Made by a program: the position numbers and the translations under genes. From positions 1-40,620 of the forward strand of contig SUTQ01000006.1 of the NCBI GenBank assembly GCA_015062805.1: a stretch of 40,620 nt of DNA. Direction: 5' to 3'. Of the stretch, positions 1-40,620 are shown in pieces (positions within the stretch are counted from its first letter, which is position 1; the number at the start of each line of letters is the position of its first letter). The notes under the pieces were generated by a model, which saw nothing but the letters and a program-made list of their open reading frames with translations, was not told the DNA's origin and did not search any database. Origin of the DNA: Methanosphaera stadtmanae (GTDB taxonomy: Archaea > Methanobacteriota > Methanobacteria > Methanobacteriales > Methanobacteriaceae).

Positions 1-57
1 GTGTAAGTTCCATCTTTTTTTGTTAATGAATGAATTGTTATATATTGTTTAAATTGT
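1..57 (-). pseudogene. Possible remnant of an adhesin Ig-like domain, continuing past the left edge
   Basis: Read on the minus strand, one frame gives a peptide ending ITIHSLTKKDGTY. This resembles the strand pair seen in the Ig-like repeats of the intact adhesin at 12598 (NQENHLLTDYNGTF and NQQYHVLTDSNGTY). No start or upstream coding continuation is visible before position 60, and the stretch 58-172 shows nothing else I can support. It may be a repeat left over when the neighbouring adhesin decayed, or the beginning of further adhesin sequence outside the window. The match is short, so confidence is low. Confidence 0.3.
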
Positions 58-172
58 TTGGATGTTTGTGAGGGTTTTGGGAAGTATTATATGTTTTAAT
101 AATTGTTTTTTTTTTTGGTTTTGAAATTTTTTTATAAAAAAAGAGGGTTTGGAGGTTAAGAAATATTTTATT

Positions 173-2260
173 TTATGTTTTCACGTTTAAATTTAGTGTT
201 GTTATGCCATATGCGTATTTGTGGTATCCTCCGTAGTATATTTTTATGTTTTTTGTTCCTGTTGTTGTTGGTGTGTAGTTTAGTGAGTATACTCCATCAT
301 TATATGTTAGTAAGTGGTATTTTTCTTTGTTGATTGTTATGTATATGTTTGCGTTTTTTAGTATTGTTTATTTTTGTCAGTTAATTTTCCTTTAATTGTA
401 GTTGGTTCGTTTAGAAATGCATCTGTAATGTTTGTTTTTATTGTGGTGTTTCTTTTTACCACATTAAATGTTCTGGTGGCATTACTTGGTAGTATCTTCC
501 TTGACCTGCAAATATGGCTTTTATTGTCCATTTTCCGGTACTATTAAGTGTTATATTGGTTGAAAATTCACCACGATACCATGATGTTGTTAGATTAATT
601 TTATTATTATTTACTAATAGGTAAATATTAAATTTTACATAATCATTTGATAGGAGATTTCCTTTCATTGTTATAGTGTCTCTATAATTTTGTTCACTAA
701 TTTTTTTTTAAAGATAAAGTAGTGTTTGTTGTATAGTTATATATGTAGTTTCCTTCTTCAGCTTCATTATCTTTAAATGTGCAACTTTTTAAATTAAGTA
801 CTGAACTGTCATTATATATTGCACCACCAGTTTTAAGACTTGTGTTATTTATTAACTTTGAATTTATGATACTACAATTACTATCTTTTGTGTATATTGA
901 TCCTCCAGAGACTTCTGCGATGTTGTTGGTTAGGTTTGTGTTTGTTATTGTGCAATTACTATATTCTGTGGATATTGCTCCTCCATTCACCTGTGCGCTG
1001 TTGTTTATTAGGTTGGAATTAGTAATGGTGCAGTTACTGTTACTTGTGTATATTGCTCCACCATTCCATCCACCATTATATGTTAGATTTAAATTAATTA
1101 TGTTACAATTACAATTGCCTAAGTATATTGCTCCTCCCATCTCGAATGCCGAGTTTCTTTTTAAGATTGAATTATTAATAGTAAAAGTTGAGTTAACAGA
1201 GTAGATTGCACTCCAGGACCACTATTATCTACATAATTATCTGTTAGGTTTGAATTAGTAATATTACAATACTTGAATGACTATAAATTGCACCTCCAAG
1301 AGTAGCACTTCCATCGAAGCTATATATGCTGTTCTTTGTTATTGTTGAATTAATTATATTGAATTTTGACTTCCTCATGCAGATTGCTCCACCGGAGCCT
1401 CCAAAACTTTTTAAACCATTGTTTGTTAATATAGAATTTGTAATGGTGTAAATGCTATCTGTTGAGTATATGGCTCCACCATCACCATAGTCATAGTAAT
1501 TATCTGATAATATTGAATTTGTAATGGTACAATTTGATTTTTTTGTGTAGATTACTCCATAACCGGTACCTCCTCCATCACCATAACCCTCATAATAATC
1601 AAAGACCACTCTGGTTTTTGTTAATGTTGAATTAGTAAGTGTGCACATACTATTATCTGAGTATATTGCTCCACCCTTACCAACCCAATCTATATTGTTG
1701 TTTGCAAGTGTGGAATTCACAATTTCACATCTACTATCATTATAAATGGAAATTGCTCCACCTTCCCTTGATTTATAATTTATTAACGTCATACTGTTTA
1801 ATTCTATGGAACAATTATTTACATTCATGAATTGGTATTTGTATTGTCCATCTAATATCAGATTATTTCCATTGATGATAACTTTGTAGTTTATTCCGTT
1901 TTTTTGTTCCAGGGTCATATTTGCTGTTGCGTTGTAGTTTCCTGGTTTGAGGTTGATGGTGTATTCTTTTTGTGTTCCCAGTTGGATTTTGTTTACTTGA
2001 TTAACCAGTTCATTATAATTGTTTACGTCTACTTTTGTTGCACTTGCTTGCTTAACTTCTTCTTTGTGGATTTTCGTGAACTCTTTAGTATCGGTATCTG
2101 TTATTTCATTTTCTACTGGTGTAGTGCTTTATATTGCAGGTTGTTGTGATGTTGTGTCTGTAGTTTGGTTGTTGTCTGTGTCTGCTGCACTTACCATGCT
2201 GATACTTAGTATAAATGTGAAGAGTATCATTGTAAAGATTATTGTTTTCTTCTTGTTAAT
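173..2260 (-). pseudogene. Decayed adhesin-like surface protein gene (beta-helix plus Ig-like domain)
   Basis: An ancestral protein of roughly 690 residues can be rebuilt by crossing frames. It has a signal peptide (INKKK, then a hydrophobic stretch ending SMVSA), a low-complexity spacer, many 'GGAIY' / 'NCTITNS' beta-helix repeats of the polymorphic outer-membrane type, and one C-terminal Ig-like domain ending LNLNVKT. Order and sequence match the intact adhesin at 12598. Visible lesions are ATT in place of ATG seven bases after GGAGG; an in-frame TAA at 2129-2131; a one-base loss near 1270; a two-base gain near 1217; an extra A in an A9 run (701-709); and one-base losses near 468 and 367. 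The open segments left are 1244-2128, 697-1140 and 456-668. The product would have been a secreted cell-surface protein. Lesions in several places argue against sequencing error alone. Confidence 0.85.
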
Positions 2261-2486
2261 TTTTAACCTCCATATTTAGTGTTTGATGTTTATTTTTTTT
2301 TAATGATTTTTTTGGATTTAAAAAGATATAAACATGATTTTAGTTATTTAATTTCGATTATATATATTGTTTAAATTAATTTAAGAGATTTAAACTATAT
2401 CAATGATTTAACTGAATTAATAATTAAATAAAAAAATGAAAATATAAAGATAATAAAATGAGCATATATTTGATAAAAAGAAAATG

Positions 2487-3422
2487 TTAAAAAGAATTGA
2501 AGAATTCTTTACATAAATCTTTAATGTAATCTAGTTTTACTATCTGTTCTAGCCAGATTTCAGGTATACTGTCATATCCATAGTAAAGGGCCGCTAATCC
2601 TCCACTGATTATACCGTTAGTATCTGTATCTCTACCATAATTTATAGCTTTAAGAACAGCTTCTTTATAACTATTTGTATGATAACAACTGTACAATGAT
2701 ATTTCTAAGGAATATACCACATATCCTTTGGATGAAAGATCATCATCATCCATATCAAATAAATCAGTATATATCCTATTGAAACATTCGTATTCATTAT
2801 TATCATAATATTCTCTGGATTTATCTATTCCATTAACTATTAGTTTCTTGAAATCTTTTTCAGGATGTTCAAGGATTTCTTCTGCAATAAACCTGTATAT
2901 GTTGCATGAAGCTTGACTAATGGGATGTGCATGAGTTAAAGCTGATACATTGTTAATGAATTCTATTTTTTCTTGAGGAATTAACTCTGCTGCATTTGCA
3001 TAAAGAATTGCAGGCATTATTCTCATTAGTGAACCATTACCGTTATCATGTTCTCCTGTTAAACCGCAATTCAATGGATTCATATCATTGTATCTGAAAT
3101 TTTCCAGTGCAGAAAGTGTTGTCTTTCCACAGTCAAAAACTTCATCATAAGGTGTATATTCACCATCAAAAATCCAGGAACAGAACTTGGTTATCATATC
3201 CTTGTAATTGATACCATTTATTAGACTGTCCATTGTTGCCAAGGTCATTGAAGAATCGTCCGACCATGTTCCAGGGGGTTGATTATATGTACCATAACCT
3301 CTCATTCCAGTTGCGGGATGTTTCTGCATTTCTTCTCGAAAACTGAATTCATAGGGTACTCCAAGTGCATCTGCCACTACTCCACCAATTATAGCTGAAT
3401 AAACATTTTCTTTAGTGATCAT
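2487..3422 (-). CDS. ADP-ribosylglycohydrolase family protein (DraG/ARH type)
   Basis: The 311-residue protein carries the binuclear-metal signature of the ADP-ribosylglycohydrolase family: an N-terminal GGVVADALGVPYEF segment, WSDDSS with D55 and D56, and a C-terminal GRDTDTNGIISGGLAALYYG with D265 and D267. Family members remove ADP-ribose from proteins or small molecules, usually in the cytoplasm; the substrate here cannot be told. Length is normal for the family. The ATG at 3422 has a GGAG ribosome binding site eight bases upstream. It is a single gene flanked by a decayed adhesin and a recombinase. No ADP-ribosyltransferase partner is seen nearby. An ARPP-1-like protein, a family named partly for its association with such hydrolases, occurs at 15943. 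Confidence 0.9.
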   Translation of the reverse strand: MITKENVYSAIIGGVVADALGVPYEFSFREEMQKHPATGMRGYGTYNQPPGTWSDDSSMTLATMDSLINGINYKDMITKFCSWIFDGEYTPYDEVFDCGKTTLSALENFRYNDMNPLNCGLTGEHDNGNGSLMRIMPAILYANAAELIPQEKIEFINNVSALTHAHPISQASCNIYRFIAEEILEHPEKDFKKLIVNGIDKSREYYDNNEYECFNRIYTDLFDMDDDDLSSKGYVVYSLEISLYSCYHTNSYKEAVLKAINYGRDTDTNGIISGGLAALYYGYDSIPEIWLEQIVKLDYIKDLCKEFFNSF

Positions 3423-3742
3423 TTACTGTTCTCCTTATCCATTTATCTTTTATTATAATTCTTAATATATTTTTTAGAATATTTATATCTAAAATTTTAT
3501 AATATTAAAATGTTTTAATAAATTTAATTAATGAAGGATGAAGAAATAAAAAAATAGAATTGATAAATCTGAATAATCATTCTCTTAATCTGACATTTTT
3601 AATATTTATATTTGACTAGATTATGTTCTAATGATTCTGAATAATCTTTTCTACATAATGTTTAAAAAATCTTTATGGGCTTTTTCTATCTTTTAAATAA
3701 AAAGCTTTTTAGAAAAAAATAAAGCATAAATCTAAATTATCA
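3423..3742. other. Intergenic region, no gene seen
   Basis: This is an AT-rich gap between the recombinase and the ADP-ribosylglycohydrolase. The A-rich plus-strand run at 3711-3722 gives a T-rich tract on the minus strand just downstream of the recombinase stop, suited to archaeal termination. A perfect 12-bp palindrome AAAAAGCTTTTT lies at 3699-3710. The start-proximal part (about 3423-3480) should hold the promoter of the hydrolase gene. No small gene or RNA is supported. Confidence 0.4.
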
Positions 3743-4606
3743 TCATTCAATTGTTTCAATTTGTCTGAATCTTTCGATGATTTCCTGTTCTTTTAGGTTA
3801 GTATATATCTGTGTTGTAGTAATGTTTTCATGGCCTAAAAATTCTTTAACATAGTTTATTTCATTGTTTTTAAGTGCATGTATTGCAAATGAATGTCTAA
3901 GATTGTGTGGTTTAAGGTTTTCAGAATATACGTTGGTCATTTCCTCTTCATCTATCTTAATGGCTAATTTTTTAAATCTGTGTTCAATGGTACGTGTAGT
4001 TAATGATCTGCCTTTTTTCATCTTTGATTCAAAGACAAACCTTTTATTATTTTGAGAATATTCAAGTAACTGTGATACAAGACTAGCTGGTATGAATATT
4101 GTTCTTTGTTTAGTGTTTTTACCTATTATTCTTATAATTGCATTTCCCTGTGCATCGGTATTATTCAATTGTTTTATAGTTATACTAAGTGCTTCATGTA
4201 TCCTTAAACCCGTATTGGATAAAAGTTTAATCATTATTTCATCAAGCATGTCAGTCGTATATTTCAGTGCGGTATGTATCTGTTCTATTGTTAAATAATG
4301 TGGCTGTTCTTTTACCGTTTTAAGAAGTTTAAGTTTCCTATTGATTTGTATTGTTGTGTAGTCATTAAGGAATGTTTTTACAACTATGAGGTGATGATTT
4401 ATAGTTACGGCTTTAAAACCTTCCTGGTTGAGGTATGCTTTATAGTCATGGATTATCATATTTATGTTTTCATTAGTGATTTCATCAATACCTATTTCAT
4501 TCAAAAAATTATGAAATTTCAATAAAGAACTTTTGTATGTTTTTGTTGTATTAATATTATTTAATCCCTGGGCATAATTATTTATCATTTCAATTGTAAG
4601 TATCAT
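3743..4606 (-). CDS. Tyrosine recombinase/integrase, archaeal Xer-like
   Basis: The 287-residue protein has an N-terminal SAM-like core-binding domain (about 1-90) and a C-terminal catalytic domain. All catalytic positions of the tyrosine recombinase family are visible: R135 (NTGLRIHEAL), a hairpin lysine (K163 or K166), H234 and R237 (HNLRHSF), H259 (FLGHENI) and nucleophile Y268 (TTQIYTNL). Length matches single-subunit archaeal XerA enzymes, which resolve chromosome dimers at a dif site, but an element integrase cannot be excluded. The ATG at 4606 follows GAGGA. No other mobile-element gene sits next to it, which favours a housekeeping Xer. A 33-bp inverted repeat (4785-4817) and a shorter one (4634-4655) lie in its upstream region and are candidate binding or crossover sites. 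Confidence 0.92.
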   Translation of the reverse strand: MILTIEMINNYAQGLNNINTTKTYKSSLLKFHNFLNEIGIDEITNENINMIIHDYKAYLNQEGFKAVTINHHLIVVKTFLNDYTTIQINRKLKLLKTVKEQPHYLTIEQIHTALKYTTDMLDEIMIKLLSNTGLRIHEALSITIKQLNNTDAQGNAIIRIIGKNTKQRTIFIPASLVSQLLEYSQNNKRFVFESKMKKGRSLTTRTIEHRFKKLAIKIDEEEMTNVYSENLKPHNLRHSFAIHALKNNEINYVKEFLGHENITTTQIYTNLKEQEIIERFRQIETIE

Positions 4607-4633
4607 GACATCATCCTCGTATTTTTTTACTCT

Positions 4634-4655
4634 ATTTTAGAAAATTGTCTAAAAT
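4634..4655. promoter_or_regulatory. Inverted repeat just upstream of the recombinase start
   Basis: ATTTTAGA (4634-4641) and TCTAAAAT (4648-4655) are perfect inverted copies separated by six bases. The site starts 28 bases upstream of the recombinase ATG, so it could be an operator for autoregulation. A six-base spacer is also the usual spacing in Xer sites, but the arms are only eight bases long. A related half-site (TTTAGAC) recurs near 4711. Confidence 0.4.
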
Positions 4656-4784
4656 ATAATTTTGATATTATTTTATGTATATGTGCCACATAATTTTATA
4701 ACATTTAGACTATTTTAAGATATTGAATAAAATTTTTTATCCTCAACTTTCTCTTGATAATATTTTTGATTTCAATAACATATA

Positions 4785-4817
4785 TAGTTTCGTATAATAC
4801 TACATTATACGAAACTA
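4785..4817. repeat. Dif/lox-like perfect inverted repeat, candidate Xer recombination site
   Basis: TAGTTTCGTATAAT (4785-4798) and ATTATACGAAACTA (4804-4817) are perfect inverted copies of 14 bases around the five-base centre ACTAC. Read as a tyrosine-recombinase site, the inner arms are CGTATAA-N7-TTATACG. This resembles the TATAA-N6-TTATA core I recall for archaeal dif, and the TTCGTATA/TATACGAA arms of loxP. The site is about 180 bases upstream of the recombinase gene, in a gap where no gene needs an operator of this size. A simple regulatory palindrome is the alternative. The repeat is seen directly; its function is inferred. Confidence 0.6.
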
Positions 4818-5544
4818 ATTTTCTATCAAAATTCTAAAAGTTAAAGTGTAATCAGGATATTTCACATGTTGCTGAAAATTTATCCAAAAAAAAATTCAAA
4901 ATTAAAAAAAAAATAAAACCCCAAAAAAATAAAGATCAAAAAAAATATGAAAAAAATATTTTTCAAAATAGGAATATAATTTTTTATAAAAATATTTTAC
5001 TCATGAAATTAATAATAATTTAAAAATGGAAATTAAATATGGAAAAAAAAATTTAGAAAAAGATAAAACTTTGGTAAAAAATTTAAAAAATCTGATTGAA
5101 AAATAAAAATATTATAAAATATAAAAAAAAATACTCTGTGATATATATGTCATTATATAAAAATACTATTTTAATCAAATTGGATAAATAGTACATAAAT
5201 AATAATATAATTAAATAAAAACTTATTTTTTAATAAATAATATTTAATTAATTCGTCTTATCTCAAAATAATTTAGATAAAGTTAAATATATATTAAAAT
5301 ATTAGTATATCTATAAGTTTAATATATCCAAAATTTTATATATGAATATCTAGAAAAGTTATTTATTTCTATAATTTAATATATTATAAATAAGTTATAT
5401 CTAAAATAAAATATAAATATTTAAAAAATTTATATATTTATTAAATTTAATATATTAATTTTAAGATATATCAATAAAATAATATATATTTTCTGTAAAA
5501 AATAAATATAGTTTTTTTCTGAATACATTCAATCTATTATTTAT
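4818..5544. other. Extremely AT-rich intergenic region, no gene seen
   Basis: This stretch is almost entirely A and T. The first part (about 4880-5130) is A-rich on the plus strand, with many A runs; the second (about 5250-5510) alternates taatatat/ttaaatata motifs. No open frame with protein-like content, tRNA signature or long hairpin was found. The end must contain the promoter of the following flavin oxidoreductase gene. Such a tract next to a Xer gene could belong to a terminus or other chromosome landmark, but nothing in it proves this. Confidence 0.4.
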
Positions 5545-5568
5545 ATGAATTCAATAAAATATTTAATT

Positions 5569-6554
5569 ATGAAAAATATATTTGATAAGTCAAACTTTGG
5601 AAATTTAAAATTAAATAGTCGTATTATTCGTACAGGATTATGGAATACTGAAAAATTTAATGATCTATATAAAAGATATGAAAAAATAGCTTCAAGTGGT
5701 GTCGGTTTAATAATTACTGAAATAATGGCATTACATACTAAAGATAAATTTTCAGAATACGCTTTTAAAATAGACCACCCCAATTTTGTTAGAGAATGTA
5801 AACAGCTTGCAAAAATTTCCCATAAGTATAATGTACCTATATTCGGTCAGGTAGAGTTTGTAAAATATAATAGGGGTATAGATTTAGATATAGATATAAA
5901 TGATTTGACAATTGATGATATTCGAAAAATTCAAACTGATTTAATTATTGCAGCAAAAAAATTATCCTTTGCAGATTTTGACGGAATTCAATTAGCATTA
6001 GGAAATAATTTCTACTTATCAAAATTTATTAATCCTTATTTTAATCAAAGAGACGATGAATATGGAGGAAATACTTATAATAGAATGAAAATTGTTTTGG
6101 AAACTATTAAAGTAATAAAAAATACAACTAATCTACATGTTAATTGTAGAATTAATGCATTTGATAGACGTAAAGGAGGTATAGATAAGAAAGAAAGTCT
6201 TGAAATATCTAAACTTCTTGAAAAATATGGTGCGACAGTATTCAAGTAACTAGACCATTGTCCCCCATATACTTTACAAAAGAAAATAAAGAAAATGAAC
6301 TTCTAGATTTTACAAAAGAATTAGTAAAAACAATAGATATTCCTGTTATTCTTGGTGGAGGTTTTAATGATATGGAATATATGAACAATCTATTAAACAC
6401 ATCGGACATTGGATATCTGTCAATGTACAGACCATTTATTGCTGAAAAAAACTTTCTAAAAACATGGAAAAGAGATGGTTTCGGAGTATCTAGATGTAAA
6501 ATGTGTAATAATTGTTATAGAACTAAAACCAGTACCTGTTATCATTACGAATAA
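5569..6554 (+). pseudogene. Old Yellow Enzyme-like NADH:flavin oxidoreductase, frameshifted
   Basis: Two adjacent frames together encode one FMN-binding TIM barrel of about 328 residues. The first (to the stop at 6249) has the family's N-terminal FGNLKLNSRIIRTG and the central NPYFNQRDDEYGG block, matching the usual N-x-R-x-D-x-YGG signature. The second (about 6243-6554) supplies the phosphate-binding part (PVILGGGF) and a C-terminal Cys cluster (CKMCNNCYR). One base is missing near 6240: adding it joins ATVF to IQVTRPLSPIYF. The protein ends after the barrel, with no C-terminal FAD/NADH domain. An earlier ATG at 5545 would add eight residues; the one at 5569 fits the family better, and neither has a clear ribosome binding site. 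It is either a recent pseudogene or carries a sequence error. Confidence 0.8.
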
Positions 6555-6778
6555 ATATTAATTAATAAAAACTTATATTATAATCATAAATGAACTTTTA
6601 TAATTTAATAAAAAATACATGAAAAAAATAATAAAAAATTAATATTTTTTTAATAAAACTCTTTTTAATCAGTTTTTATTAAAATTTAAGCCATATTATC
6701 AATATAAATTGAAATTAGTGTGATTAAATTTATATTATCTTAAATACAACTATTATTATAGATTATTAAGGAGATAAT

Positions 6779-7426
6779 ATGGATTTTAATTTTGATTATA
6801 CAGAAAAAAGAGTTATTATGAGTATATTCTTCTGTGTTGCATTTATTATAGCAAACTTGACAACAGTTAAAATTATGGAAATTCCTTATATACACATGGA
6901 AGCACCTGCGGGAGTACTTATATATCCATTAGTATATGTTTTAACTAATGTATTAGCAGAAGTATATGGAGAAAGAATTGCACAAAGAACTATAATGTTA
7001 GGATTAATTGCTGATATTTTATTTGTATTTATGACTGTACTACAAATTTATTTACCTTCACCAGCATATTACCCAGGTGATCCTCATTTAGCATTTGTAT
7101 TTACACAAACACCTAGAATACTCATATTCGCATACATAAGTTATTTAATTGGTAACTTAGTAAATGCTAGATTAACTACAATAGTTAATAAGGGAACAAC
7201 ATATTTACGAGCAAAAAATTGGTTAGTGGTTGCATTTAGTGAATTAATAGATGATACAATAATGGTAACCGGATGTTACTTAGGTTTAGTTCCTCCAATC
7301 GATATGGTTATAATTATTTTCAGTACATTTATAATAAGTGTAATATGGATTACTGTAGCACAACCATTCATAGCAAAACTAGTTGCATGGGCACAAAAAG
7401 ATGCTCCTGCTGTAACAACTGCTTAA
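6779..7426 (+). CDS. Queuosine/archaeosine precursor transporter (YhhQ/VUT family)
   Basis: The 215-residue integral membrane protein has about six hydrophobic segments. Family marks include the N-terminal FFCVAFIIANLTTVKIM, the PLVYVLTNVLAEVYGERIAQRTI block and the later ELIDDTIMV segment. The family (formerly DUF165) imports 7-deazaguanine precursors such as preQ0, used for archaeosine in tRNA in archaea; substrate assignment comes from the family, not from this sequence. The ATG is preceded by AAGGAGATAAT, a strong ribosome binding site. It is monocistronic and closed by a hairpin terminator at 7429. Confidence 0.85.
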   Translation: MDFNFDYTEKRVIMSIFFCVAFIIANLTTVKIMEIPYIHMEAPAGVLIYPLVYVLTNVLAEVYGERIAQRTIMLGLIADILFVFMTVLQIYLPSPAYYPGDPHLAFVFTQTPRILIFAYISYLIGNLVNARLTTIVNKGTTYLRAKNWLVVAFSELIDDTIMVTGCYLGLVPPIDMVIIIFSTFIISVIWITVAQPFIAKLVAWAQKDAPAVTTA

Positions 7427-7428
7427 AT

Positions 7429-7465
7429 AATGATTTGTAACAAAATCATTTTCTATTTTTTTTAT
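7429..7465 (+). terminator. Hairpin plus T-run terminator after the transporter gene
   Basis: AATGATTT (7429-7436) and AAATCATT (7443-7450) form a perfect 8-bp stem with a six-base loop. A T-rich run follows at about 7451-7464. It begins three bases after the transporter stop codon. Confidence 0.7.
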
Positions 7466-7513
7466 CTTACTATATTATATAAAGAGATTAATTATATTTT
7501 TTATTAAGTAAAA

Positions 7514-7834
7514 TTATATTTCCATTAAAGATTTAAAATGTTCATATTCATAGCTAATTAGAACAGGATCACGATAACATTTTATATTCGATACTTTAAA
7601 TGTTTTATCCTCATCTTCAATATTCAATGAGTACCAAAAGTTATCTTTATATTTCAGAATTTTTTCTTTGAATTCCTTATCATTTAATTTTCTAATTATT
7701 TTTAAATCAAGATCCGTTGGTTTTGAAACGGCATTTAATTTTCCTAAATCAGACACAAAATATTTTCCTGTAAAAAATAAAGCATATAACTTTTTATTTT
7801 CATAAACTTCGCCAGTTATTAAATATTTTTCCAT
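7514..7834 (-). CDS. Hypothetical protein, 106 aa
   Basis: I do not recognise this family. The small soluble protein has mixed charge, no signal peptide, no membrane segment and no cysteine pairs. It starts MEKYLITGEVYENKKLYALFF, looks like a compact alpha/beta domain, and ends EYEHFKSLMEI. The ATG is preceded by a GGTGGG stretch, a good ribosome binding site, and codon use resembles that of neighbouring genes, so I take it as real. It stands alone, convergent with the transporter gene across the terminator at 7429. Confidence 0.65.
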   Translation of the reverse strand: MEKYLITGEVYENKKLYALFFTGKYFVSDLGKLNAVSKPTDLDLKIIRKLNDKEFKEKILKYKDNFWYSLNIEDEDKTFKVSNIKCYRDPVLISYEYEHFKSLMEI

Positions 7835-8074
7835 ATGTACCCACCTTACTCATTTTTAAAAAAATAAATTTCTGATTTTTTAATATATATTTATATATTT
7901 ATTACATTAATATAATATATTATTTTAGTATTACTATTTATATGGAGTTTGAAATATATATTAAGAGATACTCGTAACAGACCAAATATAATAAAAAATT
8001 CTATTATATATTAGAACTTCATGATATTCTATATATATGTAATAATTAATTTTAAATACTTATTACTATAAATA

Positions 8075-8086
8075 TTTATATAAATA
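8075..8086 (+). promoter_or_regulatory. TATA box upstream of the tRNA-like element
   Basis: TTTATATAAATA lies about 33 bases before the first base of the tRNA-like acceptor stem. That distance would place transcription start some 10-15 bases upstream of it, as for archaeal tRNA genes with a short leader. The surroundings are AT-rich, so the match alone is weak; its position is the argument. Confidence 0.4.
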
Positions 8087-8119
8087 GTTTTTCAAATTCT
8101 TAAATATTATTTTGTATGT

Positions 8120-8206
8120 GGAGTTGAAAGGGCATTTATACTATGGATAGTAGTTTAAAAATAAGCATGTATACAATTCTTTGAGGTTCAATTCCTCACA
8201 ACTCCA
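8120..8206 (+). ncRNA. tRNA-like element: intact acceptor and T arms, aberrant D/anticodon region
   Basis: GGAGTTG (8120-8126) pairs perfectly with CAACTCC (8199-8205), followed by an A in the discriminator position. Directly inside is a perfect 5-bp T stem, TGAGG (8182-8186) with CCTCA (8194-8198), closing the canonical seven-base T loop TTCAATT. Together these form the 12-bp acceptor/T minihelix of a tRNA. The 55 bases between (8127-8181) do not fold into a normal D arm and anticodon arm: position 8 is A rather than the near-universal T, and only a small TACTA-TGGA-TAGTA hairpin (8139-8152) is seen. The whole is 87 bases. It could be a degenerate tRNA, one with an odd intron, or a separate structured RNA. 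It lies in a 520-base gap without protein genes. Confidence 0.6.
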
Positions 8207-8355
8207 ATAATTACTTCTATTTCTGATGAATTTATAAGTAATTAATAAATTTATAGATTTTCTATATATTTAATTAAATCTTATAAATAACATATTTTTA
8301 TAAAGAATAGATAGATATATATTAATATATATAATTGTTTATTGGAGGAAATATA

Positions 8356-8748
8356 ATGGAAGATGAAATTAAAAAAATTTTTACAGAACAAACATGGTTT
8401 GTAGCTACTACCGGAGATGGACCTAATGTAGTACCTATCGGTTTCAAAATGGTTGAAGATGATGGTACAATGGTTATAGCTGATGTAGCAATGGATACTA
8501 CTAGAAAAAACTTAATTGAAAATGGTTTAATAGCAGTAACAGTATGTGATCCTGAAACAAAAAAAGCATACATGGCTAAAGGAAAAGCAACTTTCTTTGA
8601 AGAAGGAGAACTTGTTGATGGATTAAATAAATTTGCCGAAGAACAAGGATTCCCATTCAGAGCAAAAGGTGCAGCAACATTTAAACCAGATGTAGTTCTT
8701 GCAAAACATCCTGGTCCTGAAAATGATACAGAAATTGAATGGATATAA
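8356..8748 (+). CDS. Pyridoxamine 5'-phosphate oxidase-like FMN-binding split-barrel protein
   Basis: The 130-residue protein is a single split beta-barrel domain of the PNPOx-like superfamily. It opens with an N-terminal helix and the strand TWFVATTGDGPNVVPIGFKMVEDDGTMVIAD, followed by DTTRKNLIENG and VTVCDPETKKAYMAKGKA. These proteins are usually homodimers binding FMN or F420 and reducing small molecules in the cytoplasm; the substrate is unknown. I start at the ATG at 8356 because GGAGG lies seven bases before it; an upstream in-frame start at 8335 would precede this site. It ends 10 bases before a strong hairpin terminator and is probably monocistronic. Confidence 0.85.
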   Translation: MEDEIKKIFTEQTWFVATTGDGPNVVPIGFKMVEDDGTMVIADVAMDTTRKNLIENGLIAVTVCDPETKKAYMAKGKATFFEEGELVDGLNKFAEEQGFPFRAKGAATFKPDVVLAKHPGPENDTEIEWI

Positions 8749-8758
8749 TATTTTTATT

Positions 8759-8793
8759 AGTTTAGTGTAAAAACCACACTAAACTCTTTTTTT
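8759..8793 (+). terminator. Strong hairpin plus T-run terminator
   Basis: AGTTTAGTGT (8759-8768) and ACACTAAACT (8776-8785) form a perfect 10-bp stem with a seven-base loop. A seven-T run follows directly. It closes the split-barrel gene. Confidence 0.8.
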
Positions 8794-8802
8794 AACTTTT
8801 AT

Positions 8803-8895
8803 TTAATTATCTTTATTAGAAGAAGTATTCCGGATTATTCTAGCATATAATAATAAAGGAATTATTGCAATAATTAAAGTTGGGTAAGTAAACAT
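8803..8895 (-). CDS. Candidate 30-aa membrane peptide
   Basis: A short open frame encodes MFTYPTLIIAIIPLLLYARI followed by a polar tail (RNTSSNKDN). It is one hydrophobic segment with a positively charged edge, typical of single-pass small membrane proteins. The ATG at 8895 is preceded by GGGAGC with a suitable spacing. It sits alone between two unrelated genes, with a repeated motif AAGTATTACTTT upstream. Short open frames are common by chance in AT-rich DNA, so it needs conservation or expression support. Confidence 0.4.
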   Translation of the reverse strand: MFTYPTLIIAIIPLLLYARIIRNTSSNKDN

Positions 8896-8908
8896 TTTTT
8901 AGCTCCCA

Positions 8909-8951
8909 AGTATTACTTTTAACTAAAAATTAGATTGAAAAGTATTACTTT
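8909..8951. repeat. Direct repeat AAGTATTACTTT upstream of the small membrane ORF
   Basis: AAGTATTACTTT occurs at 8909-8920 and again at 8940-8951, 31 bases apart, about three helical turns. A looser copy (AAAGTATTAACTTATTAC) follows near 9015. The spacing would suit a regulator site for the minus-strand ORF at 8803. Confidence 0.35.
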
Positions 8952-9072
8952 ACATTCAATTCTTATTATTATATATTTTTTTGTTATATTTAAATTGTTG
9001 TAAAATATTATTAAAAAGTATTAACTTATTACATTTTTGTTTAAATATGAGTAATAATTAAGTTAAAAAAAA

Positions 9073-9594
9073 TTAATTAAATTGTGGATGATATTTTACC
9101 GTGTCTTCGATTATTTTTTCTTGATAATCGTTGTTAGAATCATTATTTGTTATGTTATATTTTATGGTTTTAATTATTTTCAACATATCATCTTTATCTT
9201 TAGTAATTACAAATATGTTCTTATTATTCTTATTATTCAAATATGTGTATTCGTTTAATGAACTTGAATAATTAAATGAATAGTCATTATCCTCTTCAAC
9301 AATTACTTCCAGTTGATTTTCATCCCTAATCGTTATAAAGTTAAACATTTCCTTAACATCTAATAATGATGCATTATCATCATCAAAAACGTATATCTTA
9401 ATACCATTCTTTAAATCCTCATAAGTACTAAAATGATCCGTAGAATTTTCAACAGATACATTACTAATGGGAACCGTTGTCATAACTTCATTAATGGTAA
9501 TTGTTTTATAAGTATTTTCCATAATTATATAATTATAACATCCTAAAATACATATGAAGGCTATAATTATTAATAATACTTTTTTCGTATCCAT
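9073..9594 (-). CDS. Membrane-anchored hypothetical protein, 173 aa
   Basis: I do not recognise the family. The N-terminus has two lysines and a hydrophobic stretch (VLLIIIAFICILGC, about residues 6-19), either a signal anchor or, because of the ILGC ending, a lipoprotein-like signal. The rest is a hydrophilic, asparagine- and aspartate-rich extracellular domain with alternating beta-like strands (IKIYVFDDD, QLEVIVEEDN, KNIFVITKDKDDMLKIIKTIKYNI). It is probably exposed at the cell surface. The gene is single, on the minus strand, 81 bases before the YbjQ-family gene transcribed the same way, so co-transcription is possible. Confidence 0.7.
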   Translation of the reverse strand: MDTKKVLLIIIAFICILGCYNYIIMENTYKTITINEVMTTVPISNVSVENSTDHFSTYEDLKNGIKIYVFDDDNASLLDVKEMFNFITIRDENQLEVIVEEDNDYSFNYSSSLNEYTYLNNKNNKNIFVITKDKDDMLKIIKTIKYNITNNDSNNDYQEKIIEDTVKYHPQFN

Positions 9595-9674
9595 GATATT
9601 TCATATAATAATTATTTGTTATTAAACTTTTAGATTTTTAATAATCAATAAAAAAAAAGAATAACTGAAGGAGT

Positions 9675-9986
9675 TTAAATAAACTTAACTGCTGTACCAT
9701 AACAATGTACTTCTGAAGAGTTTTCAACAATAGAACTGGTGTTATATCTTGTCATAATTATAGCATCAGCACCCAATTCTTCAGCATGCTGAATCATACG
9801 TTCTGTTGCAATTTGTCTTGATTCAATCATCATATCTGTATATGCTTTTAGTTCTCCACCAGTAATATTTCTTAATCCTTGTGTAAAGTCTCGAACAATG
9901 TTTTTAGATTGAATGTTGTTTCCATTAACTAATCCTAATATTTCATAGTTTTTTCCAGGTATATTTTCTGTAGTTGTAATTAACAT
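9675..9986 (-). CDS. YbjQ/UPF0145 family protein (heavy-metal-binding-like domain)
   Basis: The 103-residue protein spans the whole YbjQ domain: N-terminal strand NYEILGLVNGNNI, the central ARxxA-type helix region (LKAYTDMMIESRQIATERMI), then ELGADAIIMTRYNTSS and the last strand AVKFI. Such proteins form pentamers; their function is poorly known despite the heavy-metal-binding name, and no cysteine-rich site is present. The ATG at 9986 has an AGGAGAT ribosome binding site. A 20-bp perfect palindrome lies 26 bases upstream and may be an operator. The small acidic protein is probably cytoplasmic. Confidence 0.88.
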   Translation of the reverse strand: MLITTTENIPGKNYEILGLVNGNNIQSKNIVRDFTQGLRNITGGELKAYTDMMIESRQIATERMIQHAEELGADAIIMTRYNTSSIVENSSEVHCYGTAVKFI

Positions 9987-10334
9987 GATTAATCTCCTAT
10001 ATTAATATTAATATATAGTTATAACTATATAAATTTTTAATTAGTTAATCTATTTTAAATTATTAGTTAACAAATTCCATAACTGATTAAAAGTTCGTTA
10101 ATTAGTTTTTCATGAGTAATTTTCAGGCATATTAATTTTACAATACCATTCTAGTTTTCAATTCAATGTTTATTATCTTTCCATAAAGTCTTCAGTAAGG
10201 GTTTTATTTTAAAATCTAGAATTAATTATAGTTTATTTAATAAATTACTTAAACATAAATACAAGAATTTATTAAACTTTAATTATACAACAAAGATAAT
10301 ATTTTTATCAAATTAGAATTTTTAAGGTGAATGT
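9987..10334. other. Divergent promoter region between the YbjQ and xseA genes
   Basis: This 348-base AT-rich gap lies between two divergent genes and holds the 20-bp palindrome at 10012-10031. No RNA or small protein is supported. The xseA side ends with AAGGTGAAT just before the ATG. Confidence 0.4.
10012..10031. promoter_or_regulatory. 20-bp perfect palindrome upstream of the YbjQ-family gene
   Basis: TATATAGTTATAACTATATA is its own reverse complement. It is 26-45 bases upstream of the YbjQ start, where the TATA box or an operator for a dimeric regulator would sit. The low base complexity weakens the case, though the central AGTTATAACT is less trivial than an AT repeat. Confidence 0.35.
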
Positions 10335-11588
10335 ATGAATAAGGACTACGTAACAGTATCAGAAATTAATGCTTACCTTAATGATAAACTGAAAAGTGAT
10401 TTAAATTTAAGAAACTTGTATGTCAGGGGAGAAATTTCTAACTATAAAACATATCCTTCAGGACATAGTTACTTTACTTTAAAGGATAAAGATTCCGAAA
10501 TTAGTGCAGTAATGTTTGGTGGTTATAAATCAAATCTCCGTTTTGAACCAAAGGATGGAATGAAAGTAATCATCAATGGTAAAATTGAAATGTATGAAGT
10601 TAGAGGTAATCTTCAGTTATATGCTTTTAATATCATAGAAGACGGGATTGGGGAATTATATGTAGCTTATCAACAATTGAAGAAAAAATTAGAAAAAGAA
10701 GGATTATTTGATGAAAATCATAAAAAAGAGATTCCAAAATATCCTGAAAAAATTGGTGTAGTTACTGCTAAAACTGGTGCGGCTGTTAAAGATATTATTA
10801 CTACAATAAAAAGAAGATATCCTTATTGTGAAGTTCTCGTTTTTTCAACATTAGTTCAAGGTGATAGGGCCGCCGAACAGATAGTTGAGCAAATAAGACA
10901 CGCACAAAATTATAATTTAGATACGTTAATTGTTGGACGTGGTGGAGGAAGTATCGAGGATTTATGGCCATTCAACGAGGAAATTGTAGCTCGTGAAATT
11001 TATAACTGTGAAACTCCTATAATAAGTGCAGTAGGTCATGAAATAGATTATACTATCTCTGATTTTGTAGCTGATAAAAGAGCAGCCACTCCTACTGCTG
11101 CAGCAGAATTGGCAGTTCCACAAAGTAGTGAAATAAAATTTAAAATCGAGCAATATAAAACTATGATTACCAATAGTCTGATGGATAAACTAAATCAAAA
11201 TAAATATGTTTTGGAACAAATTTCAAAAAAACAGATACTTAAAAATCCTGAAACAATGTATAACATTAAACAAATGCATTTGGATGGTCTTATAGGTAGA
11301 TTTGATGCTGTATCGAAAAAGATTCTGATGGACAATAAAAATAAGTTATTTGAATTGGAAAATTCTATGGTTCTGAAGAATCCTGAATTTATAATTAAAA
11401 ATAAAAAAGAAGAATATTTAAGAAATGTGGGTAAACTTGAAGTTCTAAATCCTTTATTAACTTTAAAAAGAGGATATACAATAACTAAAGTGAATGACAA
11501 AGTTATTTCTTCTGTTAAAGATTTACATAAAGAAGACGAACTTGAAGTGGTATTTGATGATGGATCAGTTAAGACAAGGGTGATATAA
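10335..11588 (+). CDS. xseA: Exodeoxyribonuclease VII large subunit
   Basis: The 417-residue protein matches XseA. It has an N-terminal OB-fold (about 1-100, with YVRGEISNYK and GHSYFTLKD), the catalytic domain with KIGVVTAKTGAAVKDI, GRGGGSIEDLWPFN and AVGHEIDYTISDFVADKRA, then a long helical part and a C-terminal GYTITKVNDKVI segment. With XseB it degrades single-stranded DNA to oligonucleotides from either end, in the cytoplasm. AAGGTGAAT precedes the ATG. The stop overlaps the xseB start by one base (TAATG), so the two are translationally coupled. The enzyme is typically bacterial, so a transfer into the methanogen lineage is likely. Confidence 0.97.
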   Translation: MNKDYVTVSEINAYLNDKLKSDLNLRNLYVRGEISNYKTYPSGHSYFTLKDKDSEISAVMFGGYKSNLRFEPKDGMKVIINGKIEMYEVRGNLQLYAFNIIEDGIGELYVAYQQLKKKLEKEGLFDENHKKEIPKYPEKIGVVTAKTGAAVKDIITTIKRRYPYCEVLVFSTLVQGDRAAEQIVEQIRHAQNYNLDTLIVGRGGGSIEDLWPFNEEIVAREIYNCETPIISAVGHEIDYTISDFVADKRAATPTAAAELAVPQSSEIKFKIEQYKTMITNSLMDKLNQNKYVLEQISKKQILKNPETMYNIKQMHLDGLIGRFDAVSKKILMDNKNKLFELENSMVLKNPEFIIKNKKEEYLRNVGKLEVLNPLLTLKRGYTITKVNDKVISSVKDLHKEDELEVVFDDGSVKTRVI

Positions 11589-11806
11589 TGGAAAATTTAA
11601 GTTTTGAAGAAAGTCTAGAACAATTAGAAGAAATCGTTAATAAATTAGAAAAAGGTGATGTACCTTTAGATGATGCTATAGATGAATTTAATAACGCAAT
11701 GCAATTAGTTAAGGTTTGTAATGAAAAGTTAAATCAAGCTGAAGAATCAATAGCTAAAATTGTTGAGGATAACGGGGATTTAATAGATTTCAATATCAAT
11801 GAATAA
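11588..11806 (+). CDS. xseB: Exodeoxyribonuclease VII small subunit
   Basis: The 72-residue protein has the XseB helical hairpin: FEESLEQLEEIVNKLEKGDVPLDDAIDEFNNAMQLVK with the conserved LE.IV..LE.G...L…A…F pattern, then CNEKLNQAEESI. It binds the large subunit in several copies and is needed for activity. Its ATG shares one base with the xseA stop, giving a two-gene operon. Length is standard. The region after it (11807-11948) has a T-rich stretch that could end the transcript. Confidence 0.96.
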   Translation: MENLSFEESLEQLEEIVNKLEKGDVPLDDAIDEFNNAMQLVKVCNEKLNQAEESIAKIVEDNGDLIDFNINE

Positions 11807-11948
11807 GATATTCTATATCTTACTTAGCTTAACCTCCCACTATTTTTATTTATTTTACTTATCAGCCGCTCGGATTAATTATATATGTAGTCTTAATCAA
11901 ATTAATTATTTGTATAAAATTTAATAATTAATAAAAAATGGTGAATAA

Positions 11949-12407
11949 ATGAATATATCAATCAATAACATTAGCGCTGAACAAATAGGAGAATCTTTAG
12001 AGTTTGAAGGAAAAATTATTAAAGTTGAAGACTCAACCCCCCTAGTTATAAAAGGATCTTATAAATGTTTAGATTGTATGGAAACATATACAGTCATTAA
12101 TAATAAAATAAACGATAAATATACACCAGACGTTTGTTTGGACTGTGGAAGCAACAAAATAAAATTCATGCCCAATCAATCTAAATATATAGATTCACAA
12201 GAGCTTTTAGTAGAAGATACTGAAGATTTTGTTGATAAATACAGTAGAAAAAGAAAGCCCCGAATAATAAAATGTGTAGTATATGGAAATGATGTTAATC
12301 AACATATTGAAAATGATAATGTAATTATTAATGGAGTTTTAAATGTAACAATTAAAAAAGAGATGTTTATTGAAGTAACGGATATTAATCTACTGGAAAA
12401 TATATAA
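11949..12407 (+). CDS. Stand-alone MCM N-terminal-like OB-fold/zinc protein
   Basis: The 152-residue protein resembles the B and C subdomains of the archaeal MCM helicase N-terminus. ISAEQIGESLEFEGKIIKVEDSTPLVI matches the 'eHIgkfvsveGiVrkat.vrP.vv' strand set. A zinc site follows with C40, C43, C63 and C66, then the typical linker (MPNQSKYIDSQELLVEDTEDFV, cf. P.eS.fvD.Q.i.iqE..e) and a final strand set with NDNVIINGVLNV. The AAA+ helicase domain is absent and nothing downstream encodes it. It may bind single-stranded DNA or interfere with or assist MCM. GGTGA precedes the ATG. It follows xseAB after 142 bases; co-transcription is uncertain. Similarity is judged by eye. Confidence 0.65.
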   Translation: MNISINNISAEQIGESLEFEGKIIKVEDSTPLVIKGSYKCLDCMETYTVINNKINDKYTPDVCLDCGSNKIKFMPNQSKYIDSQELLVEDTEDFVDKYSRKRKPRIIKCVVYGNDVNQHIENDNVIINGVLNVTIKKEMFIEVTDINLLENI

Positions 12408-12597
12408 AATATAAAATCTATTATTCATTTTTAATTCATCTTTTTTTCTTTTTAAAAAACTTATTTATTAAATGATTTCTTAATTTATGAATATTTAATA
12501 AATAAAAATTATATAATACATATTATATTTAATTATTTTTAAATTGAAGATGAAAACTAAGATAATTAGATAGATATAAAAAAATTGGAGGTTAATA

Positions 12598-15075
12598 ATG
12601 AATAAGAATAAAAAATTATTATTTATGCTGGTACTATTAACGTTTATAATAAGTGTTAATCTAGTAAGTGCAACAGAAATCGATAATAATCAAACAACTG
12701 ACACAATTTCACAACTTAACACAATTGAAAACACAGAACCAATTCATGATAGTATCCAAGACACTAATAATAATAAAATAAGCAAAAATTATAAAGAAAA
12801 CATTAAATCATCAGGATCTAACGAAGTAGATGTAAATAACTATACGGAATTGGTGAGAGAAGTTAAAAAGATACAACAAGGAACACAAAAAGAATATACA
12901 ATCAACCTCAAACCAGGAAACTACAACGCAACATCAAACATGACCTTAAAAGAAAAAAATGGAATAAGATATAAAGTAATAATCAATGGAAATAATATAG
13001 AATTAGATGGAAGAAATAAATACTCTTTTATGAATGTAACTAATTGTACTTTAGAACTGAATAATATTACATTAACCCGTTATAGAACAGAATGGACAGG
13101 AATGATTAATGTTTCAAATGCCAATATAAGTATTATTAATTCACAAATAATTAATAATAAGGGTATATATGGGGCAGGTGCAATTTTCACAGACAATAGT
13201 AATTGTACTATCTATAATTCAATAATTGCAAATAATTCAGGAAACGAAGGTGGAGTTATTTGTTCAAATTGTAGTGATACATATAATATTACTAATTCAA
13301 TAATAGAAAATAACACTTCACAATGGTATGGTGGAGTAATTTATTCTAAGAATTATAATGAATTTACTATAAAAAATTCATCATTTTCTAACAACATAGC
13401 CAAATATGGTGGAGTAATTTATTCAAGAAGTTATAATAAAATTAATATTTCTAATTCAGCATTAATAAATAACATGGCAAATTCTTATGCTGGAGCAATA
13501 TACACAGATGAATATGCTAATTATACTATCAGCAATACCCTCTTAATAAACAACACGGGATATGAAACTTCTGGATTAATATATTCTGTCAGAACAAATT
13601 TTACCATCAGCAATTCAACTTTAGCAAATAACACAGCACAAAGTGAAGGTGGAGCAATATGGTCCTTTTATTCAAATTGGGTATTGAATAATTCAACATT
13701 AGCAAATAATAGCGTACTAACTAAAGGTGGAGCAATATACTCTTATTATTCTAATTGTAGTCTTAGTAATACAACTTTAATAAATAACAAAGCAAAGAAC
13801 GGTGGAGCAGTATATTTAGATAATTCAACTTTAACTTTTATTGATTCAACATTTACAAACAATATCGCAGAAGAATATGGAGGAGCAATATATAATTCTA
13901 CCTCAGTCATAATTAACAATCATTCCACTTTTAAAAATAATACAGCTGAAAGCGGAAATGATATATATAATTACTTAATTAGAACTATTATAAATTTAAA
14001 GAAAATACCTGAAAAAGAGTATAGAGATCAAATTATTATCAGTGGTAACATTACAAAAACCACTAATGAAAAAATATATGATTATTTAAATCTCTATATA
14101 TTAGTAAACAATGCCAGAATTAATATTACTACTAATTTCCAAGGTCAATTTTCAACTAATATCAAATTAAACAGTACTGGTAAATGGACAGTAAAAGCAA
14201 TATTTGAAAGACAAAATCAATATTTATCAAGTAATAATACAATTACATTCAATGTAACAAAAAGAAATACTACGATAAACACTAAAATAAATGATGCAAT
14301 TCTCCTTGCACCAACAATTATAACTGGAAATCTTACAGATAAAAGTAATACAAAATTAAGGAATGCAAACATATACGTTACGATTGGCAATCAGGAAAAT
14401 CACTTATTAACTGATTACAATGGTACATTCACACTAAACTATACACCAACAAAAAAAGGAACATATAATCTCACAATATTATATCGTGGTAATAATCTTT
14501 ACGAATCAACCAGTGTAAAAACTACATTCAAAGTAGTGGAAGAGGTGATAATCAACTCATCTTACTACAGAGATAACATAACAATAAAAGCATATGTAAC
14601 AAAAAATAATGAAGCACTAAAAAATACGGATGTAAACTTGACAATAAACAATGAAACTATAACTGTGAAAACTGATGAGAATGGAATTATAAACTACAAA
14701 TGTAAATCAAAAAATGCCGGAACAAACACATTAATAATTTCATATGATGATATAAGTATTTCACGAACATTTATAACAAAGAAAAGAGTAACTAAGCTAA
14801 CTACAAGTACAACAAGTTTAGCTAGATTTTCTAATAATAAAACAATTAACATTAAAGGTACTTTAAAAGATAAATCTAATACAATACTAAAAAATGCTAA
14901 TATATATATTAAAGTAAACAATCAACAATACCATGTATTAACAGATTCAAATGGAACATACCTACTTAAATATATACCAAATACATTAGGTAAAAACAAT
15001 ATCACTATAGTATACAAAGGAAATAAAAACTACGAAGCAAGTAATATTACAAGAACATTAAATGTATATTCGTAA
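12598..15075 (+). CDS. Adhesin-like surface protein with beta-helix and Ig-like repeats
   Basis: The 825-residue secreted protein has a signal peptide (NKNKK then a hydrophobic core ending LVSA, about residues 1-25), a polar spacer to about 75, and a region with INLKPGNYNATSNMTL leading into a right-handed beta-helix (about 95-460). The helix is built from repeats around 'GGAIYS' and 'NCTISNSTLINN', as in polymorphic outer-membrane/adhesin-like proteins of Methanosphaera and Methanobrevibacter. From about 480 come Ig-like domains, two of which (about 565-640 and 750-825) share 'LKNANIYVxxxNQxxHxLTDxNGTxxLxY'. No membrane anchor or sortase motif is seen at the end, so wall attachment is unclear. 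Start ATG lies six bases after GGAGGT. Presumed role: cell-surface adhesion to host or microbial partners. Confidence 0.93.
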   Translation: MNKNKKLLFMLVLLTFIISVNLVSATEIDNNQTTDTISQLNTIENTEPIHDSIQDTNNNKISKNYKENIKSSGSNEVDVNNYTELVREVKKIQQGTQKEYTINLKPGNYNATSNMTLKEKNGIRYKVIINGNNIELDGRNKYSFMNVTNCTLELNNITLTRYRTEWTGMINVSNANISIINSQIINNKGIYGAGAIFTDNSNCTIYNSIIANNSGNEGGVICSNCSDTYNITNSIIENNTSQWYGGVIYSKNYNEFTIKNSSFSNNIAKYGGVIYSRSYNKINISNSALINNMANSYAGAIYTDEYANYTISNTLLINNTGYETSGLIYSVRTNFTISNSTLANNTAQSEGGAIWSFYSNWVLNNSTLANNSVLTKGGAIYSYYSNCSLSNTTLINNKAKNGGAVYLDNSTLTFIDSTFTNNIAEEYGGAIYNSTSVIINNHSTFKNNTAESGNDIYNYLIRTIINLKKIPEKEYRDQIIISGNITKTTNEKIYDYLNLYILVNNARINITTNFQGQFSTNIKLNSTGKWTVKAIFERQNQYLSSNNTITFNVTKRNTTINTKINDAILLAPTIITGNLTDKSNTKLRNANIYVTIGNQENHLLTDYNGTFTLNYTPTKKGTYNLTILYRGNNLYESTSVKTTFKVVEEVIINSSYYRDNITIKAYVTKNNEALKNTDVNLTINNETITVKTDENGIINYKCKSKNAGTNTLIISYDDISISRTFITKKRVTKLTTSTTSLARFSNNKTINIKGTLKDKSNTILKNANIYIKVNNQQYHVLTDSNGTYLLKYIPNTLGKNNITIVYKGNKNYEASNITRTLNVYS

Positions 15076-15196
15076 TTACATTTTAATTTTAAAATCTTCT
15101 ACCTCTTTCTTTTTTTGATTTAAAATTTTAAAATAGTAGACTAATTAATAAAATCAATTAAATGGTTAGAGAAAAAAAATAATAGAAGTTTAAATA

Positions 15197-15775
15197 TTAT
15201 TGGAATATGCATTCAGCATCAGCCAAAGTTAATCCAATAACCATTTCTTCATCTTTGATATCAGAGAATTTTCTTGAACCCATACAACCGAGAGTCATGT
15301 TTGATTTTCCACTTATATATGGATATGCAACTGCATCGGCACATAAAGAAGCAGTACCATTGAAGTTTGCTTCAAATCTTTGTTTAAGTTTGGTTTTAAA
15401 TAATTGAGCTATTTTATAAGCCTGTGATGGCATTGCATATATCAATATTACATCTGGTGTAAATTCAGCATCAGATAATGGTGCATATCCTATAGCTTCT
15501 TTTACAGGAGGTATTTGAGGAAGTACATCCACAGTTTTATCAACCAATCCTAGAGCCAGTTGTCCATTAGGACAGTTGATTTCTTCTACTGTAGCATAGT
15601 ATGATTCTCTATTAATTGATGTATTTGAAACCAATTGACAATGCTTGGATTGACCTTCATATTTAGGTAACACATTTTTTGCTTCATCTTCAGTATCATA
15701 TATCTTAATAGCTGCGGGTTCTTTTTCTATTTCTAAAAACTCCTTGATTTTATCTGATAATTCTTTATAATCCAT
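15197..15775 (-). CDS. DUF169 family protein
   Basis: The 192-residue protein begins MDYKELSDKIKEFLEIEKEPAAIKIY, with the family's typical opening in which a short helix is followed by 'PvAik'. Scattered conserved cysteines (KHCQLV, INCPNG, ASLCADAV, LGCMGSR, ADAECIF) and GLTLADAECIF near the end also fit. DUF169 proteins are common in methanogens and anaerobes; a role with a metal or Fe-S cluster is suspected from the cysteines but not known. I start at the ATG at 15775, preceded by GGAG, rather than 33 bases upstream. It is single, convergent with the adhesin gene. Confidence 0.82.
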   Translation of the reverse strand: MDYKELSDKIKEFLEIEKEPAAIKIYDTEDEAKNVLPKYEGQSKHCQLVSNTSINRESYYATVEEINCPNGQLALGLVDKTVDVLPQIPPVKEAIGYAPLSDAEFTPDVILIYAMPSQAYKIAQLFKTKLKQRFEANFNGTASLCADAVAYPYISGKSNMTLGCMGSRKFSDIKDEEMVIGLTLADAECIFQ

Positions 15776-15942
15776 AATAATTTCTCCTAAGAAATACTGT
15801 TTTTTCAATTCTTTAATATTATGATATTTATTTAAATATTAATAAATTTTAGGTCTAAATAATAAAATAACGACGTTATAAAATTTTATTATCCAAATTC
15901 CCTTTTAAAAAAATAAAATTAAAAAAATAAAAAAATAGAAAA

Positions 15943-16869
15943 TTAAGATTCAGCTTTGTTAAAAAACGAAGCATTTATTAGATTATTTTTATAGATTACC
16001 GCACTACCCCTTATATTATCATTTTCTAAACGATAATCAACACCCAAACCAACACTATCAAATGTTTCATATTCTAATTCTTTAATTTTGTTAATGAAAA
16101 TATCTTCATTAAATTCTTCTTTTTCATATTCTTCATTTTGTCTACTTATTGCATCAAGTATGTAACTTTCAACAAGTTTATTATGATACTCTTTATATCT
16201 GCTTGAATTGTAAATTATTTCAAAACCCACTAATTTACCGTTTATATAAACAATTAGACCATTCTGTTTGTCATGTAATTTAAAAGCCTTTTTATATTCA
16301 TCAATATCTGAACTTTTTTTATTAAAAGAATCGTGTAATGCACATGTTTGGTTATGCAGTTTAAGATCTTTTTCTGTTTCTGCAATATTCTTCCATACTT
16401 CACTTTGATTAGATTTAAAAGAATTTGAACATCTTAGTGAATTGCTTACGCTATTGAGTTTGTCACGTCTAACACGACTTGTAGCCATATGATTTGAATA
16501 ATGAAATTTAGTACTATTATAATTCCATCGTCCCGACTCTGTACAACTTACTGGAATAACTTTTTCACTTTTAGCAGGAATAATAATTGTAGTATTTACT
16601 ATTCTGTTTTGTTTAGAACCGATAATTTCTTCTCCATCCAGAAGTAATAATGGAGTAACGGCTTTGTTAATTACTTTAACTTCTCCAACAGTTCCATCCT
16701 CATTTACTTCACAAATTTCTACAAGTCCCAAATCCAGACCTATTTCAAGAGACATTAAATCTATAGGATTGTTTTCAGGTATATTAAATCCTACAACTGT
16801 CATATTTTCATAACTTTCTGGCTGAAAGAGATTAATTTGATTTAATACTTCAATTATTACATCAGTCAT
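15943..16869 (-). CDS. ARPP-1-like (DUF6569-type) domain protein
   Basis: About 308 residues. The core has strands NMTVVGFNIPENN, LGLVEICEVNEDGTVGEVKVINKAVTPLLLLDGEEIIGSKQNRIVN and IIIPAKSEKVIPVSCTESGRW, the characteristic blocks I associate with the ARPP-1 domain (named for ADP-ribosylglycohydrolase and rhodanese-phosphatase association). The second half is a charged insertion followed by NGLIVYINGKLVGFEII. The fold may bind a nucleotide or ADP-ribose product, but function is unproven. The ATG at 16869 follows GGTGGGA; an in-frame GTG at 16881 is possible. It begins 15 bases after the stop of the HIRAN gene, so the two form an operon. Confidence 0.7.
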   Translation of the reverse strand: MTDVIIEVLNQINLFQPESYENMTVVGFNIPENNPIDLMSLEIGLDLGLVEICEVNEDGTVGEVKVINKAVTPLLLLDGEEIIGSKQNRIVNTTIIIPAKSEKVIPVSCTESGRWNYNSTKFHYSNHMATSRVRRDKLNSVSNSLRCSNSFKSNQSEVWKNIAETEKDLKLHNQTCALHDSFNKKSSDIDEYKKAFKLHDKQNGLIVYINGKLVGFEIIYNSSRYKEYHNKLVESYILDAISRQNEEYEKEEFNEDIFINKIKELEYETFDSVGLGVDYRLENDNIRGSAVIYKNNLINASFFNKAES

Positions 16870-16884
16870 ATTTAATCCCACCCA

Positions 16885-17238
16885 TTAGATAAAGTTGATA
16901 TCACTATCAGCATCTTCTTTCTCTTTTTCTAATTCATTTTTTGAAAGTATTTTTGCAATAATTATTTCGTGAACTATAAATTCTACTTTTCCATAGTCTA
17001 TATCTAATATCTTATCATATAGACGTCCAGCACTATGTGTTCCTTTGGCTACTGTTTTAACACTATTAGCCACATAGCCTGATGGTCCGGCATATCTTAA
17101 TTCTACTCTTATTGCTTCGCAATCATAATTATTTTCTGGTTCTTTAACTAATTTAATAATAGAACCTATTTTAAATGGTTTTATACCATTAAACATATTA
17201 ACAGCATTGACAGTAAAATACAAATTTTCTTCTTTCAT
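16885..17238 (-). CDS. HIRAN domain protein
   Basis: The 117-residue protein is one HIRAN domain: YFTVNAVNMFNG, then IGSIIKLVKEPENNYDCEAIRVEL with the classic 'L..EP.N.yD..Ai.V' motif, and GPSGYVANSVKTVAKG matching 'iGYv....'. HIRAN domains bind DNA 3' ends or damaged DNA, alone or fused to helicases; here it is solo with a short acidic tail. An AGGTGA ribosome binding site precedes the ATG. It is the first gene of an operon with the ARPP-1-like gene. The upstream region has a palindrome flanked by TATA-like repeats. Confidence 0.8.
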   Translation of the reverse strand: MKEENLYFTVNAVNMFNGIKPFKIGSIIKLVKEPENNYDCEAIRVELRYAGPSGYVANSVKTVAKGTHSAGRLYDKILDIDYGKVEFIVHEIIIAKILSKNELEKEKEDADSDINFI

Positions 17239-17333
17239 TATATTTCACCTTTTATTCTTGTTCATTTTTTAATTATTGTTGTAAATAAGAATTTGGAATA
17301 AGTAATATATAAATTTTATGTTTTATTATGCCA

Positions 17334-17377
17334 TATATTATATAAAAATTTCATATGAAATAGTATATATTATATAA
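17334..17377. promoter_or_regulatory. Palindrome flanked by two TATA-like repeats upstream of the HIRAN operon
   Basis: The palindrome ATTTCATATGAAAT (17348-17361) lies between two copies of TATATTATATAAA (17334-17346 and 17365-17377). Read on the minus strand the copies give TTTATATAATATA, plausible TATA boxes for the HIRAN gene about 100 bases away. The arrangement suggests a regulated promoter. Confidence 0.35.
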
Positions 17378-17505
17378 AGAATAAGGATTCTTAAATAATT
17401 TCTCTTAAAATATAAAATTAAGAATTATAAAGAGATTTTTAAAAATGAAAAATAAAATATAAAAAATATAAAATAGTTATAAAATATTCCAATTAAGATT
17501 ATATT

Positions 17506-18333
17506 CTAATTGTCCGTTAATTTCAAAAACATTTCAAGATCAACAATCCATGAATGTGCATCCTCAATAATCTGATTTTTTTCATCAAACTGTAAAATAC
17601 AAGTTCCTACCATACCCTTTGTTTCAATAAAAATATTTTGGTTATTTGAATCTATATAATATATTGGAGCTTCCGAATCCAAAATAATCGTATCATTGTC
17701 AAACATAGATTTAAAAACATATAATTCCCTATCATATATTTCTTTTTTATCGTATTCTGAGAATAATATCCTGTGTCCACAGCAATATTGACAATTATGA
17801 CCTTCCTTTTCTATTATAACATGTTTTCTGAGTTCATCACTCAATTCAATATCAAGTTTAAACGAATCTATCAATTCACCAATATTATAACATAAATAAT
17901 CCCTTTTAACATATTTTTCAATTAAATTATCTATAGACAAATATACATTCTTTGATTTAAAATTATTTAATAATTCTCCATCTATATCAAATTCTTTAAT
18001 AATTGTATTTGATTGTTCATGTTTAACAAAATAGATTCTTTGATGTCTAATATCCAATATATACTCGATTTGAATACAATCCGTAATGCCGAAAAATGTA
18101 TGTAAAGGATTCATATAATAATATATAACCATATATTTGTGAAAATTGGTTTTAGGAGTTAAAGGAAATGATTTTTTCTTTGTATTCATAAAATAGTTTA
18201 GTTTAACATCAAAATTTTCCAACAAATCCCCCAAAGTTTTACAATTTAAATTTACACTTTCGATTTTAGTATTCTTAATAATTTTTGACATCAGCTCATA
18301 TTCCTTCAGATATTTAATCAATAATTTATTCAT
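17506..18333 (-). CDS. Hypothetical protein, 275 aa, with a CxxCC motif
   Basis: I do not recognise this protein. It is soluble, without a signal peptide or membrane segment, and reads as alternating helices and strands. The midpoint has HNCQYCCGHRILF, which may bind a metal, and the C-terminal half has strands that look like a barrel or sandwich (ELYVFKSMFDNDTIILDSEAPIYYID, then IFIETKGMVGTCILQFDEKNQII). It is divergent from the zinc-ribbon protein at 18417, with 83 bases between their starts, so a shared control region is possible. Confidence 0.65.
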   Translation of the reverse strand: MNKLLIKYLKEYELMSKIIKNTKIESVNLNCKTLGDLLENFDVKLNYFMNTKKKSFPLTPKTNFHKYMVIYYYMNPLHTFFGITDCIQIEYILDIRHQRIYFVKHEQSNTIIKEFDIDGELLNNFKSKNVYLSIDNLIEKYVKRDYLCYNIGELIDSFKLDIELSDELRKHVIIEKEGHNCQYCCGHRILFSEYDKKEIYDRELYVFKSMFDNDTIILDSEAPIYYIDSNNQNIFIETKGMVGTCILQFDEKNQIIEDAHSWIVDLEMFLKLTDN

Positions 18334-18416
18334 CCATATTTATATTCTAATTTATTAACTAAAAAAAATATATGATTATATATTACTAAGCATATTTAAT
18401 AAAAGGTGCATTACGA

Positions 18417-19601
18417 ATGTCAATTAACAAAATTATAAATGAAGATGAACAGATACTAATTTTTAAATATAATCAGGTATTAAATCGGGTTATATGTCCA
18501 AAATGCAGTAGTGAAATATTATATTTTGATGAATATTGTTATAACTGTGGAACTAAACTAAATAAAACGTCAGTTTTTTACATACCAAATCTTAACAATA
18601 TTAAAAGTAAAGAGGAAGCTTCCACATATAACCTTGCTTTAAAATATGCTAGTGTTACAGTACTTAGACAAATGATGTTTAATCCATTATATTCTGAAAA
18701 AGATGATTTTATTCTACAAGCCTTTAAAAATGTGAGTTTTTATGATGTTCGTAAATACTTGGTTAATGAAGATTTAATAGAAATTTTAACCGGAAGAGAA
18801 AAAATCAAAGCTGGATTGAAAGTAACTTCTGAAGAATACATTGATAAAGTAATTAATCAAAAAGGATTACATCAGGGCATATCAAAAGCTGATAAAATTA
18901 CTATACTAATGAGCAATCTTACAGAAGCAGAACTTGATTCAATGATTCCTCATTATTATAAAGTCACAGAGAATGGTATACAATTTTATGAAAACAACAA
19001 ACATTGCCGATTATATTCACTAGTATTCTATGATTTTAATTTAGAATATTATGATAATGAATATACAACTTCAAAAGCAGAATTGAAAGACTTTGCAATA
19101 AAACTGTTAGATAAATCACTAATTGAAGTTATAGATAAACTTAAATGGCAATCTTATTCAGATTTATTATTCAAATATGCTGAAATATGTGACATATATG
19201 AAGAATATGAAAAAATGTTAAAATATCTTATTAAACACTTCATAACAGAAATAAATCCATATACAGATAATAAAATAAAAAATAAAATTGAAATATCCTT
19301 AAATTTAAGAAATAAAATAATTTACTCAATTACTAAAGCAAATATTGATTATAATAGTTTAATAGAAATAATTAAATCTTCAATAGATAATATTGAAATT
19401 CCAAAAAATTTTGTAAATTGTGATGAGATAATTTTACTAATTGAAGAACTCTTTGATCAAAATACAACTCTCAAAGATATTAATATTCATTTAAATAATT
19501 TATACAATATCGAAAATGTTGATTTAAATAAATATACCTTTAACGATAGAAAAGAACAAGAAAAAGTTTTAAATGAAATAGAAAAAATTATTTCTGTTTA
19601 A
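18417..19601 (+). CDS. Zinc-ribbon/SAP-like helical protein, copy 1 of duplicated module
   Basis: The 394-residue protein has no function I know. An N-terminal zinc ribbon (C27, C30, C41, C44) follows DEQILIFKY. Next is a helical block with the SAP-like LKVTSEEYIDKVINQKGLHQ and ISKADKITILMSNLT. A conserved helical region (about 205-285, KWQSYSDLLFKYAEICDIYEEYEKMLKYLI and INPYTDNK) follows, then a variable C-terminal helical part. The protein at 20667 has the same parts in the same order, so the two are paralogues. SAP-like helices often bind DNA; that is inference. Its stop overlaps by 14 bases the stop of the convergent metalloprotease gene. No clear ribosome binding site beyond AAGGTGC before the ATG. 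Confidence 0.75.
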   Translation: MSINKIINEDEQILIFKYNQVLNRVICPKCSSEILYFDEYCYNCGTKLNKTSVFYIPNLNNIKSKEEASTYNLALKYASVTVLRQMMFNPLYSEKDDFILQAFKNVSFYDVRKYLVNEDLIEILTGREKIKAGLKVTSEEYIDKVINQKGLHQGISKADKITILMSNLTEAELDSMIPHYYKVTENGIQFYENNKHCRLYSLVFYDFNLEYYDNEYTTSKAELKDFAIKLLDKSLIEVIDKLKWQSYSDLLFKYAEICDIYEEYEKMLKYLIKHFITEINPYTDNKIKNKIEISLNLRNKIIYSITKANIDYNSLIEIIKSSIDNIEIPKNFVNCDEIILLIEELFDQNTTLKDINIHLNNLYNIENVDLNKYTFNDRKEQEKVLNEIEKIISV

Positions 19602-20511
19602 ATTCATTTTTCAAGGTTGTTAAATACTTAAAGTAATCCTCCTTATCCAAACAAGCTTTGAAAGCCGAACGTAATAATGCTCCCATATACTCTGTTTTTG
19701 TATTTTCATCCATTTCAGGACTTTCTTCATATTTTATTTGGTCATAGTTTCTTCTAACATTATCTATTGTGTACTGTTGAATAATTTTCCTTCTAAATTC
19801 ATCATCAATGAAATATTCTAAAATGTTTGTAATGTCATTTGAAATTGAACGACCTAATGCTATCAAATCTTTATGTTCATCTATGTTGATTTTATTTTCT
19901 TCCATTATCTGAATGAATGATCCGTAGTTTTGACTTCCATGCAATATAAATTGTCCTTCAGTTGTATGTGCTACATATTCATTCAAAAACTTCCTTTCAG
20001 GGAATATAGTAGAAAAAAGAACAAAAGTTTCTATATAAACATTTTTTTCCACTTTTAGAGCATACATCATCCAACGTTCAAATATTTCAGAAAATAAATG
20101 GTGTGTTAATTCATGAATAAGAGTTGCAATTTGTTCAGCTTCCGGTAATCTTTCATCAATGAAAATCTCATTTGCAACATAATAACCCAATGCACTACCT
20201 TTATGTTTGGAAAAAATATTAACATATTCATCAACTATATCATAGACATTTTCTAAAGTAGACTTGTTTTCATTATAAGTAAATTTATCATATCCTATAC
20301 GTATTATCTCTTCAAGAATTGCATTGTACGCATTAGGACTAAAATATGTTTCAGATAGTGTTTTATAGTTTTCTTCAGTGATTAACTCTTCAAAACTATT
20401 AATTTTATTACCATATACAATTTTTTCAGTTTTTAATGTTGCATTACAACTTTTACAATAGATATTTTCACTATTATTTGCTTTTCCACATTCTGAACAA
20501 TAAACTTTCAT
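19588..20511 (-). CDS. Zinc-ribbon metalloprotease (HELTHH), copy 1 of duplicated module
   Basis: About 307 residues. A zinc ribbon (YCSECGKANNSENIYCKSCN) opens the protein. A helical domain follows, and then the gluzincin-like signature IATLIHELTHHLF (H136, E137, H140 when counted from an upstream GTG at 20520). A likely third ligand is the glutamate in FLNEYVAH some 40 residues later. No membrane segment is seen, so the enzyme should act in the cytoplasm. Its overall layout is shared with the protein at 22555, which lacks the HExxH. The ATG at 20511 is preferred over the GTG. The gene is convergent with 18417 (3' ends overlap) and divergent from 20667 (about 155 bases between starts). The substrate is unknown; the partner protein of the pair is one candidate. 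Confidence 0.8.
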   Translation of the reverse strand: MKVYCSECGKANNSENIYCKSCNATLKTEKIVYGNKINSFEELITEENYKTLSETYFSPNAYNAILEEIIRIGYDKFTYNENKSTLENVYDIVDEYVNIFSKHKGSALGYYVANEIFIDERLPEAEQIATLIHELTHHLFSEIFERWMMYALKVEKNVYIETFVLFSTIFPERKFLNEYVAHTTEGQFILHGSQNYGSFIQIMEENKINIDEHKDLIALGRSISNDITNILEYFIDDEFRRKIIQQYTIDNVRRNYDQIKYEESPEMDENTKTEYMGALLRSAFKACLDKEDYFKYLTTLKNEFKQK

Positions 20512-20666
20512 TATGACCACTAATTAAATATATTAAAATAATAATTAAAAAATGTATTCTTTAAACAATTCTGAATAGAAATAATGTATCTTAAAGTTTT
20601 TCCTATATTTAAAATTAAATATCAATTCATATAGATGTAATAATAACTAATAAAAAACTGATAAAT

Positions 20667-22562
20667 ATGGACAATGAAGTTTTGAGTAAAATAAATAATT
20701 TAACAAATGGAAAATATGCTCAGGAATATTTCAGCAGTTTAGGATTAAATTACTCTGATGCTAAAAAAATTAGGGAAAACCTAATAAATAATCAAAATAA
20801 TGAAGATATCGAAGATTCATTAATTCAATTACAATTATATCTAGAAATATCCAAGTATTGTTATGACAATAAATTAACAGATAACTACGAAAAAGAAATA
20901 ACTAATTCTTATGATGAAAAATTATTGATTTATAAAATAAACGATAACCAATCCCATATTTCTTGTTCAAAATGTAAAAAAGAATTAATTAAAGATTTTA
21001 AATATTGTCCATTTTGTGGTTCCGAAAATATACAGGTTACCTTAAAAATTGTTGTTGATGGAGCTATTGATTTAGATAAAGGTTTTATAACTCCTGAAGA
21101 AGTAAAACACATCAGATATTTAACTCCAAATGAAGAAAAATTAGTAAAAGAAGGAAAAGTTAAATTTGAAGATGTTGGTATAACATTAGATGAAAACAAT
21201 TCCCCATACGAAATAAAAAATCAATTAATATCAAAAAACGAAAATCTTAGAACGAATAAAAATCTTCGAGAAAAATTGTTTAATCAAAACTTGACTATTC
21301 ATAAAAAACAAATTCTCAATTATCAATTAGCATTATTTGACGATTTAAATAAAAATAGGAATTTAAAATATTATCCTCTATCCTTAATTGAACAAAAAGT
21401 GACAGAAATTACTCCTAATGAAACAGAACCCAATAAAGATACTCCATTAGTCAAACCTGAAGAAAAAAGAAAAAAATATATTAAAATAATCTCAAAACCA
21501 GCTAAATCTAAAACAAAAGAAAAAGCTAAAGAAATTAAAGAATATCATGATAGTCAAAAAAATGAAAATCTACAGCCTGTTGATAATCTAAAAATAAATC
21601 TTAAATATGCAGAAGTATTATACCTATTAGATGCAATTAAACATCCTAAAAATCCTGAAATACCAGATAATATGCTTTATTGGTTAAACGTTTCATCAAA
21701 AAGCGAGGTAACTCGTTATTTAAGATGTAATGGGTATATAATGGATTCAAAAGGAATGGATTTAATTAAGGCAAATCTTATGGAACTATCAAAAAATGAT
21801 TTAAAAAGGATTATGACAGAAAATAATCTTAAAATCAAGAATAATAAAGAAGACAATGTTCAAGCAATATGTGATAATGTTCAACGAAATAAACTTGAAG
21901 AATATAATAAAGATAGTGCTATAATTATAACTAAAAAAGGATATGATTTCATCAAACAAAATCCTCAAGTCGAAATATATTCAAAATATTTATACAACTT
22001 TAACTTGAAAAAATTTGAACAATTCTATCAAGAAAACAAAAATAAATCATTAAAAGATATATCAATAGATTATTTAACAACTATTAGAGATTATTATATT
22101 GAAAAAATGAAATGGAATAAATTTGCTATGACTTTTGAAGCCGAAAGTAGAATATACAAAAGCCAAAAGAATAAAATTATGCAATTACAATCATATATAA
22201 ACTACTTTATATGCATGATAAATCCATGGAAAGATAATAAATTAGAATATGATAATCCAATAATAATAGAAGATAATGAAGAATTAATAAAAACAGTAGA
22301 TCAATCCAAATTATCTTTAAAAGAAATACAGGAATTATTTGTAAAACAGAGCAAAGAAATAAAGTTACCTGGATTGTTCTTATCTCCTGATGATATTTAT
22401 GAATATTTTATTAGAATATACAATAATGAAGATTTAAGAAAGATTAACAAGGAATTAACACATATAATAAATATCAGCTCATTGGAAAGTAATTCATTAG
22501 AATTCTTTTCTAAAAAAGAGGAAAATGAAGTATATTTAAGGGTTAAAAAAAGAATTAATTAG
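20667..22562 (+). CDS. Zinc-ribbon/SAP-like helical protein, copy 2 (enlarged)
   Basis: The 631-residue protein is paralogous to that at 18417 but longer. An extra N-terminal helical segment (about 1-80) precedes DEKLLIYK and the zinc ribbon C100, C103, C114, C117. A unique central part (about 125-310) has VVDGAIDLDKGFITPEEVKHIRYLT and a lysine/glutamate-rich linker. From about 312 it aligns with copy 1: YAEVLYLLDAIKHPKNPEI, SAP-like LSKNDLKRIMTENNLKIKNNKEDNVQAI, KWNKFAMTFEAESRIYKSQK and INPWKDNK. There is no enzyme motif I recognise. It is probably cytoplasmic and nucleic-acid- or protein-binding. Its stop overlaps by eight bases the stop of the convergent gene at 22555, as in copy 1. Confidence 0.75.
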   Translation: MDNEVLSKINNLTNGKYAQEYFSSLGLNYSDAKKIRENLINNQNNEDIEDSLIQLQLYLEISKYCYDNKLTDNYEKEITNSYDEKLLIYKINDNQSHISCSKCKKELIKDFKYCPFCGSENIQVTLKIVVDGAIDLDKGFITPEEVKHIRYLTPNEEKLVKEGKVKFEDVGITLDENNSPYEIKNQLISKNENLRTNKNLREKLFNQNLTIHKKQILNYQLALFDDLNKNRNLKYYPLSLIEQKVTEITPNETEPNKDTPLVKPEEKRKKYIKIISKPAKSKTKEKAKEIKEYHDSQKNENLQPVDNLKINLKYAEVLYLLDAIKHPKNPEIPDNMLYWLNVSSKSEVTRYLRCNGYIMDSKGMDLIKANLMELSKNDLKRIMTENNLKIKNNKEDNVQAICDNVQRNKLEEYNKDSAIIITKKGYDFIKQNPQVEIYSKYLYNFNLKKFEQFYQENKNKSLKDISIDYLTTIRDYYIEKMKWNKFAMTFEAESRIYKSQKNKIMQLQSYINYFICMINPWKDNKLEYDNPIIIEDNEELIKTVDQSKLSLKEIQELFVKQSKEIKLPGLFLSPDDIYEYFIRIYNNEDLRKINKELTHIINISSLESNSLEFFSKKEENEVYLRVKKRIN

Positions 22563-23553
22563 CTTTTTCTAATTCTTCAAATACTTTTTTTATTTCATTT
22601 AATTTTTTTCTAGCTTCTTCATTATTCATAAGATATTTAATAGTTTCAATCATATTATTTTTTAAAGTTAAAATCATTTCTTCAGTTGTCATGACTTTAT
22701 CACATTCAAATCGTCTTATAGCATCAGTAGTATCTTCTTTATCTATTTTAAATTGTTCTGCTAATTCGGTGATAATTTCCCTGTTAAATATTTTTTCAAA
22801 TATCTTAATTATTTCTTGAGCATATGTATTTCCAATATATAATCCTTTTTTAAATTCTTCTTCTTTAAAAATATTACTAAAGTATATTTGTTCAACATCC
22901 TCATAGTTATCATAATCTTTTGGTATAAAATGTGCTTCGACTTTAGAGCTGTAATATTTTTGAACAAAATTTTCAAATGCACAAGAGTAACGACAATAAT
23001 CTATAAAACTTTTAAGGTATACATTGCTTTTTACGTTGAATATATACATAAAAAAAGCTTCCAAGATTTCTAAATGAATATCAATAGCCAAATTTTTGAT
23101 AATTGTAGCAGATTGTAAACTTTTTGAATATGTAGGGTTAATTATTATAGTATTATAATCATATAATCCAAAAGTACCAATTTGATCGTTATTTCTAATT
23201 TTAACGTAATTATTACACAATAACAAAATTTTCTCCAAAATATTTAAATCATCATTTAAATGAGTATTTTCTGATCTTTTAACTATTGAATCTAATAAAT
23301 ATTCATAAAACTTAATTGGAATATCCGTTTCATTTATTCGTTTGATATTATCCTCAGTTAATATTTCTTCAAAATTATTCATCTGTTTACCTGTAATAGT
23401 TGCAAATGAAACAAGAACAGTATTGCAATTACTACAAAACCTATTTAAAGGATAATTTTCTTTACCACATTCCGGACAATATATTAAAAGACTTTTATCA
23501 TTATCAAATGACCATTTTTCATCTTTTTGAATTGTTTTTTCATCACTGCTCAT
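22555..23553 (-). CDS. Zinc-ribbon protease homologue without HExxH, copy 2 of duplicated module
   Basis: The 332-residue protein aligns along its length with that at 19588: zinc ribbon (C26, C29, C40, C43), then FEEILTEDN, then SATIIKNLAIDIHLEILEAFFMYIFNVKSNVYL, which parallels IATLIHELTHHLFSEIFERWMMYALKVEKNVYI. At the catalytic site HELTHH is replaced by KNLAID (153-158), so it cannot bind zinc in the usual way and is probably inactive. A charged C-terminal helix is extended. It may be a regulatory or adaptor homologue of the active copy. Its 3' end overlaps the convergent gene at 20667. Upstream, on the same strand, lie the CPBP and M48 protease genes, with 82 and 91 bases between genes. 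Confidence 0.78.
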   Translation of the reverse strand: MSSDEKTIQKDEKWSFDNDKSLLIYCPECGKENYPLNRFCSNCNTVLVSFATITGKQMNNFEEILTEDNIKRINETDIPIKFYEYLLDSIVKRSENTHLNDDLNILEKILLLCNNYVKIRNNDQIGTFGLYDYNTIIINPTYSKSLQSATIIKNLAIDIHLEILEAFFMYIFNVKSNVYLKSFIDYCRYSCAFENFVQKYYSSKVEAHFIPKDYDNYEDVEQIYFSNIFKEEEFKKGLYIGNTYAQEIIKIFEKIFNREIITELAEQFKIDKEDTTDAIRRFECDKVMTTEEMILTLKNNMIETIKYLMNNEEARKKLNEIKKVFEELEKAN

Positions 23554-23635
23554 AATTAATCCCTGAATTATTATATTAATCTTTTTATTAATAAAAAAAT
23601 AAATACTTTAAATTTAATTTATTAAATAATTATTT

Positions 23636-24331
23636 TTACAAACCTAATAACATTATAATCATTATAAAAGCATCTGTAAATAAATGAGATAAATATGGAA
23701 CTATTAAATTTTTAGTTTTTACATATCCATATAATTCAAATATTGAACCAAAACCTTGTATCAATATTGGTTCTATTAGGTAACCTTGAAAATTATAATG
23801 TAATAATCCAAATGTGGTTAAAACTATTATTGATGCAAATACTAATGAAACATCTTTTCTTTCAGAAAATTGATAGAAAAATCTTAATAAAAACATCAAT
23901 GGAATAAATTTAAGTAATTCTTCACCCATCATAGAAAATATTAATCCCAATACACTTTCCCATGTAACTGATAATAAATCCGTACTAGGACTTGTTAAAC
24001 CAAACAAATCTAATAATTGATACATAATTAATGCATATATAATATAACTTATAAACATTAAAAAAGCTAATTTGAGCTCATTTTTTGTTGGTTTGTTAAA
24101 TAATAAATTTAAATTCCAATTAGAAAAGTATAATAAAGGTATTAACATTATTCCACAAAAAAATATACTTCCCAATATTTCAGAATAATCTGATATCACA
24201 AAATAACATATTAAAGAGATTAAAACTGATAAAAGTAATATAAGCCATCCTATTTTAGAAATATAAGGATTTTTATTGTAATAAGGAAAATCTTTATTGT
24301 TATTTTTGATGTCAATAATATTATTTATCAT
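23636..24331 (-). CDS. CPBP family intramembrane protease-like protein
   Basis: The 231-residue protein has about six to seven membrane segments and the three CPBP (CAAX protease and bacteriocin-processing) motifs: GEELLKF (E137, E138, with K where R is usual), TFGLLHYNF (H178) and SHLFTD (H216, D220). Family members are glutamate-type intramembrane proteases; here the K in place of R leaves activity open. A closely related protein is encoded at 26869 (shared GFGSIFELYGYVKTKNLIVP). It lies between M48 and zinc-ribbon protease-like genes on one strand, a possible operon. Confidence 0.85.
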   Translation of the reverse strand: MINNIIDIKNNNKDFPYYNKNPYISKIGWLILLLSVLISLICYFVISDYSEILGSIFFCGIMLIPLLYFSNWNLNLLFNKPTKNELKLAFLMFISYIIYALIMYQLLDLFGLTSPSTDLLSVTWESVLGLIFSMMGEELLKFIPLMFLLRFFYQFSERKDVSLVFASIIVLTTFGLLHYNFQGYLIEPILIQGFGSIFELYGYVKTKNLIVPYLSHLFTDAFIMIIMLLGL

Positions 24332-24422
24332 ATCATTAATTATTTATTTGATATATTAAATATTTTATATGAAAATTTTTTAAAAATGTAAAAAAAAAAG
24401 AATATGATAATAATATTATCTA

Positions 24423-25247
24423 TTATTGATTTACTTTAGGTGTTTCAGGTAATAAAGGTTTTGAATAGAAATCTTTACCACTTTTTATTTCGTCTAAAGA
24501 ATCTTGCATTACTTTTATTCTTTTAGAATCTGATGGATGTGAAGAGAAGAAATCAACTTCATTACCACTATGAGCAGAGAATTTTTTCCAAAATTCCGGA
24601 ACAATTTCTACGTTGTATCCTGCCAAGTAAGAAATTGTTAAACCCAGTTTATCAGCTTCTAATTCATGATCTCTACCCCATGGCTGTGTTAAAAAGAATT
24701 GTGAACCTGTATTTGCAACATTGATTGCAGCTCTAGCCACATTACCTGCGCCAGCATAGCCTAACATATCTAAAATATAAGTAAAAATCCATGAAATTCT
24801 GGATACTGAATTCTTAGTTTCATGAACACTTGCTTGAGTACGTGAATGATCAAGTAATGCATGTGCTATTTCGTGTCCTAATACAAATGCAAATTCATCT
24901 TCGTTTTGGATCAATTGTAATATACCTGAATAGATAATTATTTTTCCTCCAGGATAACAACAAGCATTAACTATATCACTTTTAACTAGATGCACTTCCC
25001 AATCATAGTAACCATCAACATAATCACTTCTACCAATTTTTTGAAGATAGTCCACAATGGTTCTAATTAAGTTATTCGATACTTGAAGTACTTGTTGACC
25101 TACCTGAGTTTGGTCTAATACCTCATATTTATTTACTTCCTGAGCATAAACTTGATAACATTCTGCAAGGAACCTATCATCATTTACTTTATCATAATGT
25201 TTTTTTCCAGTAAATGGATTTAAAGGATTACGGTCATCTTTTGCCAT
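24423..25247 (-). CDS. M48 family zinc metalloprotease without signal peptide
   Basis: About 274 residues. The M48 marks are clear: RNPLNPFTGKKHYD at the N-terminus, the CYPGGKIIIYSGIL strand pair, the zinc site GHEIAHALLDHSR (H125, E126, H129) and the distal ligand in ELEAD (E195). Substrate-edge segments FSSHPSDSKRI match the family C-terminus. Bacterial relatives of the same layout are secreted or lipoproteins; this one has no signal peptide or strong membrane segment, so it is probably cytoplasmic or peripheral. I start at the ATG at 25247, preceded by GGGATGATG; an upstream ATG at 25256 sits too close to that site. First gene of a likely minus-strand run with the CPBP and zinc-ribbon genes. 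Confidence 0.9.
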   Translation of the reverse strand: MAKDDRNPLNPFTGKKHYDKVNDDRFLAECYQVYAQEVNKYEVLDQTQVGQQVLQVSNNLIRTIVDYLQKIGRSDYVDGYYDWEVHLVKSDIVNACCYPGGKIIIYSGILQLIQNEDEFAFVLGHEIAHALLDHSRTQASVHETKNSVSRISWIFTYILDMLGYAGAGNVARAAINVANTGSQFFLTQPWGRDHELEADKLGLTISYLAGYNVEIVPEFWKKFSAHSGNEVDFFSSHPSDSKRIKVMQDSLDEIKSGKDFYSKPLLPETPKVNQ

Positions 25248-25460
25248 TATCATCATCCCACTTGTTTATCATTATTTATAATATATATCTTATTTTTTTT
25301 TAAAGTTTTCTTTTTAATCATTTAATTTAAGATAAATTGTTGTTTTTTCTAGAACTAACTCTTATAAAAATACATAAAATGAATAATATATTTTATAAAT
25401 ATTTAATATTAAAATGATAAAAATAACTTATATTAAAAAAAAAGATTTGGATGTATTAAT

Positions 25461-26495
25461 ATGAAAAATTATATAGTTTTAGACCTAGAGACACCAAACA
25501 AATATTGTAATTCCATGTCATCCATGGGTATAGTAGTTGTTGAAGAGGGTGAAATTGTAGATGAAATTTATTCATTGATTAATCCTGAAGCACCATTTGA
25601 CGATTTTAACATATCCTTTACTGGTATTGGTCCTGAAGATGTAGAAAATGCTCCAACCTTTCCCGAATACTGGGATGAAATTAAAAACTTATTATGTTCC
25701 AACATCATTGTTGGCCAGAACATTTCATTCGATTTAAGTGTAATATCCAAATCTTTAACCAGATATAATATGCCCATTCCACCTTTTCAATGTTATTGTA
25801 CATTGAATTCATGCAAAAGAAATCTTAATCTGCCCAGTAACTCCCTTAGTTATATTGTTAAAAATGTACTTAATACAACATATAACGCACATAACGCAAT
25901 GGCAGATGCACAAATGACTAATGAACTATTTAATTTTTTAGAGGATTATGAAGAAAATCGAAAAGAATATGTAAAGACTTATTCATACCGGCCAAATTGC
26001 AAAAGAGATTTTGATAGAAAATTAGATTATAACATCAATTATCTATATGGCCTGATAAAAAAATTTAATTATATTGATAAAATATCATATAATTACTATG
26101 AGTTAATAAAAAAATGGTTTTATGATAATAAGTATCAAAATAATCACCCGTTAATTAATAATATATTACTCAAAATAGATTATGTTTTAAATAGCAAAGA
26201 TTTATCAAAAAAAGAAATTAGATTAATATTCCAATCATTCAGACCCATTAAAAGATCACCAAAATATCCGGTAAATATTCTAAAATTACAAGTGTTTAAG
26301 GGAATATTAGACTCATTAATATGTGAAAAATATATTGAAGAAAAGGATATTGAATTCTTAAAAACTTGGATGAAAAATAATAAGATTAATGATAAAAAAT
26401 ACAAAAAATTTTATAATGATATTAACTGGAAAGATGAAGCATTGATAGATTATCTAAAGGAATATTCTGTCTTGTTATGTGATAATTTAAAATAA
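25461..26495 (+). CDS. DEDDh 3'-5' exonuclease (DnaQ-like) with novel C-terminal domain
   Basis: The 344-residue protein has an N-terminal DEDDh exonuclease domain (about 1-165): D8 and E10 (VLDLETP), D91 (GQNISFDLSVI), and H144 and D149 (YNAHNAMADA). This domain is close to the epsilon-type proofreading/repair fold and should trim DNA or RNA 3' ends. The remaining 180 residues are helical and lysine-rich, with a segment resembling a small helical bundle (LKLQVFKGILDSLICEKYIEEKDIEFLKTWM); I cannot name this part. It is transcribed away from the M48 gene across a 204-base gap. No ribosome binding site stands out. Confidence 0.88.
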   Translation: MKNYIVLDLETPNKYCNSMSSMGIVVVEEGEIVDEIYSLINPEAPFDDFNISFTGIGPEDVENAPTFPEYWDEIKNLLCSNIIVGQNISFDLSVISKSLTRYNMPIPPFQCYCTLNSCKRNLNLPSNSLSYIVKNVLNTTYNAHNAMADAQMTNELFNFLEDYEENRKEYVKTYSYRPNCKRDFDRKLDYNINYLYGLIKKFNYIDKISYNYYELIKKWFYDNKYQNNHPLINNILLKIDYVLNSKDLSKKEIRLIFQSFRPIKRSPKYPVNILKLQVFKGILDSLICEKYIEEKDIEFLKTWMKNNKINDKKYKKFYNDINWKDEALIDYLKEYSVLLCDNLK

Positions 26496-26526
26496 AAAAG
26501 AAGAAGAATATTAATTATCTATTTTT

Positions 26527-26790
26527 TTATTCATCTAAAACAATATTTTCCTCTTCAAGATTTCTAATTTCATCTTCTTTAAATTGAGAAGTTTGAATAT
26601 CCACCTTCTCTATTTCCATATTACTGTTAATATTTGAATCTTTATTAATGTTAGTCTCTGAACTCATTAAAGATATATTATTTCTATTATAATAAATTAT
26701 ACCTGCAACAAGAATGACTCCGACTGCAATTAACCATGTACCATCCAATGTTATTGCACCGATTTGTGTTGGTAACATAAAATTTATCAT
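26527..26790 (-). CDS. Small single-pass membrane protein
   Basis: About 87-90 residues: a short N-terminal segment, one membrane helix (WLIAVGVILVAGIIYYNRNN, residues about 22-41), then a polar acidic tail rich in asparagine and glutamate (VDIQTSQFKEDEIRNLEEENIVLDE). I do not recognise a family. The tail would face the cytoplasm by the positive-inside pattern (YYNRNN after the helix). Two starts, 26799 and 26790, are possible. The gene diverges from the second CPBP gene at 26869 with a short shared promoter region. Confidence 0.6.
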   Translation of the reverse strand: MINFMLPTQIGAITLDGTWLIAVGVILVAGIIYYNRNNISLMSSETNINKDSNINSNMEIEKVDIQTSQFKEDEIRNLEEENIVLDE

Positions 26791-26868
26791 ATAAATCAAT
26801 CCATAACTATGTTATTATTTATTTAAAAAGTAATATATAATATAATATGGAATTAAAAGGTGTAAAAT

Positions 26869-27570
26869 ATGAGTAATGTAGATTTTTTTGACTTTGAGGA
26901 TAAAAGTACAGATTTTCCCTTTTATAAAGAAAATAATGTGAACGAAAAAAATTCTAAAATAATTATATTGTCTTCATTATTTCTTTTCATATTTATGATA
27001 TTAGGACCTGTCAAATTCTATGAGGGACAAGAACAAATTATTTTATTTTTAATTACTTTAATTCCATTATTATTATTAACAAAATGCAATCTAAGTTCTT
27101 TTTTTAGAAAATTATCATTAAATGATATTAGATTAATTATAGTTTCTTATATTGGATATAAAGTTTATTATTTGATAATATATGGTCTTTTTCAAATAAC
27201 TAATTATACTACTACTTCAGCAGAGTCCTATTTCCAAAATATAAATTTATTAACCGTAATAGTTAATTTATTACAGATATTTTCAGAAGAGATATTTAGA
27301 ATTTTTATTTTCCTGATATTAATGTATTACCTATATAAATATACAAATAACCGTAAAATGTCTATTATTATTTCAACCGTTATTATGTTAATCGTTTTCG
27401 GTTTACTTCACGTGAATACCTATGGTTACAACATAATTCAGATAATGTTATTTCAAGGATTAGGTTCAATATTTGAGTTTGCAGGTTACTTAAAAACTAA
27501 AAATTTGGCAATACCGATATTAATACATATATTAATAAATATATCTTCGTGGTTTCAATTTTTGATATAA
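26869..27570 (+). CDS. CPBP family intramembrane protease-like protein, second copy
   Basis: The 233-residue protein has about six hydrophobic segments and the complete CPBP motifs: SEEIFR (E140, E141, R144), FGLLHVN (H181) and HILIN (H220, N224). It shares the block QGLGSIFEFAGYLKTKNLAIP, and the N-terminal 'DFP(Y/F)YxxN' motif, with the protein at 23636. The two are therefore paralogues from a local duplication or parallel acquisition. This copy retains the canonical EExxR motif. AAGGTG precedes the ATG. It is expected in the cytoplasmic membrane; the substrate is unknown. Confidence 0.87.
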   Translation: MSNVDFFDFEDKSTDFPFYKENNVNEKNSKIIILSSLFLFIFMILGPVKFYEGQEQIILFLITLIPLLLLTKCNLSSFFRKLSLNDIRLIIVSYIGYKVYYLIIYGLFQITNYTTTSAESYFQNINLLTVIVNLLQIFSEEIFRIFIFLILMYYLYKYTNNRKMSIIISTVIMLIVFGLLHVNTYGYNIIQIMLFQGLGSIFEFAGYLKTKNLAIPILIHILINISSWFQFLI

Positions 27571-27595
27571 TTTAATATTTAAATAAAAAAAGTAA

Positions 27596-28177
27596 TTAAA
27601 TATCTAATTTACGTGAATTAGATACTTTATTTATTTTTATATATTTTTCAAGATCTTTCATTTCCGATTGGGATAAATCTAATTTTTGAGAAAAGTCTTC
27701 CATTGAATTAAAAACATAACCCTGTTTTCGTAATTCAATAATGTTATTGATTTTGGATTCATTTAAAAAGGATATCTTTTTCAATTCTTGAATATTAGCA
27801 TTATTGACATCAATTATTTCATTATTGTACGGTATTCTATCAATTTTCTTATTCTGATACCCATTATATTGAATTGAATAATCTTTGACATTACTGTTTT
27901 TTTCTTCTAATTTTTTTAAAAATGGTTGAACAATCATAAAAGCTCTAATAATTCCGATTATTAATAATAAAAGGGCCGAATATATAATAATATTATTTAT
28001 TACTGTGAATGATAAAAATATAAATGGAATCATATAAAATATTCCTTCATCAATCCATTTAGTTTCATTAACTCTCCAACCAGCATAAATAAAACCTAAA
28101 CCATTAAAAAAAGGTATAAATATTAATAATATCCAGAATAAATTTATTATTTTCCAAAAAGAAAAGTTTTGTTTCAT
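27596..28177 (-). CDS. Membrane protein with C-terminal helix-hairpin-helix motif
   Basis: About 193 residues. The N-terminal half has three to four hydrophobic segments (FWKIINLFWILLIFIPFF, then a second pair ending IIYSALLLLIIGII). After a polar linker the C-terminus has VNNANIQELKKISFLNESKINNIIELRKQGYVFNSMEDFSQKLDL, the tandem helix-hairpin-helix form seen in ComEA-like proteins, where 'NiNtA...L..lpgi....A..Ii..R' is typical. Such domains bind DNA, or act structurally in membrane proteins. The ATG at 28177 follows GAGGT; an upstream in-frame TTG is less likely. It begins 19 bases after the gene at 28197, so the two are co-transcribed. Confidence 0.75.
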   Translation of the reverse strand: MKQNFSFWKIINLFWILLIFIPFFNGLGFIYAGWRVNETKWIDEGIFYMIPFIFLSFTVINNIIIYSALLLLIIGIIRAFMIVQPFLKKLEEKNSNVKDYSIQYNGYQNKKIDRIPYNNEIIDVNNANIQELKKISFLNESKINNIIELRKQGYVFNSMEDFSQKLDLSQSEMKDLEKYIKINKVSNSRKLDI

Positions 28178-28196
28178 AACCAAACCTCTTAAGATA

Positions 28197-28436
28197 TTAA
28201 TATTGGCTTTCTTCGTTGATTAATTCTATGTAACTTTGAAGATTTGATACGATACTCTCATTTGTATTTCTTTCTATTAATTCTTCTTTAATGGATTCAA
28301 TAATCTTTATCAAAGCATCATTTTCTATTTCTAGTTGATTATTGTACATATTAGTTAATAGTTTAATCTTGGAATTCTTATTTGTATAACCAATTAAATG
28401 AAGAAATACTACTATTTCATATACTATTTGTTTCAT
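28197..28436 (-). CDS. Hypothetical protein, 79 aa, partner of the HhH membrane protein
   Basis: I do not recognise this small, mostly helical protein. It opens with MKQIVYEIVVFLHLIGYTNKNSKI, a segment that could be an amphipathic or membrane-associated helix, and continues with a charged coiled-coil-like part (ENDALIKIIESIKEELIERNTNESIVSNLQSYIELI). It lies directly upstream of, and on the same strand as, the gene ending at 27596, so a shared role is likely. Confidence 0.6.
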   Translation of the reverse strand: MKQIVYEIVVFLHLIGYTNKNSKIKLLTNMYNNQLEIENDALIKIIESIKEELIERNTNESIVSNLQSYIELINEESQY

Positions 28437-28567
28437 TAATTACAGCACTCTCAAAAATAGATGAAAATAAATTCTATTATTATTTATTATTTTATTATTA
28501 TAATTAATTTATTATAAAAATTTAGAATATTCACTTAACATAAAATAAAAAAAAGTTGTAAAAAATA

Positions 28568-29824
28568 TTAATTAGGGAAAATTATATCTGGTTTAATAGA
28601 ACCTTTTTTGCCATCAGCAGCACAGTTAACTATTCCATCTATATGAAGTACAGCTTCCATAGTACCCAAATAATCCCCATTTATATCCTTAAGTGCATAG
28701 TAATTAGTTAATACTTGAACTCCATCAACAGTACTGATTACATGCATACTATCTCTTGTACCTGATTTGAAGTCTTCAATTAACTTACTTACCATATTCC
28801 TGACTCTTTTTGGATGACATAAAAAGACATCTCTATTTAAAGCCATTTTAGGCCTAGCAAATACTTTGTTTTGATCTTCATCAAAAAATCGGTTTATATT
28901 TTTTTCATCAATAATTGTTATTTCCATAGGTAAAATGTTTAAAATAGCTCTTAATTGTTTAAGTGTAAGAGTACCTCCAGGTAATGAAATAATATCATCA
29001 TCAAGAATCATGTTCTCATTTATGTCAATAGATTTATCCCATTTAGGTAAAGAATCCACTAGGCATGGTCCATAACTATGCATATCTTCTGCAATATTTA
29101 TCCATTCTTCATCAGAAAAATTTTCTACACATAATGGAAATAAAATATTCTCTTCCTTAAAAATCATTTCCTCTACACGTTTAATTACTTTTAAAACATC
29201 TTCTTCATAATTTGAATTTCCTAATTGTGATTTTATTTCATCCTCTACTGCCCACATAACATCAGCTGGACCAGAATAATCATATTTACCCTTCAGTAGA
29301 GGGAATAAAAGATCATCTTTTTTAGCATAATGTTTTTTAATCTGCATCAATTGCTTTATTTCATCATTTATACTAAGATTATCATGAATATTACAACGGA
29401 TTTGATTAATTAATGATTTAATAGCATCATTTTCAACAGTTAATATGTTTAATGGATGACCATGTGTATTTTTAAGTTCAATAGTCTTTTTTGAAACTTC
29501 TTCTTCAACATTTTCAATCTTTTCATCAGCTTGCTTTACTTGATGTGCTTCCATTTCCTCTTTCAACCTTTGCATACGTTCTTCATCGGTCATATCTTCA
29601 AACAAAACAGAATGAATATCACATAATTTTTGGATATCCTCCATTTTTGCACCATCAGCCATCATTATTTGTTCTGCTTTAGCGATTTCTTTAGCAGGAA
29701 CATCAGAAAAATTTTCTTTGAAATCCAGTTGCACCGTTTCCATGTCTTCTCCATCAGTTACTCTTTGAATATAACTTTTCAATGTTTTAACCTTTTCTTC
29801 AAAAGACATTTCTTTTTGACTCAT
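28568..29824 (-). CDS. DUF438/hemerythrin/PAS domain protein
   Basis: The 418-residue protein has three parts. The N-terminal DUF438 domain (about 10-85) has YIQRVTDGEDMETVQLDFKENFSDVPAKEI and EDIQKLCDIHSVLF. The hemerythrin-like four-helix domain (about 120-255) has HGHPLNILTVENDAI, KKHYAKKDDLLFPLL and EENILFPLCVENF, supplying His and Glu ligands for a di-iron site. The C-terminal PAS domain (about 290-400) has LNILPMEITIIDEKNINRFF and later strands. In family terms it is a sensor of oxygen, NO or redox state in anaerobes; no output domain is attached. The ATG at 29824 follows AAGGTAG. Single gene. Confidence 0.9.
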   Translation of the reverse strand: MSQKEMSFEEKVKTLKSYIQRVTDGEDMETVQLDFKENFSDVPAKEIAKAEQIMMADGAKMEDIQKLCDIHSVLFEDMTDEERMQRLKEEMEAHQVKQADEKIENVEEEVSKKTIELKNTHGHPLNILTVENDAIKSLINQIRCNIHDNLSINDEIKQLMQIKKHYAKKDDLLFPLLKGKYDYSGPADVMWAVEDEIKSQLGNSNYEEDVLKVIKRVEEMIFKEENILFPLCVENFSDEEWINIAEDMHSYGPCLVDSLPKWDKSIDINENMILDDDIISLPGGTLTLKQLRAILNILPMEITIIDEKNINRFFDEDQNKVFARPKMALNRDVFLCHPKRVRNMVSKLIEDFKSGTRDSMHVISTVDGVQVLTNYYALKDINGDYLGTMEAVLHIDGIVNCAADGKKGSIKPDIIFPN

Positions 29825-29917
29825 ATAATCTACCTTACTTTATCTTTTATAGTATTAATTCTTATTAATTTAATTTTATATATAAATAATTAACTTAGAA
29901 AGTAAAAAGTAATTTTG

Positions 29918-30742
29918 TTATCTTTCAATTCTAATCTGTTCTTTTTTAAGAATTTTAGATATCTTTTTGAAATAATTTCCTTTTTTTATCCATGGATCTT
30001 CTCTTCTTTTTCTTAATATACCATATTTATTTTCATCTTCATCACGTACTATGCTAATAGTTGAACGTTCAATATGTAACAAATCTTCGTTACCAGTATA
30101 TATTTTATTATTGGATGAAATTTTAACAACGGCATCTAATTCTAAATCATATAAATTACTTTGTGTATTATAAATAGACTTTTTATCATTCTCTTCTAGG
30201 TTTTTATTGGTTAAATATAATGCATCATCAAAAGATACTTGATCAGTGACAAAAGGAATATATAAAATTAAAAATCTATCCTTAACTATTTTACAATAAT
30301 CCAAATCCTTAATATTATTTATAATACAATGATTAGGATTTCTTACGAATATTTCCGCATCAGGAAGTAAAAGAGAAAAATGATTAAAAACTTTTACAAA
30401 GTGCTTTTGACCCCTATAATTTGGTAATACATAAATTTGGTTTAAAATTAAACTTTTTTCATCATTTACTGTAAATGATGAAAAACCTATAATTTTCTCA
30501 TCTTCTTCATCATAGATTTCAAACAGATAAAAATATTTTTCATTATCGCTAATAAAGAATGATTCTTCTTTTATAGATTTATATATTTCTGGATACGATT
30601 CTTTTAAAGTTTCATTTATTTTTCCATTATTGAATCCGTTTTCATTAATATTTGTTCTTACAAGATGAGGTGTATCCGGTAAAAATATTTTATAGTTTTC
30701 ATTACTTAATAATCGTTCATTATAAAATTTTTCATCATTCAT
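29918..30742 (-). CDS. GNAT-like acetyltransferase family protein
   Basis: The 274-residue protein contains a GNAT-like segment: FEIYDEEDEKIIGFSSFTVNDEKSLILNQIYVLPNYRGQKHFVKVFNHF. The block 'xxVxPxYRGQxxxxxV' resembles motif A, which holds acetyl-CoA, although the usual GxG/A glycines are incomplete. The C-terminal half is charged and unfamiliar. It may acetylate a small molecule or protein. It starts nine bases after the stop of the DUF1848 gene, so the two are one operon. The ATG has GGATGATAT upstream. Confidence 0.65.
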   Translation of the reverse strand: MNDEKFYNERLLSNENYKIFLPDTPHLVRTNINENGFNNGKINETLKESYPEIYKSIKEESFFISDNEKYFYLFEIYDEEDEKIIGFSSFTVNDEKSLILNQIYVLPNYRGQKHFVKVFNHFSLLLPDAEIFVRNPNHCIINNIKDLDYCKIVKDRFLILYIPFVTDQVSFDDALYLTNKNLEENDKKSIYNTQSNLYDLELDAVVKISSNNKIYTGNEDLLHIERSTISIVRDEDENKYGILRKRREDPWIKKGNYFKKISKILKKEQIRIER

Positions 30743-30751
30743 TATATCATC

Positions 30752-31690
30752 CTATATTAATCTTTGCTGTTTTGAATCTATTTTAAGAAAGGAAAGCTGC
30801 TTAGCGTTTTGAACAATATCTTCTTTATTTAGAGATCCAATCATAATTGGAGAATTAGGGTCATGCTTTTTATATTTCTTTTGGGCAATATCCGGTCTTT
30901 TGTTAGCATAACAGTATTTGCAAGCATTTAAACAAGTATCATATTCACCAATATCTCGCCATGGTATACATGTACAACCTTGTCGACTTCCATTAGGTTT
31001 GATTTTTTTCAATAGTATATTATTGGATTCTTCCAGAATCTGACTAGTTATACAACCAGATTTTCTAATACCATAATTTTCGTATTCATTGGCCACAGCA
31101 CAACTTTGTAATCTCATGTTATATCTATTGGCTACTTTTATTAAGCCTTTTAATATTTTATCTTTATCTTCTTTGGTTAATTCTATAATCTCAGGCATAT
31201 TTTTATAGACTTTGGTATACATATCTACAAAACTAAAAACACAAAAAGAAATATTCTTGTTAATTTTAGACGTTATTTCTTTAAAGTATTCTAAGTGTAC
31301 ATCTATGGAATAATCCTCTGTGAGTAAAATTGGATCATATCTCCAAGATATTTTCTCTTTTCCAATTGTTTTAGACAATTCCTTTAAAGTTTCAATACTT
31401 GTATCTATATCAGGTACTCTTGGTTCAACATCTTTATTATATGCAGTAATAGTATAATAACAAAATATAGAATATTTTCGTTCAATATCACTAATGTATT
31501 TTAATATTGGCTGATAATTTTTAGAACAAAAGATTATAGCATCAACTTTACTTGGAGATAAATCATATCTTAGAACATGATTTCTATTATAAGGATTTCT
31601 GGTTAGTACATATCCTTCATTTAGTCTGTTAATTAACCAGGGAGTATAATAGTTTACGATATCTGTCCTTCCACCAACATTTATTATCAT
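30752..31690 (-). CDS. DUF1848 family Fe-S protein
   Basis: The 312-residue protein matches DUF1848. It begins INVGGRTDIVNYYTPWLINRLNEGYVLTRNPYN, then SPSKVDAIIFCSKNYQPIL, YTITAYNKDVEPRVPDI, GKEKISWRYDPILL, and a C-terminal cysteine cluster (GCTCIPWRDIGEYDTCLNACKYCYAN), with CxxxCxxC able to hold a 4Fe-4S cluster. The fold is TIM-barrel-like and related to radical SAM proteins, with the cluster at the C-terminal end. The reaction is unknown. A strong GAGGT ribosome binding site precedes the ATG. First gene in an operon with the GNAT-like gene. Confidence 0.88.
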   Translation of the reverse strand: MIINVGGRTDIVNYYTPWLINRLNEGYVLTRNPYNRNHVLRYDLSPSKVDAIIFCSKNYQPILKYISDIERKYSIFCYYTITAYNKDVEPRVPDIDTSIETLKELSKTIGKEKISWRYDPILLTEDYSIDVHLEYFKEITSKINKNISFCVFSFVDMYTKVYKNMPEIIELTKEDKDKILKGLIKVANRYNMRLQSCAVANEYENYGIRKSGCITSQILEESNNILLKKIKPNGSRQGCTCIPWRDIGEYDTCLNACKYCYANKRPDIAQKKYKKHDPNSPIMIGSLNKEDIVQNAKQLSFLKIDSKQQRLI

Positions 31691-31799
31691 AACATACCTC
31701 TAATAATAATTTATATCTTTTAATTAATTAGAGTTTATAAAATTATTAAAAAATAGAATTATAATGAAAATTTTAAAAAAAAAATATAAAAATAGAAGT

Positions 31800-32861
31800 C
31801 TATTCTAAAATAACGGCAGGTTTAATTAAATCTTTAGGTTTATCTCTCATAATTATCATAGCTTCTTCAATATCTTCGAAGTTAGTGAATTTATGTGTAA
31901 TTAATTTACTTGAGTCGAATCTACCATATTGTATCAGTTTAACTAACTGTTCCATCCTAGCTCTACCACCAGGACATACTCCTCCCCTAATTGTTTTATC
32001 CGATAATCCAGCTCCCCAACCTAATGCTGGTACAGGTATTTTTTCTACTCCATCATAATGGAGAACATTTCCAAGTACTCCTCCAAATTTGAGTACTGTT
32101 AACCCTTCTCCTAATGTATTTTCATTTCCACCAGCTACTATTACTTTATCAACACCTTCATTATCTGTTAGATCCATTATTTGTTCTACTGTACTTCCAT
32201 TATGATAATCTATTATATCTGATGCTCCATATTCTTTAGCAACTTTAACTGCTGCAGGACGACTTCCAACTGCTAGAATTCTTGATGCACCCATATGATA
32301 TGCACCAGCTACACCCATTAATCCTACAGGTCCTATACCAAATACAGCAACAGTATCTCCAGGTTTAACTTCTGCTAATTCAGCACCATAAAATCCAGTA
32401 GTCATCATATCAGAAATCATAACAGCTTGTTCTAAAGATACATTATCGGGTAATAAAGCTAAATTTCCATCAGCATCATTTACATGATAATACTCCGCGA
32501 ATGTTCCGTCTTTTGCTGATACAAAGGACATTCCACTACCCATACCATAACAGTGCTGACCAAATCCTTTTTGTGAATTTACTGTACTCCAATTAGGTGT
32601 AATTGCAGGCACTATTACTCTATCTCCTGGTTTAAAATCTTTAACCATACTACCTACTTCAACTATTTCACCAGTAGATTCGTGACCGACAATTCTATTT
32701 GGTTCACTGCCCATATATGCATTTCCCCATACTATGTGTACATCAGAAGTACAAGGTGCTAAAGCTAATGGTTTAACTAATGCATCATATGGTCCGATTT
32801 TTGGAGTTTCTTTTTCTACCCAACCTAATTCATCTTGTTTTATTCTTGCAAGTCCTTTCAT
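31800..32861 (-). CDS. NADP-dependent zinc alcohol dehydrogenase (secondary alcohol type)
   Basis: About 353 residues. It is very close to the clostridial/Thermoanaerobacter NADP-dependent isopropanol dehydrogenase: MKGLARIKQDELGWVEKETP, then APCTSD with zinc ligand C37, GHESTGE with H59 and E60, ISDMMTTGFYGAEL with D150, the cofactor site GIGPVGLMG, and GSRP for NADP 2'-phosphate recognition. It oxidises ethanol or secondary alcohols, or the reverse, in the cytoplasm. In Methanosphaera an enzyme of this kind would feed reducing power to methanol-dependent methanogenesis. I start at the ATG at 32861 because family proteins begin MKG; the upstream ATG at 32873 adds MEEK. Promoter-proximal repeats at 32884 suggest regulation. 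Transfer from a bacterium is plausible. Confidence 0.93.
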   Translation of the reverse strand: MKGLARIKQDELGWVEKETPKIGPYDALVKPLALAPCTSDVHIVWGNAYMGSEPNRIVGHESTGEIVEVGSMVKDFKPGDRVIVPAITPNWSTVNSQKGFGQHCYGMGSGMSFVSAKDGTFAEYYHVNDADGNLALLPDNVSLEQAVMISDMMTTGFYGAELAEVKPGDTVAVFGIGPVGLMGVAGAYHMGASRILAVGSRPAAVKVAKEYGASDIIDYHNGSTVEQIMDLTDNEGVDKVIVAGGNENTLGEGLTVLKFGGVLGNVLHYDGVEKIPVPALGWGAGLSDKTIRGGVCPGGRARMEQLVKLIQYGRFDSSKLITHKFTNFEDIEEAMIIMRDKPKDLIKPAVILE

Positions 32862-32883
32862 TTTTTCTTCCATCCTAAAAATT

Positions 32884-32906
32884 TATCATGATTAATCATG
32901 ATTAAT
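32884..32906. promoter_or_regulatory. Tandem TCATGATTAA operator-like repeat upstream of the alcohol dehydrogenase gene
   Basis: TCATGATTAA occurs twice in tandem, exactly one helical turn apart, and the second copy lies in the palindrome TAATCATGATTA (32893-32904). A TATA-like CTTTATATAATTAA is about 25 bases further upstream for the minus-strand gene, so the repeats fall on the expected transcription start. This is the position where a repressor would act. Confidence 0.55.
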
Positions 32907-33283
32907 AATAATATTGTTATTTAATTATATAAAGTTTTCTAAAATATCCAAAAAATATAAGAAAAAGAATTAAATGAGTATTTCAGCTCATTATAATGAA
33001 AACTAAAAAATTTAAGTTAAATCTAAAAAAATGAGAAACTGTAACTAGATATACAAAAAATAATACAAATAATAATTTGGAATATTTTTTTATAATAAAT
33101 AATAATTATTATACCAAAGTATAAATAATTCATTTAATATATTTAATAGTATAACTAAAAAGTATAAAAAATATTAATGGTTTAATCATTATAGTAATAT
33201 TTTATTAAAAAAATGGAATAAATAAAAGAAAAAATAAAGTAAAAAAATTAATGAATTTAAACCAGTATTACTTAATAACGAAA
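32907..33283. other. AT-rich intergenic region, no gene seen
   Basis: This is a divergent promoter region between the alcohol dehydrogenase and HEPN-protein genes. Apart from the TATA element near 32921-32934 and GTATAA motifs around 33118-33165, I see nothing that supports a gene or RNA. Confidence 0.4.
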
Positions 33284-33293
33284 GGTGATAATA

Positions 33294-34196
33294 ATGCATC
33301 ATAATAATATAACAATAGAGAACAAAATTTCAACCAGATTAATAAATACAATATGTGGCTATTCAAAAATTCAAAGGGAAACATATCAAGATAGATACCT
33401 AAAGAAAATGAAAAAAGAAAATGAAAAGAGGAGTAATGATTTAACAAAAATATTTAAAATACTTTTCAACAATCATGATTATGATTCCATGCTTAACATG
33501 ATTAACTTAATGAATCTTAATAAACATGAAGAAGAAAAATTAATAGCCATAATAAAATTATATAAAAATTGGGATTTATTTGAATATGATAAATTAGTCA
33601 AATACAAATATCAAGGATTACCTTCAATGTTACAACCTATAGATGAAAAACATAGAGAAAATATTAAAGCTTTACAAAAATTATCTACTAAATACAGAGA
33701 TTATCGCTTAGTAATAGATTTAATTAACAATGCGAAAAGAAGAAACCAAGAAGGCAAATACAATGAAGCAGTTATTCAACTATATCGAGCAATGGAATTA
33801 GCTACACAATTAAAACTAAAAAAAGTATACAAAATTGATACTGCCGATGTAAGTTTAAAAAGATTAGAAGAATTAAAAATCAATAAACACTTCATAGAAT
33901 ACCTTAAAAACTTTACAAACAGTTATAACAATATACATCTTTCACTTAAAGATCAGCTATACATATTAAAGGGTTTAAAAGACCCCATGGGTAAATTTTA
34001 TTGGAATAATCAGGATTTGTTTATGGATATTATAGAAATGAGACATTCATCTTTATTAGTTCATGGAAATACTAATATAACCATTTTACAGTATCAGGAA
34101 TATGAATATTTAGTTAAAGAGTTTGTCTCTAAATTAAATAAAAATATTAAAAAATACATCAAATGTACTCAATTTCCTGAATTTGATGTTGAATAA
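33294..34196 (+). CDS. CARF-less Cas02710-like HEPN protein
   Basis: The 300-residue protein lacks an N-terminal Rossmann/CARF domain. From about 140 on it resembles the C-terminal part of the Cas02710/Csx family: LINNAKRRNQEGKYNEAVIQLYRAMELATQLKL, DTADVSLKRLEEL, YILKGLKDPMGKFY and MRHSSLLVHGN. The latter holds R250-x6-H257, the HEPN ribonuclease motif. The first 140 residues are helical and charged, of unknown family. It may cut RNA as part of defence or stress response. No cas gene or CRISPR repeat is visible in the window. Ribosome site AGGTGATA fits the ATG at 33294; the in-frame GTG at 33285 overlaps that site and is unlikely. It is convergent with the MATE gene. Confidence 0.72.
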   Translation: MHHNNITIENKISTRLINTICGYSKIQRETYQDRYLKKMKKENEKRSNDLTKIFKILFNNHDYDSMLNMINLMNLNKHEEEKLIAIIKLYKNWDLFEYDKLVKYKYQGLPSMLQPIDEKHRENIKALQKLSTKYRDYRLVIDLINNAKRRNQEGKYNEAVIQLYRAMELATQLKLKKVYKIDTADVSLKRLEELKINKHFIEYLKNFTNSYNNIHLSLKDQLYILKGLKDPMGKFYWNNQDLFMDIIEMRHSSLLVHGNTNITILQYQEYEYLVKEFVSKLNKNIKKYIKCTQFPEFDVE

Positions 34197-34210
34197 AAAA
34201 ATAGAATATA

Positions 34211-35581
34211 TTATAAAGAGAATTCTGTTTCTTTTTTTATTCTCTTTATAATTGTTTCAAATACGAATAAAGCAATTAAAGAACCAATTGTTAATCCTAA
34301 AATAAATCCTATTAATACCCCATTGACCCCAAAATTAAGTACTATTCCCAGAACAAATGAAAGGAATACAACAAATATCAATTCTCGTACGATAGTCAAT
34401 ATTAAAGACAAAGTCCCTTTCCCCATTCCTTGGAATGTCATTGCGCATATACCACCCACAGGAGTTACTACTAAAAATACAGATACTACTCTTAAAACAT
34501 TAATTATTAGTTCATAAAATTCATTGTTTGTTTGATTGTATGTAAATAATAACGCTACCTGTGGTGCAAATATTAGTAATAACAATGTAATGATGATAGC
34601 GATAATTAAACTTATTTTTATACCATAATGACATGTAATTTTTACTTTATCGTATTCCTTTGCTCCGTATGCTACTCCAGCTACAGTAATTGCTGATGTT
34701 CCAATTGCAATACACGGCATCATACCTAGTTGTAATATTGTAAAAGATATATTGAATGCTGCAATAATATTAGTTCCAGCAACAATTACTAACATAGAAT
34801 TCAATATTATATTTACTAACGATATAATGAATTCTTCCAAACTGGCTGGAATTCCAACTGTCAATATGCCTTTGATATAGTTAAAATTATATTTGAAATT
34901 CTTTACGCTGTAATCCAAGTACGTATTTTTCTTAATAAAAAGCCAATAAACTGCTACCAAAGTTGGAAATATTGATGAAAGTACAGTTGCTAAAGCAGCA
35001 CCTTTAATTCCCAGATTAAACGTGTATATAAATATGGGATCCATAATAATATTTAAAATATCTACGGCAGCCATGGTAAAGGTTGCTTTTTTCATGTCTC
35101 CCTCTGCCCTTAATTGACTTGAAAATAATAGGTTAAATAAAAATGCAAAAGTACCTAAAATTAATATTATTCCATAATCTCTGGCGTAATTGATAACACT
35201 ACTAGCTCCCATGTATATTATTAATTGATCATAAAATGGAAGTAATAGTAATGGAATTAATAATGATACTAAAAACACTATTAAAATAGAATGTAAAGCA
35301 CTGTTATTTGCTTTTTCATGATTTTTAGCTCCAATATATCTTGCAATCAATGAGTTAGAACCTGCACCTAACCCATTACCGATACCTATTATAATCATAA
35401 AGATTGGCGAAACAAACCCAATAGCCGCTAATGGATCTGTACCTAACCCAGCAATCCATATTCTATCAATGATATTATTAAAACTAATCAACAATAATGC
35501 AAATATCATAGGAATAGCCAATTTAATTAAAGCTTTCTTTGGATCTCCTCTTAAAATTTCTATATTTTCATTATCCTCCAA
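34211..35581 (-). CDS. MATE family efflux transporter
   Basis: The 456-residue protein has twelve hydrophobic segments in two halves. MATE marks are LAIPMIFALLLISFNNIIDRIWIAGLG, the GIGNGLGAGSNSLIARYIGAKN block with the 'G.G.G..s.iar..Ga' motif, and the second-half repeat PCIAIGTSAITVAGVAYGAKEYDKV. Such proteins export drugs or metabolites against Na+ or H+ in the cytoplasmic membrane. The start is probably TTG at 35581: GGAG lies just five bases upstream, and no better in-frame ATG exists before the conserved part. Single gene, convergent with the HEPN gene with 14 bases between stops. Confidence 0.93.
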   Translation of the reverse strand: MEDNENIEILRGDPKKALIKLAIPMIFALLLISFNNIIDRIWIAGLGTDPLAAIGFVSPIFMIIIGIGNGLGAGSNSLIARYIGAKNHEKANNSALHSILIVFLVSLLIPLLLLPFYDQLIIYMGASSVINYARDYGIILILGTFAFLFNLLFSSQLRAEGDMKKATFTMAAVDILNIIMDPIFIYTFNLGIKGAALATVLSSIFPTLVAVYWLFIKKNTYLDYSVKNFKYNFNYIKGILTVGIPASLEEFIISLVNIILNSMLVIVAGTNIIAAFNISFTILQLGMMPCIAIGTSAITVAGVAYGAKEYDKVKITCHYGIKISLIIAIIITLLLLIFAPQVALLFTYNQTNNEFYELIINVLRVVSVFLVVTPVGGICAMTFQGMGKGTLSLILTIVRELIFVVFLSFVLGIVLNFGVNGVLIGFILGLTIGSLIALFVFETIIKRIKKETEFSL

Positions 35582-35741
35582 TCTATCTCCTCATAAAATA
35601 TTATACTATTATATCCATCTTAAAATATTTAAGTATTATTTTTTGATAATTTCAAAAAAAAATTAAGTTTAAACATAATAAAATAATTTATATTTGTAAA
35701 ATAAGATTATAATTAAGTATATTTATTTAATAGGTGATAGA

Positions 35742-36008
35742 ATGAAAATATGCCAATCATGTAGTTTACCATTACATGAAGAATACAAAGGAACCAATAA
35801 AGATTCTTCTAGTAGTAATGAATATTGTAAATATTGTTATGAAAACGGTGAATTTTTAGATGATAGAACTTTAGAAGAAGAAATAGAACATCTTATCCCC
35901 ATGTTTATAGAGGATAGAGATATTTCTGAAAAAGAAGCAAGAATAGAGTTAAGGAAAATATTATCCCCATTAAAAAGATGGTCAAAAAATAATAAAATTA
36001 TTACTTAA
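35742..36008 (+). CDS. Small zinc-ribbon protein
   Basis: The 88-residue protein starts MKICQSCSLPLHEEYKGTNKD, then EYCKYCYENGEFLDD, giving two CxxC pairs (C4/C7 and C30/C33) in the pattern 'CQSCgMPl...GTn.DGs....YC.YCy.nGeF', a known small putative zinc-ribbon family. A helical tail follows (LEEEIEHLIPMFIEDRDISEKEARIELRKIL). The role in the cell is unknown. AGGTGATAG precedes the ATG. Confidence 0.85.
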   Translation: MKICQSCSLPLHEEYKGTNKDSSSSNEYCKYCYENGEFLDDRTLEEEIEHLIPMFIEDRDISEKEARIELRKILSPLKRWSKNNKIIT

Positions 36009-36453
36009 TAAATATATGTAATAAGTTAATATTTTTTTATTATTAATTTTAATTTTTTTGATATTTCTTTATATAAAAAAAATATTTTTAAAAAAAATGA
36101 TTATTTTCAGTTATTTTCAATTTTTTGAGATTTTAATCAATAATTTTTCTAATCATCTTAATTTCAATATAACTTGTAATACTCTATTTATTATAAATAT
36201 AATAAACTTAAAAAATTCTATTAATTTAATAAAATAAGAAGTATATGTGGTTATTTTATTAAAAAAAAGAAAATAATTATATTAATTATCTACAAGTGCA
36301 AAAAAATTTACAATAGGTATAATAATCACAAATCATTAGAATTAAATAATAAGATAACCTAATAAAACTTATTTTTAATTAATATGATTATATTTATCTT
36401 TATACCATTTAAAAAGATTGATTAATGTTATTTTATCAAATTTTTTTAAAAAA
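36009..36453. other. Long AT-rich intergenic region, no gene seen
   Basis: T-rich tracts just after 36009 probably end the zinc-ribbon transcript. The rest is low-complexity AT sequence without a supported open frame or RNA. The promoter and leader of the next gene begin after 36450. Confidence 0.4.
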
Positions 36454-36466
36454 CTTTATAAGTAAT
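36454..36466 (+). promoter_or_regulatory. TATA box of the Ig-repeat/transglutaminase gene
   Basis: CTTTATAAGTAAT is a good archaeal TATA box and stands out from the surrounding sequence. Transcription would begin near 36480-36490, giving a leader of about 80 bases before the ribosome binding site and start at 36555-36569. Confidence 0.5.
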
Positions 36467-36488
36467 AACATACTTAATTCTTAAATAT

Positions 36489-36520
36489 GTTGTTAATAAA
36501 ACAAGTATTAACAACTTTTT
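36489..36520 (+). promoter_or_regulatory. Leader hairpin followed by T run, possible attenuator
   Basis: GTTGTTAATA (36489-36498) pairs perfectly with TATTAACAAC (36506-36515) around a seven-base loop, and five T follow directly. It lies between the TATA box and the GGAGGT of the next gene. That puts it at the very start of the leader RNA, where it could end transcription early, stabilise the mRNA or serve as a protein site. Confidence 0.5.
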
Positions 36521-36566
36521 AGAAAATCAATTATATCCAAATTATTCTAAATAAGGAGGTTTTATA

Positions 36567-38492
36567 ATTAAGGGTTATTTTGGATTGATCCTATTATTCG
36601 TTACATTAGTAATGATAACAGGTTCAGTTGCAGCAACAGAAACTACATCCAACGATAACATTGAATTAGAAAGTTCTACTAATCAAATAGTAAATACTAA
36701 TATAGACACATCTACTAATTCAGAAAATTCAATAAATACTAGTACAAACACAACCAATTCTAATACAATATCTAAATCTACTAACTCAACAAAATCAGTC
36801 AAAAGTAGTTCAGTTTCTGCTAACAGTACAACGACTAATAAGCCGTCAAGTACTAATATCAAAGTATATAATATCACATCTACCAAAGGATCTACAGTTA
36901 CATTAAAATCCGTAATTACATCTAATAACGGATCTTATGTTAAAAATGGTACCGTTGTTTATAAAATTAACGGAAAAACCATAGGAAATGTAGCAGTTTC
37001 TAATGGTGGAGCAAAATTAACATATACAATTCCATCAACTTGGACTGATATAAATTATACTATAACTGCAGTATATTCTGGAAACAGTTATTATGCACGT
37101 TCAACTAGTAATAGTACATTAAAACTTAAATCAAATGTTACTACAAAAGTAACGGTGAAAGATATCACTGCTATTCAAGGTGATACTATTACATTCAAAG
37201 CTGTTATTACAACAGTTAATGGTGAATATGCTAAAATTGGTAAAGTAGCATTTAAAATTAATGGAAAAACTATAGGAACTGCAAATGTATCCAATGGTGG
37301 AGCAAAACTATCATATACAATTCCGAATAACTGGAAAAGTAAAAATTACAATATAACAGTAGTATATGGAACTAATGATTATTATAAAAGTTCCACATCA
37401 AATGGAACACTTAAAATTAATTCTATGATTAATCCTAAGGTTACCATTAATACGACTTCCGTTATTTCTGGAAAATCTACCTCTTTCATAACAACAATTA
37501 CAGATACATCAAATAAACCAGTAGCTGGAGGTAAAGTTGCATTTAAAATCAATGGAAAAACCATTGGAGTCTCTAATGTAACAAAAGGTGTTGCAAAAAT
37601 TACGTATACAATTCCAAGTAGTTGGAATGGAAAATATAATATAACAGTAGTTTATAGTGGTTATGGAAACTATAAATCAATAACTAAAACTACTACATTA
37701 ACTATTCAAAAACAGGTAAATACTAAAATTAATATTACTTCAACATCTGTTACAAGTGGTAAAACAGCAATATTGACAGCTAAAGTTACTGATTCATCAG
37801 GTAATTTAGTTAATGGAGGAAAAGCAGTTTTTAAATTAAATGGTAAAACAATAGGTACAGTCAATGTTTCTAATGGTATAGCTAAATTAACATATACCAT
37901 ACCTTCATCATGGAATGGAAAATATAATATTACTTTTGTTTATGGAGGATTTGGAAAATATCTTTCTTCAAGAAGTACTAAAACACTAACTGTGACAAAT
38001 CCAAATAGTAAAACATCAGTTAATACTATAACCGTTCCTAATGGATATGAAAATTATGTTAAAACAACTAAGAATTGTAATGTAACCAATTCCAAAATAC
38101 AAAGTTTAGCTGCATCTTTAACATCAGGTACTTCAAATGCATATACAGCCGCAGTAAAAATATATAATTATGTTCGTGATAAGGTATCATATACATTTTA
38201 TATGAATACAAGATATGGTTCTGTAGGCACATTAAACAAAAAAACAGGTAACTGTGTTGATCAAGCACATTTACTTATAGCATTAATGAGAGCATCAAAT
38301 ATACCTGCCCGTTACTGTCATGCAACCTGTTCTTTTACCAGTGGTCTCGTTATAGGTCACGTATGGGCTGAAGTCTATGTGAATGGTAAATGGTATTCTT
38401 GTGATACAACTTCAAGTAGAAACAGTTTTAATAACATTAAAAACTGGTATAAATCCACAAGTATTAAACGATATACCTCTTTATCATTTTAA
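36567..38492 (+). CDS. Secreted Ig-repeat protein with C-terminal transglutaminase-like domain
   Basis: The protein has about 641 residues. A signal peptide (IKGYFGLILLFVTLVMITGSVAA) is followed by a serine/threonine/asparagine-rich spacer (to about 90). Four Ig-like repeats of about 95 residues come next, each with 'GxVxFKINGKTIGxxxVSNGxAKLTYTIP' and 'YNITxVYxG'. A transglutaminase-like domain ends the protein, with triad C563 (GNCVDQAH), H598 (GHVWAEVYVNGKW) and D613 (SCDTTS). The start appears to be ATT at 36567, seven bases after GGAGGT. The first TTG (36585) lies 24 bases from that site and would remove the positive n-region of the signal peptide; no ATG is available before the hydrophobic core. 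The enzyme may cleave or cross-link cell-wall peptides outside the cell. It is expressed from a leader with a hairpin. Confidence 0.85.
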   Translation: MKGYFGLILLFVTLVMITGSVAATETTSNDNIELESSTNQIVNTNIDTSTNSENSINTSTNTTNSNTISKSTNSTKSVKSSSVSANSTTTNKPSSTNIKVYNITSTKGSTVTLKSVITSNNGSYVKNGTVVYKINGKTIGNVAVSNGGAKLTYTIPSTWTDINYTITAVYSGNSYYARSTSNSTLKLKSNVTTKVTVKDITAIQGDTITFKAVITTVNGEYAKIGKVAFKINGKTIGTANVSNGGAKLSYTIPNNWKSKNYNITVVYGTNDYYKSSTSNGTLKINSMINPKVTINTTSVISGKSTSFITTITDTSNKPVAGGKVAFKINGKTIGVSNVTKGVAKITYTIPSSWNGKYNITVVYSGYGNYKSITKTTTLTIQKQVNTKINITSTSVTSGKTAILTAKVTDSSGNLVNGGKAVFKLNGKTIGTVNVSNGIAKLTYTIPSSWNGKYNITFVYGGFGKYLSSRSTKTLTVTNPNSKTSVNTITVPNGYENYVKTTKNCNVTNSKIQSLAASLTSGTSNAYTAAVKIYNYVRDKVSYTFYMNTRYGSVGTLNKKTGNCVDQAHLLIALMRASNIPARYCHATCSFTSGLVIGHVWAEVYVNGKWYSCDTTSSRNSFNNIKNWYKSTSIKRYTSLSF

Positions 38493-38510
38493 GCTTATAC
38501 AAATTAAACT

Positions 38511-38531
38511 TTCTTTTTTTTATTTTTTTTA
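38511..38531 (+). terminator. T-rich terminator after the transglutaminase-like gene
   Basis: A tract of T, broken by single A and C, begins about 20 bases after the stop codon, as is typical for archaeal intrinsic termination. No hairpin is evident. Confidence 0.5.
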
Positions 38532-38708
38532 ATGGTTCTATTTTTAAGTAAATTTTCTATTTCAAATTATTAATCATTTTAAATTCGTTTTAACCTAATA
38601 CATATTTAATATATTATTTAATTAATGGATTCGTTTAAATATAAATAATTAATAATTTAAATGATAAAAATAATTATATGATTAATCTAAAAATTTGAAG
38701 TGAATTAA

Positions 38709-40620
38709 ATGAAAAAGGGATTATTAATTTTTTTTATACTATGTTTAACTCTTTTAACTATAAGTATTGTATCGGCAAATTATACTGATAACTATGAAAA
38801 TAATAATTATAACTTGATTGAAAGAAATAATGAATCTTCAAATGATTTATATTTATACACGGAAAATAATAAAGAAATTAATAATGTAGATAAAACATTA
38901 AAAGAGGATTATAACTATATAAAAGAAGGAGATGACTGTTGTACTTCTATTATACAAGGATATAATAATGATAGTGCACTTTCATTTAGAAGAGATTCAG
39001 AAGCAATTGTAACTATTAATGTAACACATAATTCAACACATATTAAACAAACAAAAGCTAAGGGAACTTATTTCTTTCATGTGATTATTAGTAAAGATGG
39101 ATGGTTTGTTGGCAATGGAGGAACAGATTCAGCTAAAACTAGTTTAAATGTCGAAAAGTATGCATTAAAAATGATTTCTAATAAAAAAATTTCAACAATT
39201 GAATTTAATGAAATTGTAAATATTAAAACAAAATCCAGTTTAGGACATTTTATAATTAAAGCTCCAAACGGTACTTATAATCTAATGACACATAACAATG
39301 GAAATATTACGTTGGAAAGAATTCTGTAAAATATGTGGATAGTATTAATACAAATACCAGATTTATTTCAACAAAAGATATTCCTAAACTTGATAATTGG
39401 ATTGATGTAGATGAAGTATATTTAACTTATAAAAAAATGAAAACAAATATTGAAATAACTAAATTAATTAGTAAAAATAACAGTGTTTTATTAAAAGCAT
39501 TTGTAAATGACCAATATGGAAATCCAGTAAATGAAGGAAAAGTATGTTTTATAGTAAATAATAAAACTTTGACAGACTCTAACGGAAACATAATATATTC
39601 TAATGTTAATAATGGACTAGCAACCTATAAGTATGTTGAATCTAAATACTATCAAAATTCAAACATTTCATATCTGGTTAAATACATTGAAAATACAAAA
39701 TATTTGGAAGGAATTAGTAATTCTTCGTTGATAATATTTGACCTGATAAACTTTAAAACAGACCATGACAAACAAACACAATACAACACAAACTTAACAA
39801 TAACAACCAAAATAACCAGCAAAAACAACAACACACCAATATCAGAAGGAAAAATATACTACAAAATAAACGACAACATAATAAAAAACAGCAAAGGCAA
39901 CACAATATACATCAAACCAACAAACGGAACAACAAAATTCAACCTACAACTCAACAAACAATACAAACCAGACACATACAAAATAACAACAATATACACA
40001 AACGGAAACTACACCATCCAACAAGACACACAAACAACCATAATAGATCCAAACAATACTCTAACAATCAAAACCACAGGATACACCAGCAATACAGACA
40101 CAATATCACTAAATGCTTCAATATACGATAAATATGGAACACCAATAAAAGACGGAAAAATATCATTCACAATAGACAATCGAAAATTAATAAACTCAAA
40201 AGGAAACATAATATACTTCAACATCCAAAACGGAACAGTATCATTTAACTACAAAGTACCAAACATATGGAACAAACACAATATAACATATACAGCAATA
40301 TACCACTCCAACAACAAATACAACAACACAAAAAGCAACACATCAACAATAACATTTGACCTAATAAACATGAACACAGACCATGACAAACAAACACAAT
40401 ACAACACAAACTTAACAATAACAACCAAAATAACCAGCAAAAACAACAACACACCAATATCAGAAGGAAAAATATACTACAAAATAAACGACAACATAAT
40501 AAAAAACAGCAAAGGCAACACAATATACATCAAACCAACAAACGGAACAACAAAATTCAACCTACAACTCAACAAACAATACAAACCAGACACATACAAA
40601 ATAACAACAATATACACAAA
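38709..40620 (+). pseudogene. Adhesin-like Ig-repeat protein, frameshifted and running off the right edge
   Basis: The reading begins with a signal peptide (KKGLLIFFILCLTLLTISIVSA), then a unique polar domain of about 180 residues with GTYFFHVIISKDGWFVGNGGTD. It stops at 39329, but one frame over the protein continues without interruption (YVGKNSVKYVDSINTNTRF and onwards) to the end of the window. Loss of one T near 39307 explains the break. Beyond 39420 come Ig-like domains of about 100 residues ('xGxIYYKINDN', 'GNxIYxxxxNGT'). From about 39750 codon use shifts to C-ending codons, and a 618-base unit repeats exactly. It would be a secreted cell-surface protein. A sequencing error or phase variation could also explain the single frameshift. 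Confidence 0.8.
39761..40620. repeat. 618-bp tandem repeat in the adhesin Ig-like region
   Basis: The stretch starting at 39761 recurs at 40379, 618 bases (206 codons) later, and is base-for-base identical over the 242 bases left before the window edge. The unit holds two different Ig-like domains. Exact identity at the DNA level means the duplication is recent or kept uniform by recombination. Confidence 0.9.

Follow-up and report, generated by a model that had tools for sequence, protein, structure and literature searches.

A conserved gene pair of gut methanogens encodes a ribbon-SAP-TPR protein and a metallopeptidase distantly like M78 and PprI, and occurs as a four-gene array in Methanosphaera

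Among the closest described counterparts of the genes studied here are the PprI/IrrE-DdrO and ImmA-ImmR pairs, in which an M78-like HExxH zinc peptidase adjoins a DNA-binding partner, an Xre repressor. PprI is activated by single-stranded DNA and cleaves DdrO (PMC10904395). A zinc-dependent HExxH protease is also tied to DNA binding in SPRTN/Wss1, SPRTN being a DNA-dependent metalloprotease that repairs DNA-protein crosslinks (PMC5127644), and in ArdC, a plasmid metalloprotease that binds single-stranded DNA (PMC7213743). A further point of comparison is FAN1, in which the SAP domain provides DNA binding and the TPR region dimerisation and protein contacts (PMC12078616). Here we describe a gene pair of gut methanogens, A/B, which bears some resemblance to each of these systems; it is conserved, and the literature searched holds no previous description of it.

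The pair stands twice in the window, that is, in the whole stretch of DNA analysed, 40,620 nucleotides of Methanosphaera stadtmanae (contig SUTQ01000006.1, assembly GCA_015062805.1, 2.1 Mb in 50 contigs). Four intact ORFs are laid out as A1-B1-A2-B2 on alternating strands (+ - + -); the plus-strand family is called A-type and the minus-strand family B-type. The features are:

18417..19601, plus strand: A1, 394 aa, ribbon, degenerate SAP and TPR-like region, lacking the N-domain
18495..18560, plus strand: zinc ribbon of A1 (CPKC...CYNCG)
18630..19598, plus strand: core of A1, SAP-like and TPR-like helices (A-core profile match, E=1.5e-74)
19588..20520, minus strand: B1, 310 aa, zinc-ribbon metallopeptidase with intact active-site motif
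20101..20115, minus strand: HExxH motif of B1 (HELTH, residues 136-140)
20446..20499, minus strand: zinc ribbon of B1 (residues 8-25)
20521..20666, no strand: AT-rich region of 146 bp common to the divergent starts of B1 and A2
20667..22562, plus strand: A2, 631 aa, N-domain, ribbon, linker, SAP-like and TPR-like regions
20667..20864, plus strand: helical N-domain of A2 (LTxG domain)
20964..21017, plus strand: zinc ribbon of A2 (residues 100-117)
21591..22559, plus strand: core of A2, FAN1-like SAP and TPR region in the structure model
22555..23553, minus strand: B2, 332 aa, predicted ribbon pseudo-protease
23083..23097, minus strand: degenerate active site of B2, reading KNLAI where B1 has HELTH
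23416..23481, minus strand: zinc ribbon of B2

Both pairs are convergent and overlap at their 3' ends, by 14 bp for A1/B1 and by 8 bp for A2/B2. An earlier note, made from the sequence alone, had proposed four alternating genes at these positions, and the ORFs were confirmed, as was the paralogy within each strand: A1 and A2 are 26% identical over 325 aa (E=2e-19), B1 and B2 29% over 251 aa (E=3e-32). The motifs DE(Q/K)(I/L)LI(F/Y)K and INP(Y/W)xDNK, given for the plus-strand proteins, were correct as written. A CxxC..CxxC ribbon, described as N-terminal in all four proteins, is indeed present in each, but that of A2 is internal, being preceded by a separate helical N-domain which A1 lacks.

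Iterative searches with whole proteins could not keep A and B apart from each other or from further ribbon proteins, owing to the ribbons they share, and ribbon-free cores were used instead. Among 151 Methanobacteriales genomes, B-type genes were found in 91 and the A core in 80, the latter in four of 19 genera; a search across the phylum found no further genera with the A core. The family is restricted to few genera, chiefly Methanosphaera and Methanobrevibacter, and within each genus only some genomes carry the pair. Two matches outside the archaea are not counted as bacterial spread: one assigned to Bacillales (L145) seems to sit on an archaeal contig that was mis-binned, and a weak one (L156) looks ArdC-like.

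Close A homologues (tier 1, A-core matches with E<1e-50) occur at 27 places in these genomes, and a B gene adjoins A at 26 of them, one B (in genome G083) being broken. The pairing is thus conserved within these few genera, a point on which the earlier note had suggested a survey of Methanobacteriales. Overlaps of 4-30 bp are seen in 16 of the 24 convergent pairs; in one the genes abut, and in seven a gap of 2-27 bp separates them. In two genomes of one clade (G011 and G032; loci L074 and L076) the pair is instead a co-directional operon, B then A, with a 4-bp overlap or gap, and adjacency has therefore outlived a rearrangement. The sole tier 1 A without an adjoining B lies at a FAN1-like locus in genome G130 (see below). 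Moreover, the A tree and the B tree give matching partner groups, and the A and B distance matrices correlate at r=0.69, the best of 2000 random pairings reaching 0.31; outside the four-gene arrays, true partners reach 0.80 against at most 0.70 for every within-genome swap. Because the pair is conserved, the tree groups match and adjacency survives a change of orientation, a shared function of A and B, as first supposed from the duplicated arrangement, is likely.

Alignment of 25 A proteins gave the order N-domain (about 70 residues), zinc ribbon, variable linker, helical stretch and SAP, followed C-terminally by a short 'T..G..F' segment and then a helical half. The Pfam SAP domain was detected in 11 of the 25 at E<=0.01 (best E=1.1e-12), among them the A2 orthologues in genomes G129 (L069, E=5.5e-10) and G126 (L070, E=1.5e-9). 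Solved SAP domains were also hit by the A-core profile (THO1, E=4e-5). Neither A1 nor A2 of the window gave a Pfam SAP match, and nor did the A1 orthologue of G126 or the incomplete A1 of G129. The earlier designation as SAP-like is therefore borne out for the A family but not, by Pfam, for the two window copies. Several other A proteins (L080, L073 and the L084-L102 group) also lack a recognisable SAP, and at two loci (L077 and L135) the A gene is reduced to N-domain and ribbon, yet still faces B. The LTxG N-domain, widely distributed in this archaeal family, was ruled out as a hallmark of the pair, since numerous further proteins of these genera carry it too.

In the AlphaFold model of A2 (pLDDT 77.6) the core, from about residue 310, is mostly above 90. 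When this model was compared with the PDB by Foldseek, the best 14 rows were all FAN1 (probability 0.95-0.98, E from 6e-3), with a match spanning about 360-390 columns; for the A2 and B1 models alike, no match reached E<0.001 and TM-scores were low (0.16-0.20). By hhalign, the A core aligned with seven bacterial FAN1 proteins at E=0.015, in register across the helix-SAP region, against E=0.79 for the control of B versus FAN1. In its model A would resemble FAN1 in having an SAP followed by TPR-like helices and a zinc-binding element before the SAP; unlike FAN1, it lacks the VRR-NUC domain, which was found in none of the A proteins, and it is encoded next to a protease rather than fused to a nuclease. 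PF08774 is present in 10 of the 151 genomes and none of those ORFs matches the A core. Independent support for the link, from a single locus, comes from G130, where a VRR-NUC protein resembling human FAN1 (E=8e-11) is encoded two genes away from an A-type protein (E=4e-59), with an SseB-domain gene in between. Together, the structure model and the marginal sequence similarity suggest that A may be a FAN1-like SAP-TPR body minus the nuclease.

The 24 aligned B proteins share a ribbon, an HExxH motif and a nearly invariant NEYxAH..E block. HExxH is present in B1 (HELTHH) and in nearly all other members but absent from B2, in which the aligned positions read K-N-L-A-I and a Lys replaces the conserved downstream Glu181; B2 is accordingly predicted, from its sequence, to be a pseudo-protease. 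Of the minus-strand proteins, both previously read as ribbon proteases, B1 alone thus has the active-site motif, the zinc ligands of B2 being lost. Pfam DUF6782 was detected in 14 of the 24 (B1 scoring 23.6 bits against a cut-off of 27) and Pfam M78 in seven at E<=0.01 (best E=4.4e-4), B1 scoring 20.5 bits, under the curated cut-off of 22, as do most B sequence matches to M78. In Foldseek with the B1 model (pLDDT 90), Deinococcus PprI/IrrE were the most probable structural neighbours (0.72, 0.54 and 0.47), at E>=0.16 and a TM-score of 0.20; a PDB sequence search with B gave no convincing match. B is a predicted HExxH metallopeptidase, distantly M78/PprI-like. The pair resembles PprI/IrrE-DdrO and ImmA-ImmR in that an M78-like zinc peptidase is encoded beside a partner predicted to bind DNA. 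Points of difference are the zinc ribbon at the N-terminus of B, in which no HTH was detected, a ribbon-SAP-TPR protein in place of the Xre repressor as partner, the usually convergent layout and the second copy, B2, which is predicted to be catalytically dead. The earlier reading of the pair as DNA binder plus protease is supported by these results (Pfam SAP and a FAN1-like fold for A, M78/PprI-like features for B).

A zinc-ribbon metalloprotease paired with an SAP-containing, FAN1-like partner could also serve the repair of DNA-protein crosslinks, A guiding B to stuck proteins which B would digest, as an archaeal counterpart of SPRTN/Wss1. Methanosphaera grows on methanol, which makes aldehyde damage plausible and lends the idea some appeal. 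However, the two roles are divided between separate proteins here, B resembles M78 rather than SprT in Pfam, and the pair is absent from part of the genomes of each genus; we hold such a dedicated repair role to be decidedly improbable.

More distant A-core matches (tier 2) form a broader SAP superfamily of proteins of about 310 aa and of 612-700-aa proteins with a GNAT-like N-terminus, and none of the 18 tier 2 loci inspected has an adjoining B gene, so that the pairing is confined to a particular A subfamily. B is widespread without A in the 151 genomes. To the question, raised by the earlier note, of whether the families usually occur apart, the answer is thus mixed: B often stands without A, but a close A hardly ever without B. 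Further B proteins are fusions with repeats or TPR segments. These separate occurrences, and the fact that A and B each belong to a large lineage-specific expansion of ribbon proteins, would fit a view in which the two genes are co-located for regulation only, through overlapping 3' ends and antisense transcripts, and act in different processes. Set against the persistence of adjacency in the co-directional loci and the agreement of the A and B trees on partner groups, this is distinctly unlikely.

At 14 Methanobrevibacter loci a type II B is the last gene of an operon that also encodes a RecJ/GAN-like DHH/OB/DnaJ-zinc protein of 753 aa and a multi-ribbon protein. At 13 of the 14 this B is convergent with a 96-aa winged-helix protein. 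An RNase P p30 gene is found a short way beyond the type II B loci. A B gene facing the gene of a DNA-binding protein is therefore a recurrent, though not universal, arrangement. It also fits a reading in which A controls transcription, as a repressor or otherwise, and is at the same time the protein that B cleaves, so that upon a signal B destroys A and genes are switched on, much as in the protease/repressor pairs ImmA-ImmR and PprI-DdrO with their M78-like enzymes. Several features speak against this account: A has no match to Xre-type or other recognised regulators, its solid domains being ribbon, SAP and TPR-like helices; two A proteins consist of N-domain and ribbon only; and B2, the partner of A2, lacks the active site in all three species with the array. 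We consider it unlikely.

A toxin-antitoxin or antiviral defence module, as the earlier note had suggested, would agree with the patchy distribution, the compact two-gene layout and the fast divergence of the pair. Yet B matches no PADLOC model; among 138 neighbour proteins, defence-type matches are scattered (e.g. one type IIG restriction gene) and form no consistent defence context; no relatives of B were found in the viral contigs or the plasmid collection searched, nor of the A core in the phage collection searched; and both genes exceed the usual size of toxin-antitoxin genes. ArdC, which likewise couples a metalloprotease to DNA binding and which the weak bacterial match L156 resembles, differs in being plasmid-borne and in lacking a ribbon and an SAP or TPR partner. 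A defence function is therefore very unlikely, and, as tested here, the A/B pair is not a member of the ImmA-ImmR, FAN1 or defence families.

The A1-B1-A2-B2 array occurs in three species, represented by the window genome, G129 and G126. Its flanking genes in G126 are unlike those of the window, the G129 contig carries the array alone, and A2 and B2 of G126 have the gene of a small membrane protein between them. B2 is without zinc ligands in all three species. The N-domain is missing from A1 of the window and of G126, A1 of G129 being cut by the contig end. Judged by sequence, each pair thus keeps one intact-looking partner, with B1 and A2 apparently intact, A1 reduced and B2 predicted to be dead; the intact-looking B1 and A2 belong to different convergent pairs and stand back to back. 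Because the dead copy is conserved in three species, its retention argues for a structural or regulatory role of B2 rather than decay.

How the array arose is less clear than the earlier note, which saw in it a tandem duplication of the whole module, had it. A1 and A2 group in the A tree with support of 56/38, whereas in the B tree B2 groups with single-module B proteins of other Methanosphaera (71/82) and constraining B1 and B2 together gave p-AU 0.07; a recent tandem duplication is neither shown nor rejected by these values, and, if there was any duplication, it is older than the split of at least three species. Mirror-tree comparison inside the arrays favours the combinations A1-B2 and A2-B1 (r=0.77 versus 0.69). 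This preference most likely reflects A1 and B2 as the fast-diverging members, for which reason it was dropped as proof of partner identity within arrays.

We tentatively propose, as the preferred reading though with a fair amount of doubt attached, that A and B form a DNA-associated proteolysis unit in which A brings an M78-like protease to DNA or to lesions. A would be the DNA-binding scaffold, the SAP within its FAN1-like SAP-TPR body contacting DNA, perhaps at abnormal structures such as flaps or crosslinks, and recruitment or regulation of B would fall to the N-domain and ribbon of A. On a signal from A, B would then cut a DNA-bound protein, be it a repressor or one trapped there; candidate substrates include A itself, a repressor and a crosslinked protein. 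In the array, B1 would supply the catalytic site and A2 the full N-domain and DNA-binding body, while A1 and the putative pseudo-protease B2 may be structural or regulatory subunits of one assembly. The analysis demonstrates the conserved pairing, the domain make-up and the reciprocal loss of features; the physical complex, the binding of lesions, the proteolysis and its substrate are inferred. Against the proposal of a unit, related A cores (tier 2) occur without B, and B occurs without A; the low TM-scores and the marginal FAN1 profile E-value also weigh against it. In addition, DNA binding may not be an essential shared property, since several A proteins have no recognisable SAP and two have only N-domain and ribbon.

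A more specific form of the proteolysis proposal, possible but somewhat unlikely as a whole, is a lesion-guided multi-subunit protease that joins a nuclease-stripped, FAN1-derived SAP-TPR platform to a PprI-like metalloprotease, and that in some Methanosphaera would have been elaborated into a machine of four subunits, an active protease and a pseudo-protease together with a full and a reduced DNA-binding subunit. Since the neighbouring pairs have lost reciprocal parts, there is a sharp, testable prediction, namely that the four proteins form one assembly. The proposal concerns major methanogens of the gut, about whose responses to DNA damage little is known. If true, the proposal would bring together in these organisms a FAN1-type DNA platform and PprI-type damage-activated proteolysis, two themes with no known link.

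Within the window, the array of alternating A- and B-type genes directly adjoins two minus-strand genes at 23636-25256, one for an Rce1-like membrane protease of the CAAX type and the other for an M48 peptidase; both are absent beside the G126 array. Immediately upstream of the array, at 15943-17238, an ARPP-1 protein adjoins a small stand-alone HIRAN-domain protein. The orthologues of B2, the predicted pseudo-protease, in the arrays of G129 (L069, 3712-5439) and G126 (L070, 10373-11869) have a long N-terminal extension, of about 185-265 aa before the zinc ribbon and assigned to no known domain, which is missing from B2 of the window.

At L073 (G130:C39), a second protein with the helical N-domain is encoded after an A-B pair, at 3228-3626 and close to the contig end. 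Since this protein occupies the place corresponding to that of A2 in the window, L073 may represent a further A/B array. A Methanosphaera-type B gene was also found at locus L145. Its contig, CAMOWA010000006.1, bears the label of a Bacillales MAG and is probably archaeal and mis-binned.

In Methanobrevibacter, an operon conserved in 14 genomes (L087, L088, L104, L109-L112, L114-L116, L118, L120, L122 and L128) ends with the gene of a B-type protease; its other members code for a multi-ribbon protein and for a DHH protein that is RecJ/GAN-like. The gene of a 96-aa winged-helix protein usually faces the protease gene, and RNase P p30 lies near the operon.

The Methanosphaera genome G130 also has three consecutive genes on one strand (L165, G130:C34, 4019-8382) that look like a split FAN1: they code for a 433-aa SAP/TPR protein of the A type, a FAN1-like protein with VRR-NUC and TPR, and, between these two, a protein with an SseB domain. 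Elsewhere, the A-type SAP/TPR core is joined to a GNAT-like N-terminus in large proteins of 612-862 aa (L168, L172, L174, L178, L179, L180 and L184), most of which additionally carry the N-domain and the ribbon. The SAP/TPR platform seems to have been reused with another enzyme.
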